DNA from: Arenicellales bacterium
GTDB lineage: Bacteria > Pseudomonadota > Gammaproteobacteria > Arenicellales > JAJDZL01
Direction of reading: 5' to 3'
Length of the DNA stretch: 64,000 nt
Assembly (NCBI GenBank): GCA_958295885.1
Contig: OY282380.1
Location: 3,224,001 to 3,288,000, forward strand
Position 1 is the first letter of the stretch. Each line of letters begins with the position of its first letter. A program made the position numbers and the translations under genes. The notes beneath the pieces are model-generated. The model was not told the DNA's origin, ran no database searches, and was given only the letters and a program-made list of their open reading frames with translations. This document shows, in pieces, positions 1 to 64,000 of the stretch.

Positions 1-59
1 TGTACTCCTAATTAGTCCGTTGCCTTTTGCTCGGGTTGTGCGCTCGATTTGTGTCTTTT

Positions 60-151
60 GAGCGAAACTGTTGCATGAGGAACCCAGTGCGTCAATCGCG
101 CACGCTGGGGTCTGTGAGGGGTGGGGCATGGTAACATCCCCACCTACTCGG
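60..151 (+). ncRNA. 3' end (domains V-VI) of a group II intron, remnant
   Basis: The sequence forms a domain-V-like hairpin (arms CCCAGTGCG and CGCACGCTGGG around TCAAT) followed by a second hairpin (GTGGGG / CCCCAC around CATGGTAACAT) and a short tail ending CTACTCGG, the usual order at the 3' end of bacterial group II introns. A close relative lies at 22786-22877, and the two differ by paired changes that keep both stems. No reverse transcriptase reading frame precedes this copy within the window, so only the tail is visible here. Confidence 0.75.
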
Positions 152-310
152 TAATCAACGATTTAGACCAGGCAGCCGCATGCACTCATTTTCCACACGC
201 ACCACTTTCGGCAATAACTCGTCCTAGAACAATACATTGTCAAAATCATCGACTAAGTATAATCAGTTCAATTCAACGAGCATGGACTGCACCGCCATTA
301 GAGTTTTCGA

Positions 311-1651
311 ATGATATTAAATGTAAGAATAAAGAATTTTGGCAAGCTAAAAAACGAAGAGGTTTGTATCAATAACTTCACTGTATTTGCTGGTCCAAAC
401 AACTCCGGAAAGAGTTTTGTATCTAAAATTCTTTATTCAATTATTAAAGCAATGAGAACCAATCATGCGCAGACATACCTTACTCATTTTCTGTCGCGTT
501 TTGACAAAGAATTGGAATTTATCATGTGGGAAGTAGAATTTGCACCCGTAGATTCGCATGAGAAAAAAGTAGTTGATGAAGTTAAAGAACTACGATCAAT
601 GATTAAAAAGTGTCCCTACAGAAATATGAATGAACTGACGAAATTCATAAAAATAATTTGCAATCGAATAGACAAAATTCTTCAATTGGTAAAAAAAATT
701 AATGTATCCGAGGAAAGTCGAATATTTAGTCATTGGGAATCGATTCTAATTAAATTGAGACGGAATCTCGAAAAACATGAGGTAAGCGACATAATTTCAC
801 TAGGAATGGAGATCGACCTTAATAAAAATTTGAAGGACAATTTCCAAGCAGCTAGAATCTCGCGGCTAGCGAATGACGAATCTTTACCAATTGAAATCAG
901 CATAGACAAAATTGGAATTTTCCGGTTTTTGAATGGGAACACTAGATCAGATTTACACAAATCTTGGCGGCAGCATGTGTTGCCGTTTTCAAGGCTGATC
1001 TATATGGAATCTCCAATTTACTGGAAGCTTAAGACTGCATTAGAAGAAATTCAACTCGTGCACAGCACCCTTTGGAGTGAGCGAAAACCCATAGTTGGAA
1101 TTCCACAATATTTTTACGATTTAGCCAGTGCATTACGTTATGAATATACTGGAGAAATTGCGTTTCCAGACTTGCACAAAAAGCTAACCAGTGAATCAGT
1201 CTTGGGAGGAAAGCTGGCGATTTCCAAGGACGGTAGATTGTCATTTCAAGAAAACGGTCGTAATTTCTCATTAATGCAAACAGCTACAGGAATTGCAAAT
1301 GTAGGATTTTTGGCTCTATTGATTGAACGCAAGCTTCTAGACAAAAACTCATTCATTTTCATTGATGAACCTGAGGCACACTTGCACCCAGCTTGGCAGG
1401 TGATTATGGCCGATACTCTTTTTGAGTTGGCGGAAAATGGCGTCCATGTTGTTATAGCAACACATAGTATTGACATTCTCAAGTGGTTGGAAGTGCATGC
1501 GAATAAAGATCCCGCCCGTAAAGAGCTTATCTCTTTAAACCAGTTTCCAACGACCGGTGGAATTGTCAATGACAATTTTGACGACGAGATTTCTGCAATA
1601 AAACAGGAATTGATTAAACCTTTCTCTGATTTGTATTTGGAAGGCTTGTGA
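311..1651 (+). CDS. AAA family ATPase (AAA_15/AAA_21, OLD-like SMC-type ATPase)
   Basis: The 446-residue protein has an SMC/ABC-like ATPase built from two ends. The N-terminus carries a Walker A motif GPNNSGKS (residues 28-35). Near residues 350-360 is the Walker B/signature segment FIDEPEAHLHP, followed by the His-switch THSIDIL at about 385-391. The middle (about 60-280) is a helical, charged insert without a recognisable domain and there is no TOPRIM domain. ATPases of this kind are common as sensor subunits in phage-defence and other accessory systems. The downstream gene overlaps by 4 nt (GTGA), so the two are probably translationally coupled. ATPase identity is firm; the biological role is inferred from architecture and the transposon-rich neighbourhood. 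Confidence 0.9.
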   Translation: MILNVRIKNFGKLKNEEVCINNFTVFAGPNNSGKSFVSKILYSIIKAMRTNHAQTYLTHFLSRFDKELEFIMWEVEFAPVDSHEKKVVDEVKELRSMIKKCPYRNMNELTKFIKIICNRIDKILQLVKKINVSEESRIFSHWESILIKLRRNLEKHEVSDIISLGMEIDLNKNLKDNFQAARISRLANDESLPIEISIDKIGIFRFLNGNTRSDLHKSWRQHVLPFSRLIYMESPIYWKLKTALEEIQLVHSTLWSERKPIVGIPQYFYDLASALRYEYTGEIAFPDLHKKLTSESVLGGKLAISKDGRLSFQENGRNFSLMQTATGIANVGFLALLIERKLLDKNSFIFIDEPEAHLHPAWQVIMADTLFELAENGVHVVIATHSIDILKWLEVHANKDPARKELISLNQFPTTGGIVNDNFDDEISAIKQELIKPFSDLYLEGL

Positions 1652-2208
1652 ACAGACTTTCTCGATATTTAGAACCTATCAAGGTTGCAGGTGAATCACT
1701 TGATGACAAATTTGAAGCCTACCGGATGGATAATCACGTAGGCGATAATCAGATGAGAAAAAATGTTGGATTGGGAACTTGTAGCTGCTGTGATTATTTC
1801 ACACTGAATAATCACTCAATATTTTTGATTGAAAAAACAAACCTTACAAAAACCATCAGGAACTATAAGGCTGAATTTGATTATTTACAAGATCATCAAA
1901 AGATTATAAAAATTATCTCTAAACTGATTAAACAGGAAAACTGGATGAAAGTGTATGGATCTATGCTTGTAATTTGCCGTTTGACTCTAAAGTGTAATCA
2001 ACTGAAGGATTTACTTAAAAATAAAAGCTACACATTCTTACTGGTATCGAGTGGTGATGACAAGCTTGAAGACCATATATTTTATGAATATTTAGTATCG
2101 TTCATCTCAAATGAGCTAAAGAGTCAGTTATCTCGCGAACTCGTAAAGGACGTTAAGATTGTGCCATCTGATATGTTTAATCAATTTCTCTCAAAGAACG
2201 AATTATAA
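1648..2208 (+). CDS. Hypothetical protein paired with the AAA ATPase; possible effector
   Basis: A 186-residue soluble protein starting at GTG inside the last codons of the ATPase gene (4-nt overlap). I do not recognise the family. An early Cys-rich segment (TCSCCDYF, about residues 48-55) is followed by a predicted beta strand and a charged turn (SIFLIEKTNL, about 61-70), then mostly helices. The strand-plus-E-x-K layout faintly recalls nuclease cores (where E-x-K follows an Asp), but that is only a hint; the Asp of CCD could supply the missing acid. Coupling to an OLD-like ATPase suggests an effector or adaptor. There is no signal peptide or membrane segment. Composition is AT-rich like the ATPase gene, suggesting the pair arrived together. 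Confidence 0.7.
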   Translation: MNRLSRYLEPIKVAGESLDDKFEAYRMDNHVGDNQMRKNVGLGTCSCCDYFTLNNHSIFLIEKTNLTKTIRNYKAEFDYLQDHQKIIKIISKLIKQENWMKVYGSMLVICRLTLKCNQLKDLLKNKSYTFLLVSSGDDKLEDHIFYEYLVSFISNELKSQLSRELVKDVKIVPSDMFNQFLSKNEL

Positions 2209-2548
2209 ATTTCTATTTTGATTGTATGTATCGATCAATCGCATGAATCAATATCGATCTTTGCATTTCTACTGCTTCAAAGTCTTTTGTATGGATTGCA
2301 CAATTTGAGCGCGTTTCACTGTTCTGTCGAGACACTCGCGTACATACAAACGAAACTCGCAATTCCCGTCAGCTAGACTTGACCGCCGAAGCCATTCTCA
2401 CGCTAATCGTACCGTCTGGAGTCCGCTTGAAAAAAATTACCGAAAGCAGTGCGTGAGGGGGGGTGATAAACACGGCGCATCTGGTTAACTTTGAATTCAT
2501 TCAACAAAACAAGCAAGCCAAAGATGGTACGCCACTACGGACAAAAGT
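2209..2548. other. Intergenic, no gene seen
   Basis: AT-rich near the ATPase operon, then mixed composition approaching the transposase relic. No open frame with family resemblance, tRNA or clear terminator was found. Confidence 0.5.
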
Positions 2549-3130
2549 ATCGTAATTGACTACGAAAATCCAGTCTAGCTTGACTTGGACCAGCTAAGCG
2601 AACTGCTTCGAAATGACGCGCGCGGGCTGATTGCTCAAGCGGTGGAATTTAAGTTGCAGATGCTGTTGGGCAGTTATGAGGGCTGACAGGCCGAAAGCGG
2701 GCACAGAGCCGTAGTTTGAATCGGCTGGCAGCCCGAGTCCGGTGACTGTCAGGATTTACAAAGTGTGTTCCAATTGTCGTCAGCCGGTTCGATTTCACTC
2801 CGAACGGGTTCCTCCTTATGTGCGAAAAACTGCCAGCATACAGGAATTAATATCTTGGTTGCATCACAAGTGTGTCAGCGGTGGAGAGATGAGCGAAGTG
2901 CTTGACGAGTTACTTGGACGGGATTCGAAACGAATTTTGCCATCCGCGGTAACATGCCAGTAAAAGACTTGGGCGGATGAGTGCAAGAAAAGTAAGATCG
3001 CTGATTTGAGTCAGGACCAATGGGCGTATATTTGGGGCGACTGAATTTATAACGAATCATGCAAAGCGGAATCGAAGCTGTGTGCGTTGGCGGCAATTGA
3101 GGTCAGCTGGCATGGGCAGATGTTCTCTTA
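2549..3130 (+). pseudogene. IS256 (mutator-type) transposase, degraded N-terminal half
   Basis: Reading across three frames gives the typical start of IS256-family transposases: IDYENPV.LDLDQLSELLRND (from 2549), then AVEFKLQMLLGSYEG, then after a frame change RFHSERVPPYVRKTASIQEL and ISWLHHKCVSGGEMSEVLDE (2790-2930). A further frame holds QDQWAYIWGD-stop-IYNES, equivalent to the start of the catalytic region. Several stops and at least two frame changes interrupt it, and the catalytic C-terminal half is missing. It is clearly non-functional. Family assignment rests on the conserved PPYVRKT..IQELI.WLH..VS motif; terminal repeats were not found. Confidence 0.75.
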
Positions 3131-3358
3131 AATACTGCGTTTTGATGAGTCTGTGCGGACTCCCAAGCTGGACTGAAAAAGCTAAGGAAGATTGTTAACG
3201 GGAACAAACTTTGCTTGAAATATGATTCCCGATAGACAGTAATGCATGTGGTGCTAGGATCATAACCAGGCTTAGTCATCGAGCTTACGGATTTTCAATT
3301 CTGAAATTTGTCATGGGACGACCTGAGATGCGGAATTAAAAATGCGGAGAATTTTTTA

Positions 3359-3692
3359 ATGGCTGATAACAAAAACAGCACTTTAAGCTTTTACTCAAAT
3401 TGTATGATTGAAAGCGCACAGTCTTTACAGCGTGTCAGTAAAGAATTGGATAAGAGCGAATTCGGAAAAATTGAAACGGATACACATCTTTTCTCGGGAA
3501 CCAATCTATCAATGCCAATCTTAATGTCGTTTGCGATAGAAGTCGCACTGATAGTCATGGCTGATTCGAGAACAGGAGAAAAAATCTGTTTTCCGCACTC
3601 ATGATTTTGTGAATTTGTTTGAAGGGTTGAAGCCGAGCACTAAAGAGGCGCTGGAAGCCAACTCTCAAATTCTAACGTCTCTACAAAATAGG
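3359..3692 (+). pseudogene. HEPN-like protein gene broken by a homopolymer frameshift
   Basis: The first frame runs from ATG 3359 to 3604, with LSMPILMSFAIEVALIVMAD near the end. It stops just after an A6 run at about 3581-3586. Reading one frame over continues seamlessly as FRTHDFVNLFEGLKPSTKEA (about 3594-3653). A hydrophobic helix followed by an R-x-H-D-F/L-x-x-L-F motif resembles HEPN-type proteins, where R-x4-6-H is the catalytic motif in nucleases; here only a general likeness can be claimed. The remainder to about 4222 is open in places but unrecognisable. The gene is probably inactive. Confidence 0.5.
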
Positions 3693-3699
3693 GGTAAGG

Positions 3700-4442
3700 C
3701 TAGTATGGGTGTGCCACCGTATGAGCACCAGTGTGAGAGTGTCGAAACAGCTGCGTGTCGTTGCAATTGCGCGGGATGGTGGCCCATGATCGTCGACCTC
3801 CCAACTTGCAATGAGGTTTTGGGTGACTAACTAAGGTGCTTCCTACTTCTGCGCACAGCCCACGTCGATGGGTACCTAATACAGTGAATGGATTGAACGG
3901 GATGCTCAAGATCCTACCACCCAAAACGAAGCGGAATTTAAAACATGATCTTGATTGAAGAAAGTCAAACGATTGCCGTGAACGGCTGTTGGCGAAGAAT
4001 CCCAAGCAGTTTAGATATTCTAGCGGAAAATCAGACCGTAGCTTCTGCCCTCCTTACACAAAATTTGGAAAATCTCGCGCAATTTTTCGTTTAATCAAGA
4101 GTGATTCGCTATCTTTCGATTACCGCTCCCAAATTGTTTCAAAGTTAAGGTCTTGTGTGAGACTTTTCAATAGAATGGCGGAGAATAACGTAGAATCTTT
4201 GATTCCAACTGTCAAATCGTGAACTCGTTAAATTCCTAGCAAGGGGATTGAGTTGACAGATCTTGGCAAATCAACTTCAAATATGGTAGTAATGACTTAC
4301 TGACTAATTTCATTGGTAAATTCTTCGGTAATGTGAAGATTGTTTTGGGTACGCCCCCAATTGACTGGAATCAGTGCCGATTTTTTCTAGGCGAATTACC
4401 CATTCCATGAAATTTACTTTTGAGTAAATGAGGTGTTCAAAC
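3700..4442. other. Eroded intergenic stretch before the DprA-like gene
   Basis: Short open frames occur (for example 3989-4222 on the plus strand), but none resembles a known family. This may be the decayed C-terminal part of the HEPN-like gene. No RNA gene or repeat was recognised. A GAGG element at about 4430 serves as ribosome binding site for the next gene. Confidence 0.4.
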
Positions 4443-5456
4443 ATGAGCGAAAAACAGCATAGACAGTTGGCAGGTGTTCAAAGAAGTTTGCCGATTGCAG
4501 ATTTGAACCTTAGAGATCAGCCAACTGTTTACCATGGCAAAACCCCCGACGTTGAACGCTTGACTGCACTCTTTGTACTGAATTCAATAAGAGGGTTTGG
4601 GCCAGGCAAGTTTAAATTAATACACGAGCAAGGGTTATCACCTGAGAGTGTTCTGGATAATCCAGAAAGTTTGCCGGTGATTGGCAAAGTTGGAGAAAAA
4701 CTTCGATTGCTGCTGCAGTCTATTTCACCTGAAGATTCAAAATTATGCAGGGACCGTGCAATGCGGCAGTTGGATGCTGCCGAAAGATGTTCCGCATACA
4801 TACTTACATACGAGAGCAGATATTACCCAAAAACCGTATATGCGAGTAATCATTCCTTACCCGTTCTGTATGTCCGAGGAAATCCAGAATTTCTTAACAA
4901 TCAGGCTATCGCTGTCGTCGGGTCCAGATTGATCAGACCTCCATATTCAAACCGCGAGAAAGAATTTGTCCGCACTGCCTGCAGTTTGAAACAAAGCATT
5001 ACATCTGGATTCGCTTTAGGTGCCGACAAAATAGGGCATCAAACAGCCTTCGAAAATAATGGAATAACAATTTGTGTGATGCCATGTGGACTCAATCGTT
5101 TCTTCCCGCCTGAAAACAAACGACTTTGGGAGAAGTTTCTTAATTACGAAGGCGCAGTGTTCATAAGTGAATTCGCATTCGGAATGGGAACTTCATCTTT
5201 AAATCTTCGAAAGCGGAATAAGTTAATTGTGGCACTTTCGAGAGGTGTTTTAATCGCCCAATCTTCCAAAAGGGGCGGGTCGATGAACGCCTATCGTTTC
5301 GGAAAAGAGTTAAAAAGGCCAATTTCAACTTTTGAGGATGACAATTCAAATGACACAGCTGGAAATCGTGTAATTAAAGAATCTTCCGAGGCGAGAGTTT
5401 TTGCAACAGACCCTGCGTCGAGTTCGAGTTACGAGCAATGGATTCAGTCGCTATAG
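4443..5456 (+). CDS. DprA/Smf-like DNA-processing protein (accessory paralogue)
   Basis: A DprA-type Rossmann fold protein of about 337 residues. An N-terminal helical region (SIRGFGPGKFKLIHEQG) resembles the helix-hairpin-helix start of Smf proteins. The nucleotide-binding-like core has IAVVGSR, ITSGFALGADKIGHQTAFEN and a C-terminal SKRGGSMNAYRFGKELKRPI, the position where DprA has S.A.GGT. Canonical DprA has SGGA.GID; here SGFALGAD differs, which fits a divergent accessory subfamily rather than the transformation DprA. I prefer ATG 4443 over 4428 because GAGG sits nine bases upstream. The 3' end overlaps a HAD gene start by 19 nt, so the two formed an operon. DprA-like/HAD gene pairs are, to my recollection, seen in defence islands; this is not verified. 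Confidence 0.8.
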   Translation: MSEKQHRQLAGVQRSLPIADLNLRDQPTVYHGKTPDVERLTALFVLNSIRGFGPGKFKLIHEQGLSPESVLDNPESLPVIGKVGEKLRLLLQSISPEDSKLCRDRAMRQLDAAERCSAYILTYESRYYPKTVYASNHSLPVLYVRGNPEFLNNQAIAVVGSRLIRPPYSNREKEFVRTACSLKQSITSGFALGADKIGHQTAFENNGITICVMPCGLNRFFPPENKRLWEKFLNYEGAVFISEFAFGMGTSSLNLRKRNKLIVALSRGVLIAQSSKRGGSMNAYRFGKELKRPISTFEDDNSNDTAGNRVIKESSEARVFATDPASSSSYEQWIQSL

Positions 5457-5548
5457 TTTTCAATTTAGACGGTACGATATGGGATAGTTGGCCTTGGTAT
5501 GCACGAGTATTAGCAAACATTGCCAAATCTGATGAAACTCAACCCTAG
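5438..5548 (+). pseudogene. HAD-family hydrolase, truncated after 36 codons by an inserted element
   Basis: The frame starts at ATG 5438 inside the end of the dprA-like gene and reads MDSVAIVFNLDGTIWDSWPW, the start of a HAD phosphatase (motif I normally DxDGT). The first, nucleophilic Asp of motif I is Asn here (NLDGT), so even the intact gene may have lacked phosphatase activity. The frame ends at TAG within the left inverted repeat of the element at 5541-6016. Sequence after that element does not give a convincing continuation, with a TGA soon after the junction. Confidence 0.65.
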
Positions 5549-6016
5549 TTCCGCACTACTCAAAAAACAATTCTCCTAAAGCATTGATATCATGTTTTTT
5601 TTTGAAAATGACTGAATTGTACATGTAACAACATTTCGCGCCATTTTCTTTAGCTTCGTTTACCAGCGTTTTCGTTGCAATTCCGCCTTCATATTCAACG
5701 CCTGACCAGTAGGTAGACGCATCTGGGTATTGTTTTTTGTTGGTGTAGGAAACTACGGGTTTGATGAACATGATCTTAAAGTGCATTGTCAATGGGGTAA
5801 TTATAGAGGATTGTAGTGGCTGTTTGGAGGGCTGTATCACTGTACATGTAACAACATTAAGTTACTAGAGTTATAAAAGAAAAGATATTACTAATAAACA
5901 ATAATATTTGTAAGATATTAGAATATAAATACTACAAATAATGATTTATTAATAATATCTTCTAACAAATATATTTAATATGGTTGATTGAGCGGGAAAA
6001 GTGCGGAACTTGGGTT
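5541..6016. mobile_element. Small (476 bp) element with 17-bp inverted repeats, inserted in the HAD gene
   Basis: The left end AACCCTAGTTCCGCACT (5541-5557) and the reverse complement of the right end, AACCCAAGTTCCGCACT (6000-6016), match at 16 of 17 positions. AAATCTG lies just outside the right end (6017-6023) and again at 5525-5531, nine bases from the left repeat, a possible target duplication. Inside are one minus-strand ORF, two exact 18-bp copies of TGTACATGTAACAACATT (5618-5635 and 5841-5858) and a very AT-rich block (5860-5990). There is no transposase, so it would be non-autonomous. Confidence 0.6.
5556..5840 (-). CDS. Hypothetical protein inside the inverted-repeat element
   Basis: A 94-codon frame starting at GTG, or more likely at the internal ATG at 5786 giving about 76 residues (MHFKIMFIKPVVSYTNKKQY). 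I do not recognise it. The C-terminal two thirds look protein-like (YWSGVEYEGGIATKTLVNEA, then KENGAKCCYMYNSVIF), mixed alpha/beta without signal peptide or membrane helix. It lies between the two 18-bp direct repeats of the element, the downstream one lying within its coding sequence. It may be a passenger gene or chance ORF. Confidence 0.4.
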   Translation of the reverse strand: MIQPSKQPLQSSIITPLTMHFKIMFIKPVVSYTNKKQYPDASTYWSGVEYEGGIATKTLVNEAKENGAKCCYMYNSVIFKKKHDINALGELFFE

Positions 6017-6232
6017 AAATCTGCTCAATCGGAATCGAAGTGAGCTGGCTTTGCAGGTGCTCAGCGTGTCTCATGCGGAGAGGAACTTCGAACTTTGCTT
6101 GAATTGCGTAAAATATTAGAGAATTTTCTTCTTATTTTACTATTATCGGGATAATTATCGTTTATTAATCTTTATTAAATCAATAGGTTACAATTCTTCA
6201 ATCAGACACTAGATAATTCAGTCATACACTGA

Positions 6233-7318
6233 TTAGATTGTGATTGCCCCACCAAATAGTCCAACGCTGGGTGAACTGCTACCGGGAATCCAACGAAATG
6301 TTACATGTCCACCGGAGTAAATTGACGTGTCAAATTTCACTCCCGCAGACTTGATCTGTTTGAGAATCTGTGAATTGTATCTTCTCTTTTTTGGGATCGT
6401 CTTTGTGCTTGTTAAATAGCACTTACTACAAAGTCGACGCAATCGATTCAAGTCACTTTCCCTCGGAAGACGGTGGCCTCCCCTAGTCCACGGTGTAACT
6501 ACTGCTTGTAATGACTGATCAAGCATTTCAATCCACACATCGTCGTTGTGTGCGTTGTATGATCCATGATGTGGAACTTTGAATAAATGGGAGCGTGGTG
6601 CTTTTCCTTTACGAGAATCAACTACCGCTTGCCAACCCTTTTTTGGATCACTTACTTGTTCCAAATCTGCACCTAACAAGACACCTTGTTGCCCAACTGT
6701 TAAAAGCATCGCTACTGAAAGATCATTACGTGACGGTTCAACTATTCTACCTTTGGGAAGCCCCTTAATGATTTCTGGAAAATGCTTCAACCGTGTCAGA
6801 AAATCTGAGAACTGTTGACCGGAAGGGGAAAGTGCCCGTAGTTCCACTTGCCGCCGGTGCGCCAGTGTTTTAGGGTGGAAATCGAAAATTAACGTATCTT
6901 CACTTAAAGGTTTAATTGAGCGACCAGTCTCTTTAACAATCTTCAAACAATTCAAAAGTTCTGTTCCTCCCCGATCAAGCTTTTGAACGGGCTGATCTTC
7001 AAAAACCTGAAGAAATGCAAGAAATTCCAAATACGTTAAAGCTGCACCAAGCGAAAGTCTTGCGTTGCGACATGTAGCCACTGTCTTCGCCAGCCCCTTG
7101 ATATGATCATCATGCCAGTGAGATGCACTGACTGAAATTACAGAATCTTCAATCGAAATACCAAGTTTCGTCAGATAGGAAATCGATGCTGGTTCGCCCG
7201 CATCATCAAGCCATGAGTCGATAATTACCCATTTGCCAGAACCAATATGAATAACAATGCACTCACCATACCCAGGTCCAAAAACAGTAACCTCAATTTC
7301 ATCCGCCCTCGGAATCAT
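6233..7318 (-). CDS. MBL-fold metallohydrolase (ComEC/Rec2-type), third gene of a three-gene operon
   Basis: A 361-residue metallo-beta-lactamase-fold protein. It has the zinc-binding motif H-W-H-D-D-H (SASHWHDDHIKGL, about residues 64-76), a second metal Asp in LLGADLE (about 214-220), and KVPHHGSYNAHN (about 245-256), the usual late histidine motif of ComEC-like MBL domains. There are no membrane segments, so it is a soluble stand-alone MBL nuclease/hydrolase rather than a DNA uptake channel. Its start lies 20 nt inside the preceding gene, which in turn overlaps the first gene by 4 nt, so the three are made together. Such stand-alone MBL proteins occur in several accessory and defence gene sets; substrate unknown. 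Confidence 0.85.
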   Translation of the reverse strand: MIPRADEIEVTVFGPGYGECIVIHIGSGKWVIIDSWLDDAGEPASISYLTKLGISIEDSVISVSASHWHDDHIKGLAKTVATCRNARLSLGAALTYLEFLAFLQVFEDQPVQKLDRGGTELLNCLKIVKETGRSIKPLSEDTLIFDFHPKTLAHRRQVELRALSPSGQQFSDFLTRLKHFPEIIKGLPKGRIVEPSRNDLSVAMLLTVGQQGVLLGADLEQVSDPKKGWQAVVDSRKGKAPRSHLFKVPHHGSYNAHNDDVWIEMLDQSLQAVVTPWTRGGHRLPRESDLNRLRRLCSKCYLTSTKTIPKKRRYNSQILKQIKSAGVKFDTSIYSGGHVTFRWIPGSSSPSVGLFGGAITI

Positions 7319-7934
7319 CCCAAACTACTTCATCTAAGAGTGCCTTTGCTTTATTCAACGCTCGGTCATAGTCTGCTTTTGTATGAATAGGGAGTTGCCG
7401 AAAATGAATTTCCGATACTTTGCGAATTTGCCCATTTGACAATCGCTCTCGTCCAATAACCCATCGTATTATTGCGCCTTCCTTGAGATATTGACGGTCG
7501 TATTCACTGATATCGTCTTTAGAAATTATTGCTTGATCAGTTGGAAGAGACACTTTTGATCGAACATCAACCATCTTTACGCAAAATTCTTCTTCACTTA
7601 TACTCTCAACATATCCTTCCCATTCAGCTGTGGGTGTCATTGTACGAGTCCACTTAGGATGCATGTGACTGAAATCAATAGGCGGCACAATGTCTTTAAG
7701 TCTTGTGCTTTCTTCGATTGAATCAGTCATGTTAAATTGAGCTGCAGTTTCATTTGACGGGAAACCGACAAATTCGGTTGTAGGTAAATTTTTTAAATGG
7801 TGTTTTTCTTTGAGAGTTCCTCTAATATTTTCTTTCACCAATTTCTCTAGGAAATCATCCGGCTGTTGTTGGGATCCAAGACGAGAAGATGCAACTCTCT
7901 GTTCGAAATCTAAACTTGAAGCGAGGTTTTTCAT
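7299..7934 (-). CDS. Hypothetical protein with a C-terminal small beta-barrel-like domain, second gene of MBL operon
   Basis: A 211-residue protein. The first about 95 residues are low-complexity, charged and probably disordered. Residues about 100-190 (WEGYVESISEEEFCVKMVDV, then IISKDDISEYDRQYLKEGAI, IRWVIGRERLSNGQIRKVSE, IHFRQLP) have the alternating-strand pattern of a small barrel that could bind nucleic acid or protein. I recall similar unnamed proteins beside MBL genes but have no family name. ATG overlaps the upstream stop (ATGA), and the 3' end overlaps the MBL gene by 20 nt. It is most likely an adaptor within the operon. Confidence 0.7.
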   Translation of the reverse strand: MKNLASSLDFEQRVASSRLGSQQQPDDFLEKLVKENIRGTLKEKHHLKNLPTTEFVGFPSNETAAQFNMTDSIEESTRLKDIVPPIDFSHMHPKWTRTMTPTAEWEGYVESISEEEFCVKMVDVRSKVSLPTDQAIISKDDISEYDRQYLKEGAIIRWVIGRERLSNGQIRKVSEIHFRQLPIHTKADYDRALNKAKALLDEVVWDDSEGG

Positions 7935-8626
7935 TGTTTCTTTCCCTCTTCCTTTATTATGTTGAAAATAGTCTCCGCTTCTCCCAAAGTCGGTTCAAAC
8001 TGTTCCGCTAATAGAGACATTGCCTCTTCACTTCCATAACCATCCGATAAATCTTCTATTGAGTGGTGGGCATTGACACGCATGTAGACACCTGTACCAT
8101 CTGAAATTTTCGATGAAGGTTCTATAGTGACGTTAGTTTCAAAATTATTGCCACGAACTATTGATTTTCGCTTCATCGTTAAACTCTGAAGTCCACCGGT
8201 TAAATTTCTTTGCTCGACATCCATATCTTGTCCAAATTTACCCCAAGGCTCAACTGGAGCCAAAGTTCGACCAAGTCGAACTCGTGCAGTCCAGCTTGAT
8301 AGCCTGAAATGCACCTCTTTGTTAATTCCAAACGCAGTAATTGGGGTGTGGTTAAGATGTTCGCGAAAAATTTTAGTCGTGATATCCAAAATTTTTACCC
8401 ACGGAGCGGTGGAGGTAGCAAGTTGAAAACGATCAGTTTGTACGAGATAGGAGCGAGTTTCGATTGAGAATCGGGCAAAGTCTCGAAGTGTAATGAGGTC
8501 CCCAGTAAATTCAGAATTTATTTGTTCAATGCTATTACTATGAAGCCAAGCGGGATGAAATATCGCAGGATTAAACTGTCCGATTAATACGATCGAGCAA
8601 GCTGAAATTTCAGGTTGAAATATCAT
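7931..8626 (-). CDS. Hypothetical protein, first gene of MBL operon (TIGR04255-like pattern, tentative)
   Basis: A 231-residue soluble protein with alternating strands and helices. Segments such as FSIETRSYLVQTDRFQLATS and WVKILDITTKIFREHL.NHTP..AFGINKEVHF resemble the layout of TIGR04255-type proteins (sporadic, often in accessory islands), but the likeness is weak and from memory. No catalytic motif is evident. It opens a tightly packed operon with 4- and 20-nt overlaps, implying a single functional unit with the barrel protein and the MBL hydrolase. Confidence 0.65.
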   Translation of the reverse strand: MIFQPEISACSIVLIGQFNPAIFHPAWLHSNSIEQINSEFTGDLITLRDFARFSIETRSYLVQTDRFQLATSTAPWVKILDITTKIFREHLNHTPITAFGINKEVHFRLSSWTARVRLGRTLAPVEPWGKFGQDMDVEQRNLTGGLQSLTMKRKSIVRGNNFETNVTIEPSSKISDGTGVYMRVNAHHSIEDLSDGYGSEEAMSLLAEQFEPTLGEAETIFNIIKEEGKKQ

Positions 8627-8853
8627 TGGCGAGAGGCTAGTGCTAATATGACCGATTCAACTGCAGATTTTACGTTTTTGTTAACACTTCGTAATGACCT
8701 CAATATGAACGAAAACTGAACTACTAAATATATCAAAAGTCATAGATTTGCTTATACCAAAAAAAATAAATCTGACTGTTTTTTGTCGAATTCTGTGAAT
8801 CTAGTCCTCAAGTATGCACTTTTTTGAATCGGAAAAAAACACTAACGCTAAGA

Positions 8854-8961
8854 TTACTCAGCACTTCTGCAATCGAGAAACACTCCAATTTTTTTTCGCA
8901 ATACGTTGATACAGGTTACCCCTTGCATCAAGGTCTGCCCGTTTAAAATCCTGATGTGCAT
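8854..8961 (-). CDS. Small ORF (35 residues) with a strong Shine-Dalgarno
   Basis: AAAGGAGATGAAATAATG at 8959-8976 (minus strand) places a near-perfect Shine-Dalgarno seven to eight bases before ATG. The product, starting MHIRILNGQTLMQGVTCINV, ends at TAA 8854. It is not recognised. It could be a surviving start of a gene cut short, or a small protein. Neighbouring sequence up to the insertion sequence (about 9204) shows no other clear gene. Confidence 0.35.
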   Translation of the reverse strand: MHIRILNGQTLMQGVTCINVLRKKIGVFLDCRSAE

Positions 8962-9204
8962 TATTTCATCTCCTTTAAGACTACTCTCCGAAATTTTTAA
9001 ATTTCAAGAAACTTCACCAGACTCTGTCTCAATGTAATCTGTCATAGGTGCAAACAAACGATGAATTTGTAACCCGTTCATTTCATGGAGATAAAATCCT
9101 ACTCCAAAATATTATTTGTCATCTATCTTAAGTCGTTCAGTAAGTGCTTCCGCTAGACTTTCCAAATCTAAACTCCCAAATATTTACCGTGAAATAGATT
9201 AGGG

Positions 9205-11751
9205 TAGTCTGCAGACAGCGGGCGCGAGGTGTTGCCATGGTGTGATTCGGCACCACGGAAAAGCACAGTCTGTCAGGCGCTTGGCTGGGCAATGGCATTA
9301 ACATAGGATAAGTGTATTTGCAGTTTTTTGTAGAGATGGCAACAGATTGATATGGCGGGCAAATCGAGGGATGTAAAAAAATTGCACATCCGCATTTGAC
9401 TTTCTTGTGCAGTACTGTCAAAATAGAGGTAAGGATCATTTTGTCAGGAGATCAGCGGTGGATGAGCGCATTAAGAAGTTGAAGTCAACGACATTTTTCG
9501 GTCATCGTTTGACCCGCAGACAGTTGGGTGAGATTCAACAGACAGTTTCGCTGTTTGAGAATTTGAGTCGGACTGAGCTGGCGCAGACGATCAGTGAGCA
9601 TTTAGGCTGGCACACATCAAAGGGTGTCAATCGCTACCAGTCAGCGCTGCTGCTGCTGGAGGAACTGGAACAATTGGGCGTTGTGCAGCTGCCGCCGAAG
9701 CAGTCGCATCTTAAGCGCGGCAAGAGCAGGCCGCTGGCGCTGACGGCGCGCACCGAAGAACAGGCGGAGCTGCAGGCGGAGCTGTCGGAGCTGATGCCGC
9801 TTTCTGTGCAGCTGGTGACTTCTGCGGATCAGGCAGGGGAATTCAACGAATGGGTGGAGCGTTATCATTATCTGGGATACCGGCATCCGATCGGGGCGAA
9901 CCTGCGTTATTTCATCGTTGACGGTCAGGGTCGCAAACTGGGCTGTTTGTTGTTTCAGTATGCAGTCAAGGCGCTGCCGTGTCGGGATGTGTGGGTTGGC
10001 TGGCAGGATCAGAAACACAAGAAACATCTGCACTTGGCGGTCAACAACAGTCGGTTTCTGATCTTTCCGTGGGTGCGGGTGAAAAATCTCGCTTCCAAGG
10101 CCTTGTCGCTGGTGTGTCGGCAGCTGCCGCAGGACTGGCAGTGCCAACATGGCTGTCGGCCGGTGCTGATTGAGACGTTTGTGGATGAGACGCGCTTTGA
10201 GGCAAGCAGTTATCGGGCGGCCAACTGGCAGTATCTGGGCACCACCGAGAAGCGTTCCGGAAAAACCCCTAAAGGTGTCTATGTGTATCCTTTGGAAGAA
10301 GGTTTTCGAGAGATTTTAGCGCACGGTGAAAAGGCTCGTGCGAAGCGCAAAAAACGCGCGCAGGCAGCAATGCCGAAGCCGCTGGCGAGTTCGGATTCAT
10401 TCGTGCAGCTGTGGCAGCATCTGATCGGCGAAATCTCGGAAGTAGCGGCGGAATTTGATGAAAAGTGGCGGGTTCGGCGGCGAGTGATCGACACGATGTT
10501 GTTGATGCTGTTCATCTTTCGGCTGGTGTTTTCTGACAATCGACAGGGTTATGCCACCTGTTTGTACGAATTATGGGCGCAGTGCCGCGACTTGGAGATC
10601 CGCCTGCCACAGCCACAGCCGGTCACTGCGGCCGCCATGAGCCGGGCGCGCGCCAAGCTGGATGAGCAGGTCTTCAAGGTTCTGCAGCAGCGCATTCTGC
10701 AGCGCTCCGAAGCGCAGCGAAAGGACTTTCTGTGGCAGGGACATCGTCTGCATGCGGTTGACGGCAGCCGGCTCAACCTGCCGCGGAAACTGCTTAAAAA
10801 CGGTTATCGCACGCCCAATGACAAGGCGCATTATCCACAGGGACTTGTGAGCTGCCTGTATCAGCTCAAGGCGCGCGTTCCAATTGACTTTGAGCTGGCA
10901 TCGCATGGCAATGAACGAAAGCTTGCGCTGACGCATCTGAAGCAGCTGGACGAAAACGACGTCGTGGTCTATGACCGCGGTTATTACAGCTACGAGATGC
11001 TGCATGCGCACTGGCTGCAAGGTGTGGAGGCAGTCTTCCGACTGCAGAAAAACCTGACCGTGGCGATGGACCGGTTCATGGACTCAGAGCGCACCGATGA
11101 GATCATCGAGGTTGAGCCAACCGCGCAAATCCGGACTCGCATCCGTCGCCGCCATGCGCAGGTGAAATGTCCGCCGCTGAAACTGCGACTGGTGAAATAC
11201 ACCCATGCCGACACCACCTACACGCTCGCGGTCACTTTGCAGGATCCAGTGCGCTATCCCATCTCGGACCTGTCTGATCTGTACCATCAAAGATGGGGCA
11301 TCGAGGAGATGTACAAGATTTCCAAATCCTGGCTGAGCATCGAGCAGTTTCATGCCAAATCAGAACGTGGCGTCAAACAGGAACTGTATGCGCACTTTGT
11401 GCTGATCACGCTCACGCGAATCTTCACCAACTACAGTGAAGATCGAATCCAGGGCGCGCCCGAAGAAGACAGAAAACAGGTGAATTTCAAGCATGCGCTG
11501 AAGGTGATGGCCCGCAGTCTGGAACAGCTGGTGCTGCGACAGGCAGAACTGATTGCTTCTACGGTCAATGCCATCGTCAGCAGCATCAGCAGGCAACGTC
11601 AGAAACAACGTCCTGATCGTTCCTATGCGCGCCAATCGAAACAGCCGCGAAACAAATGGATTCGTAAACGAAATCAACCTCAGGAATCGACGAACCAGTA
11701 GCATAAAGTAACATATTTCAATGAAAACAGTCGTCCGCGAGGTGCGTACTA
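9205..11751 (+). mobile_element. Insertion sequence carrying a DruA-DDE fusion transposase
   Basis: The transposase gene is intact and much more GC-rich than its flanks, suggesting recent arrival. The likely ends are TAGTCTGCAGACAGCGGGCG (from 9205) and, on the other strand, TAGTACGCACCTCGCGGACG (from 11751), which match at 13 of 20 positions. A target duplication was not identified, so the exact ends are provisional. The element sits next to an IS1595-type relic at its right side. Confidence 0.6.
9407..11701 (+). CDS. Transposase: N-terminal DruA-like (DUF4338) domain fused to IS4-type DDE domain
   Basis: 764 residues in one frame. Residues about 20-320 match the DUF4338/DruA pattern: an N-terminal helical part (TRRQLGEIQQTVSLFENLSR), then WVERYHYLGYRHPIGANLRY, LGCLLFQYAVKALPCRDVWV, NNSRFLIFPWV and RPVLIETFVDETRFEASSYR. 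After a basic linker (RAKRKKRAQ) the rest is an IS4-like transposase with the DDE triad in HAVDGSRLNL (D about 449), VVYDRGYYSYE (D about 522) and YHQRWGIEEMYKISKS (E about 631), the YREK-like block of IS4. DruA is also a component of the Druantia defence system, but here no other Druantia gene is present. GTG and ATG alternatives near 9407-9460 mean the exact start is uncertain; the ATG at 9407 lacks a good ribosome site and the GTG at 9460 is a reasonable alternative. Confidence 0.85.
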   Translation: MQYCQNRGKDHFVRRSAVDERIKKLKSTTFFGHRLTRRQLGEIQQTVSLFENLSRTELAQTISEHLGWHTSKGVNRYQSALLLLEELEQLGVVQLPPKQSHLKRGKSRPLALTARTEEQAELQAELSELMPLSVQLVTSADQAGEFNEWVERYHYLGYRHPIGANLRYFIVDGQGRKLGCLLFQYAVKALPCRDVWVGWQDQKHKKHLHLAVNNSRFLIFPWVRVKNLASKALSLVCRQLPQDWQCQHGCRPVLIETFVDETRFEASSYRAANWQYLGTTEKRSGKTPKGVYVYPLEEGFREILAHGEKARAKRKKRAQAAMPKPLASSDSFVQLWQHLIGEISEVAAEFDEKWRVRRRVIDTMLLMLFIFRLVFSDNRQGYATCLYELWAQCRDLEIRLPQPQPVTAAAMSRARAKLDEQVFKVLQQRILQRSEAQRKDFLWQGHRLHAVDGSRLNLPRKLLKNGYRTPNDKAHYPQGLVSCLYQLKARVPIDFELASHGNERKLALTHLKQLDENDVVVYDRGYYSYEMLHAHWLQGVEAVFRLQKNLTVAMDRFMDSERTDEIIEVEPTAQIRTRIRRRHAQVKCPPLKLRLVKYTHADTTYTLAVTLQDPVRYPISDLSDLYHQRWGIEEMYKISKSWLSIEQFHAKSERGVKQELYAHFVLITLTRIFTNYSEDRIQGAPEEDRKQVNFKHALKVMARSLEQLVLRQAELIASTVNAIVSSISRQRQKQRPDRSYARQSKQPRNKWIRKRNQPQESTNQ

Positions 11752-11773
11752 TTAAGTCAACACGTATTTATCA

Positions 11774-11902
11774 CTAAGTAAATGCCATTGCTGTACCACG
11801 ACCTTGATTGAGTTTTTTTGATCTGTGTTTGCTCTTTTCAAGTCCACCCACATAAGTTTCGTCTACTTCTACAATACCGCGTAACAAATCATTGCCGCTT
11901 TC
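11774..11902 (-). pseudogene. IS1595 (ISXO2-like) transposase fragment
   Basis: About 42 codons on the minus strand read ESGNDLLRGIVEVDETYVGG then LEKSKHRSKKLNQGRGTAMA before a stop. The EVDETY(V/I)GG..K.KH.SKK......RGT block is characteristic of the first catalytic region of IS1595-family transposases. Both ends are missing and the neighbouring DruA insertion sequence lies on the downstream side, so it may have interrupted this older element. Confidence 0.7.
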
Positions 11903-11911
11903 CATATAAAT

Positions 11912-13918
11912 CTAATACCTAATGGTCTCGAAAGACACTTCGTTCTTAGTGTGAATGACCTCGCCTGCAATCGTGACTTCAATTCTCGACTCCACAAAAA
12001 TTTTATTTCCACCCGATCCCGTCACCACAATGTCTTTCCGTTTTACGATTGGATTCGATGCTGTAGCGGCGCCGGCTTTGACCCGTTCAGCTGCGATCTT
12101 TTGAAGTTCGGAAACCGCAAAATCTGCGCTTTCTTCCAGATCTTGAAAGTCCCGCACTCCAAAAGGTGTATGAGTGCGGTAAACTCCTTCTGCAGGCGAC
12201 GTAATCAGACCAGATACCGTCTGTGAGACGTTTCCGGACGCTGCTCCGACAGCGTTGCCTACTTCTGCATGTTTGGGAATTTCCAGCGTCGTGTTCAGTC
12301 TTGATGCGACCTGCGGATAAATGGGACGTGCGGGAGCTCCCACGACTGCCAGAGTGCCTTCAATAGAGAATGCAACATTCATTGTTTTCGATATCTGCGC
12401 ACTGACGCCTTTCAGCAGGAGCAGTTCTCCTAGCTTCTCAGGTGAAACATCCGGATGTTCATGCGCGACAGCTGCTCGTACGATCAATTCACCTGAACGC
12501 TCAATGACTTTATCGATCACGCGCTGACAGAATTCTTCGCAGCTGTCCCAAGCTGGTTTTTGTCGGGTTACAAAACCTCGCACCCAAAGCTGGGCGGCTA
12601 ATTCTGCACTTTTTCTGCTCCATCGGTCCATCAGCCCAAGAACATGCAAGGCATCGGTTGGAGTGAAGGCTGACATGTGAACCAGATCTAATCTTTTCAG
12701 CCGATTGAAAGCGTACAGCATTCGAGATTCTCGAAACAATGTTTCACAGTTTACCGGCCCGCTTTCCAGATAATCCCATAGTTTTTGTTCGGTTCGGCTC
12801 AAGCGGCGAAGATCGTCGGTAAAACGTCGCCGCAGCGCAAAGCAGCCCTGAAATTCGCTTGGTTTATGCGCCAGCTGATGTTCGAGCACTCCAGTGATTT
12901 GGGGGTATTGATATGCTAAACAGGAAAGCGGCAAAGCTCGCGATGGTCCCACTTGAAGCGGTCTTTCAAAAGAGACCTGACTATCGCCTCCCAAACCGAT
13001 GGTATGCACTTCCACCGCTTCGACGAAGGTCTTGAATCCACGGACATGCGCTCCTTCACGCGTCGTTGACGGTCTGCCGTTGCTCAAGATCGCAACATCA
13101 GTCGTCGTACCCCCGATGTCGGCAACCACCTTTATGGCATTTTCCGAAAGTTGACAGGCACCAATAATGCTGGCGGCAGGCCCGGAAAGAATCGTTTCAA
13201 CGGGACGGGTAATCGCTAGCTCTGCGCTCATCATGGTTCCATCACCATTGACTACCATCAACAGTGAGTTCATGCCTCGAGCTTCCAGTTCAGACTGAAC
13301 CGATCGAATCAATAGGGTAATCGGCGAAATCAGTCGAGCGTTGAGCACTGCAGTCATGGCGCGCCTGGGAGCGTCCAGACGACTGGTCAACTCGACAGTG
13401 CACGTAACAGGTTTATTCGTCAATTCCAGCACCAAATCCCGCACTGCGATCTCATGGGATGAATTTCGGACGGAGAACATTCCTGCAACGGCGAATGCCG
13501 TCACACTTGAAGCATGTTTGAGGATTGATGTTCTTGCTGCTTCGACGTCGAGTGGCATAAATTCGTTACCCGACGCGGTGTGACCTCCATCGATAAATTC
13601 AACGGGGTCACCTTGAAGTGCGCTCTTCAGGTTAGAGCGATTTAACGAGTCCGACGGATGCCCGATAAGAAGCAGGCAGATCGTGCCACCGCGTCCTTCT
13701 ACAATCGCATTGGTCGCCAGCGTGGTCGATATTGACGTGAACTCGACGACGCGGTGAAGTGGAAGCTCATCGCTCTCGATACGATCGATTACATCGCGAA
13801 TGCCAATTGAAAGATCGTGATGCGTCGTCAATGACTTTGCACTGCGCAGCACCCCATTGATGCTGTCGTAAAGCACAGCATCGGTGAACGTACCGCCTGT
13901 ATCAATGCCCAGCCGCAT
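11912..13918 (-). CDS. Hydantoinase/oxoprolinase family protein (HyuA-type)
   Basis: A 668-residue protein with the ASKHA-type N-terminal nucleotide-binding motif GIDTGGTFTDAV (residues 4-15), a second phosphate segment VVADIGGTTTDVAIL (about 265-279) and GLGGDSQVSF (about 312). These match N-methylhydantoinase A/5-oxoprolinase A subunits that hydrolyse cyclic amides with ATP. Length fits the family. Canonical partners (HyuB) are absent nearby, and the C-terminal half (winged-helix-like segment at about 350-420) belongs to a longer HyuA variant. Substrate cannot be told. It may be cotranscribed with the upstream reductase, though 215 nt separate them. Confidence 0.85.
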   Translation of the reverse strand: MRLGIDTGGTFTDAVLYDSINGVLRSAKSLTTHHDLSIGIRDVIDRIESDELPLHRVVEFTSISTTLATNAIVEGRGGTICLLLIGHPSDSLNRSNLKSALQGDPVEFIDGGHTASGNEFMPLDVEAARTSILKHASSVTAFAVAGMFSVRNSSHEIAVRDLVLELTNKPVTCTVELTSRLDAPRRAMTAVLNARLISPITLLIRSVQSELEARGMNSLLMVVNGDGTMMSAELAITRPVETILSGPAASIIGACQLSENAIKVVADIGGTTTDVAILSNGRPSTTREGAHVRGFKTFVEAVEVHTIGLGGDSQVSFERPLQVGPSRALPLSCLAYQYPQITGVLEHQLAHKPSEFQGCFALRRRFTDDLRRLSRTEQKLWDYLESGPVNCETLFRESRMLYAFNRLKRLDLVHMSAFTPTDALHVLGLMDRWSRKSAELAAQLWVRGFVTRQKPAWDSCEEFCQRVIDKVIERSGELIVRAAVAHEHPDVSPEKLGELLLLKGVSAQISKTMNVAFSIEGTLAVVGAPARPIYPQVASRLNTTLEIPKHAEVGNAVGAASGNVSQTVSGLITSPAEGVYRTHTPFGVRDFQDLEESADFAVSELQKIAAERVKAGAATASNPIVKRKDIVVTGSGGNKIFVESRIEVTIAGEVIHTKNEVSFETIRY

Positions 13919-14133
13919 CAGAGCAATCTCAATGATGAAAGTCTAGAGAAATGGGAGGGCCGCGAATGAAAGCGAGATTTGCCAGGCGATGCCGGCTTCC
14001 TTAAGGCATCTGATTGATTCCAAGTCGAGTCTTCTTGATGAAACACGATCACCTTCAGTGCCGACAAGTGCCAGATGGCGACCAAAAAATCTGTCAGCCG
14101 GTTTACCAAGATGCAGCTGAACTGCTCGCCGGT

Positions 14134-15129
14134 CTATGCGCTGATCTTAACCACGACACGCCCTAGTATGGAGGCATCCATGAACTGATCGAATGCACTC
14201 GGCAATTCTGTAAAGTCAACGACTTGCTTGACAATCAAGTCCAAATCAGACGGTTTTAAGTCAGTGCCAAGCCGATGCCAGGCCTCTTCTCGAATTTCAT
14301 CCGGCATTTCGATCGAATTAATTCCCAAAAGTGAGACACCGCGCAAAATGAATGGCATTACCGTAGTGTTCAGGCCAAATCCACCTGCTAGGCCGATTGA
14401 ACCGATATTCCCCCAAGGTTTCACAGTACGGGTCAACCAGCCGAGAGTATCACCTCCGACGCTGTCAACCGCTCCACCCCAAATTGCCTTTTCAAGAGGG
14501 CGTTTACCCATTTCAAGTGTGTGTCGATCAATGATGTCAGACGCCCCAAGTGCTTTTAGGTAATCTGCCTGATCCTTTTTTCCCGAAAAAGCGACGACTT
14601 CGTAGCCGAGATTGGAAAACATGTTCACGGCGAAACTGCCAACGCCTCCGGTTGCACCGGTGACAATGATTGGTCCACGTTCTGGAATCTGACCGTTCGC
14701 CTCCATTCGAATCACGGCAATTGCTGCGGTAAATCCAGCAGTTCCGAAAGCCATGGCCTCGAAATCTGACATGCCAGAAGGGATTGGAACGACACAGTGA
14801 GCGGGCAGTCTGGCGTATTCTGAATATCCACCGTCGATTGTTTCGGAAAGTCCGCCTCCACACGACAGAATCAAATCACCTTCGGCGAATCTCGGGTCGG
14901 ATGACTGAACTACGTGCCCTGCCAAATCAATACCGCCATTCAATGGATACTTGCGTAAGATTCTTCCTTTGCCAGTCGCAGCCAATGCGTCTTTGTAGTT
15001 AATGGATGAGTATGTTATTTTGACGAGAACCTCACCGTCAGTAAGGTCATCTACTGTTAAATCTTCAAATCCAGCGGAAATTGATCGATCATCATTTAGA
15101 TGAATTCTGAAACTGCGAAAAGCTGTCAT
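14134..15129 (-). CDS. acuI: MDR-family oxidoreductase, acrylyl-CoA reductase type (AcuI/YhdH)
   Basis: A 331-residue medium-chain dehydrogenase lacking the zinc ligands of alcohol dehydrogenases. It starts MTAFRSFRIHLNDDRSISAG and has NYKDALAATGKGRILRKYPL, the GIDLAG segment and the nucleotide-binding GATGGVGSFAV (about residues 157-167). The YPLNGGIDLAG and PFILRGVSLLGINSI segments are hallmarks of the YhdH/AcuI subgroup, which reduces acryloyl-CoA to propionyl-CoA with NADPH (a detoxifying step in DMSP or 3-hydroxypropionate metabolism). A GGAG element (AGGAGAAAGCG) precedes ATG. Physiological substrate here is inferred from family only. Confidence 0.88.
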   Translation of the reverse strand: MTAFRSFRIHLNDDRSISAGFEDLTVDDLTDGEVLVKITYSSINYKDALAATGKGRILRKYPLNGGIDLAGHVVQSSDPRFAEGDLILSCGGGLSETIDGGYSEYARLPAHCVVPIPSGMSDFEAMAFGTAGFTAAIAVIRMEANGQIPERGPIIVTGATGGVGSFAVNMFSNLGYEVVAFSGKKDQADYLKALGASDIIDRHTLEMGKRPLEKAIWGGAVDSVGGDTLGWLTRTVKPWGNIGSIGLAGGFGLNTTVMPFILRGVSLLGINSIEMPDEIREEAWHRLGTDLKPSDLDLIVKQVVDFTELPSAFDQFMDASILGRVVVKISA

Positions 15130-16241
15130 CGCTTTCTCCTATTAGAATTTTGAAACGTCAAGTGCGTAATTTAATGTGGGTGAATTTATGGTTGCAAACA
15201 ATTTGTCGACTGCTTGGGAACGACGGGTTGAATTTAGGTAATTGAATTTGCAGTATTGTATATCACAACGACTGAATCCAAATTTCATCTGAAGCTCCCT
15301 GACTCCCCAACTTGCGAGCATTTTCAAGAGTCAACGCGATGTAACATTTTATTGAAGAAATTTACAAGTCCGTACATTCTATTCTCAAGGAGAGAATTAC
15401 ATTTTCTGTACAGAGTTTGTAATCAGATACAAGAAAAAAGCGGCAATTATATGTGTTCTTTCATGATTTGTCGCAGAAGCACCGCATTTCAGGTTTGAAT
15501 GCACATTTCTGCGGCACCAAAAAAACTCCCGAGAGCCTTGAGAAACGCTGGTTATCGCCTGATATGAAACACCGTCAAATGGCTACTTTTGGTGCAATTT
15601 ACTTTGAAAGTATCGGTGGTTGCGATGGTTTTCCACCCGAGTACATATTTCATTTGTCCTCATTCGATGTCGAAGCAGCGGCTGGGTCGAGATGGCGTGG
15701 TAGATCTTCCTATGGGATTGAGCTGCATTCAAACCGGCGCGATTGACGTTTCATAGCCACAGGACTGAAAAGAATCAAAATGGTTCTCTTCAACGGTGCG
15801 TGGACATATCGATTCGCTACAGCTTTTGACCGTCTCCACAGCATCAGAATCAGCAGTTCCTCAAAAGCACTGCTACGCGATGCCGGGGCAGCCGCGTTCA
15901 AAGCGTGAATCGAAACAGTTGATGGATCGCCTGTTGCCGAGATTGGCTTCAGTAAAGCCGAACGAAATTGCGCGGCGTGAGTCTGGACGCCCGAACCGAA
16001 TACACGCCGATTCAGTGCACCTATGCTGCAAACTTAAATCGCAATTCCACCGGCTATGTGCCGTTGAAATTTCCAAACTGTAACAGACAGCGCCGTCAAC
16101 CAGGTTTCAAATCACAATTGAATTGTACGACGGTGAGACAGCGCAGCGGACTCTGGAGCATGCATTTCTATTCCATTCCCAAAATTCCTATAATTCCTGA
16201 ACTTCATACAACTCACAGCACTAAATCATGGAGTCAAAAAA
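15130..16241. other. Long intergenic stretch without recognisable genes
   Basis: About 1.1 kb of short overlapping open frames in several directions with no family resemblance. It probably contains eroded coding sequence. No tRNA, repeat or terminator was convincing. Confidence 0.4.
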
Positions 16242-16583
16242 GTGGGTGAAACAATTTTTTCAAAAATCATTCGAAAAGAAATTCCAGCAGACATCGTTTT
16301 TGAAGACGACACGGTTATGGCGTTTCGAGATATTGCTCCGCAGACACCGGTGCATTTTTTAATCATTCCAAAGAAAGACATTCCAACTGTCAATGACATA
16401 ACGGAGGAAGATGCACAAACAATGGGTCACATGTTCGTTGTCGCCTCCAAACTCGCCAAGGAGCATGGAGTTGATGAAAGCGGTTATCGGTTGACTGTAA
16501 ACTGCAACCGGGATGGACGCCAGGAAGTTTTTCATGTTCACATGCATCTGCTGGGCGGGCGTCTCATGGGTCGAATGGGATAG
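16242..16583 (+). CDS. hinT: Histidine triad nucleotide-binding protein (HinT)
   Basis: A 113-residue HIT protein starting at GTG with GGAG eight bases upstream. It shows [19 protein letters not shown] at the start and the histidine triad HVHMHLLGG (about residues 97-105). HinT proteins hydrolyse purine nucleoside phosphoramidates as homodimers in the cytoplasm. Length and motif are complete. It stands alone between eroded regions; only the tiny ORF at 16644 follows. Confidence 0.93.
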
Positions 16584-16643
16584 GACAGTTGTCGAATCCT
16601 GCTGCATCAACTTCTATGAATACCCATCAGAATTACAGAATTA

Positions 16644-16742
16644 GTGAGCAAACTTTCAGATAAATCTAAAAAAGTTCGAGTGCGGTTGCTTATATGGCTA
16701 GGAATTGCTTTTTTGCTTTTGGGAATTGCCGCTGAAGGTTGA
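16644..16742 (+). CDS. Tiny membrane-type ORF (32 residues), doubtful
   Basis: Starting at GTG 16644, the product begins MSKLSDKSKKVRVRLLIWLG followed by IAFLLLGIAAEG: a basic head then a single hydrophobic helix, ending at TGA. It follows hinT by 60 nt. The shape could be a small membrane protein or the truncated N-terminus of a larger one such as DUF454-like proteins. Ribosome site is weak. Confidence 0.3.
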   Translation: MSKLSDKSKKVRVRLLIWLGIAFLLLGIAAEG

Positions 16743-18031
16743 CAAATGTAAAATTATTTCAAGTCTTCTAGATTTTCAATAATTTTTCTCTTCATCTTCC
16801 TGCCGCTCGTTCGGTTTAAAACCCATCTGAATGGCAATCACTTCGTGAGTCTCGAAGTCGGTCATGGGTGGCAAGTCGGGTGCGGTTGGTTGATCAGCTT
16901 ATTTTGACCATCAGGTCCGCTCTCCGCGTGGGTTCCAGGTAACGCAGCAATCCACAATCCAACCAGCTCCAGTTGAAGCTCGGTCGAATAGATCATTGAT
17001 TTCTAATACAATCTTCAATTCTTGCTGCCAGCTAAGAATGCGTATCTGAGCCGCTTCTCAAACGGTCCGCAATTCGTACAATCAATCTGCGCCAGCGTAT
17101 CGCGAGCCCGAGCATTTCTCCGGGCACTGAACTCATCAACATTTTTTTGCAAATTCTATGGACTCATCTCGCGATGAACGTCATAGTAACCGCGTTTCAG
17201 ACAAAGACCCGGACGACTCCGCACCATTGACGTTAGCCTGCTCTTTGACGTGCTCACCCATCAAGTGCCTGACGGTTTCATCCACTTCATCCTCGCAGCT
17301 AAACAGATCAGACGCGTTGTTTGCCCAATCGGCTCGTGTACGATGCGCCATGAACCAGGCGTTCTAATGTTGAATTTTCGGATCATTGGATAACTTCGTG
17401 CTATGTGCCTCCATGAGCGAAGCTGAACGCAAATAGACTGCCGTCAGCCATTTTCAGCATTTGAGATTGCTGCCTTCCATCAACGTGTCAGTCTTGGAGC
17501 TGAAAGGCTTTCTGCACGCTTTGCTGCTGTCTTGCGGTCCGCCTGACTCGGTCGCTCTGAGCCGCACCGAGGACAGGTTCGATCTCCGGCCAACGCAATG
17601 ACTCAATTTAACTCCTTGCAACAGCTTCGTTTTGAAACCGACTCATGAATTCTTAAAGTCTCACTCGAACATGTTTCAAATTACGCATAAAAATTTGATC
17701 CGATTGAAAGCAAGTTTCTGCATTAGAAAGTAATTTCTAAATTTTACGATTGTCAGCGATTCACGATGATGCCTGAAAGAATCAGCGAGTTCATCACCTT
17801 CTGCGATGCAATTGAGCCCATGCGCATAATATCGGACAGACGGTCGCATTCCGACTGCTCTGGTGCTGTCAGGTAGTGCTGCATCTGCCGCCGTTCGCTG
17901 AAACATTTAACATTTACGACAATACATGGATTACGCGACGCGAGCGTCTCTGTGTCTTGTAAATGTTAGCCGAGTTGCACACAGGGAACAAAACACGCGA
18001 ATGGCGGCGCCCGCTCGCTCCGTTTTGGTCT
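16743..18031. other. Long intergenic stretch, probably eroded coding DNA
   Basis: About 1.3 kb. On the minus strand several stop-interrupted stretches look protein-like, for example EDEVDETVRHLMGEHVKEQA and LSWQQELKIVLEINDLFDRA, but no family was recognised. No RNA gene or repeat was identified. Confidence 0.4.
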
Positions 18032-19255
18032 TCAGACCGATTGTGGCAGTTGTGAAAACTTCTTTCGCCACCTAAGGCAGCGTTGCGCATCACGTTCTTC
18101 ATAGTCACGCAAGGCGGACTGAGGGTCCAGTGTGAACCGGTCCTCTTCATCCTCCCCCAACGCGGTCAATCGCATGGTATACCAGGCCGTTATCCCGCCC
18201 CGAGGCGGAGATTCGAATCTCGGAAATTCAGGATCACCACCTTCTTCGGTCAGCCAGGCCTCGGCAAGTCGCGGATTTAGAACCATGGCTCGAGCTAAAC
18301 TCACCATGTCGACGGCACCACTGGCAACTGCATCCACCGCCTGCTCGCGCTTTCGAAACCCCCCTGTCAGCATCAGCGGCACATCGGTTACTTCTTTTGC
18401 GCGCCGGGCAAATTTGAGAAAGTATGGTTCGCCACGCGACGCTCCCTCGGAGCTTGCCTTCGCTCGGGGAAAATAGGTGCCGCCGCTAATGTCGATTAAA
18501 TCGACCGAGGTTTGGTCGAGAAGACGAACTGCCTCCAAAGCGTCATCCTCTATCAAGCCACCTTCCAGTCTGTCCGTCGAATTGATCTTTATCCCGACGG
18601 GGAACGACGGACCAACGGCGCGACGCACTTCGTCAATCACTTCGAGCACAATCCGGCAGCGAGCTTCGATCGAACCACCGTAGCCATCATCCCGGCGGTT
18701 GAACAGTGGAGACAGGAATTGACTGAGCAGAAATCCGTGCCCAGCGTGAATCTGAACGCCGCTAAATCCTGCTTTCTTTGCGTATGCTGCTGTTCTTGCA
18801 TAAATGTGCGGCAGTTCTTGGATGTCTTCAACTGACATGCCCCCACACCGAAGACCTTCGACATCCAGCGCAGACGGTCCCTTCGGCTGACTGATCGGTA
18901 TGTGCGAGAGAGCGCCTGCATGCCCGAGCTGCGGCCATAGGTGCGCGCCCTCTATCACAGCGCGGCTGACCAATGATTCTATCGCCTGCCGATCGGCGAG
19001 CGCTCCGAATACTAGATTTCCAGGTTTCTCCGGATAACGAGGATCACCTTGAACTTCACCAATGATCGACACTGCTGCGCCGCCTTGCGCCCATTTTTCG
19101 TAAAGTCGAATCTGAGCGTCGGTAGGATCACCTTCACCGTTTCCAAGTGAATCTGACATTGCAGATTTAGCGAGCCGATTTTTTAGAACGGCGCCACAAG
19201 GAAGTGTCAGCGAGCTTCCAAGCATACTGCTGATATTTGAGATTTCACACTCCAT
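18032..19255 (-). CDS. NADH:flavin oxidoreductase, old yellow enzyme family
   Basis: A 407-residue FMN-dependent TIM-barrel enzyme. Recognisable segments are LKNRLAKSAMSD (about residues 25-36, flavin site), LWPQLGHAGALSH, the substrate-anchoring AGFSGVQIHAGHGFLLSQFL and SPLFNRRDDGYGGS, then GIKINSTD and LMLTGGFR with GAVDMVSLARAMV at the end. It lacks the C-terminal FAD/NAD and iron-sulfur domains of 2,4-dienoyl-CoA reductases, so it is the single-domain type, reducing activated alkenes. The substrate is unknown. It stands alone. Confidence 0.9.
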   Translation of the reverse strand: MECEISNISSMLGSSLTLPCGAVLKNRLAKSAMSDSLGNGEGDPTDAQIRLYEKWAQGGAAVSIIGEVQGDPRYPEKPGNLVFGALADRQAIESLVSRAVIEGAHLWPQLGHAGALSHIPISQPKGPSALDVEGLRCGGMSVEDIQELPHIYARTAAYAKKAGFSGVQIHAGHGFLLSQFLSPLFNRRDDGYGGSIEARCRIVLEVIDEVRRAVGPSFPVGIKINSTDRLEGGLIEDDALEAVRLLDQTSVDLIDISGGTYFPRAKASSEGASRGEPYFLKFARRAKEVTDVPLMLTGGFRKREQAVDAVASGAVDMVSLARAMVLNPRLAEAWLTEEGGDPEFPRFESPPRGGITAWYTMRLTALGEDEEDRFTLDPQSALRDYEERDAQRCLRWRKKFSQLPQSV

Positions 19256-20059
19256 GGTTCATTCATCTCAGTCCCGTTGATCAAGAAGTCGCAGTCTTTG
19301 AATTCAAGCAGTGCTCCTCGCTCTTGAATTTTGAACCCGCGCCCTTCCGACCCTGATGAGACTGTGGATTCATCGTCAGGTTATCGGGAAAAATACTGAT
19401 GATATTGATAGGAATCGTGAAGTTGACAGCAATTCTCACTAACAGCATTGGTTTAATTTTGTCTCCTGATGGGGTTTGATGTCTGTTGAGGTTCATTGAA
19501 GCCGGTCGCTCACACAGCAGCCGGTGGCGGTGCTGTCAGGGCGGTGTCTGCGTCATACGGTGAAAACACTTTCAATTCTTGTTACTACCCGCCCGTGCTT
19601 GCATAACGACAGTCACACTCCAACTGCCGCTGGATTCTCACGTTGATTGTCGTTACACAGTGGGAATTTCCAATCAGTGCTTTCGTGTAGATTCAATCGA
19701 TAAATCCGGGTAATTTTTCATCAACTCATAAAGTACGGGCTGAATCCATGTGGCACCGACTTCACCTCATCCTGCCACTCGCTGTTACGCGGCGACTCGC
19801 TACATGCCAAACAACCTAGGTGGAACTGCTGTAGACCATGCCCGATGTCGATTTCATCTTCACCGCCAAGCCCGCCGCGCGCAAAGTCACTGAACAGTTC
19901 AACGATGACATTCAGTCAGGTGAAGGCAATTGACCGATCAATGTTGAAACGGCGCCTGCGAACAAAACTCAATACCGAGTGTATTCCACCACCTCGATTC
20001 TGCCAACTGCGTTTTGTCTGGTTTTTCGAGCATCTCTCCTTAAGCACGCATCTGAGACC
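19256..20059. other. Intergenic, no gene seen
   Basis: About 800 bases between the flavin oxidoreductase start and a putative MITE. It includes one copy of ATAACGACAGTCAC (19603-19616), which recurs at 21908 on the other side of the Rpn-type gene. No protein or RNA gene was recognised. Confidence 0.4.
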
Positions 20060-20176
20060 GTGAAAGTATTGCCAAATTAGTTTAAATTAGTGGATTATGA
20101 ATATCTATCTCATTGATTTAAATGATATAAATATTTGTTCTGATTCAGAAATCTACGAAAATGAGAATACTTTCAC
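20060..20176. repeat. Candidate MITE: 117-bp AT-rich element with 11-bp perfect inverted ends
   Basis: GTGAAAGTATT (20060-20070) and AATACTTTCAC (20166-20176) are exact inverted repeats around an AT-rich core without coding capacity. A related GTGAAAGTATT occurs at about 44279. Size and structure fit a miniature inverted-repeat element, but no target duplication is clear and only one full copy is in the window. Confidence 0.4.
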
Positions 20177-20404
20177 AGCCTCATCTGCAGTCACACGCCA
20201 CATTCCGAGTTCTCAACGAGTGGTACTCTTGATGAAATCCAATCTCAGCCTGAATCCGACTCCTCAGCACCCAACACTTCGCGACAGTCGGTCCGAATCG
20301 TTTTTGAATCAATTGTGACTGCCAGACCTGTTCAGCGTGCGGCGGCAGGTCAGTCACCGCCAATCGCTGAATCGCCAGTTCAAGCGAGTTTCCGGTCCGG
20401 TCAG

Positions 20405-21319
20405 CTACCGCGAAAGCTCCCTCACTGTGCCAGAGCTCAATCCGGTGTAGCGGCAGATCTTGTCAATCGGTTCATTGTTCTGCAGCATTATTTGCGCAAT
20501 ATTCCGCGCTTTCTGCTCAGCTCCCTCCTGCATCTTACTTTCCAGTGTCCCCTCAAGAAACGGGGACGTAAATACTTCCTGCGGTATGGTTACTCGCTCA
20601 ACTTCCATGATCATCTCCCTTGTGATTTCCGGCCTGACTCGGCAAATGTAGTCAACCGCCTTTCCAATCAATACTTTTCGACGCGTATCGTCAAGTTCCT
20701 GCCCCATCCGAAGCAACTCGGCGACCATTTTAAGATCCGCATCCCATATCCTGTCAAATATATACAATATCTGTCTCGTTTCCAATTTCCTTTCCATTAT
20801 CTGCTGCTGAACCTGCGTTCGGCGCAAGTTCACGCAGCGCACAATGAAGTTCAATACCTGTCGACCGAACATCTCGATCATTTCTGGTGACTCGGCTGTC
20901 AGATCCTGGTGGAACTCCAAGTTGTAAGGCCACTTCGGTTCCCGACCATGATAGATCAATATCGGCAATATCGGAATCATCTGTTTTCCGTACACCGCAG
21001 TCTGATATTCCAGCAGCTGCAGCATCAATTTCGCATCCTGCCAGCTCTTGTGTTCCAGCATGAATACCATCCTGCAGTGCGCACCGGACTTTTTGGACCT
21101 GACCGAATACAGAAGATCCATTTGTTTTTTGCTTGAGTCCGGCATGAAATGAACTGTCGGCTGCGCACGCAATGTCCGCCAGTCAAAAGCATTGAACTCG
21201 TCAGCTGTCAAGGCCAGCTCGAACAGGTCCATACCATTCTGCGGGTCTCCATAGATCTCGCAGAACAGCCGATCATGCGGGTTCTTGAATTTAATTTTGT
21301 CAAGCTTGGGTTCTGCCAT
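20405..21319 (-). CDS. Rpn family recombination-promoting nuclease / putative transposase
   Basis: Start chosen at ATG 21319, giving about 304 residues (MAEPKLDKIKFKNPHDRLFC); the longer frame upstream has no family match. The core MDLLYSVRSKKSGAHCRMVF then MLEHKSWQD carries the D...E-x-K pattern of the PD-(D/E)XK fold used by Rpn/YhgA-like proteins, followed by YQTAVYGKQMIPILPILIYH and WPYN. Rpn proteins are DNA endonucleases associated with recombination. The C-terminal residues TGLSSGTVRELSR look like the short helical tail typical of the family. Flanked by non-coding relics and a 14-bp direct repeat on both sides. Confidence 0.85.
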   Translation of the reverse strand: MAEPKLDKIKFKNPHDRLFCEIYGDPQNGMDLFELALTADEFNAFDWRTLRAQPTVHFMPDSSKKQMDLLYSVRSKKSGAHCRMVFMLEHKSWQDAKLMLQLLEYQTAVYGKQMIPILPILIYHGREPKWPYNLEFHQDLTAESPEMIEMFGRQVLNFIVRCVNLRRTQVQQQIMERKLETRQILYIFDRIWDADLKMVAELLRMGQELDDTRRKVLIGKAVDYICRVRPEITREMIMEVERVTIPQEVFTSPFLEGTLESKMQEGAEQKARNIAQIMLQNNEPIDKICRYTGLSSGTVRELSR

Positions 21320-22209
21320 ACATCTTCCTGCCATGCTTATTGTGCTGTCGAATGAAAATGACCTGCCTGCCGAATCTGCCATTCGGACGGTCGTTCTTGT
21401 GATATGTCTGTCGAAACATCCACTGAGCTGATTTGACCGGACATTTCCGCGGAGATCGGATCGCGTTTGAGAATTCAAACTCTCCGATATGAACTATCGT
21501 ACATTCTGCGATTCCAAAATGGAAATCAGGCGAACATAACAGGGAAAGATCATCCGCCGCGACGGCGCCGCAGTCGCAGGTTGCAGCAAAATGAACTGCA
21601 ATCGACATTGCAGCTGCTTATTCTGATTGGATAAAGTGCCGATGTTGGCATGCGAAACACTTACCGGTGTTTTTTCAGTGACGGCAGTCCAGCGCTTCAG
21701 GTGCGGACGCTCTCTCAATTGCGATTACGTTCGATTCCTGTCATTGTGAACAATCCCGCTTCGGTCATCCGAGCAGACAAATGAATCCGCTCTCAAAATG
21801 ATTGCGATGAACAACATGCATCAGGTGGTTCAAATTCTCTTCGGCCATCGTACTTTCGCCGAGGAACTGCTAATGTTTTATTTTGGGCAATAGCTCGCCC
21901 TGCATTTATAACGACAGTCACGGTGAAAAACCAGCGACATCAGAGTGTGATAGTCGCCATGCAAGGGGGCAAGCAGTTATTGCGTCAGGACAAGTCCTGG
22001 AATTGGGGGAATGCTATGAAATAATGAAATAGTTGAAACCATTCATCGCAACCCAACGGGTTCGACTCCTGTCCGGCAAAGGCACAGCCTGCCAGCCGGA
22101 AGCGAGTGTTGCATGGCAGTCGGCAACGGCGGTCGTGAAGCGTACACAGCGGGTGATGAAGCGTCCTATTGAGCCTCGAAATTGCTATCGATGGCGCTTT
22201 CAGTGTTAA
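21320..22209. other. Intergenic, no gene seen
   Basis: Nothing coding was recognised. It contains the second copy of ATAACGACAGTCAC (21908-21921). The last part precedes a degenerate group II intron. Confidence 0.4.
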
Positions 22210-22600
22210 CTAGCTGGGAGCAGCACTTGCAACACCGCGAGTGGCGAGGTGTTGCAAGGCCGTCCGGGGTCGCGGGAACGGCGCAAAGTCGCGGGAAGGG
22301 TTGCCAGGGAACCTGAGAGAGCCTGTATTTTCCATCGGACAGGGTATCCGGCCAAAGGGGAGTCGGAGCAGAAAAGTCCCCGGCCCGTCGCATGGTCTGC
22401 GGTGCGACGGGAGCGCGCAGGCGGAACACACAAAGACGGCAGACTACGATGGTACTGGTTGGCGAATCAATAAGCCGAAAGGATGAAATGCAGGCAGTCG
22501 TAGCGCTCTGATAGTACTGATGACGGCGGGGAACTGAGTCCATCAGGACCCGTTCGAGGGAAGCGGAGCGTCATGCATACAGAAATATTGGTGGGAAACG

Positions 22601-22785
22601 ATGGAAAGTACACAGAGACTTACAAACACGTCTACGAAACAGCAATATATAGCCGAACAGGCGAGAGCGTCAGCAGTGGGTTTCAGACGCAGACTTGACG
22701 TAGTATTTCGACAGTCTGAGTCATGCCCGACTGCGTGAGATTCTCGACCTGCGGATCAAAGAGGGGCATTCGATTTATGCCCGTT
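22601..22785 (+). pseudogene. Group II intron reverse transcriptase, internally deleted
   Basis: The first about 25 residues match the usual start of a group II intron-encoded protein and the second block (W.SDAD...YFDSLSHARLRE) matches the region around the active-site strand before YADD. A TAG interrupts T-stop-YFD. The finger, remaining palm, thumb and maturase regions are absent. Confidence 0.7.
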
Positions 22786-22877
22786 GAGCGAACCTGTTGC
22801 ATGAGGAACCGAGTGCGTCAATCGCGCACGCTCGGATCTGTGAGGAGCGGGGCTCGGTAACGACCCCGCTTACTCGG
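22786..22877 (+). ncRNA. Group II intron domains V-VI
   Basis: Hairpin arms CCGAGTGCG / CGCACGCTCGG and GCGGGG / CCCCGC, same layout as 60-151. Relative to that copy, C-G to G-C and T-A to C-G type exchanges occur on both arms, so pairing is preserved. Confidence 0.75.
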
Positions 22878-22878
22878 C

Positions 22879-23508
22879 CTAATTTTTTTTATTGATTTTT
22901 TTGAAGATATTTCTGATCCACTTTACGCCTGGAATCTTGAATCCCTCTTTCGCTTCGGATGCTTCCGTATTTTCGCTCGATTCTGCACTGTCTGCAGCTT
23001 GGCTGTCGACGTTGTCTTCTGCCTGATCAACTTCAGCAATTTCCACTTCCTCACTCGCTTCGTCACTTTCTTCACCTTGGCTGTCGGCACTTTCCGTATC
23101 AAGGTCTGCGTCAGCGCTTTCCGCCTCCTCACTCGCTTCTGAAAGTTCTGCCTCCTCATCCGTTTCTGAGTCAGCGGGCAGAAAATGGATGACGTCGGTT
23201 ACTTTGCCTTCCGTGAAGTAAATCGTAACAGTTGCTTCTTTCACGGTTTCTCGATCTTCATTCAGCAGATAGTACACGTAATCCCAGCGACTCCGATGAA
23301 ACGGATCAACGACGAGCGGCGTTCCCAAGATGTCCAGCACTTCAGACGGTTCCATCCCTTGACGGATCTGATTTACGTTTTCTCGTTCAATCTGCTGGCC
23401 TTGCTGCAGTTCCGGTCGATAGACCTGACAGGAAGCGAGCAGGAGAGCAGTGATGCAAAGCAGACTGATGACAGCAGAATTTAATTTGGGCAGGTAAGGT
23501 TTGAACAT
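22879..23508 (-). CDS. bamE: Outer membrane assembly lipoprotein BamE with acidic C-terminal extension
   Basis: A 209-residue lipoprotein. A signal peptide with lipobox LLAS-C (Cys27) precedes the SmpA/OmlA fold (about residues 40-115: QGQQIERENVNQIRQGMEPS, EVLDILGTPLVVDPFHRSRW, DYVYYL). BamE helps the Bam complex insert outer-membrane proteins. Usual length is about 110-150; here residues about 117-190 add a strongly acidic Glu/Ser/Asp/Ala-rich tract, followed by a basic tail (WIRNIFKKINKKN). It is the last gene of nadK-recN-acetyltransferase-bamE, 24 nt after the acetyltransferase. The tail is unusual and probably disordered in the periplasm. Confidence 0.9.
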   Translation of the reverse strand: MFKPYLPKLNSAVISLLCITALLLASCQVYRPELQQGQQIERENVNQIRQGMEPSEVLDILGTPLVVDPFHRSRWDYVYYLLNEDRETVKEATVTIYFTEGKVTDVIHFLPADSETDEEAELSEASEEAESADADLDTESADSQGEESDEASEEVEIAEVDQAEDNVDSQAADSAESSENTEASEAKEGFKIPGVKWIRNIFKKINKKN

Positions 23509-23532
23509 GTGGTTTATCTCACAAACGAAAGA

Positions 23533-24030
23533 TTAGCTAAGCTCCTTTAATACTGCGATTTCGTCGCAGTCATTGAATTTACAGCACTTAAAGCAAACTC
23601 CCCACACCTTTTCCGGAAAGATTTCTTTTGGAACAGTTCGAAAGCCTGCATTATGGAAAAAGCTCGGAACATAGGTCAGTGCCATTATGCGCTTCAATCC
23701 AAGTGAAATTGCTTTTTCTATTAATTTATCGACCAGAATTCGTCCGAAGCCGTGACGTTTCTGATTTTCAGCTACCACCAGACTCCGAATTTCGCACAGA
23801 TTTTCGTTAAAAATTTCTAAGGCTCCGCATGCGACAACGACATCATCCAATTCGATGACGATGAACTTCATCAGATTGTCGCAGATGTCGGATTTGGATC
23901 TTGGAAGCAGCACGCCGTGCGCTACATAATCCGCCATAAGCGCATGAATGCCATCAATATCCTGTGTATTCGCCGCACGGACTGTCGGCGAAATTTTCAG
24001 CTCGAAAGCAGGTTTAATCATCACTCGCAT
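23533..24030 (-). CDS. GNAT-family N-acetyltransferase (ArgA-like)
   Basis: A 165-residue GNAT protein with the acetyl-CoA loop segment VAENQKRHGFGRILVDKLIE (about residues 92-111; Q/R-x-x-G-x-G/A pattern) and a C-terminal KVWGVCFKCCKFNDCDEIAV that resembles the end of N-acetylglutamate synthase domains (KCWxxCxxCPKFPxCDE). It could make N-acetylglutamate for arginine synthesis as short ArgA-type enzymes do. It begins inside the end of recN (10-nt overlap), which is an unusual insertion between recN and bamE. Confidence 0.85.
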   Translation of the reverse strand: MRVMIKPAFELKISPTVRAANTQDIDGIHALMADYVAHGVLLPRSKSDICDNLMKFIVIELDDVVVACGALEIFNENLCEIRSLVVAENQKRHGFGRILVDKLIEKAISLGLKRIMALTYVPSFFHNAGFRTVPKEIFPEKVWGVCFKCCKFNDCDEIAVLKELS

Positions 24031-25685
24031 TGAGAAAGCATCTCCCTTGCATGTTCAGTAGTGCGAGTCGTTATTTTAACACCACCCAGCATTCTCGCAA
24101 TTTCCGTAATTCGTTCCTGAGGGCTCAAAAGATGAATGGTCACCGTTGAATCATGATCGACTGATTTAATGACGTTCAGTTGACTGTGCCCTTTTGCCGC
24201 AACCTGAGGCAAGTGCGTAATGCAGATAATTTGGGCATGCCGGCTTAACTTGGCAAGCAGCGTTCCGGTCCGTTCGGCAACGCCGCCTCCGATGCCTACA
24301 TCAACCTCATCAAAAACAATCGTTGGCACCTGTGTTGTGCTGGCGGCCACAACTTGAATCGCAAGGCTGATTCTGGACAGTTCACCTCCCGATGCAATGG
24401 CGCCGATCGATCCTTTCTCCTGCCCGGGATTGGTTGCAATCAGGAACTTTGTATCTTCATACCCAAAACTGGAGTAAGAATTCGAATCCTGATCAACCAA
24501 ATACACTTCAAAACCGGCGCCTTCCATACCGAGCAGCTGAAGCTGCTGGGTGACTTCGTGGGCAAAATCCTTTGCAGCCGGCTGCCGAGCGCTCCGAATT
24601 TTTTTCGCAATGCTGTGGTACTCCTGTTTCAACTGCTCCAGTCTGTTGTCAAACTCCTTAATTTCGGCAAGTTCCAATTCTACCTTTTCGATTTTTCCAG
24701 CGAGTTCCTGTTGTAATTCAGCCAAATTATCAACGTCTGCATGATGAATTCGGGCTTGGTGATGCAATTCCGACATTCTGGACTGAAGAATTTCAATTTC
24801 AGCCGGGTCGTGCTCGATCTGATCGGACAGCAGATTCATTTCTCGTGCGCTTTCATCAATTCGAATTACAGCTTCATTCAGCAAATCACTGATCGGCTCG
24901 AGCCGTCCGTCGTATTTTGCAAGCTGCGAAATTTGAACCGAAAATTCGCTGATCATGCTGCTCAGGGTTCGGTCATACCCGTAAAAGAGTTCTTCTGAAA
25001 TCGTGCTTAGCGTACGAATCAGCTCTTCGGCATTTGACGCCCGGGAAAGACGGTCTTTCAACTGGGTAAATTCACCTTGCTCAGGAGACAGCTGGGCTAG
25101 TTCACCGTGTTGGTGCCGCGTCAGTTCCAGTAAAGACTGCAGTCGTTTTTGGTTCTCAGTCAATTGCTTTCTCTTTCTTTGTTCGGTTCGAATTTTCGCC
25201 GCGAGTTCCGCAAGTTTCTTTACGTCCTCCAGATGTCCGATAAATGCGTCCAGCAGGTATCGCTGAGTTCCGCCTTTGGAAAGTGAATGGTGTTCATGCT
25301 GGCCATGAATTTCGACCAGAAGAGACGCCAGTGATCGAACATATTTCAGCGTAACGGGTCGTCCGTTAATGTAAGAACGCGAGGGACGGTCAGGGTAAAT
25401 CAGACGTCGAACAAAACATTCCTGTCCATCGGATAGACCAAGTTCTCCCAGCCATTGTCTGGCCTCGAAGCCAGTGACATCAAATACAACAGTGACGTCC
25501 GCGCATTCGCAATTACTGCGAACCACGCTGCCGCCTGCTCTCGAACCCATTACGATGGCGAGGGCATCAATCAATAAGGATTTTCCGGCCCCGGTTTCAC
25601 CCGTTACTGCGGTCAGGCCCAAATCAAAATCAATGTGAGCTTCTGAAATGAGAAGATAATTCCTGATGTAAATCGATTTGAGCAT
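24021..25685 (-). CDS. recN: DNA repair protein RecN
   Basis: 554 residues, normal for RecN, an SMC-like cytoplasmic ATPase in double-strand break repair. Walker A TGETGAGKSLLIDAL lies at about 29-43, a long coiled coil fills about 155-365, and the signature and Walker B (SGGELSRISLAIQVV; TIVFDEVDVGIGG) lie at about 430-475, with ICITHLPQVAA after that. It follows nadK by 20 nt and overlaps the acetyltransferase gene, so it is in an operon. No LexA-type box was recognised upstream, though recN is often SOS-controlled. Confidence 0.96.
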   Translation of the reverse strand: MLKSIYIRNYLLISEAHIDFDLGLTAVTGETGAGKSLLIDALAIVMGSRAGGSVVRSNCECADVTVVFDVTGFEARQWLGELGLSDGQECFVRRLIYPDRPSRSYINGRPVTLKYVRSLASLLVEIHGQHEHHSLSKGGTQRYLLDAFIGHLEDVKKLAELAAKIRTEQRKRKQLTENQKRLQSLLELTRHQHGELAQLSPEQGEFTQLKDRLSRASNAEELIRTLSTISEELFYGYDRTLSSMISEFSVQISQLAKYDGRLEPISDLLNEAVIRIDESAREMNLLSDQIEHDPAEIEILQSRMSELHHQARIHHADVDNLAELQQELAGKIEKVELELAEIKEFDNRLEQLKQEYHSIAKKIRSARQPAAKDFAHEVTQQLQLLGMEGAGFEVYLVDQDSNSYSSFGYEDTKFLIATNPGQEKGSIGAIASGGELSRISLAIQVVAASTTQVPTIVFDEVDVGIGGGVAERTGTLLAKLSRHAQIICITHLPQVAAKGHSQLNVIKSVDHDSTVTIHLLSPQERITEIARMLGGVKITTRTTEHAREMLSQCE

Positions 25686-25705
25686 ATCTGTCGGCTGCCG
25701 CTGAT

Positions 25706-26557
25706 CTAAACGCCCCAGCTCAATTTATCTCTAAGTGCGCTGTAGAACGAATGCCCGGCGATTCGAATCAAGCTGACGGTCAGCTCCGACCGATGAATCG
25801 TCACCAGTTCTTCTCCGTCCAGCTCCTGTCGAACATGCCCATCGACAACCAAATGAGCGTGACCTTCATCTGCGTTGATCAAGCGGATGAATACTTCGCT
25901 CCTGTCACTGAGCACGATGGGACGATGGGTCAGCGTCTGAGGACTTACAGGAACGATCTCGATTGCGGAAAGAGTCGGATACAGGACGGGACCGCCAGCA
26001 GACAGGGCATAAGCAGTGGAGCCCGTTGGAGTCGAAACAATGACGCCGTCGCATCGTACGTGAGTAACAAACTCCTGCCCTACACTGATTTCCAGATCGA
26101 GAAGGCGTCCGTAATTCGTTTTATAAACAACGATATCGTTGAATGCGTTGAATGCAGTCTTATTTTGACAGTCATCCTCAATCTGAACTTCCAGCAGCGT
26201 TCGGGTTTCGGTTGAGTATTGACCGCCGAAAATGAGGTCAAATGATTCCTTGATTTCTTTCACCGCAACATCGGTCAGGAATCCGCGCCGACCAAGATTC
26301 ACGCCTAGCAGGGGAGACCGCCGACCAGCTCTTTTTCGGGCGACGTTTAGAAAGGTGCCGTCACCGCCGATGACTACTGCTAGATCAATTTCGTCGTCGT
26401 CAAAACCTTCCATCTCCTGGGTTTCCATGGGGGACGCGAAGTACAGTCTGCTGCCAATCCGGTAGTAATCAATGATGCCTGATATTTCCCCAGCGACATC
26501 TTTGACATCGTCACTGTTGAAATTTCCAAATAATCCAACTGATTTAAAGGAAGTCAT
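25706..26557 (-). CDS. nadK: NAD kinase
   Basis: The enzyme phosphorylates NAD to NADP. The GGDGT motif lies in LAVVIGGDGTFLNVAR, and the NE/D motif region reads FNDIVVYK. The C-terminal substrate motif is STPTGSTAYALSAGGPVL. I take the start at ATG 26557 (283 residues, MTSFKSVGLFGNFNSDDVKD) since the eight residues before it are not conserved. It is the first gene of the recN-bamE operon, divergent from hrcA across 570 bp. The neighbouring order with grpE on the opposite side is the usual gammaproteobacterial one. Confidence 0.95.
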   Translation of the reverse strand: MTSFKSVGLFGNFNSDDVKDVAGEISGIIDYYRIGSRLYFASPMETQEMEGFDDDEIDLAVVIGGDGTFLNVARKRAGRRSPLLGVNLGRRGFLTDVAVKEIKESFDLIFGGQYSTETRTLLEVQIEDDCQNKTAFNAFNDIVVYKTNYGRLLDLEISVGQEFVTHVRCDGVIVSTPTGSTAYALSAGGPVLYPTLSAIEIVPVSPQTLTHRPIVLSDRSEVFIRLINADEGHAHLVVDGHVRQELDGEELVTIHRSELTVSLIRIAGHSFYSALRDKLSWGV

Positions 26558-27131
26558 CGTCACCGTCTTATTGCAGACCAATCTGCAAACTGTATTCTAT
26601 CCTGAATGACCATGGCCGAAAACCGGTGTTGCCGGTCTTGCGGATCTTTGTTCCAGCAGCAGGCAGCTTGGGATGTTCTTCAATGGCATACGGCAGCTTT
26701 TTGGGCTAAATTTATTCTTTAAGTTCAGTAAAAGTGAGGCTTAGGCCAAATTTGGGCTGTGGTTTCAGTTTATCCGTTGATTGAAGTCATCGTGATGCGG
26801 TTGGACCCGGCTTGGAGCGTCAGTACGATCTTTAGATGATAATTCTGACTGCATTTGACTGATCTCAATTAGGTCAAACGATTTTAAATTCATCCTAATC
26901 CATTGAATATATAATGTAAATTCTGAAACGAGAGCTAATTTATAATTGAAGGATATGCTGTTGTTCCTGTGAAATTTGAACCAACTGGGTAAGTTGGCTC
27001 GTCATAGTAAAATCTGAGCGTAATATTTGGTTTATACTTCACGGATTAAATTTTATCATTGTGTTTTGCGATAATGCTTAATCGTCAATTGCTGTACATG
27101 CTGTCTCTAATGAGTGCTTTTTGAGAGTTAG
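26558..27131. other. Divergent promoter region between nadK and hrcA
   Basis: About 570 bases, increasingly AT-rich towards hrcA. It must hold promoters for both directions. I could not identify a CIRCE operator (TTAGCACTC-N9-GAGTGCTAA); only a lone GAGTGCT occurs at about 27112. A short hairpin ACCGG/CCGGT lies near 26620. Confidence 0.5.
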
Positions 27132-28181
27132 ATGAGCCATCCGGTCCTAGATCAAAGATCCGAAACACTGCTGCGTCTGCTGATTTCGCGATTTATCGTT
27201 CAGGGTCAGCCCATCGGCTCGCGAACGCTTGCTCATGAACCCGGGCTGTCTATCAGTGCGGCGACGGTGCGCAACGTCATGGCGGATCTCCAGGATTTGG
27301 GATTGATTCAGTCTCCTCACATTTCTGCCGGACGCATTCCAACAGTGCTAGGGTATCGTCTTTTCATCGATTCAATGCTGAAACTCGAACCTCTTCCTAA
27401 CGAAGAGAAAGAGGAGATTGAAATTCGGCTCAATGAAGAAAACGATGCAAAAGAATTGATGAATGAAGCGTCTAAGCTTCTGTCTGAAGTGACAAAGTTC
27501 TGTGGCGTTGTGTTTCTGCCGGATTCATCAATCGCGAAACTTCGGCAGATCGAATTTGTGAGGCTGTCCAAGCATCGAGTGCTGGTAATTTTGATTACCG
27601 AAGACGGGCAGGTGCAAAATCGCGTTATTTCCGTGGACCGCGAGTATTCTCCATCAGAACTGGTCAGCGCGGCAAATTACTTTAATGAGACGTTCCGCGG
27701 CAAATCGTTATCCTCGGTACGGGAATTGCTGCTCTTAGAGATGAAACGAGACAGTCAGCAGATCAATGAGCTGCTGCAGACGGCAGTCAATATTGCAGCA
27801 AATTTATTTGTTGACGACCACTCGGACGATGATGTCGTAGTCAGTGGACGGTCCAATCTGTTTGATGTGCCAGATCTGGCCGCCATCGATAAAATCAAGA
27901 AAATCTTTGAAATATTCAAAGCGAGACATTCATTGCTTACCCTGCTGAACAAAAGCGTAAAAGCCCGCGGTGTCTCTATCTTCATCGGCGCGGAATCGGG
28001 ATACGAAAATTTGGATGACTGCAGTGTGATAACGGCGCCATACCAGATCGGTGGACACAATATTGGCGCGATCGGCGTGATTGGTCCTACGCGCATGGCC
28101 TACGAACACGTGATCCCAGTTGTTGATGTCACAGCGCAGATGTTGGGAAATGCACTTTCTCATTTGAATCAGAAGCGGTAA
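27132..28181 (+). CDS. hrcA: Heat-inducible transcription repressor HrcA
   Basis: 349 residues with the N-terminal winged helix (LDQRSETLLRLLISRFIVQG and GLSISAATVRNVMADLQDLG), the GAF-like effector domain and the C-terminal IGVIGPTRMAYEHVIPVVD typical of HrcA. In many bacteria it represses groE/dnaK operons via CIRCE; here no clear CIRCE was found near hrcA, grpE or dnaK, so targets may lie elsewhere. It ends with a terminator before grpE, so it is transcribed separately from the chaperones. Confidence 0.95.
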   Translation: MSHPVLDQRSETLLRLLISRFIVQGQPIGSRTLAHEPGLSISAATVRNVMADLQDLGLIQSPHISAGRIPTVLGYRLFIDSMLKLEPLPNEEKEEIEIRLNEENDAKELMNEASKLLSEVTKFCGVVFLPDSSIAKLRQIEFVRLSKHRVLVILITEDGQVQNRVISVDREYSPSELVSAANYFNETFRGKSLSSVRELLLLEMKRDSQQINELLQTAVNIAANLFVDDHSDDDVVVSGRSNLFDVPDLAAIDKIKKIFEIFKARHSLLTLLNKSVKARGVSIFIGAESGYENLDDCSVITAPYQIGGHNIGAIGVIGPTRMAYEHVIPVVDVTAQMLGNALSHLNQKR

Positions 28182-28226
28182 GTTCTCACTAAGCTCCTTG
28201 TATTGTCAGAGTTGCCTGACTTAAAA

Positions 28227-28261
28227 ATTTCGAACCGTAGTTTTGTTCGAAATATTTTTTG
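28227..28261 (+). terminator. Rho-independent terminator after hrcA
   Basis: ATTTCGAAC (28227-28235) pairs with GTTCGAAAT (28245-28253) around a 9-base loop, followed by an ATTTTTT run. It separates hrcA from grpE. Confidence 0.65.
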
Positions 28262-28268
28262 TGAAGGG

Positions 28269-28298
28269 CTTGAATTTCCATCGCGTCATACTTATCTA
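28269..28298 (+). promoter_or_regulatory. Candidate heat-shock (sigma-32-type) promoter for grpE-dnaK-dnaJ
   Basis: CTTGAA (28269-28274) is followed after 15 bases by ACTTATCTA (28290-28298), compared with the sigma-32 consensus CTTGAAA-N13-15-CCCCATNT. The -35 match is good, the -10 match moderate. Its place just after the hrcA terminator and 46 bases before grpE supports it. Confidence 0.35.
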
Positions 28299-28343
28299 TC
28301 CCGCATACAAAAAACCATTTTGCACTAAAGGAACCAAATTCGA

Positions 28344-29000
28344 ATGAATACATCAACTAGGAACGATTCGAAAGCCGATTTCCAGCAGGAACCGAATCAA
28401 GTCGGAACGGAAACTGGCGGAGAAGTTCAGGATGAGTCAGTTGAAGAGACGGAACAGGCCTCGGCGGAAGATGCGTCATCTCAGTTTTTCGGCAGGACGA
28501 AAGCCCTGCAGCGGCAGCTGGACGAACAGCAGAATTCATATCTCCGTTCACTGGCTGAAATGGAAAATTTGAAGAAGCGTCATTCCACTGAACTTGAAAG
28601 AGCCCGGAAATTTGCAATTGATCAATTCGCCAAAGAAATGGTGAATGTGATGGAAAGTCTCGACAAGGCCTGCGAAGTTGGACAGCAGAATTCTTCCGAG
28701 ACGGCTGTGGAGGCGATACGGGAAGGAGTTGAACTGATCCGAAAGCAGATGTTGAACGCTTTTGAAAAGTTTTCCATCAGCGAAATCGATCCCCAGCCGG
28801 GCGATCCATTCAATTCGGATGAACAGCAGGCAATTTCAATGCAGCCAAGCGCTGACATCCCAGCAAATCATGTGGCGGTTATGTTCCGAAAAGGCTATCG
28901 AATTCACAATCGGCTGCTGCGGCCTGCGATGGTGATTGTTGCTGCTGAACAGGTGCCGGCGAAAGCGGATCGTGATGCAGATGAAACTGAAGAATCTTAA
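28344..29000 (+). CDS. grpE: Nucleotide exchange factor GrpE
   Basis: 218 residues. An acidic disordered N-terminus (about 1-45), the long dimerising helix (KALQRQLDEQQNSYLRSLAE, then MENLKKRHSTELERARKFAI) and the C-terminal beta domain (PGDPFNSDEQQAISMQPSAD, MFRKGYRIHNRLLRPAMVIV) are all present. It drives ADP release from DnaK. It precedes dnaK by 50 nt. Confidence 0.95.
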   Translation: MNTSTRNDSKADFQQEPNQVGTETGGEVQDESVEETEQASAEDASSQFFGRTKALQRQLDEQQNSYLRSLAEMENLKKRHSTELERARKFAIDQFAKEMVNVMESLDKACEVGQQNSSETAVEAIREGVELIRKQMLNAFEKFSISEIDPQPGDPFNSDEQQAISMQPSADIPANHVAVMFRKGYRIHNRLLRPAMVIVAAEQVPAKADRDADETEES

Positions 29001-29050
29001 ATTCACTTTATTGTGTTTTGGACGTTTTTTAATGTTTTTGGAGGAAAAAC

Positions 29051-30973
29051 ATGTCAAAAGTAATTGGTATTGATTTGGGAACAACCAACTCGTGCGTCGC
29101 AGTGTATGAAGGTGGTTCTGCAAAAATTATTGAGAACCAGGAGGGAGATCGCACGACTCCTTCCATCGTTGCCTTTACGGACAATGATGAGATTAAAGTC
29201 GGGCAGGCGGCAAAGCGACAGGCAGTCACAAATCCTCATAATACCCTGTTTGCGGTGAAACGGCTCATTGGTCGCAAATTTTCAGAGGATGTCGTGCAGC
29301 GGGACCTGGATCTCATGCCATATAAGATCACTCCTGCGCGCAATGGCGATGCATGGGTGCGCGTAAAAAATAAGGATTTGGCGCCGCCGCAGGTTTCTTC
29401 TCACATCTTGCAGAAGCTGAAACAGACGGCAGAAGATTATTTGGGTGAAACGGTTACGGATTCTGTGATCACAGTGCCCGCATATTTCAATGATTCGCAG
29501 CGCCAAGCGACCAAAGATGCCGGAAAAATTGCCGGTTTGAATGTCAAAAGGATCATTAACGAACCCACTGCTGCCGCTCTAGCTTATGGCTTGAACCGAC
29601 AGGAGGGAGATCGCAGGGTAGCCGTATATGATTTGGGTGGTGGAACATTCGACATTTCAATCATTGAAATCGCAGAAGTGGACGGTGAAAGCCAGTTTGA
29701 AGTATTGTCTACCAACGGTGACACGTTTTTGGGCGGTGAAGATTTCGACCGTCGAATTATCGATTACCTCTCGGATGAATTCCGTAAAGATCAAGGCATG
29801 GACATGCGCGGCGACCCATTGGCGATGCAGCGATTGAAAGAAGCCGCAGAAAATGCGAAGATTGAACTGTCGACGAGTTCTCAGACTGAGGTCAACATTC
29901 CGTATATTACTGCAGATGCGACCGGACCCAAGCACCTGAATTACAAAATCTCTCGAGCCAAAGTTGAATCTCTGGTCGATGATTTAATTGCCAGAACGGT
30001 CAAGCCGTGCAGAATTGCATTGCAGGACGCCGACGTTTCCGCCTCGGAAATTGATCATGTAATTCTGGTCGGCGGCCAGAGCCGGATGCCAAAGGTTCAG
30101 GAAACCGTGTCGCGGATTTTCGGCAAAGATGCCCGAAAGGATGTGAATCCGGACGAAGCGGTTGCCGCAGGCGCTGCGATTCAAGGCGGCGTTCTTGGCG
30201 GCGACGTGAAAGATCTGCTGTTGTTGGATGTTACGCCTCTGTCGCTTGGAATCGAGACGCTTGGCGGAGTGATGACAAAACTGATTCAGAAGAATACGAC
30301 GATTCCGACCAACGAAACCCAGCTGTTTTCAACCGCCGACGACCACCAGACGGCAGTGACAGTACACGTGCTGCAGGGTGAACGCGAAATGGCGATGCAC
30401 AATAAGTCATTGGGCCGCTTTGATCTGTCGGACATTCCGGCGGCTCCCAGAGGCATGCCCCAGATCGAGGTCACTTTTGACATTGATGCAAACGGCATCC
30501 TGCATGTATCGGCGAAAGACAAAGCAACCGGGAAAGAAAACAGGATTGTCATCAAATCGAGCTCAGGACTGGACCAGGCTGAAATTGACCGCATGATTCA
30601 ACAAGCCGAAGAGCATGCTGCCGCCGACCGGTCGCTTAGGGAAAAAGTGGATTTGACCAATCAGGCTGAGGGTCTCATTCATTCGGTTCAAAAAACGCTC
30701 AAGGACCTGGCAGACAAAGTGGAGGAGAACGAAAGATCAGAAATCGAGGCTGCCATCGGTGAATTGCAGTCTGCAATTCAAGCGGATGCCGACGTTGAAG
30801 AAATTAAGGCGAAAATGGATAAGCTGGCACAGGCAAGTCACAATCTCGCGCAGAAAGCGTACTCACAGCAGAGTGAACAGGCAGAAACTCCAAACCAGGC
30901 CGACCCCTCTTCGGGCACCAATCAGTATTCGGATGCTGTCGACGCGGATTTCACGGAAGTGAAAGACAAGTAG
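29051..30973 (+). CDS. dnaK: Chaperone DnaK (Hsp70)
   Basis: 640 residues, full length. The start [20 protein letters not shown] is preceded by GGAGG seven bases upstream. Later motifs are [16 protein letters not shown] (phosphate 2), [12 protein letters not shown] (adenosine motif), [11 protein letters not shown] and the linker VKDLLLLD. The tail [11 protein letters not shown] is close to the EEVKDKK end that binds co-chaperones. Works with DnaJ and GrpE encoded alongside. Confidence 0.98.
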
Positions 30974-31051
30974 AGCAGAAAACTCTGACGCTGTGCTGAA
31001 CAAACTATTAAACTTTGATGTTGATGTGTTGCTTACAAACCCGAAACCGAT

Positions 31052-32173
31052 ATGAGCAAGCGCGACTACTATGAAGTGCTAGGCGTTGATCGTGGCGCGT
31101 CTGAAAAAGTAATCAAACGCGCCTTTCGGCGTTTGGCGATGAAATACCATCCTGACCGAAATCCGGATGACTCACAGGCCGAAGCTCGATTTAAAGAAGC
31201 GAAAGAAGCATATGAAGTGCTGATGAATTCCGAAAGTCGTGCGCAGTATGATCGATTTGGGCATGAGGGTTTGGCGTCAATGGCTTCCGGTTTTCCGGGG
31301 TCCGAAGGATTTGGGGACATTTTCAGTGACATTTTCAGTGATATTTTCGGCGGCAGTCGGCGCGCCCAGCGTCATCATCAGGGAGCCGACCTGAAATATA
31401 CTCTCGATCTTGATTTGGAAGAGGCGGTTGCAGGTGTCGAAAAAGAGATCAGAGTGCCGCGGACTGTCGGGTGCCAGTCCTGTAATGGGTCGGGTGCGGA
31501 AAGAGGTACGAATCGAGTCACATGCAATACCTGTCAAGGACGCGGACAGGTGCGCGTGCAGCAGCCCGGCTTCCTGCTGCGACAGACCTGCCCGAAATGC
31601 AAAGGCAATGGTACGATCATTACGAATCCCTGCAGAACATGCAACGGACAGGGCCGCGTACGGGATGTCACTCGATTGTCCGTATCGATTCCCGCGGGCA
31701 TTGATCACGGGAATCAGATCAGAATTCCAGAAAAAGGTGAAGCAGGTCCAGGTCCGGGCTCCATAAATGGTGATTTATTCGTTCAAATTCGACTGCGAAA
31801 GCACTCCATTTTCAATCGGGACGGCGACAATATTTTCTGCCAGATTCCCATCAGTTTTACAACTGCGGCACTGGGAGGGAGCGTTGAAATTCCGACCTTA
31901 AGCGGCCGCGCCAACCTGAAAGTCAATCCTGAAACCCAGACCGGTAAAGTGATGCGGCTGCGAGGCAAGGGCATTCGGAACATAAGATCCGGAGCCATCG
32001 GTGATCTATACTGCGAACTGACGGTCGAAACACCAGTCAAATTAACCAATAAACAGAAGTCAATCCTGCACGATTTTGAAGTATCAGTAAATGAAAGCGG
32101 TTCTCGCCACACTCCACAGGTAGGCAAGTGGTCTCAAAGAATTCGATTGTTTTGGGAAAGAATCGCCGCCTGA
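31052..32173 (+). CDS. dnaJ: Chaperone DnaJ (Hsp40)
   Basis: 373 residues. J domain with the HPD motif ([11 protein letters not shown], about 30-40), a Gly/Phe region ([20 protein letters not shown]), and four zinc-binding CxxCxGxG repeats ([32 protein letters not shown] at about 145-205), then the C-terminal substrate-binding domain. It is complete. It follows dnaK by 78 nt and completes the chaperone set. Confidence 0.97.
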
Positions 32174-32200
32174 TTTTTCCATTTGAGGCGCGGTTCCAAC

Positions 32201-34123
32201 ATGCAGTTTGGATCCGCTTCCGATACATTGCCTGACGTCGTTGACATACTTGGGCCGAATGGACCATTTGTCAGGCATTACAGGTGGTTTCGAGTTCGTC
32301 AGTGTCAGCAGGAAATGTCCGACGCAGTTGATGCCGCGATTGCAGCAGAGCAGCATCTGGTCGCCGAATCCGGTACAGGAACCGGCAAGACGTTCGCCTA
32401 TCTGGTCCCTTCACTTCTGAGCAAAAAGAAAATCATCATTTCTACGCGGACGAAGAACCTGCAGGAACAGTTGTTTCACCAAGACATCGGTTGGGTTTGT
32501 GAAGCGCTCAATCTGGACAGCAACGTCCAGCTGCTCAAAGGCCGGGAAAACTATTTCTGCATTCATCGCTATGAGATGGCAACTCGTCAGCAGGATATGT
32601 TTGGCCGCGTCAGTCAGATGAAACGAGTTCATGACTGGGTGCGGATGCACGATGATGGAGATCTTTCGGAACAACGCGGCCTTTCTGCCGAAGCGCGGCG
32701 GCAGATCACGTCGACGTCGCAGAACTGCGTAGGGTTTGACTGCGATTACTGGAGCGAGTGTTATTTCAACCGGACTAGAAATAGAGCGCAGCGTGCGGAC
32801 GTTTTGGTTGTAAATCACGCTCTTTTGTGCAGCCATCTGTTTAACGGCAGCATTGAAGGATTGAGTCCCGGAGCTGAAGTCGTCATCATTGACGAAGCGC
32901 ATCGCTTCCCGGAAATCGCAGCAGAATCGATGGGATTTTCCATCTCCGCCCGCCGGCTGCGTCAGCTGTGTTCAGATTTAGAGGATGCAAATGCTGAAGG
33001 TGATTTACCGGTGGAGTGGCTTGCGGCTTTTCATGAGCTTGTCGAAAAATTCGTTGATCAAATTCAGAAACTGACTCGTCGGTATTCACATCGAGTTCCA
33101 CTTCGAGATGTCGCAGAAAACAGGAAGTTGATGCCGGCAGTGATGAATTTCTGCGAAAACCTGATCGAATATGCATCGCAGCTGGATGATTTTGCTGATA
33201 CCTGGACAGTTATGGAAAAGCTTCAGAACAGCATCCTTGCGGTCGCCAATGATCTTCACGCCATCTTAGAACGCGAAGATGATGATCATGCAAGCTGGTT
33301 TGAGAACACCCGAGACAGTTTCAACATGGCTCAAATTCCACTTGAACCTGGTCAGCGATTCGCTGAATTGATCCACGAGAACGAGCTGAGCCTTATATTT
33401 ACTTCAGCAACTCTCGCAGTGGGTGAGGATTTCTCATTCTTTAAACGACAGCTGGGGCTTGAGGATGCGATAAGCGTACAGTGGGAGAGTCCATTTGATT
33501 TTTGGGAGCAGACGCGCGTTTATATTCCACGAAATGTCCCGCCTCCGACCTTCAACAATCCGAATTATGACATAAAAGTTGCAGAAGTCGTAAAGCAGGT
33601 GGTCACCGTGACCCGGGGTAGAACGTTGGTTCTGTTTACGAGTTACAGTGCGTTGAACACGGTGTATGAAATTCTGTCAAATGAGATAGACTACACGCTG
33701 TTTCGTCAGGAGAGCAGAGGCTCCAATGCAAAGCTGCTCCACGATTTCAGTGAAGATGGGAACGCGGTTCTGCTTGGCACGTCCAGTTTTTGGGAAGGGG
33801 TTGACGTACGGGGCAGTGCTTTATCCTGCGTAGTGATCGCAAAACTGCCATTCCGCGTTCCGAGCGACCCGGTTCTGCAGGCAAGGCAGCGCAGGATGCA
33901 GGCAGCGAATGAAAATTTCTTTATGAACTGGAGCCTGCCCGATGCCGCACTGACTCTCAAGCAGGGAGTGGGACGCCTGATTCGGGATGTTGATGACAGG
34001 GGCATTCTCGTCATATGTGATCCGCGAATCCTTACCAAGCAATACGGCAGGCACTTTCGAGAAAGTCTGCCAAGAATGCAGAAAGCGTCCAGTTTGGAGA
34101 GTCTGTCAAATTTTCTTTCCTGA
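32201..34123 (+). CDS. DinG/YoaA-type ATP-dependent helicase
   Basis: About 640 residues, superfamily 2 XPD-like. Walker A is ESGTGTGKTFAYL, motif II is the DEAH in VVIIDEAHRFPE. Four cysteines (YFCIHRY; QNCVGFDCDYWSECYF) fit the iron-sulfur cluster domain. The C-terminal motor ends with LKQGVGRLIRDVDDRGIL. YoaA-like helicases act at stalled forks. Start ATG 32201 preferred over TTG 32183. Its stop overlaps the tsaB start by one base (TGATG), so they are coupled. Confidence 0.9.
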   Translation: MQFGSASDTLPDVVDILGPNGPFVRHYRWFRVRQCQQEMSDAVDAAIAAEQHLVAESGTGTGKTFAYLVPSLLSKKKIIISTRTKNLQEQLFHQDIGWVCEALNLDSNVQLLKGRENYFCIHRYEMATRQQDMFGRVSQMKRVHDWVRMHDDGDLSEQRGLSAEARRQITSTSQNCVGFDCDYWSECYFNRTRNRAQRADVLVVNHALLCSHLFNGSIEGLSPGAEVVIIDEAHRFPEIAAESMGFSISARRLRQLCSDLEDANAEGDLPVEWLAAFHELVEKFVDQIQKLTRRYSHRVPLRDVAENRKLMPAVMNFCENLIEYASQLDDFADTWTVMEKLQNSILAVANDLHAILEREDDDHASWFENTRDSFNMAQIPLEPGQRFAELIHENELSLIFTSATLAVGEDFSFFKRQLGLEDAISVQWESPFDFWEQTRVYIPRNVPPPTFNNPNYDIKVAEVVKQVVTVTRGRTLVLFTSYSALNTVYEILSNEIDYTLFRQESRGSNAKLLHDFSEDGNAVLLGTSSFWEGVDVRGSALSCVVIAKLPFRVPSDPVLQARQRRMQAANENFFMNWSLPDAALTLKQGVGRLIRDVDDRGILVICDPRILTKQYGRHFRESLPRMQKASSLESLSNFLS

Positions 34124-34779
34124 TGAATGTTCTAGCGATAAACTCATCCGAATCCACACTTTCTGCTGCGCTGAACTTGGACGGTGAAACCAGGTCCAGG
34201 CAAAAAATTTCAGATCGAAATCACAACCTGTTCGTTCTTGTAATGATCGATGATCTGCTGTCGGACGCTGGGATATCGATGCAGCAGCTGGACGGAATTG
34301 CTTTTGGGGAAGGTCCAGGTTCATTTACTGGACTTCGAATATCGGCCGGTGTGGCACAAGGCATCGCATTCGGAGCAGACATTCCTGCTCTGCCTGTATC
34401 CTGTCTTGCAGCGATTGCTCAGAAACAATGTCAAAAAAAGGTTGTTGCCGCAATTGACGCCAAACGCAGCCAAGTGTATTGGGCCTGTTACGTCCGCAAC
34501 AGCAGCGCGGTCATGAATTTGCAGGATAAAGAGCAGTTGACGCGTGTTTCCGGACTGAAATTGCAAGGCAGTGGATGGTACGGTGCAGGATCAGGCTGGG
34601 ATTCGAACGCGGACCGATTTTACCGGCAAAATGAAAACTTAATTGCTGACTGGGCAGCTCAACAAAAGCCCCACGCAGAGGAAATTGCTTTGATCGGTCG
34701 AAATCTTCTTCAGTCAGATCAAGGCAGGCCTGCCTACTTGGCGATTCCAAACTACATGTCGCCTTATTCCTCCCATTAA
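34123..34779 (+). CDS. tsaB: tRNA threonylcarbamoyladenosine biosynthesis protein TsaB
   Basis: 218 residues, ASKHA fold. It starts MNVLAINSSESTLSAALNLD (families have ILAIDTS) and has the hallmark GEGPGSFTGLRISAGVAQGI, then DAKRSQVYWACY. TsaB is the scaffold partner of TsaD in t6A synthesis at ANN-decoding tRNAs. Coupled to the upstream helicase gene; convergent with the corC-like gene 18 nt away. Confidence 0.93.
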   Translation: MNVLAINSSESTLSAALNLDGETRSRQKISDRNHNLFVLVMIDDLLSDAGISMQQLDGIAFGEGPGSFTGLRISAGVAQGIAFGADIPALPVSCLAAIAQKQCQKKVVAAIDAKRSQVYWACYVRNSSAVMNLQDKEQLTRVSGLKLQGSGWYGAGSGWDSNADRFYRQNENLIADWAAQQKPHAEEIALIGRNLLQSDQGRPAYLAIPNYMSPYSSH

Positions 34780-34797
34780 TTGGTCTGAATTTGGTCC

Positions 34798-36078
34798 TCA
34801 CTCATTCAAATTCAGCCCGTAGTCTTTCGTTCGAGGGCTGATCCGTGCTAATTCGACTGCAGTTTCACTAACCCGAATCGTTTCCACGGGGTAGCCATTT
34901 AGCAAAATGGTTGTGCCTGGTGATGGAATATCTTCATTTAGTTCAAGAATCAGCCCGTTCAGAGTGTGAATTTCCCCCGTAGGCAACTCCAGGCTCAATA
35001 TTCGATTCAAGTCTCGAACATTCAATCTGGCATTGACGATATACGTTCCGCCGTCTTCCGGGATGATGCCATGCTGCTGTTCAATTTGACTTCCGACAAT
35101 GCCTGCAACTTCTTCGAGCATATCGCGCAGAGTTGCGACACCCATGACCTCGCCATACTCATCAACGATGATGCTCATGTTTCGGTTTTCATCCTGCATC
35201 CTTTGAATCTGTTCAAGCAATCCGGCATCATCCGGAACATACAGGGGTTTTCTGAGTTCGTCTTCAATGTCTCGCTTCGTAATTTCGCGCAGATTGAATT
35301 TCTGAAGAAACTCTCGAACATCAAGTTCGCCTCGAATTTGTTTGAATGATTTTTCATAAACGGGAAGTCGAGAATAGCGAGCCTCTTTAATCAGTTCAAC
35401 GATGTCCTGTAAATCATCCTCTAAGTCAACTGCCTGGATTCGATTGTGCGGCACCATGACGCTTTCCACCGAGTACGAACCAAGATCTAATACGCCGAGC
35501 AGAAGATCGCGCTGATCTTTGCTGATGTCGGTGCTTGATGCTTCAACCGCAACTTTCAGCTGATCTGAATTCAGGGGGTCTGCTGTCGATCTTCTATCGT
35601 CGATGGGAATAATCAATTCGAAGAATCTTACGGCTGCGCTGACCAGCCAAACAAAAGGAAACAGCAGCTTGTGCAGGATTTGAAGAAAGTAAGATGCGAA
35701 ATAGGCGATCCTTTCAGGGTAGACAGCGGCATATGTTTTTGGTGGAATTTCAGCAAAGACGACTATAACGACCGTAATGATTCCAGTTGCGACCGCTACA
35801 CCCGTTTCTCCATGCAGCTGCCATGCAATCATAGTGGAGATTGCGACTATGGCATTGTTGACTAAATTGTTGCCAAGCAGGATCGTGCCTAGAAGCTGAT
35901 CTGGTTCATTGATCAGATTTTGAAGTAACATAGCCTTTCGGTTTTTTTTGTTGGCCTGGTCCGCCAGACGATAACGGTTCAACGCCATCGTTGCGGTTTC
36001 AGAAGCTGAGAAAAATGCAGAAAGAAAGATTAAGAGTACTAAACAGGCAAATAATATGCCTATCGGTAAGTCGTCCAA
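34798..36078 (-). CDS. CNNM/CorC-HlyC family transporter-associated protein (YfjD type)
   Basis: 426 residues. N-terminal DUF21/CNNM membrane domain with about four helices (starts IGILFACLVLLIFLSAFFSA, includes SASETATMALNRYRL, LGTILLGNNLVNNAIVAIST). It is followed by two CBS domains (about 205-320: VMVPHNRIQAVDLEDDLQDI; SIIVDEYGEVMGVATLRDML) and a CorC_HlyC domain. Such proteins are linked to Mg2+/Co2+ handling in the inner membrane. It is divergent from ffh, an arrangement common in gammaproteobacteria. Confidence 0.92.
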   Translation of the reverse strand: MDDLPIGILFACLVLLIFLSAFFSASETATMALNRYRLADQANKKNRKAMLLQNLINEPDQLLGTILLGNNLVNNAIVAISTMIAWQLHGETGVAVATGIITVVIVVFAEIPPKTYAAVYPERIAYFASYFLQILHKLLFPFVWLVSAAVRFFELIIPIDDRRSTADPLNSDQLKVAVEASSTDISKDQRDLLLGVLDLGSYSVESVMVPHNRIQAVDLEDDLQDIVELIKEARYSRLPVYEKSFKQIRGELDVREFLQKFNLREITKRDIEDELRKPLYVPDDAGLLEQIQRMQDENRNMSIIVDEYGEVMGVATLRDMLEEVAGIVGSQIEQQHGIIPEDGGTYIVNARLNVRDLNRILSLELPTGEIHTLNGLILELNEDIPSPGTTILLNGYPVETIRVSETAVELARISPRTKDYGLNLNE

Positions 36079-36148
36079 GCGAGTATTTGAATTATTTTCA
36101 GATAGAAGTTACAGTGTATAAATGCAGTGTATAAAAAATTGGGCTGGT

Positions 36149-36177
36149 TTGCCAGTTTGATTTCCATAGAACATAAA
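36149..36177 (+). promoter_or_regulatory. Candidate sigma-70 promoter for ffh
   Basis: TTGCCA (36149-36154), 17-base spacer, CATAAA (36172-36177), 21 bases before the ffh ATG. The -35 is good, the -10 is moderate. Confidence 0.4.
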
Positions 36178-36198
36178 TTTTAGCGAGAATCCTACACC

Positions 36199-37575
36199 AT
36201 GTTTGACACAATTCGGGATCGCATTTCCCAAGCTTTTGGGGGATTGCGCGGTAAGAAAGTCATCTCTGAATCAGTATTGGAGAACACGTTACGTCAGGTG
36301 CGAAGAGCGCTTCTCGAAGCCGACGTCGCTCTGCCCGTCGCAAAAGAATTCATCAGCCTGGTCAAGGCGCGCGCTTCACAGGCCGACGTTCTCACAAGTC
36401 TCACTCCTGACCAGACAATTCTGACCATTGTTCACGAAGAACTCACGAATGTGATCGGACGTTCCAACGTTCCGCTTGACTTAAAGGGACCGAAACCAAG
36501 CATCATACTGATTGCGGGTTTGCAAGGTTCAGGAAAAACTACGACAGCCGCAAAACTGGCGAAACTGCTTGCAACGCAGGATCAGAAAAAGGTCATGCTT
36601 GCCAGCGTTGACGTTTATCGCCCCGCTGCGATAGATCAACTGCGGACACATGCAGAGTTGATCGGTGTGGATTTCTTTGAACCTAATTTAAGAAAACATC
36701 CCGTTGTCATAGCGAAATCTGCAGTCAAAAAAGCGGTTAAGAACGTTTCGGACGTGATCATTCTAGATACGGCAGGTCGGCTGCATGTTGACAGCGCCAT
36801 GATGAATGAGCTGAAAAGAATTGCTAGAGCAGTGAAGCCGACTGAGACTTTGTTTGTGATCGACGCCATGATCGGGCAGGACGCAGTCAACAGCGCTGCC
36901 GAATTCAATTCAGCTTTGGACCTGACTGGCGTCGTCGTGACGAAACTCGACAGTGATACGCGTGGGGGTGCACTGCTTTCCGTACGGCATGTCACCGGGA
37001 AACCCGTCAAGTTCATTGGAGTGGGTGAACACGTAGACGCAATCGAGCATTTTCATCCGGATCGAATTGCTTCCCGAATTCTGGGGATGGGCGACATTCT
37101 CTCGATTATTGAAAGCGCGCAGCAGAAAGCAGATCAGCAGAAAGCCAAGAAACTAGAACAGAAGCTGCGAAAGGGCCGCCGAATGGACCTTAGTGATTAT
37201 CGAGATCAGATGATGATGACACAGGACATGGGAGGCATTGCAAACATTGCAAAATTATTGCCTGGCATGCCAACGAACGCTATGCCGCATCTCAATAATG
37301 CTGAGTCCGAAGTTCGCAGAGAAATCGCAATCATCAATTCAATGACTCCTCATGAGAGGCGATTTCCGTCCATCATTCGAGGGTCGAGACGAGTGCGAAT
37401 ATCGACTGGAGCAGGGGTTGCTAGCCGCGACGTCAATCAATTGTTGCGCAAGTTCGACAAATTGCAGCGAATGACGAAGAAAATGACTCGAAAAAAAGGC
37501 AAAATGAAGAATATGCCAGGCATGAATCAAATGCCGGACATGGAGGACCTGATGTCAAAACTCCGAATGAGATAG
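36199..37575 (+). CDS. ffh: Signal recognition particle protein Ffh (SRP54)
   Basis: 458 residues, complete. NG domain GTPase motifs: LIAGLQGSGKTTTAAKLAKL (P-loop, about 99-118), DVYRPAAIDQL, DTAGRLHVD and TKLDSDTRGGALLS. The C-terminal M domain is rich in methionines (MTKKMTRKKGKMKNMPGMNQ) and binds 4.5S RNA and signal sequences. It targets inner-membrane proteins to FtsY/SecYEG. Confidence 0.98.
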   Translation: MFDTIRDRISQAFGGLRGKKVISESVLENTLRQVRRALLEADVALPVAKEFISLVKARASQADVLTSLTPDQTILTIVHEELTNVIGRSNVPLDLKGPKPSIILIAGLQGSGKTTTAAKLAKLLATQDQKKVMLASVDVYRPAAIDQLRTHAELIGVDFFEPNLRKHPVVIAKSAVKKAVKNVSDVIILDTAGRLHVDSAMMNELKRIARAVKPTETLFVIDAMIGQDAVNSAAEFNSALDLTGVVVTKLDSDTRGGALLSVRHVTGKPVKFIGVGEHVDAIEHFHPDRIASRILGMGDILSIIESAQQKADQQKAKKLEQKLRKGRRMDLSDYRDQMMMTQDMGGIANIAKLLPGMPTNAMPHLNNAESEVRREIAIINSMTPHERRFPSIIRGSRRVRISTGAGVASRDVNQLLRKFDKLQRMTKKMTRKKGKMKNMPGMNQMPDMEDLMSKLRMR

Positions 37576-37584
37576 ATGTTCGGT

Positions 37585-37992
37585 TTACACCTTTTTCCGG
37601 TTTCGAATGTTGCCGATGAGCACAAGGGTTCCGAGTGCAATCCAAGCAGGCAATCCTGCGACCTGAACATAGAGAAAGATTCCAAGCGGGCCGAGCAAGC
37701 CTCCCACTAAGCCTGCGAAAGTGGCAAGTGGAACGGTGACTGCACCAACAGCAAAAGCGGTTATTTTTGTTCTTCGATAGATCAGACGCAGCGCAATTGT
37801 CACAGGAACCGCACTAGGCAGAGCAATCAGGAACAGATAAATGAAATTCACTAGCATTGGTACTAAATCGGCTGCCAGAGCATTGCCGTCGGGATGGAAA
37901 CTGTAGAATCGGTAGAACGATATCAACAATATCGATAACGGCAGCCAAGCCGAGTAAAGCAGCATTTCCAGTAGAAATTTTTTTCTGTGCAT
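37585..37992 (-). CDS. Small multi-spanning membrane protein, unknown function
   Basis: 135 residues with about four hydrophobic helices (MLLYSAWLPLSILLISFYRF; LVPMLVNFIYLFLIALPSAV; AFAVGAVTVPLATFAGLVGG; GIFLYVQVAGLPAWIALGTL) and a basic C-terminus (NIRNRKKV). No family recognised. Convergent with ffh, 9 nt apart. Confidence 0.65.
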   Translation of the reverse strand: MHRKKFLLEMLLYSAWLPLSILLISFYRFYSFHPDGNALAADLVPMLVNFIYLFLIALPSAVPVTIALRLIYRRTKITAFAVGAVTVPLATFAGLVGGLLGPLGIFLYVQVAGLPAWIALGTLVLIGNIRNRKKV

Positions 37993-38154
37993 TCGGTCGA
38001 TTTTCTTTTAGATCTACAGAAATTATTTTGAGTTTGCCTGGAAGTGGCAACGGATGCTGAAAGGAAACGAGTCATGGTGTTTTTTTTCGTATTCGACAAA
38101 TCGAACCATGTGTGATTCTATTACAAAATTTAAGTGCAGAAGCTGACGCGGTGA

Positions 38155-38405
38155 TGCTGTGTCCGTTTACGTCGTACCTCGAGCCTCCTCAGCGCAAACT
38201 GAGATACGAACCGACAGTCACTACCCACTGCAGTTCAAGGCATTCGTCAATGTCCCGCCGAATCAAGGAAAAGCAAACAAACTGATGCTGAAGCCGTTTG
38301 TCAAGAGATTTGGGCTGCCTTAAAGTTCCTTGATGCTCATCCGCGGTAAATTTTCTTGTCGGAAGGTCGTGAAACTGGGATCAGACCAGACCGAATTTTC
38401 AAAAG
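38155..38405 (+). pseudogene. DUF167 (YggU-type) protein, single in-frame stop
   Basis: One frame reads VYVVPRASSAQTEIRTDSHY then PLQFKAFVNVPPNQGKANKL, MLKPFVKRFGLP-stop-SSLMLIRGKFSCRKVVKLG. This matches YggU/DUF167, whose hallmark is V.V.PPEKGKAN..LI..LAK.FGLPKSS..L..GETSR.K. The TAA at about 38321 takes the place of the conserved Lys. A TGA lies immediately upstream, so the start is also lost or shifted. The rest of the frame is well preserved, so the break looks recent. Confidence 0.7.
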
Positions 38406-38540
38406 GAAAACAGTCATTTGATTTCGAACTGCAGATGCCACAGATTTGCTTATCCTGATTGTATATTTCTGTTTTTGCACTAATAAAGTAGTGAATAATA
38501 CAAGTTAATTTTTAACGTAAACCAAAATAAGAAAGAGAAA

Positions 38541-39626
38541 TTGAAAACAGCGGTCACTTTAGAATCCGTCACCAAAATTTTTGACAGCAGAGACGGTTCA
38601 GTAATCGCGCTGGATCGTGTTTCACTTCAGGTTCGGGAGAATGAATTCTTTACCTTGCTGGGACCGTCTGGATGCGGGAAAACGACACTGTTGCGCCTGA
38701 TCGCGGGATTTGAAAGTCCGACCGAAGGTCGAATCAAGCTCTACGAAGAAGATATTACCTTTTTGCCTCCGTACTCGAGATCGGTGAACACGGTATTTCA
38801 GAACTATGCATTATTTCCACACATGACCGTTGAGCAGAATATTGCATTCGGCTTGCAAATGCTGGGTCAGTCAAAAAGAGAAGTTGCAGATACAGTTCGG
38901 TCCGTGCTGCGGCTCGTTCGAATGCAGGAACTGGCCAAGCGTCGTACGACTGAAATTTCTGGCGGTCAGCAGCAACGCGTCGCGCTGGCTCGTGCGCTTG
39001 CGCCGAAGCCGAGAGTTCTATTGTTGGATGAATCTCTGTCAGCTCTCGATTACAAATTGAGACAGGAGATGCAACTTGAACTGAAGCGACTGCAGCACGA
39101 AACCGGCATTACTTTTTTGTTCGTTACTCACGACCAGGAAGAAGCGTTGACAATGTCGGATCGATTGGCCGTAATCAACGAGGGAAGGGTGCTGCAGATT
39201 GGTTCTCCGAGTGATATTTATAACTTTCCGAGAGAAAAATTCGTAGCGGAATTTATTGGCGATACTAATTTTTTAGAGGCTGAAGTGATTGCAGTGGACG
39301 CTGAATCCGCTACCTTGTGCCTTGAATCGGGGATGCAGTTCTCGTTGCCTGCAGACAACACCATGTCTTTGGGTGATGCAGTCACAGTGGCTGTTCGGCC
39401 TGAACAGGCGATACTGAAGGAATCGGCTCATGGGGCTACGATAAATGGTGTCGTTCGAAACATGGTTTATTTGGGTACGCACACACACTACGTTGTCAGA
39501 CTTTCAGGTGGTTCTGAATTTACTGCTCACGTGCAAAATTTACGCGGACACGAGCCTCAGTTTCAAATCGGCAGCGAGGTTGGAATTGTGTTTGAGGAAA
39601 CTGCCATGCAAATCTTACTTGATTAG
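38541..39626 (+). CDS. potA: Spermidine/putrescine ABC transporter ATP-binding protein PotA
   Basis: 361 residues, starting at TTG. Walker A GPSGCGKTT (about 40-48), Q-loop TVFQNYALFPHMTVEQNIAF, signature ISGGQQQRVALARALAPKPR, Walker B VLLLDESLSALD and a C-terminal TOBE domain. It energises the PotBC permease. It is followed by potB after 29 nt. The TTG start and weak ribosome site may lower expression. Confidence 0.93.
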   Translation: MKTAVTLESVTKIFDSRDGSVIALDRVSLQVRENEFFTLLGPSGCGKTTLLRLIAGFESPTEGRIKLYEEDITFLPPYSRSVNTVFQNYALFPHMTVEQNIAFGLQMLGQSKREVADTVRSVLRLVRMQELAKRRTTEISGGQQQRVALARALAPKPRVLLLDESLSALDYKLRQEMQLELKRLQHETGITFLFVTHDQEEALTMSDRLAVINEGRVLQIGSPSDIYNFPREKFVAEFIGDTNFLEAEVIAVDAESATLCLESGMQFSLPADNTMSLGDAVTVAVRPEQAILKESAHGATINGVVRNMVYLGTHTHYVVRLSGGSEFTAHVQNLRGHEPQFQIGSEVGIVFEETAMQILLD

Positions 39627-39655
39627 CAGCAGAGCTCGATTGAACGGCCTAAGTT

Positions 39656-40579
39656 GTGACTGCTCAGCATCAGGAAATTGCTTTATCCATACGACGTCTG
39701 AAGGTTCGTAGAAATCTGTTCCTGTGTACGCCTGCGCTAGTTGTACTGACGATTGCTGCGGTCGGACCTTTACTCATTATGCTGCTTTATTCTTTTCTCG
39801 AAGCCGGTCCGTACGGCGGTGTGATTTGGAACCTATCCACGGACGGTTGGTTTAACGTCTTTTTCCATCAAGACATTTTTGATGGCACGGTTTCTGTTGC
39901 TGACGCGCACCTGTCCATTTTTTGGCGTTCGGTCAATTTATCCACTCAGTCCACTCTACTTGCTTTAGCACTTGGTTTTCCAACTGCTTTTTTCATCGCG
40001 ACTCGTCCTGAAAAGACTCGCGGTTTATGGCTGTTCCTGATTACGATTCCATTCTGGACGAATCTGTTGATTCGCACCTTTGCGATAATGCAGGTCATAC
40101 GGGATCAAGGAATCATCAACACTTTCTTAATCAAATTGGGACTGATTGGGTCACCGATCGAAATGCTTTATACCGAATTTGCAATTATGACGGGCATGAC
40201 CTATGTATATCTGCCGTTGATGGTGCTGCCTCTGTACGCGAGCATGGAAAAGTTGGATTTTCAATTGGTTGAAGCAGCATATGATTTATATGCGACCCGA
40301 TTAAAGGTATTGTGGAAAATTGTAATTCCACTCGTAAAACCGGGTATTGTTGCTGGTTCAATTCTCGTTTTTATACCATCACTTGGCGCCTATGTCACTC
40401 CTAGAGTACTCGGTGGAGGGCGCAACTTAATGCTCGGAAATTTGATAGAACTGCAATTTCAGCAGGGGCGGAACTGGCCGCTAGGGGCGGCATTATCGAT
40501 TACTCTATTGGTAATTGTTTTGGTTGCTCTTTTACTCTATGTGCGAGCTGCCCGACGCGGGGGCAATGGACATGGCTGA
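39656..40579 (+). CDS. potB: Polyamine ABC transporter permease PotB
   Basis: 307 residues, six membrane helices, starting at GTG. The binding-protein-dependent permease motif (EAAYDLYATRLKVLWKIVIP LVKPGI) lies near residues 205-230 and contacts PotA. FWTNLLIRTFAIMQVIRDQG is typical of PotB. Its end overlaps potC. Confidence 0.92.
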   Translation: MTAQHQEIALSIRRLKVRRNLFLCTPALVVLTIAAVGPLLIMLLYSFLEAGPYGGVIWNLSTDGWFNVFFHQDIFDGTVSVADAHLSIFWRSVNLSTQSTLLALALGFPTAFFIATRPEKTRGLWLFLITIPFWTNLLIRTFAIMQVIRDQGIINTFLIKLGLIGSPIEMLYTEFAIMTGMTYVYLPLMVLPLYASMEKLDFQLVEAAYDLYATRLKVLWKIVIPLVKPGIVAGSILVFIPSLGAYVTPRVLGGGRNLMLGNLIELQFQQGRNWPLGAALSITLLVIVLVALLLYVRAARRGGNGHG

Positions 40580-41384
40580 AGCGGCTGTTCCGCAGAAACC
40601 CTTTCTGATTCGAAAATTACCCGGTTTCACGGCGATGGCTGCAGTTTGTTTCTTTCTGCTCTATTCTCCAATTGCGGCTCTCGTCATCTATTCATTTAAT
40701 GCAGGCACAAATCTTGCGCTGTGGGAAGGATTTTCGCTGCATTGGTATGCTGAAGCTTGGAAGAATGAAGAAGTACAGGTCGTTACCATAAGATCTTTCA
40801 TTATTGCTACGGTCGCTTCAGTTTCCTCCACTGTGTTAGCGACGATGGCAGCCTTGGGTACGACTCGAAATGTGCCTTTTCGTGGACAGACAGCAGTCTA
40901 TGCGGTCATTAACCAACCCCTGATGGTGCCAGAAATTGTTACTGGAGTTGCATTGCTCGTATTTTTTGCGATTATAAAGTCGGCGACTGGCTATCATGGC
41001 CTTACCTACTTGATTTTGGCGCATACGGCATTCTGCATTCCGTTTGCCTATCTGCCAATTCGGGCGCGCTTGGAAAGCATGGATAGTACGCTTGAGACAG
41101 CGGCACAAGATCTATACGCGACACCTTGGCGTACATTTCGTCGGATCACTCTTCCCCTGATGTGGCCGGGCATACTGGCAGGCTCTATGCTGGCTTTTGT
41201 CATATCTTTGGATGACGTGGTCATCACCGAACTTGTTAAATCTGCAGGTCAAGATACCTTGCCCACCTACCTTCTCGGTCAGTTGCGTCGAGGAATAACC
41301 CCTGAAATGAACGCGATTTCCAGTGCACTGTTGGCGATATCGATACTCTTGGTGACTACTTTTTACGTATTTAGAAATCGTTGA
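40566..41384 (+). CDS. potC: Polyamine ABC transporter permease PotC
   Basis: 272 residues from ATG 40566 (40572 also possible), overlapping potB by 14 nt. Six helices; EAA motif ETAAQDLYATPWRTFRRITL and PLMWPGI; FVISLDDVVITELVKSAGQD matches PotC. It forms the channel with PotB in the inner membrane. Confidence 0.92.
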   Translation: MDMAEAAVPQKPFLIRKLPGFTAMAAVCFFLLYSPIAALVIYSFNAGTNLALWEGFSLHWYAEAWKNEEVQVVTIRSFIIATVASVSSTVLATMAALGTTRNVPFRGQTAVYAVINQPLMVPEIVTGVALLVFFAIIKSATGYHGLTYLILAHTAFCIPFAYLPIRARLESMDSTLETAAQDLYATPWRTFRRITLPLMWPGILAGSMLAFVISLDDVVITELVKSAGQDTLPTYLLGQLRRGITPEMNAISSALLAISILLVTTFYVFRNR

Positions 41385-42978
41385 TGGTTATTGGATATTT
41401 GAGTCGAGTGTTTGTTCTCAAGTATTGTCAATAATTCGAAAACAGAATCGGCAAGTAAAAGACTGCCTTGATTATCAAGCTGTTTTCGGAACAATTTTCG
41501 CTCTACCAACTTCTTGAGCCAACCTATATTATCGAATTTCTGCAGTGCTTCCTGCTGACGTTCACATTCAAAAAATAATGTGGCTTTTCCATCTGAAACA
41601 CCTGCTGCTTCTGCTGAATCATGGACGCTTGATTGGTGTCCTTTATTGTCCTGAATTCAACCGTAAAACACGAATCCTGCCTCAGAACAAATTGACGCGC
41701 CCTACAAATTTTGAGGGTGTGCTCAACCGGCCGCGTCCTGTCCTTTAGCCATGAGTTCATCCTTAACGCAAGTTTCCCTGAGCATTTGATCCGCACTTGA
41801 TGAGACTGGTGGCACTTCTGCGACCTGCTTAATCCTGATTGATCGAACGTGACTTTCCCGAACTTTCTGGATCAAGGCGGCATGAGAGCTTCGGGTTCCA
41901 AACGCCGCTCAATTCAACCATGCCGAACCTCGCATGCTCGTTCTGGAATGCGCACTCGCACAGCTCAAAACTTCGGTATCGACCGCTGATTTGGGATGTA
42001 AGGTCTGGTACAGCTGTCCCTCCTCGGCGGCGCTCGGCGGCACTTCTGCGACCTGCTGCATGATCGTCAGCCGGATGTTACCCTTCCAGATCTACCTGCA
42101 TTCGGGCGGCGGATCATGCCTGAGATTCAGATAGCCCGCCAACCTGGCTGTGGCGAATTCTCCCAGATGGATCAGAAAAACGACTCAGACACACCACCCG
42201 ATGCAACTCCGGACGCCGCTCGTCGTCCCGGCCGATCCACTCGTCGCGACAGGCCAGCCTCAAAGCTGAAGCCGAAAAACCAAGCGCATCCGGATGACCG
42301 TGCGCCGTTTGCACTCAACACCTTCGAAGGGGGCGAGACTGCGATGAATCTGGCACTGCCGATACATGACTCAATACGGTACGCGCGGCCGCTTGATCTG
42401 TAATTGTCCAGATTTGTTGATAGCTGGATATGGCGCACCCAGACTTACATTCCGAAAATTCGCAATCAGTTCGTGTCGAATCTGCAGAATCGAGATTCAT
42501 AATTTTGCCAGAAGTGCAGGAAAAATGGTAATTGCGAAGAACGCATATTGAAGTTACGAGCAGGAATCCTTTGAGCTCATTTACTCAGCCATTCTGTTAT
42601 GCCTCGATCATAGCTTGGTGTTTTCGAAAGTCCCTTGATACCATAGGCTGCGAGCTGCGGATAGGGTAATATGCAATTGAAATATCTATGATTTTCATAT
42701 AATATTCCGTATTGAGTGCGGAAACTTCTAGTTGAAAAGTCACTGTTACGGATTTCGAAATTGTTCGTCTAGTAAACCATGAAAATCATGAATCGTTTAG
42801 TTTTTGGCGTACTTTCAAGTGAATTTGGTGCTGAACCCAGAACGCAAAAGTGCGAATCGAGCGTCGTAACTGATGACGTTAGTTAGATTTGCCTCTACAT
42901 AACAAATTTATCGTTGGTCCCTAGATCGACGAAATCAGAAATATAGAATTGAATTTGCATTGAAATATAGGAAATGAC
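41385..42978. other. Long eroded gap between potC and potD
   Basis: About 1.6 kb with no intact gene. On the minus strand 41400-41565 encodes a protein-like stretch (QEALQKFDNIGWLKKLVERK LFRK), and a second frame continues upstream, suggesting a frameshifted gene of unknown family. A 19-bp exact direct repeat GGCACTTCTGCGACCTGCT occurs at 41811-41829 and 42039-42057. The last 300 bases are AT-rich and should hold the potD promoter. Confidence 0.45.
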
Positions 42979-44013
42979 ATGAAAAAAAGAATATTTAAAT
43001 GGTTTGTGGTATCAGTCACTTTCGTCCTGGCTCCGATCGCATACGGAGCTGGCGAACTTCACATTTTTAATTGGGGAGACTATACAAATCCCGAATTGGT
43101 CGAAAAGTTTGAAAAGGAATTTGACGTTGAAGTTACTTTAACTGATTACGATTCCAACGAGACCGCCCTTGCTAAAATTAGACCAGGAGGTCATGGATTC
43201 GACATCGTTGTTCCGACATCAACGCACATGCCAATCTGGATCAGTGAAGGTCTTCTGCTGGAGACTCGTCCGGACCAAATGGAGAACTTTAGACATGTCT
43301 CGGAGGCATGGCGTAATCCTGATTGGGAACCAGGTCGTCTCTATAGTGTTCCATGGACGTGGGGCAGTACTGGAATTTCCGTGAATACATCCATGTATGG
43401 TGGAGATATTAACACCAGTACCTTATTTTTAGATCCTCCAGCAGAATTAGTCGGCAAAATCAATGTCGTTCCTGAAATGGGAGATGTAATGAGCATGGCG
43501 ATCTTTCATGCTGGTGGTGAAGCGTGTACGGACGACAAGGAAATTCTAAAGCAGGTGCGAGATACATTGATGGCAGCCAAAGAGTCGTGGAAATCAATCG
43601 ACTATGGCACAAAGGAAAAATTAGTCAGTGAAGATGTGGCTGCTTCGGTAAACTGGAATGGTTACAGCTACCGAGCTCGCCTGGAAAACTCAGATATTCA
43701 GTATGGTTATCCGAGAGAGGGTTTTCCTCTATGGATGGACAATGTAGTGGTACTTGCTGATGCGAAGAATGTAGAAAATGCAAAATTATTTCAAAATTTC
43801 TTAATGTTGCCTGAAAATGCAGCATTGATTTCGTCATTTGCAAAATATGCAAACGGCATTGACGGTTCAGATGCACATATGCCAGAAGAGTTGCTGCAGG
43901 CACCCGAAGTTGTTGTTCCAGCAGAGCTGGTGGCAAGCGGTGTTTTTATTCCACCCTGCCCACCCCACGTTCAGGAAATGTACACCGCAATTTGGACGGG
44001 TCTACAAAAATGA
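42979..44013 (+). CDS. potD: Polyamine ABC transporter substrate-binding protein PotD
   Basis: 344 residues with a cleavable signal peptide (MKKRIFKWFVVSVTFVLAPI, cut near AYG-A). The mature part starts GELHIFNWGDYTNPELVEKF, typical of PotD/PotF, with the later FDIVVPTSTHMPIW, WTWGSTGISVNTS and SVNWNGYSYRAR segments lining the polyamine site. AGGAA precedes ATG. Separated from potABC by 1.6 kb, so it is probably transcribed from its own promoter. Confidence 0.93.
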   Translation: MKKRIFKWFVVSVTFVLAPIAYGAGELHIFNWGDYTNPELVEKFEKEFDVEVTLTDYDSNETALAKIRPGGHGFDIVVPTSTHMPIWISEGLLLETRPDQMENFRHVSEAWRNPDWEPGRLYSVPWTWGSTGISVNTSMYGGDINTSTLFLDPPAELVGKINVVPEMGDVMSMAIFHAGGEACTDDKEILKQVRDTLMAAKESWKSIDYGTKEKLVSEDVAASVNWNGYSYRARLENSDIQYGYPREGFPLWMDNVVVLADAKNVENAKLFQNFLMLPENAALISSFAKYANGIDGSDAHMPEELLQAPEVVVPAELVASGVFIPPCPPHVQEMYTAIWTGLQK

Positions 44014-45096
44014 TGTAATTCCTCTGTTCTTGTTTCAGTCTAATGGTTTACAAAGAAACTGCTGCGTGATTGGCGGTTGCATTCAGCAGCCGTCGCGGCG
44101 GTTGGTCGGTCAAGAAATGCCAATTGAAACGTTAGACGAGCTCAAAAATAGATTCAAGTTAGCAGCGAACACTAACGCTCTGAAAGGTCCCTGGCGGAAG
44201 CCGCTTTAGATTGGCGACCGCGATGCGTACCTCGGCAGGCCATTTACCAGCCGGTCGCGGTGTCGTGACCTAGGAGAGTGTGAAAGTATTCTTATTTCAC
44301 AGTAAAGATCAGTCCTGAACTGAGCGTGAATCGATGTTCAATTTTGTTGAGTATGTACGACTGAAATTCGTGTCATCGGAGATAAATCATTAAACTGAAT
44401 GATAATTCAGCAAAGGTTCGGATACGTTACGACCGTGCCCACCATCGCAGTTGGTGCGAACCTTTGTCCATACTATTTGATTCTTCTGGTTGGTTACGAT
44501 TGCGAGTGTGTTGATGGCACTGTGTACGATGTGGTATGGCTTATCTATGTCAGGATAAGTCGGTTCAACAAACTATAGGTTCAAGGATATCTTGTAAAAC
44601 TCAAGCTGACTGGGTTGTATTTTGATCCAGACGATTTTTCAAACCAATGATTCGTACTGTTGTTCATTCTATCGGAGGAGTTTGAAACGTTTTTTTTCGA
44701 GTTAGGCACGATCCTTCAAGATCAAGGTGCAGATCATTGACTTTGCGTTCTGTCTGTTCCAAAGCCTTACCGAGTGCACTGCTACGTCGCCCCTTCTCCA
44801 ATGAAATCGATGAAATTAGCAAGACGCCTTTCCTCTCTGAAAAACGCTGGCGAGGTGTGGTCAAGTAGCATCAATCAGATGCTTGATAATTCATGAAAAT
44901 TGCAAATTCGAAAATTCCATGGTCATGAAATCGAAAGTTCGAGCTAATTCGCATCTTCCAAACTTGGATATTGTCAAACTATTTACTACTGAGTTTTTTG
45001 ACGAGTAGTAGAATTTGAGCAATCAATCAAAGCTTTGATTTGAAGTGGATACATTCATATGAATCTACATGGAAATCTGCGAAGAGGGTAATTGTA
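44014..45096. other. Intergenic, no gene recognised
   Basis: About 1.1 kb. Short frames only. It holds a 10-bp inverted repeat CAAAGGTTCG (44411-44420) / CGAACCTTTG (44457-44466) and a GTGAAAGTATT sequence (about 44279) shared with the ends of the candidate MITE at 20060. Confidence 0.4.
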
Positions 45097-46087
45097 ATGC
45101 CAGAACCACTAGGAACTTTGGAAAAAGTGGAATTGCGTGATGTTTGGGAATCCGAACCAAGGGAGTTTACGCCGTGGCTTGCTACAGAAGAAGGCATTCG
45201 AATTTTGGGTGAGACTATCAAAATAGATCTAGTACTCGAAGCTCAGGAAAAGAATGTCGGTCCATTTAGAGCAGACATCCTCTGTAAGGATACGGGCAAC
45301 GATAGTTGGGTACTAATTGAAAATCAATTGGCGGTCACTGATCACAGGCATCTTGGACAATTATTAACCTATGCGGCAGGGTTACATGCAGTTACTGTCG
45401 TCTAGGTGGCTGCAACATTCACTGAGGAGCATCGAGCAACACTGGATTGGTTGAACGAGATCACTGATGATCGATTTCAATTTTTCGGTCTTGAGATCGA
45501 ACTTTGGCGAATCGGAAATAGCCCTGCTGCACCGAAATTGAATATAGTTTCGAAGCCAAATGACTGGAGCCGCTCGGTGTCTCAGTCAGCAAAGCGGATT
45601 TCAGACGAACCTCTCAACGCATTACAAGAAACACAACTACTTTATTGGTCTGAACTGAAATCGGCACTGATTAAAAAGGGGAGCTCTATTCACTCTAGAA
45701 AGCCTTTGCCTCAGCATTGGACTACCTACGGATCGGGCGTTCAGGCTTCGAGTTAGCCGCAATGATCAATACTCGTGAACATAGACTCGGTGTTCAATTG
45801 ACGATGTATGACGATGATGCGAAAAGTTACTATCAACTCTTATTTCAAGAAAAAGAGAAAATCGAAGAATCAATTGGAGCGGAACTTGAATGGATGGAAT
45901 TACCTGAAAAAAAGGCTCTCGAATTGCACTTTACAATGAGGAATACAATCCAAAAGACGAAAAATCTTGGCTGATTCAACATAAATGGTTCATTCAGACA
46001 CTTGAGAGTTTTGATAGAACCTTTCGAAACAGAGTTAAAGCACTAAATTCTGGAGATTGGAAATTTGAAGACGGTGATACTACTTGA
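45097..46087 (+). pseudogene. DUF4268-type (PD-(D/E)XK-like) protein gene, stop and frameshifts
   Basis: Successive frames join into one protein: EPLGTLEKVELRDVWESEPR ... EEGIRILGETI, GPFRADILCKDTGNDSWVLI-ENQL (a D...E-x-Q nuclease-like core), HRHLGQLLTYAAGL, then TVV-stop-VAATFTEEHRATLDWLNEI (TAG at 45403), FFGLEIELWRIGNS, a frame change near 45715 (SGFELAAMINTREHRLGVQL) and another near 45940 (KSWLIQHKWFIQTLESFDRT). This layout is typical of DUF4268 proteins, which often occur in accessory DNA. Clearly inactive as a full-length protein. Confidence 0.75.
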
Positions 46088-46512
46088 CCACTTTAATAAC
46101 GGTATGCGATTTCGACCAATTTTATTTGACGCAATTCACATTGAACATGAGCCGGGCAAACGCTGAAAATAAATTTGCGACAGTGCATTGATCTGTGGAA
46201 AACCCTGAACATAGAAAAACGAAGAGTTCGCATAGAGAAAGCAAAACCCATTGCTATTTGATCACTTTGCCGTACATAGGTTGAATTAGTCTTGTCTGTT
46301 ATCGTTCAAAAAGGTAAGCTCTCGTCCGATGTCACCACTCAGTGAGATTTCCCAGTCCTATCTGATGCTGTTCACCAGTCTTTTCTGATGTACGGCGGCT
46401 TTAACTAACCTCAGAGGCTGCAGGCTTTTCCACTAATTGAGATCGAAACTTTCGCGATATCAGCTTGATTTATAATGAATCCCCAAATTTCAAGATGGCA
46501 AGTTTCAAATAC
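46088..46512. other. Intergenic, no gene seen
   Basis: About 425 bases between two relics. Nothing coding, structural or repeated was recognised. Confidence 0.4.
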
Positions 46513-46653
46513 GTATATGCCAGAAGAGGTTGCTAGATGTGTCCGATGTTGTTGATCCAGCAGAGCTTGTGGCAGGCAGTGATTTTTCACTGTGCCTACC
46601 GCATGTAACAGGAAAAGTACACTGCAATTTGGACTGGTCTACCATTACAGTAA
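46513..46653 (+). pseudogene. Degenerate second copy of the potD 3' end
   Basis: The 141 bases align with the last part of potD (about 43878-44013): shared runs include TATGCCAGAAGAG, TCCAGCAGAGCT and GCAATTTGGAC.GGTCTAC, with small indels and substitutions throughout. The end position and stop correspond. The rest of this copy has been lost. It lies 78 bases before the deacetylase gene, so an ancestral polyamine-binding protein gene probably stood there. Confidence 0.75.
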
Positions 46654-46730
46654 AATTGAAAATTGCTGCCCGAGATTCGCAGCATTGGCTAATCTGACAA
46701 TTTCGCTGTTCATTTAATTAAGTTCCGGGG

Positions 46731-47765
46731 ATGGATATGAAAGTAGTACGAAGCGAGAAACATCGGTTGCATTTTCCCAAAGGCGAACTCTACGGAGGTG
46801 AATTAGTCCGTCCTTTCGAGTGTCCGGAGCGTTGGGACATCGTACTTGAGGAATTGACAAAAAGAGGATATGAAGATTGCAATGACCCGGATGAGTTTGA
46901 TGTTGGTCTGGCTCAGTCCATTCATACGCCTGATTTCATAGAATTTCTCGAAACTGCATGGGAGCAGTGGGCGGCAGAAGGCATGAAAGGAGAGGCCATA
47001 CCTACTGTAATTCCAGCGCGGCGAATGCACAGCAATCGAGTGCCGAAGCACATTGACGGCAAACTTGGATACTACTGTATGGCGATTGAGACTGCGATTA
47101 CAGGTGGAACCTGGGAAGCGGCCAAGTCTGCTGCAGCGTGTGCGATTACAGCACAAAAACTCGTTTCGGCAGGCGACCCGGCTTTTGCGCTTTGTCGACC
47201 ACCCGGCCATCATGCTGGCAAGGACCTTTACGGCGGGTATTGCTTCTTGAACAATGCATCGCTGGCTGTGGAAGGATTCTTGCGAGACGGAGCCGGACGC
47301 GTCGCTCTCCTGGATGTCGATTTTCATCATGGCAACGGAAGCCAGGATATTTTTTATGATCGAAATGACGTGCTGTTCTGTTCAATTCACGGTCATCCCG
47401 AAGATGCATTTCCTCACTTTTTGGGATATTCAGATGAGCGCGGCATTGGTTCGGGAGAAGGCTTCAACCGAAATTATCCATTACGCCCAAACACGGAGTT
47501 TTCAGCCTGGAACGAAGCATTGCAAGATGCTTGCCGGCACATTCAGAAATTTGCTCCCGATGCAATTGTCGTTTCATTGGGAGTCGATACATACAAAGAT
47601 GATCCAATCAGTTTTTTCAGGCTGGAGAGTGACGATTTCACAAACTATGGTGAATTGATCGGCAGGCTCAGCGTTCCAACTCTATTCATCATGGAGGGAG
47701 GGTATGCAGTATCCGAAATCGGCATGAATGCAGTCAATGTATTGGATGGATTTTTAAGCGCATGA
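46731..47765 (+). CDS. HDAC-family deacetylase, acetylpolyamine amidohydrolase type
   Basis: 344 residues (ATG 46731 or 46737). The opening MKVVRSEKHRLHFPKGELYG then GELVRPFECPER is a signature of acetylpolyamine amidohydrolases (AphA). Catalytic and zinc residues sit in RPPGHHAG (about 161-168), LLDVDFHHGNG (about 195-205) and VSLGVDTYKDDP (about 280-291). The enzyme would remove acetyl groups from acetylated polyamines in the cytoplasm. The pot genes and a decayed potD tail nearby support that role. The stop overlaps the next gene by 4 nt (ATGA). Confidence 0.9.
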   Translation: MDMKVVRSEKHRLHFPKGELYGGELVRPFECPERWDIVLEELTKRGYEDCNDPDEFDVGLAQSIHTPDFIEFLETAWEQWAAEGMKGEAIPTVIPARRMHSNRVPKHIDGKLGYYCMAIETAITGGTWEAAKSAAACAITAQKLVSAGDPAFALCRPPGHHAGKDLYGGYCFLNNASLAVEGFLRDGAGRVALLDVDFHHGNGSQDIFYDRNDVLFCSIHGHPEDAFPHFLGYSDERGIGSGEGFNRNYPLRPNTEFSAWNEALQDACRHIQKFAPDAIVVSLGVDTYKDDPISFFRLESDDFTNYGELIGRLSVPTLFIMEGGYAVSEIGMNAVNVLDGFLSA

Positions 47766-48619
47766 CATTATTCTTGAATAAGATTCATTCTGCTTTGTTT
47801 CAGCCTGTGATGGAGCAATACCTCGACTTAGTGCGATTTCCTCTGAACGAGTTGGAAAGCCCGTTCGGAAAACGATTGTTAAGCCGCTGTCAGCGAGAAC
47901 TCAACGAGGACGGCAGGTTCAATCTGGATCAATTTCTAAAATGTAGCGCAATTGAGCGCTGTCTGCAGGAAATTGAAGCCAAGCTTCGTCATTCAGCGTT
48001 CAGGCACTCTCGGCAACACAATATTTATTTCGATGACAATGTTGATGGATTGGATTCCAGTCACCCGGCACTCAAGAGGATGAATACCGTAAATCACACG
48101 CTCTGCGGAGATCTGCTGGCACGCAGTCTGCTGGAAAGAATTTACGAATGGCCGCCGCTGATTGAATTTTTAGCGAAAGTATTAGGAATGTCTCGATTGT
48201 TTCCAATGGCAGACCCCTTAGCTCGCCTGAATGTGATGGTTTATGGTGAGGGTGAGGCCTTGAACTGGCATTTCGACCGCGCGGAATTCGCTACGGTCCT
48301 GCTGCTTTCAGCTCCCAGACAGGGTGGATTATTTCAAATTTCGAGTAATTTGAGAAGTGATGCAGACCCTAACTACGAAGGTGTGGGTGAATTGCTCAGC
48401 GGCAATCACGAATCCGTACAGACAGTCGACCTGGTTCCTGGAACTCTGAATGTCTTTCGAGGGAAAAATTCCGCTCATCGGATTACGCAGGTGGAAGGTG
48501 AGCAGCCGCGCATCATTGCAGTATTTTCCTATTGTGAGACTTCAGATTTTGTGTTCTCTAAAGAAGACCGTAATCAGTTTTACGGGCGGAGCGAACCGAT
48601 CGCATCAAAGTCCATTTGA
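47762..48619 (+). CDS. Fe(II)/2-oxoglutarate-dependent oxygenase-like protein
   Basis: 285 residues. The double-stranded beta-helix motif is visible: H-x-D in LNWHFDRAEFATVLLL (about 170-185), the distal His in GKNSAHRITQVEG and the 2-oxoglutarate Arg in EQPRIIAVFSYCE. The N-terminal 150 residues are helical, with FDDNVDGLDSSHPALKRMNT typical of an uncharacterised oxygenase group. Overlaps the deacetylase gene by 4 nt, so it likely acts on the same pathway, perhaps hydroxylating a polyamine or amino-acid derivative (inference). Confidence 0.82.
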   Translation: MTLFLNKIHSALFQPVMEQYLDLVRFPLNELESPFGKRLLSRCQRELNEDGRFNLDQFLKCSAIERCLQEIEAKLRHSAFRHSRQHNIYFDDNVDGLDSSHPALKRMNTVNHTLCGDLLARSLLERIYEWPPLIEFLAKVLGMSRLFPMADPLARLNVMVYGEGEALNWHFDRAEFATVLLLSAPRQGGLFQISSNLRSDADPNYEGVGELLSGNHESVQTVDLVPGTLNVFRGKNSAHRITQVEGEQPRIIAVFSYCETSDFVFSKEDRNQFYGRSEPIASKSI

Positions 48620-48710
48620 TTTAAAGGCCTGATCTTTTGGGTCCAGCGAGTGGCAATAGACTCAAATACCGGTCGTTCGGTCGTTTGGTAAAGCAAAATG
48701 AATTGTAATT

Positions 48711-48740
48711 TTGTCGTAAAATACACACTTCCTCTATAAT
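48711..48740 (+). promoter_or_regulatory. Sigma-70 promoter of the rpsP-rimM-trmD-rplS operon
   Basis: TTGTCG (48711-48716), 18-base spacer, perfect TATAAT (48735-48740). An AGGAG at 48768-48772 precedes the rpsP ATG by ten bases. Confidence 0.7.
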
Positions 48741-48782
48741 TGAGTGATTCATCTAATTCTTGAATTTAGGAGTATTTAACGA

Positions 48783-49046
48783 ATGGTGGTAATTCGTCTG
48801 GCGCGCGGTGGTGCAAAGAAAAGGCCGTTTTATTCGATTGTCGTGGCTGATCGTCGTAGTTCGCCGACTGGCAAATTTATTGAAAGAATCGGCTTCTTCA
48901 ATCCAATTGCAGGCATTAGCCGGAATAAAAATGAAGAGGCCTTGCGGGTTGATCTGGAACGAGTGGATTATTGGACTTCACGCGGTGCGCAATTGTCCGA
49001 CCGAGTTCGAACGCTCGTAAAATCTGCCAGAGCGAGTTCTGAGTAG
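48783..49046 (+). CDS. rpsP: 30S ribosomal protein S16
   Basis: 87 residues, the normal length. [20 protein letters not shown] and [20 protein letters not shown] are the conserved start. It heads the standard operon with rimM 14 nt downstream. Confidence 0.98.
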
Positions 49047-49060
49047 TCTCCAAAGCTTGT

Positions 49061-49573
49061 TTGGCGAAACCAAGTAACGAGTCAGTTCTAGTCGCTCGAA
49101 TTGTAGACGCATTTGGAGTAAAAGGACAGGTCAAGCTTCAGTCTTTTACTGAAAAATCAAGAAATTTACTTGATTTTCAGGATTGGATTTTGGATGTTCC
49201 GAGTCAGGGAGTTCAGCGATATGCCGTCGAAAAGAATCAATTGCACGGCCGTTTCCTTGTCGCTTCTCTACAAGGGGTTACAGACCGAGATCAAGCATTG
49301 AAACTAAAGGGTGCGAAGGTCTATGTGTCCAGCGATGCGTTGCCCGCATTGGAAACTGACGAATTCTATTGGTCTGAATTAATCGGTCTGCAGGTCGTTG
49401 ACATTAATGGTATTGAATACGGCCGCATTGACCAACTGATGGAAACGGGTGCAAATGACGTCCTCTTAGTTGAAGGCGAGAGCACGCACCTTATTCCCTA
49501 CATTTCGGATGTGATTCGAGAGATCGACCTTACAGAAGGCGTTGTACTTGTGGAGTGGTTTGAGAATTTTTGA
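49061..49573 (+). CDS. rimM: 16S rRNA processing protein RimM
   Basis: 170 residues from TTG 49061. The N-terminal RimM barrel (VLVARIVDAFGVKGQVKLQS) and C-terminal PRC-like barrel (FYWSELIGLQVVDINGIEYG; HLIPYISDVIREIDL) are complete. It assists 30S head maturation. Confidence 0.95.
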   Translation: MAKPSNESVLVARIVDAFGVKGQVKLQSFTEKSRNLLDFQDWILDVPSQGVQRYAVEKNQLHGRFLVASLQGVTDRDQALKLKGAKVYVSSDALPALETDEFYWSELIGLQVVDINGIEYGRIDQLMETGANDVLLVEGESTHLIPYISDVIREIDLTEGVVLVEWFENF

Positions 49574-49596
49574 TCGCAGGGTTATGCGAATGAGTT

Positions 49597-50349
49597 ATGC
49601 GAATCAGCGTTATCAGTATCTTTCCGCAGATGTTCAGCGCAGTCAAGGAATTCGGAGTTACCGGGCGCGCCATTAAGAATGGATTGGTAACGGTTGATGT
49701 CATAGATTTACGTCAGTTCGGTCAAGGCAATTACAGGCAAATTGATGATCGACCCTTCGGCGGCGGGCCGGGAATGGTTATGTTGGCCGAACCGATCATT
49801 CAGTGTGTTTCACAGCTGAAACGGAAATATGGTGACGAAATCCCTGTGATGTACTTGAGTCCTCAAGGTCGGCGTCTTGAGCAAAAGCAGATAAATCAGT
49901 TTTCGAACCTGTCGCATTTTATTCTCCTTTGCGGTCGTTATGAAGGTGTAGACCAGCGGGCATTGGATATAATTCGTGCGCAGGAGTGGTCGATTGGTGA
50001 CTATGTGCTGTCCGGCGGAGAACTGGCAGCGATGGTGCTGATAGATGCAGTTGTGCGACAGATTGATGGCGTACTGGGAAATTGTGAATCCATACACAAC
50101 GATTCATTCGCCAATGGACTGTTGGACTGCGTACATTATACGCGCCCGCAATCGATTCGGGGAAGATCAATTCCTGATGTTCTTTTGTCAGGAGATCATG
50201 TTTCCATTGAGCAGTGGAGATTGAAACAATCCATTAGTCGGACTTGGGAAAGACGCCCGGATTTATTGGAAAATGCTGAGCTGGATGAACAGCAAAAGCA
50301 AATATTGGAAGAAATTCAGAACGAACAAAGAGTTATGGAGAAACCATAA
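49597..50349 (+). CDS. trmD: tRNA (guanine37-N1)-methyltransferase TrmD
   Basis: 250 residues. SPOUT knot motifs: [35 protein letters not shown] and [20 protein letters not shown]. Makes m1G37 in tRNAs reading CNN/G-starting codons. Its last base overlaps the rplS start (TAATG). Confidence 0.97.
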
Positions 50350-50696
50350 TGAGTAACGTAATCAGCGAAATTGAACATGAACAGATGCGGCACGGTATTC
50401 CGGAGTTTTCGCCCGGCGACACTGTGCGTGTGACCGTATATGTGCGAGAAGGCGAAAGAGAACGACGTCAAGCCTTTGAGGGAGTTGTCATCGCAAAGAG
50501 GAATCGAGGCCTGAATTCTTCTTTTTCCGTAAGAAAAATCTCATACGGAGAAGGCGTCGAGCGTGTATTTCAGACTCATAGTCCACTAATTCACAGTGTA
50601 GAAGTAAAGCGAAGAGGCGACGTTCGAAGAGCCAAGCTGTACTATCTCAGGGAGCGCACTGGCAAATCTGCACGCATCAAAGAGAAAATCAGATAA
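50349..50696 (+). CDS. rplS: 50S ribosomal protein L19
   Basis: 115 residues. [20 protein letters not shown], the [20 protein letters not shown] segment and [18 protein letters not shown] are canonical. Last gene of the operon. Confidence 0.97.
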
Positions 50697-50816
50697 GACT
50701 CATAATATTCTGAACCATTGTTTCCAAAAATTTTGGAGCCCGCGTTTTAGTTCGCACCTGTTCATTCATTCTCTCATTCAGATTTGTACCGCGAAGCGAT
50801 CATCAGGAGTTTGAAC

Positions 50817-52685
50817 GTGATCGTTTGCCCACACCGTTCAGTGCGTAGTTGCTATTTGGCAATTCTCCGAAGCTTTTTGATTTGCGCGCTGACTTTCTCA
50901 GTGCCCGCGTCAAAGGTTTTTGGACAGGAGAGCGCAGTGCAGGCGCCAGCTGCTGAGGAATCTGAAGCGACTCCTGATGCAGCCCGACAATTTGTAGCCA
51001 CTCCTTCGTTCGACCGAGTGAAGGAACTCATCGAACTTGGGACACTTCAGCTGGCATATTTCAATATAAAAAACGTATTATCCGATTTCGCATCTCCGGA
51101 AAACATACGTGACTGGATGAAATTGTTTTTTGAAACAGCGGTTCAGCTAGAAGACTGGAATGGAATTTTAGATAGAAGCACAACGGTTTCTCCCACACAG
51201 GACCCGGAATTCTATTTGACCGTGCAAAGCTATGCTGTTCGGGCTTTGATTGAGCTCGGAGAACATGAACGAGCGCGTAGACAACTGCTGCAGTTGATTT
51301 GGTCTCAGCCTTATCAGATAGAAAATTTTATTTCGTGGCAGGAGCTGATCATTCAGTCCTACATAAACGAGCGCAATCTGGTAGATGCTCTGATTTCGAT
51401 GTCTTTGTTCAGCACTGATTTTCGACCCGACTCTCCACAGTTCGAACATCGTTACGCCCGACTGATGATTTTAGAAGGGATGTATGAAGAAGCTGAGGTT
51501 CGACTTTCACCGCTGCAGACGCGAGAAAGCGAAATTCTATTGTTGCATGCCAAATTTAAGAACAATCAACTGTCTCCCTCTGAAGTGATCCAGGCTGGAC
51601 TGGTGATGATTTCTGAGTTGACTTCCGAACCATTGTTGAGAGTTGAGTTGTGGGCATTGATTGAACAAGCCGCGAAACAGTTAAAAGATTTGGAAATGCA
51701 GATCATCGCGGTTGAAAGCGGATTGTCTGTTCCAATCAGCGGAGATTTGGAACCGTTTAAACTGCTGATGATGCAATCCATTAATGTCGATTATCTAATT
51801 GATATCTATAACGAATACGCATCAGATCTCGGTAACGGCTTCAATCTTGTCGTTGGAGATGATCCCAGTTGGGTGCAGCTGGCTCAAGAGTTTGACATTA
51901 CTTCGCCACTTACTGCCAGAGCACTGTATTCCTTTATTGCAATGAATGCCGCTGACTACGAAATTCGAATGAACAGCGTATCCGCTCTGGCCGACAGTCT
52001 GCAGAAAGAGGAGCTTCATCGACTGCTGGATCAGCTCTTTGTCACGTTCCAGAAATTCGATATTCTGGCTACGTCGGAGTCTGTGAAATCAAATGTCGCC
52101 GCTCGAACCCTGCGCAGGAAAAACTATCGGGCGACGTTGAAGATCATGAATAGCATGGAAATGCCCAGTGATGAAAAAAGACGGTTGCTTTGGCATTTGC
52201 ATCGCACCCAAACCGCAATTCTTCTGGAGGAGTATGAATTTGCTCTGGCGTTGCTTCTGGACCTGATCAATGGTCTTCCATCCGATGTGGAATCGTCAAC
52301 CATTGACCGGATATTGTTCGTGACGTTTGAGTTTCAACGACAGAATCGCCATGCAGAGGCGATTAAGGTTTTAGGTGCTTTGTATGAACATGCTGGGGCA
52401 ACTCAGTTCAAACGGGAAATATTGCGTTGGCTGGCTGACTCATTTACCGGACAGGATAGAAATTTGGAAGCTGCGGAGCTGATGCTTCGGTCCGCGCAGC
52501 TGGGTGACGACTGGAGCGACGAATGGGGACAGGCGGCGCGCCTCAAAGCAGCAGATGAACTGGCAGCCGGCGGATTGATTGAAGACGCTCGACATCTGTA
52601 TGAAGAACTCAAAAATGACACCCTTGACCCGCGTGGTAAGAAACTAGTTGAAGACCGTCTGAAGAATTTACCAATCATTCAATAG
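50817..52685 (+). CDS. Secreted TPR-like repeat protein, unknown function
   Basis: About 622 residues from GTG 50817, which has AGGAG seven bases upstream; the frame is open further 5' but without a ribosome site. A signal peptide (LAILRSFLICALTFSVPASK-VFGQ) points to the periplasm. The rest is all-helical with TPR-like pairs, for example LIELGEHERARRQLLQLIWS and LAAGGLIEDARHLYEEL at the C-terminus. I do not recognise a named family; it resembles large tetratricopeptide proteins near rpsP-xerD in some gammaproteobacteria. It precedes xerD by 15 nt and may be cotranscribed. Confidence 0.75.
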   Translation: MIVCPHRSVRSCYLAILRSFLICALTFSVPASKVFGQESAVQAPAAEESEATPDAARQFVATPSFDRVKELIELGTLQLAYFNIKNVLSDFASPENIRDWMKLFFETAVQLEDWNGILDRSTTVSPTQDPEFYLTVQSYAVRALIELGEHERARRQLLQLIWSQPYQIENFISWQELIIQSYINERNLVDALISMSLFSTDFRPDSPQFEHRYARLMILEGMYEEAEVRLSPLQTRESEILLLHAKFKNNQLSPSEVIQAGLVMISELTSEPLLRVELWALIEQAAKQLKDLEMQIIAVESGLSVPISGDLEPFKLLMMQSINVDYLIDIYNEYASDLGNGFNLVVGDDPSWVQLAQEFDITSPLTARALYSFIAMNAADYEIRMNSVSALADSLQKEELHRLLDQLFVTFQKFDILATSESVKSNVAARTLRRKNYRATLKIMNSMEMPSDEKRRLLWHLHRTQTAILLEEYEFALALLLDLINGLPSDVESSTIDRILFVTFEFQRQNRHAEAIKVLGALYEHAGATQFKREILRWLADSFTGQDRNLEAAELMLRSAQLGDDWSDEWGQAARLKAADELAAGGLIEDARHLYEELKNDTLDPRGKKLVEDRLKNLPIIQ

Positions 52686-52700
52686 CGGAATCTGGAGATT

Positions 52701-53612
52701 ATGGACCGAAAACAGCTGGATGTATCCTCCAGCGACGCTGGCTTGATCGATCAGTTTATTGATGCGGTCTGGTCTGAATCCGGACTTTCGGAACAGACTC
52801 TTGAAGCCTATCGATCCGACCTGATTCATCTAGCGAGCTGGCAGAAGAAAAAAGGCGAAAGTCTGCTGTCAAGCAGCAGAAGCGATATTTTGGATTACTT
52901 AGCGAGTCGCGTTCTGCTTAGTCCTCGCACTGTTTCTCGACAGTTGAGCACCTTCCGGCGATATTTTCGATTTTGTTTAGCTGAATCACTCATTCAGTCA
53001 GTTCCGACCGAAAATATTGACTTTCCCTATGTCGGCCGCGTTTTGCCGACAAGTTTATCTGAGGAGGAAGTTGAGAGATTAATTTTGGCTCCAGATACCG
53101 AAACAGCGATTGGGTGCCGCGACCGCACAATGTTTGAAACACTCTACGGCGCCGGACTGCGAGTCTCGGAGTTGATTGGTTTAAGCGTAAATTCCGTTAA
53201 TCTTGAATACGGCTGGGTGCGACTGACAGGAAAGGGAGCGCGCGAACGACTCGTGCCTCTGGGGGAATACGCGGTTGAATGGATCGGTGTCTATATGAAC
53301 AGCTGTCGAACCAAGATGCTGAAGCGGAAGGTGAGCGATGACTTGTTCATCACGGCAAGAGGGAAACGCATGACTCGGCAGGCATTTTGGCTGAACGTGC
53401 GAAAGTATTGTTCAAAAGCAGAAATTGATGCTGAGGTTTCACCGCACACACTGCGTCATTCCTTTGCAACCCATCTGCTGAACAATGGAACAGATCTTCG
53501 GACGATTCAGCAGTTGCTCGGTCACGCCGATCTTTCAACAACTCAAATTTATACGCACGTTTCGAAGCACCGTCTGTCGGAGCTGCTGCGACGACATCAT
53601 CCGAGAGGCTAA
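52701..53612 (+). CDS. xerD: Site-specific tyrosine recombinase XerD
   Basis: 303 residues. Core-binding domain at about 10-95 (LSEQTLEAYRSDLIHLASWQ), catalytic residues in GAGLRVSELIGL (Arg), LTGKGARERLVPLG (Lys), HTLRHSFATHLL (His-x-x-Arg), LGHADLSTTQIYTHVS (His and the Tyr nucleophile). Acts with XerC at dif to resolve chromosome dimers. GGAG precedes ATG. Convergent with the thioredoxin-like gene (4-nt overlap). Confidence 0.93.
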   Translation: MDRKQLDVSSSDAGLIDQFIDAVWSESGLSEQTLEAYRSDLIHLASWQKKKGESLLSSSRSDILDYLASRVLLSPRTVSRQLSTFRRYFRFCLAESLIQSVPTENIDFPYVGRVLPTSLSEEEVERLILAPDTETAIGCRDRTMFETLYGAGLRVSELIGLSVNSVNLEYGWVRLTGKGARERLVPLGEYAVEWIGVYMNSCRTKMLKRKVSDDLFITARGKRMTRQAFWLNVRKYCSKAEIDAEVSPHTLRHSFATHLLNNGTDLRTIQQLLGHADLSTTQIYTHVSKHRLSELLRRHHPRG

Positions 53613-54478
53613 TTCAGCGTAGATGCCAGGCGTCTTCTATACTCTGGAACGAGCCTGTGGTTTGGGCCAAGCATGTCAAATGCTTTTATCATTCCTTTAC
53701 GTCCTGCGTCGTTGTTGAAGCCGCGATCAAATCGAACGATGTGCAGCAGCTTCTCCAATCCAGCTTTTGGGTTTCCCCGCGAGAGGTAGATGGCCGCCAA
53801 CTGGTAATGTGCATTCCAATCCTCGCTGTCGTTTTCAATCCTTTGCAGGAGTTCGTTTTCAGCCTCACTCTTTTGCGCAATTTCAATAAAGTCCAAAGCG
53901 GCGGATACGGATTTAAAATCAGGATGTTTTTGGCTGTCCTTAACCCGCGTGAGGGTTGAGCGTGCCCGAACGAATTCGCCAAACTTCAAATAAATTCCGG
54001 CAAGTCGGACCAACGATTCGTCCGTGCCATCGGTTTCAAGAGCTCTTATCGCCTGTTCAACCTGCCCATGATTGATCAGGTTTTGAATTTCGTCAACATT
54101 TTCCTGCGAATCAGTGATGTGTTTTCTAAGGAACTGTTCAACCAATTTGCGCGGTTGCGCGCCCATGAAACCGTCTGCCACTTTTCCATCTTTAACCATG
54201 ACGACAGTTGGAACGCTACGCACTCCAAACTGCTGTGCCAATCCTTGCTCTTCGTCAATGTTGACCTTGGCGAGCTGGAAAGAACCATCAAATTCACGGG
54301 CTAGTTCTTCGAGAATAGGGGTGAGAGTTTTGCAGGGACCGCACCAAGGAGCCCAAAAATCCACAACAACGGGAACTTCTTGTGATTTTTGGATGACAGT
54401 TTGAATAAAGTCTTGAGAATTGGCGTCGAAGATGTTTGAATCCACTTCTTCTTGGTCCGGATTTAGAATGTATACCAA
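53609..54478 (-). CDS. cnoX: Thioredoxin-domain co-chaperone, YbbN/CnoX type
   Basis: About 289 residues from TTG 54478, chosen because GGAG lies eight bases upstream; another TTG at 54559 would add 27 residues. The thioredoxin domain holds the WCGPCK active site (VVVDFWAPWCGPCKTLTPIL). It is followed by a TPR-like C-terminal half (LINHGQVEQAIRALETDGTD; YQLAAIYLSRGNPKAGLEKL). CnoX protects proteins during oxidative stress; E. coli CnoX lacks the second Cys, whereas here WCGPC is intact, so it could also reduce disulfides. Confidence 0.88.
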   Translation of the reverse strand: MVYILNPDQEEVDSNIFDANSQDFIQTVIQKSQEVPVVVDFWAPWCGPCKTLTPILEELAREFDGSFQLAKVNIDEEQGLAQQFGVRSVPTVVMVKDGKVADGFMGAQPRKLVEQFLRKHITDSQENVDEIQNLINHGQVEQAIRALETDGTDESLVRLAGIYLKFGEFVRARSTLTRVKDSQKHPDFKSVSAALDFIEIAQKSEAENELLQRIENDSEDWNAHYQLAAIYLSRGNPKAGLEKLLHIVRFDRGFNNDAGRKGMIKAFDMLGPNHRLVPEYRRRLASTLN

Positions 54479-54576
54479 TGAATTATCTCCAATGAATGAC
54501 CGCAGATTGGTGCTCCCCAGTGAAATTGATTCGCACTTTATGGAGTGCGCCAATTTCAATCACTATAATTGATCCA

Positions 54577-54714
54577 AATAAATTACCAATTCATCAGAAG
54601 GTTGCCTATAGAGCGTCGAACTTAAATGATATTGGATTTAGCCATCGTAGAATAGCACGAATTTTAGAAGTTCGTCGTCAAGTTGTATCGAAAGCCATTA
54701 GATGGTTACGATAA
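54577..54714 (+). pseudogene. Helix-turn-helix fragment (recombinase/transposase-like C-terminus)
   Basis: Frame ending at TAA 54714 reads KLPIHQKVAYRASNLNDIGF then SHRRIARILEVRRQVVSKAI RWLR, a resolvase-like helix-turn-helix (SHRRIARIL.V.R..V..A). No upstream catalytic part is present, so it is probably the tail of a lost recombinase or transposase. Confidence 0.45.
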
Positions 54715-54840
54715 CAATTACCCGAAATAGCTTATTCATGAATTAATTGGATGGAGTGTCGGTTTTGTTTAAATCTATAGGAAATGTGTGGTTAGTAGTT
54801 ATTGCCTAACTTCGAAAGTTGAATTGATTTGATATTAGGA

Positions 54841-55077
54841 ATGATGAGTAGGGAAGAGTGGACATTGACCCAAATTGCAAGATTACTCGACCAATCACAG
54901 CATAAATGAATTTATTTATGTGAAAAACGCGTCATCTTACCTGACGGAGTTGACGCAAAAGGGCGAGGAAGCAGCCGTCGATTCTAAGGGTGTAACTTGT
55001 TTGAATTTATGGTTGCACTTACGCTGAGTGATTTTCACATTCCAACAAAAAGTAGTACCAACATAATTCCACCTTAG
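54841..55077 (+). pseudogene. MerR-like helix-turn-helix protein, two in-frame stops
   Basis: One frame reads MMSREEWTLTQIARLLDQSQ HK-stop-IYLCEKRVILPDGVDAK, GRGSSRRF-stop-GCNLFEFMVALTLSDFHIP. The TLTQIARLLD...IYLCEK.V..PD....GRGSSRRF..NLFEF.VA pattern is that of a MerR-type DNA-binding domain. TGA and TAA break it. It lies 86 bases before an unnamed two-gene module and may once have regulated it. Confidence 0.6.
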
Positions 55078-55162
55078 AGCAAAAGCAAAGATATTATCCG
55101 CTCAAGCAAAATTTCATTTGACTAAGTAAGACAGTTCTGGAAACTCGAAAAAAGGTGTAAGT

Positions 55163-55711
55163 ATGTATGGTCTCGAAGTTTTTAATCTCAAAAAGGAATT
55201 TTTTCTACCCAATGTTTCTTTACCAGTAGAACGCAGTTCAGACGGTTTATTGAATCTATTTGACAGTTCCCATTCCTCTATAGCTTTATCTTCCATCGAC
55301 GAAACTGTAAAAAAACCAACTATCGAGAATATGATTCATAATTTTCCAAGTCAGAATGTAGCAAATTTGTATGCTGAACGAATTGAAACACTCAAAGAAC
55401 TAGCAAGAGATGACGGATACGATTTGCACGAGTCCTCCTACGCCAATTTCACTAAATTCTTGGAAAAACATCCACGATTGGCGCACGCTGATCTAGTTTT
55501 GCTTGACAACGGTAATCTTCGAGCAATATGGAAAGGCGAGAATGATGCTGAAATAGGACTTCAGTTTCTACAAGATTCACGCGTTCAATATGTGTTGTTC
55601 AACAAATCTGGCCCAAATAGCTCGGCATCGAGACCGTATGGGAGGGGTGAATTCAAAGAGACGATGAATCAAATAAAAAAGTTTGATCTTGACAATATTA
55701 TGTTTGAATGA
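55163..55711 (+). CDS. Hypothetical protein, first gene of a conserved unnamed pair
   Basis: 182 residues, soluble. The N-terminal 60 residues are variable. A helical segment (NVANLYAERIETLKELARDD) is followed by ADLVLLDNGNLRAIWKGEND and AEIGLQFLQDSRVQYVLFNK, a beta-rich core I remember from unnamed accessory proteins (LRA.WK.E....GLQFL....VQYV.F). No catalytic motif is evident. ATG of the next frame overlaps its stop (ATGA), so the two were coupled. Function unknown. Confidence 0.7.
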   Translation: MYGLEVFNLKKEFFLPNVSLPVERSSDGLLNLFDSSHSSIALSSIDETVKKPTIENMIHNFPSQNVANLYAERIETLKELARDDGYDLHESSYANFTKFLEKHPRLAHADLVLLDNGNLRAIWKGENDAEIGLQFLQDSRVQYVLFNKSGPNSSASRPYGRGEFKETMNQIKKFDLDNIMFE

Positions 55712-56150
55712 CAGTGGAAAATTTACCGGAAGAGCATCATGTGGTTCGATAAATTAAGCCATCATTTATCCGCAAAGATGATACCGTTGATGGACATGCA
55801 TTCGTACTGAGAATTGGTGATTCAGAAGTTTCAGTAAATTGATTGGAGTATTTCAGTGGGTTAAATTCTCCCGAAAGTTTTGACAGAATCAGGAAACTGA
55901 TTCGTCTGGAACTAAAGAAGAACGGACGATTTGCAAAAATTGAACGTGGGTGAAACAGAATCGTATGTGCTCGAGAAAACTGTAAGATACCTTAGGTTTC
56001 ATTGAATTTCGTTAAATTTCCGTTGCCTGCTACCGAAGAATTTAAACCAGATTTATCGCATGCGGAGATAGTGGGTGTTCCAAGCTCCAGTGACGAAGAC
56101 CGAGCGATGTTTATCGGTCAATCAATTGCTCGGTGCGTGAGAATGCCACT
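55708..56150 (+). pseudogene. Second gene of the unnamed pair, broken by stops and a frameshift
   Basis: From ATG 55708: MTVENLPEEHHVVR-stop-IKPSFIRKDDTVDGHAFVLRI, GDSEVSVN-stop-LEYFSGLNSPESFDRIRKLI, RLELKKNGRFAK, then in another frame LNVGETESYVLEK and, further on, FVKFPLPATEEFKPDLSHAE then IVGVPSSSDEDRAMFIGQSI ARCV. I recall intact homologues with H-H-VVRYIKP...DG.VDG.AF.LR....SVNWLE.F, so the stops replace Tyr and Trp. The gene is inactive while its partner is intact. Confidence 0.6.
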
Positions 56151-56229
56151 ATATCTATCTAAGATTACTCCATGACTTATTTTTCTAAATTCCTCCTATA
56201 CGCTCCGCTTTATACAACTTGGTTACTCG

Positions 56230-56815
56230 AATCCCGCCATCATAAGCTGCCCGCGTCGTCTCGCGCACGATGCAGCGTAGCATCGTGCAACAGTCCTATG
56301 TTCGTGGGATACTTCAAATTGATCTCAACGACAAATGAATCGCTTCGAGCATGCAGCTTGGTTTCGGTGTCAACCCCGCAAATCCGACTATCGGCCTGCA
56401 CTGCCAACAGATTGATGGCAGCCAGCAGCTCGGGACTCAAAAGCGTAATGTTATTCTCCAGACTCTGGTGCGAACACTGACCGAAATCAAACCTCTCGCG
56501 ACCGTGCACCAGCAGCTGCCTCAATGGCGCGCAGTAATTGGCAAACGTTCAAAGAAAATCAAAGTCAAATTGATCCTCTGCTTGAAAGCCGTCAGCACCA
56601 CGATGCTCCTCGGATTTATGCTAGGACGCCCCAAGCTGCTGCTCTGATAACGCGAACAACTGCCGTCGAGTGTCATCATTGCCATACAGCACCTGCAAAC
56701 CTAGCAGGACCTTGGTGGTGTCGTTGCGACATATGGCCTCCAGTTCAATTCGTTCAATCGACACCGAAGAAAGTCGAGGCTTTAAAGGTTCGGTCGCCCT
56801 TATGTTGCCGTCAAC
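56230..56815 (-). pseudogene. ISNCY-type (IS4-like DDE) transposase relic
   Basis: Minus-strand frames give IELEAICRNDTTKVLLGLQV LYGNDDTRRQLFAL (N-terminal part) and LENNITLLSPELLAAINLLA ... LHARSDSFVVEINLKYPTNI GLLHDA (catalytic start, D in D-S-F-V-V-E). The RCDSFVVE..VHYPTD.NLL.DA block is typical of this transposase group. Frames are broken and the C-terminal half is absent. Confidence 0.6.
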
Positions 56816-56829
56816 CACGAAGATTTTCC

Positions 56830-57676
56830 AGATTGGGTGAAAATGACTTATTTTTCTCCTTATATTACCAATTTTGGGAAGTCATCGTTGATTATTATTC
56901 CAATATATTTCATTAAATCAATCAGTTATAATATATCGAACAGACACTGCTTATTGCTGGAGAGATGCTCCAAACGGCGGTCATTCACATTAGGCAGAAA
57001 GACCAGTAGTTGAAGTTGCTGACGATTCGGTACAAGTCGCCTTCTGGGTATTGAGAAAGCTGGTTGAAAATGGCAGCAGATAGATCGTCTGCGCAACTCC
57101 AATTGATGCATTGGCATTTCGAGACAGATGACGAATATAACCTGATCAATTTGCCATACCTTCCCGTACGACGGTCCTTGCGCCGCCTCTTTTCTACCAA
57201 CTCTCGTTAAACCTAAGATCGATGAGTTCCAGCACATATACGAAATTGAGGTTCGTTTGGCTGAGTTGATTGCGCGAGGAAAGAGAGAGAACTGCTTTCA
57301 CTGCCTTCGATAGTGATACAAATGAGCATGGCACCACTCAGCCTCTTTTTTTTTCGCAAGTACTGGCGGAAGATCATCGCTTGATTCTAGAGCAGAATCC
57401 AGCGTGGCGAATAAACATCAAAAGTCCACCAAGATTTCGTTGTAACGATAGCACTGCCAGCTTCAACATCAACTTCAAGAAAACAACCTTCATTAAATTT
57501 ATCCAACACATGAAGAAATTTTCTAATGTTTTCTGTGATCACACAGTGATCGACAGTACCGGTTCGGCTGTGTTTGTCTGGTAAGTGACCACCGGTCAGC
57601 CCTTTTGCTACTGTAGATGCCGAAGGGCCTTACATTCAAACAAAGATGATCGCCTTGGGATATTCTATGTGCTGCT
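56830..57676. other. Eroded stretch between transposase relic and methyltransferase
   Basis: Short frames on both strands without family match. No terminator for the methyltransferase was recognised. Confidence 0.4.
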
Positions 57677-60622
57677 TTATGCCCCTGGACGCGTTGACTT
57701 TCCACCATGAACACTGGGCTCTGCACTCCACTGATCACGAAGCACAGCCAGTGGCTCCAATATATCTTCAGTACAATCTAGCAAGTCCACTAGAACCGCA
57801 CGATCCAGTGCAATTCGAATTTCATCACGATAAGCTTCGTTCGCTGGTAGAAACGATTTTTGGAAGAATTCTTCAAAAATTTCGACAGCCTGATCGTGCT
57901 GACCATTTGTCAAACTTCGCGGGTCAAGTACAAGTAACTTGGGATGCTGTGAGACAGGTAGTATAGACCTGCCTTGTTGCTGACGCGTGCCCAGCCACCA
58001 GAATGTAATTAAGCCTAAGGTTGTGTTCATCCAAAGAACTACAGGGATTTCCCAATCTGGGTTATCAAGACAATAGTTTGGCCAAGCCCTCCCTCCGATC
58101 GATTTCCCGGAAGTGAGGCATGCGGAAAGCGACTGCGAATTGATTCGGAAATCGACGTTGATGTGTAGCCGTGAGGAAATCTTTTTCCAAAGATTGTAAG
58201 CACGATCGGAGCACTGGTCTTTCACTATCAGTTGATGATCAAGGTCTACGACTAGGCTTCGCTCTCGTTCTGCATCATGATTCCACAACGCTGGATATTC
58301 AGGTTCAACTTGCCCTGGTCGCAGCCGGACCTTAGAAAATGGACCTCTCGGGGGTTGACCAAGCGAGGGGGGATTTCCGGAAATGTCCAGTAGATGTGCG
58401 CCGCGATAGCCGATTTCGTCCAATGGAACAACGGGTAAATTGAACACCCGGCTTGTACGAGGTAACTTTAGGGGTCTGAAACAAAAGTAACTGATCATCG
58501 CTTTACACAAGGTTGACACGGAAATTACACCCGCACATCCGCTCATCTCAAAAGGTGCATGAATGTAACTGCCGATTCCAATATCCTCTGAATCATCGGA
58601 CAGCCGGAGTACCCCTCCATCAGTATTTTCTGGTTGGTTATTAATAAGCTTTGCAATTGTGGTAGCTTCCAAAAGAGACTTGGGGCGACGGTAAAGATTA
58701 AAGAATTGAACAAACTGTGTATATTCCAAGTCCAATTTCTTTTTTCGTTTCGCAACAACCAACACCTCAGCCATCCCTGTATCTGCTGAAAACGCACGAT
58801 TTGTAGAACCTGTTGTAGCAATTGCAACCACCGTAATCTTGTAGTAATTCAACTGAAGCAATTTTCGCGCTTTACTCCAGGAATCCCCGCACGTGAACGT
58901 GAATGGAAGTATCAAAGCCAACACTCCATTCGGAGCTATTTTTTCGTGTGCCAAGTCAATGAAGTTAGAAGCTAATCCAGCGTTTCCGTTGCCCGCAATG
59001 ACCTGTAATGGTCTTCTTTTTCTGAGCCTGTTGTTGATTCGATTCAACTGATTCCCCATAGCCCTCTGCTCGTCAAATTGTGTGTTGAATCCTGCAAAGG
59101 ATGGCACCGGAATCCCTATTTTTTCAGATTCTTGCCCGGTTGGTCTGGTAAATGGCGGATTCATGATCACAATGTCCATCAGATTGTGTGGCACGCCAAT
59201 TTTCATTCCTGAATTATCAATCGGTATTCGGTGTTGATGACTACCGATGATCTGCTGTCTTCCGAAAGGCAAGAGAGTCTCCGCATATTCGTCCTCGATC
59301 AGGTCCAGTGATCCGACTTGTGGGATGTTATGCTCGTCGTATCCATAAGGCATCGTAACAATATTCGTTTTGCCAAATCTTTTGCTTGGGTGCGCGTTCG
59401 ATAATGTGGATGCTGTAAGATGGGTAGCGGCGGGCATAATGTCGAACGCGTAAAGGGCATTCTCGATCATGCTGGTATGAACTTCAGAATCGTCATTTCC
59501 AGTTCGTCTATGACGAGCCAAAATTGTCTGATAGACTGCACCAATGAGCGTTCCGGTGCCGCATGCAAAATCGGCGATTTTAAGATTCTTGACAGTTGAA
59601 GATTCCAGATCACTCTTTCCCAACCTATCGACTGCGATTTCCGCAAGTAACGCTGCAGCATTCGGCAGTGTGTAGAATGTGGCAAGAAATTTCCGATCGG
59701 CAATCAGCCTCTGAAACATGCGACCCGAAAGGTCGTTCAGTCCGGTTGCTCCGAATTGAGCTAATTTATTCGTCATCTCGTAAAGCAGTTCCAAAATCTC
59801 ATTGGCGGACGCGATAGGAATGACGTTCAGTAAATCTGACGCAATTTTAAATATTGGCCAATAATTCACGTTGCTCACAATCCAGTTCCAGCAAGAAATC
59901 ACACTTTCTTTCGTAACTGCATCCTGATTCGCAAGTGCACTCAGTAGCTGGATTTCCTGTTGACCTTCAATTCGAGAATGAAACATCATCGCGTTGGCGA
60001 TAATGGCGACCGCCATGCGGTTCGTTTGCTCGCTTGGAGATTGACTCAGATATTTAGCGATATCCTGCTGCGGCGCCTCACTGGAATCCGTCAGAATGTT
60101 TGCCCCTTGGGTTACGGCCGTTTCAAGTATGTCTGTACTATGGTTAATTAATGAATCTGATAGCGTCACTGACTCCAGACTATCGGCCAGCTCATCGATG
60201 CCGCCTTGTAACCAACCATTTTCAGGCCATCGGAGCTGTTTGCCTTCTTCAGCTAACTTCCACACGCAATATGTAAATTTAGAATCCGCAATAACATTGT
60301 CAATTTCACTTTGGTTAATCTCTCGCAGTACAGAAGGTATCCGAAGCGCTACAGCACTCTCGATTTCTCTGTTATTTCGTTGCAGGCGCTTGCCTAGACG
60401 CGCTCTGGCATCTGCTTCGACCGTGCGTGCAGGCATGACTTCCGTTTCAACCACTAGAGGCGAAAGCCTTGTAGGCGACAACAGAATGTCTGGACGCAAG
60501 CTAGGTTCACCTTCCAATATCCTGGTTTGTTCAACGCTGATACACTGCAACCACTTCGGGTGTTTTTTTCGAAGTGCTCGGCCGATAGCTCCGTTTAATA
60601 TCTGCTCAATTGTGGCAGGCAT
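57677..60622 (-). CDS. Type IIG-like N6-adenine DNA methyltransferase
   Basis: 981 residues. Residues about 36-66 (EGEPSLRPDILLSPTRLSPL VVETEV) carry a D...E-x-E/V pattern resembling a degenerate PD-(D/E)XK nuclease or a DNA-binding N-terminus. The methyltransferase core has the SAM motif IADFACGTGTLIGAVYQ (about 345-361) and the catalytic NPPF (VIMNPPFTRPTG, about 484-495), meaning adenine N6 methylation. The C-terminal 350 residues probably recognise DNA. No separate restriction or specificity gene is adjacent, so it is either a single-chain restriction-modification enzyme or an orphan/BREX-type methylase. Intact among relics. Confidence 0.85.
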   Translation of the reverse strand: MPATIEQILNGAIGRALRKKHPKWLQCISVEQTRILEGEPSLRPDILLSPTRLSPLVVETEVMPARTVEADARARLGKRLQRNNREIESAVALRIPSVLREINQSEIDNVIADSKFTYCVWKLAEEGKQLRWPENGWLQGGIDELADSLESVTLSDSLINHSTDILETAVTQGANILTDSSEAPQQDIAKYLSQSPSEQTNRMAVAIIANAMMFHSRIEGQQEIQLLSALANQDAVTKESVISCWNWIVSNVNYWPIFKIASDLLNVIPIASANEILELLYEMTNKLAQFGATGLNDLSGRMFQRLIADRKFLATFYTLPNAAALLAEIAVDRLGKSDLESSTVKNLKIADFACGTGTLIGAVYQTILARHRRTGNDDSEVHTSMIENALYAFDIMPAATHLTASTLSNAHPSKRFGKTNIVTMPYGYDEHNIPQVGSLDLIEDEYAETLLPFGRQQIIGSHQHRIPIDNSGMKIGVPHNLMDIVIMNPPFTRPTGQESEKIGIPVPSFAGFNTQFDEQRAMGNQLNRINNRLRKRRPLQVIAGNGNAGLASNFIDLAHEKIAPNGVLALILPFTFTCGDSWSKARKLLQLNYYKITVVAIATTGSTNRAFSADTGMAEVLVVAKRKKKLDLEYTQFVQFFNLYRRPKSLLEATTIAKLINNQPENTDGGVLRLSDDSEDIGIGSYIHAPFEMSGCAGVISVSTLCKAMISYFCFRPLKLPRTSRVFNLPVVPLDEIGYRGAHLLDISGNPPSLGQPPRGPFSKVRLRPGQVEPEYPALWNHDAERERSLVVDLDHQLIVKDQCSDRAYNLWKKISSRLHINVDFRINSQSLSACLTSGKSIGGRAWPNYCLDNPDWEIPVVLWMNTTLGLITFWWLGTRQQQGRSILPVSQHPKLLVLDPRSLTNGQHDQAVEIFEEFFQKSFLPANEAYRDEIRIALDRAVLVDLLDCTEDILEPLAVLRDQWSAEPSVHGGKSTRPGA

Positions 60623-61395
60623 ACTGATTCAGACTTTCAGTCAGAAAAAACATAATTCACTTGTTTGAAGGAGTTGCTCAACTTAGATTTAGCCTTGATG
60701 TCGCATAGAATTCTGAACGAATTGAAACAACAACATTTCGGTTGGAAAAAATAACGGTACCTCAATTTTGGAATCTGGCACCTGAGTGATGAAAAAAATG
60801 CAATCACAATGAAACTATTGGTCATGATATTTTCTATGTTGTTAAAGCATTGAAATTATTTATGAAAATAAATCGAAAAATTTATTTTGAGACAAAACGG
60901 TTGCTTTTGCAAATTTAGAGCGATTTTTCACGATTTTCTTGAAATTCTACTCCAACGATGGCAAAGCGGCTTCGATGTTCTTTATTATATTCAGTACAAG
61001 TAACAGCATTTATTGATAATAATTGCCTTGTAAATTGCAATTTTTTGTTGGATCCATAGAACGATTTCGCATGCCGAGTTGTGCAAACAATGCGTATATC
61101 TGGAAGGGGTAGGTTTACTGGGTCTTTCGTCGAATTTTATTCATTTAGGGCAGGTTTCAATCGATGGTTGAGCGCGTTTTCCGGCTACAGCTTGGACAGG
61201 ACACCGATTGCCTGCTGCTGCAACTGTGATGCTTGCCGGATGAGTGATAGCTGCAATGGCAGACGGCGCGTCGGCTGCGCACCGTTCCAACTCATTGTAA
61301 AACGACTGCGTTGTGTCGTCGGGTGTTGTTGGTAAGACGCAGATAATCAAGCGGCAGACATGCGTCGCCGCGCAATTCGCGAATCGTCGGCGCGA
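60623..61395. other. Intergenic, AT-rich upstream of the methyltransferase
   Basis: The first 450 bases are strongly AT-rich and should carry the methyltransferase promoter. No gene or repeat was identified; the last 250 bases may belong to the ISAs1-type relic that follows. Confidence 0.4.
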
Positions 61396-61580
61396 CCTAT
61401 ATTCGGTATCGTCTGATCACTGCGGTCGCAACGCGCCAAAGTGCGCTGATGTGCTCGTGCTCGGTGCGGATGCGGCATTGGTCCTCATTCCAAGTGTTGG
61501 CGTCATCCAGAATGCGATGAACCGTTTCGATTGACCAGTGTCCGCGGTTGTAGCCCAGCAAGGCCTGAGCATTCGTGGAT
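61396..61580 (-). pseudogene. ISAs1-type transposase C-terminal relic
   Basis: Minus-strand reading gives STNAQALLGYNRGHWSIETV HRILDDANTWNEDQCRIRTE HEHISALWRVATAVIRRYR-stop. The RGHWSIE...H...D....ED.....T......LR..A pattern belongs to the end of ISAs1-family transposases. Only this region survives. Confidence 0.6.
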
Positions 61581-61590
61581 TTACCCTGAT

Positions 61591-61830
61591 TTGGTAAAGA
61601 CGGGAAAATACGTGCGTTTCTCCAACAAGCGACTGTGGAACGATCGCGGCCTGGTATGCCTATCGCCGAAGCCGAAGAACCTGCCGTGGGCGTAAGTATA
61701 ATTTTTGAACGAAAGCCGGATGCAGGAAGTCCGCACGTCCGGTTTGACGAGCGGGGGTATGGAAACGTAGCTATGGTTGAGATTGAGACACCGACAACTG
61801 GCGAAAGCCGTCGGCAACAGTTAACCCCTC
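61591..61830 (+). mobile_element. Group II intron 3' relic: maturase tail plus domain V
   Basis: A frame ending at TAA 61699 reads DLVKTGKYVRFSNKRLWNDR GLVCLSPKPKNLPWA, probably the end of an intron-encoded maturase or a lookalike. Directly after it, AGCCGGATGC / GCACGTCCGGTTT (about 61714-61743) forms a domain-V-like hairpin of a type different from the two at 60 and 22786. The rest of the intron is absent. Confidence 0.55.
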
Positions 61831-62225
61831 AACCTCAAACTAAACGCGCCAGCCCTCGACTCCACAAATCGAACGCGGCTCCCCTTGACTCTAACAACCA
61901 TCTCCGGCAAAAGAAGTTCATCCCTCAATTCAGAAATTGCTACATCTGTTTCACCAGTAGAAGGTCCCCTTTCCTCATCTTGATTTTTCCATGGTGTTCA
62001 GGCAGTACTAATCAAATTGGCGATCTGACTTTCAAGCTCTTTTTCCACTTGCTCCTGTCATCTTCATACAACTGGATATTATCCTTGGTGTGGGCAACTT
62101 CAAAGTTATCAAGATGTATTTCTTCGAGAAGGCGTTGATTGAGGAGGTCGTCTTGGCGTACTCCAATAATACGTTATGGCCGCAAAGCGTTGTCAAAATT
62201 TTTTAGAATCGACCTTGCAGCAATC
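61831..62225. other. Intergenic, no gene seen
   Basis: About 400 bases with no family match between the intron relic and the XRE gene. Confidence 0.4.
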
Positions 62226-62624
62226 TCAACTGGCGTTATCTACACTCCAATCGACTAAATCATCGACTGCAGCGTTCAAAACGATTGAAATTTGGCAATA
62301 CAAACGAAGCGACCCAGACATTCGACCATTTTCGATTTGCGAAAGATAACTTTTTGACACCCCTATACGACTCGCAAGCGAATCTAATGTAAAGCCCCGA
62401 TATTCTCGCCATACCCGTAGTGGCGGAGCACCTTTCAGAATTGCATTCACAAATTTACCTGGAACAGTGTCGCCATCTTGATAGTCGATGAGCACTTTGT
62501 CGATTGCAGAATAATCTGCAATGTCATCCAGCAACGCCAGAAATTCTCGGTATTTCTCTATTGGCATAACGACGTACTGTGGGTTTCCATCCTTTTTAAT
62601 AAACTGTACATCTGACTTGTTCAT
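62226..62624 (-). CDS. Helix-turn-helix antitoxin-like protein (Phd-like N-terminus plus XRE domain)
   Basis: 132 residues. The first about 35 residues (VQFIKKDGNPQYVVMPIEKY REFL) resemble Phd/YefM-type antitoxin starts. The C-terminal XRE helix-turn-helix is clear: LRVWREYRGFTLDSLASRIG, VSKSYLSQIENGRMSGSL. Such fusions act as antitoxins that repress their own operon, usually with a RelE/ParE-like toxin gene upstream. Here the upstream position is a 36-codon ORF (62618-62728 region) and no toxin is evident. Confidence 0.8.
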   Translation of the reverse strand: MNKSDVQFIKKDGNPQYVVMPIEKYREFLALLDDIADYSAIDKVLIDYQDGDTVPGKFVNAILKGAPPLRVWREYRGFTLDSLASRIGVSKSYLSQIENGRMSGSLRLYCQISIVLNAAVDDLVDWSVDNAS

Positions 62625-62735
62625 CTATACACCCGGAATCTTTGGCCAATTTATGGATTTCACGAATACGTCATAGTGTTCGACTATTTCAACTAACACC
62701 AGAACACTCTCAGAAAGATCAACACGCCTACCCAT
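62625..62735 (-). CDS. Small ORF upstream of the antitoxin-like gene
   Basis: From an ATG overlapping the end of the preceding gene (ATGGGTAG) the frame encodes about 36 residues (MGRRVDLSESVLVLVEIVEH then YDVFVKSINWPKIPGV), stopping with TAG immediately before the ATG of the XRE gene. Not recognised. It could be a truncated toxin, or only a spacer within the transcript. Confidence 0.3.
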   Translation of the reverse strand: MGRRVDLSESVLVLVEIVEHYDVFVKSINWPKIPGV

Positions 62736-63289
62736 CTGACAATTCAACAAGAGCGTCACGGAAAGCGTCAGCACTAATCTCTGTTCTGGTAATGCGCGGC
62801 GGTAAAGTGGCAATATACCAACCTATTTCGTTGATTTCACTGGCTGGGTTTAGAGATTTGCTAGATTCTTCAACTACTCTTTCCCCGATTACGATCTTCG
62901 TCCGAATTGCTGGCCTTTCTTTCTCAAGCAAAACGAGCCGAAGCGTACCGCGTGTCCCAATTAAGTCCACGCGCCCATCTGCCGCAATCACCCGGTGACC
63001 TATTGGTTTGGCAACAACCCTTTCACTTCCAATCTGAAACGAAAGTTTCGGCACTTCGTAACTGCCCAGAAATTCCTCGGAAATTTGGATGTTTGTCCGC
63101 GTGACTTGTATTTCGCCAGCCTCTATATATTTTTTTAGGTATTCTTCCATTTCTGAATACAAATCGTTCAATTTCTGAATTCAAACTTCTCGCGTTTTTT
63201 TTCCAGTCTACATCATTTGATGACTTACTGATTTCCGCTTCTTTCAGCCTCTTCTCGACGAAATCGTCGAATGTTAGTGCGGTTGGCAA
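62728..63289 (-). pseudogene. Hypothetical protein gene with A8-tract frameshift and a TGA
   Basis: Frame one from ATG 63289 reads MPTALTFDDFVEKRLKEAEI SKSSNDVDWKK up to an A8 run at about 63196-63203. Dropping one A continues as TREV-stop-IQKLNDLYSEMEEYLKKYIEA, GEIQVTRTNIQISEEFLGSY, then AADGRVDLIGTRGTLRLVLL. I recall unnamed proteins with this arrangement (FDDF...R...A......VDW......W...L..LY......L..Y...G.I), so these are parts of one gene. The distal frame (to 62728) may still be translated from TTG/ATG. Confidence 0.55.
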
Positions 63290-63516
63290 TCATCTTGGAT
63301 TGTTCGAGATACTGTTGCTTCCTTTTTGGCACAGTACGTTCACTGAATTCTGAATTGTCGAATTACAGTTACTACAGAACAAATAGGCCATGCTGCGAAT
63401 TTTCGCACGCACATAGTTCTTCTCAGCCCTACTTTAATCAACTTTTTTCGACACCATATTATTGCAAACAACCAAATAATTTTAGAATTTCAAACAAAAA
63501 TCGAAATGGCCTAACT

Positions 63517-64000
63517 TCATTCTTTGAAGCAGCCCGCAAACACGAGTTTCAAGTAGTCGTAGTAGATCGTTTGTCACGTTTGGCGCGAGACAATTGTTTA
63601 TGCTGACAGTGCTGGCATAATTAAATTTCGAAGGAATTAGAGTAATTGCAGTTGCAGATGGTTCAGACAGCGATGACCAAGAGTCTAACCATGGAATTTA
63701 ACCTCAATGTTTTAACGAACTTCAATCGCAAGACCTCAAAAAGAAAACTATAAGAGGCATGATAGGGCAAAAACAGCGTGGGTTTTCAGCAGGTGATCGC
63801 ACATTTGGATATACATCAGTCGCTATGGGTGAAATTCGATTCGATAAAATGGGGAGATAAAGACCAGAAGGCTGCAATAAGGAAATTGAAACTCGTGAAT
63901 CTGCGGTCGTGTAGAGAGTATATGAACTTTGTCGGGACGGAAACTCAAGCGATAAGATTGTAAAGATTCTGAACCAAGAAGGCGTTCTAGGCCGAAACAA
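63517..64000 (+). pseudogene. Serine recombinase, degraded, running off the window
   Basis: Successive frames give FEAARKHEFQVVVVDRLSRL ARDN, then LNFEGIRVIAVADGSDSDDQ ES, then FNELQSQDLKKKTIRGMIGQ, KQRGFSAGDRTFGYTSVAMG EIRFDKMGR and DGNSSDKIVKILNQEGVLGR. This is the resolvase catalytic and recombinase-domain arrangement of large serine recombinases. Stops and frame changes show it is inactive. The N-terminal catalytic Ser is not found and the C-terminus lies beyond 64000. Confidence 0.75.

Follow-up and report, generated by a model that had tools for sequence, protein, structure and literature searches.

Introduction

The ComEC-like MBL-fold proteins of defence systems are DNases, present as pro-nucleases that are freed by a protease partner (PMC12799240). 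Gated MBL nuclease–protease pairs of this kind comprise HamM of Hachiman, the Avs1a-type and LmuA-type proteins, RTasMBL of DRT and canu/CanC (PMC12799240). The locus reported here was found in a 64 000-nucleotide stretch of DNA from an Arenicellales bacterium, which is referred to throughout as the window. It shares with the gated pairs a ComEC-like MBL that has defence partners, is placed in defence islands and lies near transposases; however, neither a protease of the trypsin or caspase type nor an NTPase, reverse transcriptase or SMC protein is encoded with it. In place of such partners, the MBL is accompanied by two proteins of no named family, P1 and P2, and the gene order is always P1-P2-MBL. 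As far as the searched libraries show, the trio was previously unnamed, and it is most likely anti-phage. A search for the trio in the literature full text, with the newer defence catalogues and supplements lying outside its reach, found no description of it. The MBL protein is currently annotated simply as a hydrolase.

Organization of the trio and its surroundings

The preliminary description of this DNA proposed a three-gene overlapping operon, and three minus-strand open reading frames with overlaps of 4 nt (7931–7934) and 20 nt (7299–7318) are indeed present. The window features relevant to the analysis are:

7931..8626, minus strand: gene 1 (P1), 231 aa, ATG start, intact; first protein of the trio
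7299..7934, minus strand: gene 2 (P2), 211 aa, ATG start, intact; shares 4 nt with gene 1
6233..7318, minus strand: gene 3 (MBL), 361 aa, ATG start, intact; shares 20 nt with gene 2
6202..8956, minus strand: duplicated block, the trio and its non-coding flanks (∼330 nt upstream, ∼30 nt downstream)
8627..8956, minus strand: upstream non-coding region, 76–96% identical per 50 nt between both copies
4428..5456, plus strand: DprA-family gene, ShosA-like by profile match (ShosTA defence system); outside the trio
311..1651, plus strand: AAA_15/OLD-like ATPase, 446 aa (PADLOC HEC-02A, AriA-like); outside the trio
1648..2208, plus strand: 186-aa ORF overlapping the ATPase gene by 4 nt, with no Pfam or PADLOC match

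This arrangement of the trio is not due to chance, because the same reading frames and overlaps are present at a second site in the genome, and the same order, strand and coupling are seen in 79 loci. The upstream region (8627..8956) is presumably promoter or regulatory DNA; a search of it for a strong sigma-70 site found none.

All three trio frames are intact, as had been noted before. The accompanying remark that the accessory genes nearby are broken was only partly right, since the ATPase gene and the DprA/ShosA-like gene both have long open frames with matches to their respective families. In profile searches the DprA-family protein matched ShosA at 8e-44 and PsyrA at 2e-25, and the ATPase matched the PADLOC models for HEC-02A and AriA at 3e-35 and 2e-24 respectively. 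ShosA and PsyrA belong to DprA-type defence/toxin–antitoxin systems. The ShosA-like gene and the OLD-like ATPase place the window trio in a defence-island setting. The ATPase gene and the 186-aa ORF (window 311–2208, plus strand) resemble an unnamed two-gene ATPase defence pair.

At E ≤ 1e-10, the 136 proteins nearest to the trio matched 93 PADLOC families, among them HmaB/HmaC, PbeA, DUF1156/DUF499, BrxH, SngC, AbiEi and several methyltransferases. A control set of equal size (136 genes), drawn at random from ten gammaproteobacterial genomes, matched 41 families, mostly through helicase- and cysteine-desulfurase-type models. The support given by this enrichment is modest, because families and not proteins were counted and the control is taxonomically narrower.

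Genes for DruA (DUF4338)–DDE transposases are located divergently upstream of both trio copies in this genome, at window 9407–11701 (plus strand) and at 4713–7064 (minus strand) of the second locus (L016). The DruA domain is N-terminal in both transposases, the one in L016 being split over two ORFs, and the two proteins display only 33% identity.

Conservation of the three genes as a unit

Scanning the genome collection with an MBL alignment gave 80 loci, or 86 together with the window and earlier matches (L029 repeats L012). Genes for P1 and P2 are found upstream of the MBL gene and on the same strand in 79 of the 86, which corresponds to 79 of the 80 loci with enough upstream sequence. Six of the seven exceptions are contig ends with less than ∼650 nt upstream of the MBL gene (L031, L039, L041, L067, L093 and L095), and in L045 only a fragment of P2 is left there. 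The P1 or MBL frames are shortened in L025, L026, L070 and L087, consistent with either decay or assembly errors. With starts chosen by rule, P1 and P2 are typically spaced by −4 nt, and MBL follows P2 at about −4 to −41 nt.

In order to counter the bias of a search that starts from the MBL, an independent P1-first search was made in 398 genomes of the phylum. P1 was found in four genomes besides that of the window, and in all four it is followed by P2 and MBL. On viral contigs, the trio is present at six of seven P1 matches. Weakly scoring MBL relatives (E 1e-15 to 1e-21) have neither P1 nor P2 alongside, and so mark the limit of the trio MBL family. Moreover, the pairwise distances of P1, P2 and MBL across 71 loci are correlated (r = 0.85–0.86, reached in 0 of 999 permutations), which indicates that the three proteins travel together. 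A conserved fourth gene was sought around the trio and none was found, the largest cluster of neighbours being represented at 7 of 80 loci. The initial proposal of a single unnamed system made up of the three proteins is thus upheld from both starting points; the neighbourhood survey around the MBL gene shows the trio co-occurring, and the lack of conservation that was to count against the proposal was not seen.

The MBL protein

The H-x-H-x-D-H metal site recognized in the preliminary description is intact in the MBL protein (H67-W-H69-D-D71-H72). Residues H67, H69, D71, H72, E120, N198, D218, K247, H250 and H251 are invariant in all 72 sequences compared. The HxHxDH motif is thus accompanied by the downstream Asp and His metal ligands (D218 and H251), as expected of the MBL-fold superfamily.

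The best match to a solved structure is the ComEC/Rec2 nuclease domain (PDB 9ic4; E 7.7e-11). Residue N198 is at the ComEC-type Asn position, and the LLGADLE...KVPHHGS motifs align. The trio MBL differs from ComEC, however, in being a stand-alone, soluble protein with no membrane channel, in having the canonical HxHxDH motif where ComEC has an HPDADH-type motif, and in its extra inter-motif sequence and invariant E120. As judged from its sequence, the protein is a soluble ComEC-like MBL-fold hydrolase and a probable nuclease. Weaker matches to the MBL profile in the same genomes are separate frames of 755–862 aa, which is ComEC length, and the trio genomes appear to have a separate ComEC. The trio MBL does not belong to a known housekeeping family, given its presence in ∼1% of genomes and its distinctness from the co-resident ComEC.

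Among known defence systems, the PADLOC RTasMBL and LmuA models match 71 of the 72 trio MBLs, distantly, and the Avs1a model matches 30 of the 72. The window MBL is likewise distant from known defence MBLs (E ∼1e-7), a similarity that does not fix its substrate. In PADLOC-DB 2023 the MBL is the only window trio protein to find matches, all distant, and P1 and P2 match no model. Membership of Lamassu, DRT, Avs, 6A-MBL or M48 was rejected on the weak scores of the MBL and the missing partners. The MBL protein of the anti-phage 6A-MBL system (NF058524) shares the MBL fold and gives a weak local match over residues 195–264 (21.3 bits against a curated cut-off of 220); neither P1 nor P2 has an NCBIfam match. 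A protease beside the MBL was also sought: no fourth gene is conserved there, and neither P1 nor P2 matches a protease family.

P1 and P2

The structural model of P1 (pLDDT 94, pTM 0.90) comprises two beta-alpha-beta3-alpha repeats, and the fold is confidently predicted to be a duplicated alpha/beta one. The motifs GxFNPxIFxPxW and TPIxAxGIN are found one at the start of each repeat. Residues G16, N19, P20, P25, W27, D81, P95, G100, N102, P124, W128, N185 and H187 are invariant or near-invariant. Across 62 relatives, P1 has no Pfam or NCBIfam family. A known fold from solved structures was discarded as an assignment, the best candidate being a weak resemblance to AdoMetDC (TM ∼0.32). Comparison of the P1 model with an unnamed viral protein gave TM values of 0.58–0.65.

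For P2, the barrel proposed at the outset is retained and resembles OB/cold-shock folds in the model; a predicted disordered tail is added to the earlier picture. In the AF2 model the N-terminal region (residues ∼1–95) is variable and of low confidence, and residues 99–203 form a five-stranded barrel with pLDDT above 90. The mean identity of relatives to the window protein is 13% over the N-terminal half compared with 34% over the barrel. Foldseek returned mostly OB/S1/cold-shock folds, with matches to Lys-tRNA synthetase, exosome Csl4, Lin28, RPA and Rim1; several of these have a probability of 0.94–1.0 but E values of 0.005–0.15, and TM scores over the whole model are low. The models predict, then, a P2 that combines a disordered tail with an OB/cold-shock-like barrel. 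No Pfam match was found in 68 relatives of P2, and the window protein has no NCBIfam match. Hints of CoiA and HEPN (E 0.03) were not repeated in the 68 relatives and were set aside.

Copies, relics and mobility

The window belongs to a genome of 4.42 Mb in a single contig (C1), which carries a second complete trio at C1:4311196–4313586. The two trios are 90–93% identical and have identical overlaps. Window positions 6202–8956 align with C1:4310870–4313620 at 92.8% identity, and the homology stops sharply on both sides. The dN/dS ratio between the two copies is 0.29 (Fisher p = 7e-12), or 0.50, 0.30 and 0.20 for P1, P2 and MBL respectively, and both copies have therefore diverged under purifying selection. 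The same genome contains a third, more distant trio (35–48% identity) that is decayed (L017, C1:1165040–1166108), and the remains of another P2 gene, interrupted by four stops (L018, C1:3440898–3441140). These relics of other trio lineages point to repeated gain and loss. A search of the genus found P2 in none of its five other species.

The MBL tree covers 16 named phyla, and Bacteroidota, represented by an Adhaeribacter plasmid, brings the number to at least 17. There are 29 changes of phylum on the tree, compared with a minimum of 15; loci do group by phylum, but with many departures from a complete grouping. The majority of trio loci come from MAGs, and single placements in the tree are uncertain because many loci are MAG bins. 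Prevalence is ∼1% of genomes, with 5 of 398 in the phylum of the window. In addition to the Adhaeribacter plasmid, the trio is carried by a conjugative Pantoea plasmid, where it is flanked by tyrosine recombinases, and relatives are found on 24 viral contigs.

Trio copies in Escherichia coli prophages

An IMG/VR relative leads to E. coli strains SX45 and Ec-U1 (100% identity; 2 of 5426 genomes), and a second E. coli type of trio is present in ECOR29, RM10466, F5 and others. In all five E. coli regions the trio is the sole cargo of a lambdoid prophage at this site and is reversed, with the antiterminator Q gene on one side and the holin/lysis genes on the other; HMM searches confirmed the trio in the four regions of the five that are distinct. 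The Q–holin slot of other prophages contains a TIGR04255 gene with two hypothetical genes, an unnamed cassette (L168 3718–5445, E. coli MSHS 133), or a DUF262 protein (NsnA 6e-45, PD-T4-2_A 5e-27) with a gene for a HEPN-like nuclease. These varied contents identify the slot as an interchangeable cargo site for defence-like genes. A search of phage isolate records for the E. coli-type MBL gave no match. Two further Q–holin cassettes in E. coli prophages (L170 3091–5462 and L171 4136–5155) are uncharacterised, have the same reversed orientation and give no PADLOC match.

Proposed function of the trio

Phage defence is the best-supported candidate use for the trio. On balance, we think it probable that the three genes constitute a self-contained, horizontally mobile anti-phage (or anti-mobile-element) module, in which an MBL nuclease would be the effector and P1 and P2 would provide sensing and holding. 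The effector would be the ComEC-like MBL-fold nuclease encoded by gene 3. The OB/cold-shock-like barrel encoded by gene 2 may bind nucleic acid or a nucleic-acid–protein complex, with its flexible tail holding the nuclease, and the unclassified duplicated alpha/beta protein encoded by gene 1 may be the sensor or specificity subunit; we infer a sensor role for P1 and an adaptor role for P2. The three proteins, made in tight translational coupling, would assemble into a complex that keeps the nuclease inactive. Binding of an infection cue by the P1–P2 complex would then free or activate the MBL, with no protease involved, and DNA would be degraded.

The tight operon, with two partners preceding a predicted toxic enzyme, is also what would be expected of a toxin–antitoxin or addiction module in which P1 and/or P2 restrain a toxic MBL nuclease, and which persists by stabilising plasmids and prophages and not by sensing phage. 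Plasmid and prophage carriage, and the presence of decayed beside intact copies within one genome, agree with this explanation. However, three obligatory, co-diverging components of 200–360 aa, with strongly conserved residues in P1, are more than an antitoxin usually needs, addiction would be cancelled by a second, near-identical intact copy in the same genome, and defence-type cargo sites are preferred; we consider addiction unlikely.

Another explanation looks to the enzyme. The ComEC-type MBL domain is a DNA-uptake nuclease, and RNases and further hydrolases likewise have MBL folds; both facts would suit a prophage or plasmid accessory function that is not directed against phage, such as host fitness or the processing of DNA or RNA that enters the cell, in which the MBL would act as a regulated nuclease or phosphodiesterase. 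Yet chromosomal copies have restriction–modification, ShosA-like, Hma, AbiE and Shango genes as neighbours more often than random genes do, and in the neighbour clusters, where no fourth gene is conserved, competence genes do not co-occur; such a function is distinctly unlikely. Occurrence in many phyla and purifying selection could similarly be those of a widespread housekeeping operon for metabolism or repair, but this is highly improbable for a trio that is found in only ∼1% of genomes, is missing from the rest of the genus (five species), has a phylum-discordant tree, exists as duplicated and decayed copies and is carried by prophages and plasmids.

If the defence explanation is true, the trio is a compact and widely shared immune module whose effector is of a known kind and whose control parts are new. 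The P1 and P2 families, which have no Pfam or NCBIfam entry, recur jointly across 17 or more phyla as well as in E. coli prophages. The intact E. coli prophage copies (for example in ECOR29) make laboratory testing straightforward.

P1 and the TIGR04255 family

P1 had been described as TIGR04255-like, after a family of sporadic distribution, and this was not borne out: none of 62 relatives matches TIGR04255 at E ≤ 0.01 or at the curated cut-off. The two true TIGR04255 genes of the genome are located elsewhere, away from the trio. Family membership of P1 was ruled out by model search, and a first profile comparison gave a probability of 0.5%. Comparison with a 38-sequence TIGR04255 profile gave a weak, full-length and co-linear match over 213 columns (pairwise P 1e-3, probability 19–27%), and a remote relation between P1 and TIGR04255 is possible. 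The two families are similar in length, and a TIGR04255 trio occupies the same E. coli prophage slot; the motifs GxFNPxIFxPxW and TPIxAxGIN of P1 are, however, foreign to TIGR04255.

One viral contig (L152 5971–8010) carries a gene for a P1-like protein of 220 aa; the next gene overlaps it by 4 nt and encodes a 295-aa protein with an NWDGYGA-type motif, and a gene for a 183-aa protein comes after that. The 295-aa protein is in place of P2 and MBL, and L152 could be a second type of system that uses the P1 family. The NWDGYGA-type motif is present beside TIGR04255 genes at four loci, with one match at 5e-8, and was found neither in the trio loci (1.1 Mb) nor in random regions (0.4 Mb). This single locus, L152, gives a hint that P1 and TIGR04255 can replace each other as the first component. 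A tentative extension, which we hold to be somewhat doubtful, is that the trio represents a new defence type, in which an MBL nuclease would be activated without proteolysis by an OB-fold nucleic-acid sensor (P2) together with a new sensor family (P1), and that P1 and TIGR04255 would be branches of one modular sensor superfamily with varied effectors. If the defence explanation holds, the trio could also provide the first lead to the function of TIGR04255 proteins. Genes with the pattern N-W-D-[GS]-x-[GN]-A adjoin TIGR04255 at L181 2220–2708, L190 947–1561, L192 2249–2827 and L194 996–1547, suggesting a common TIGR04255 partner family.
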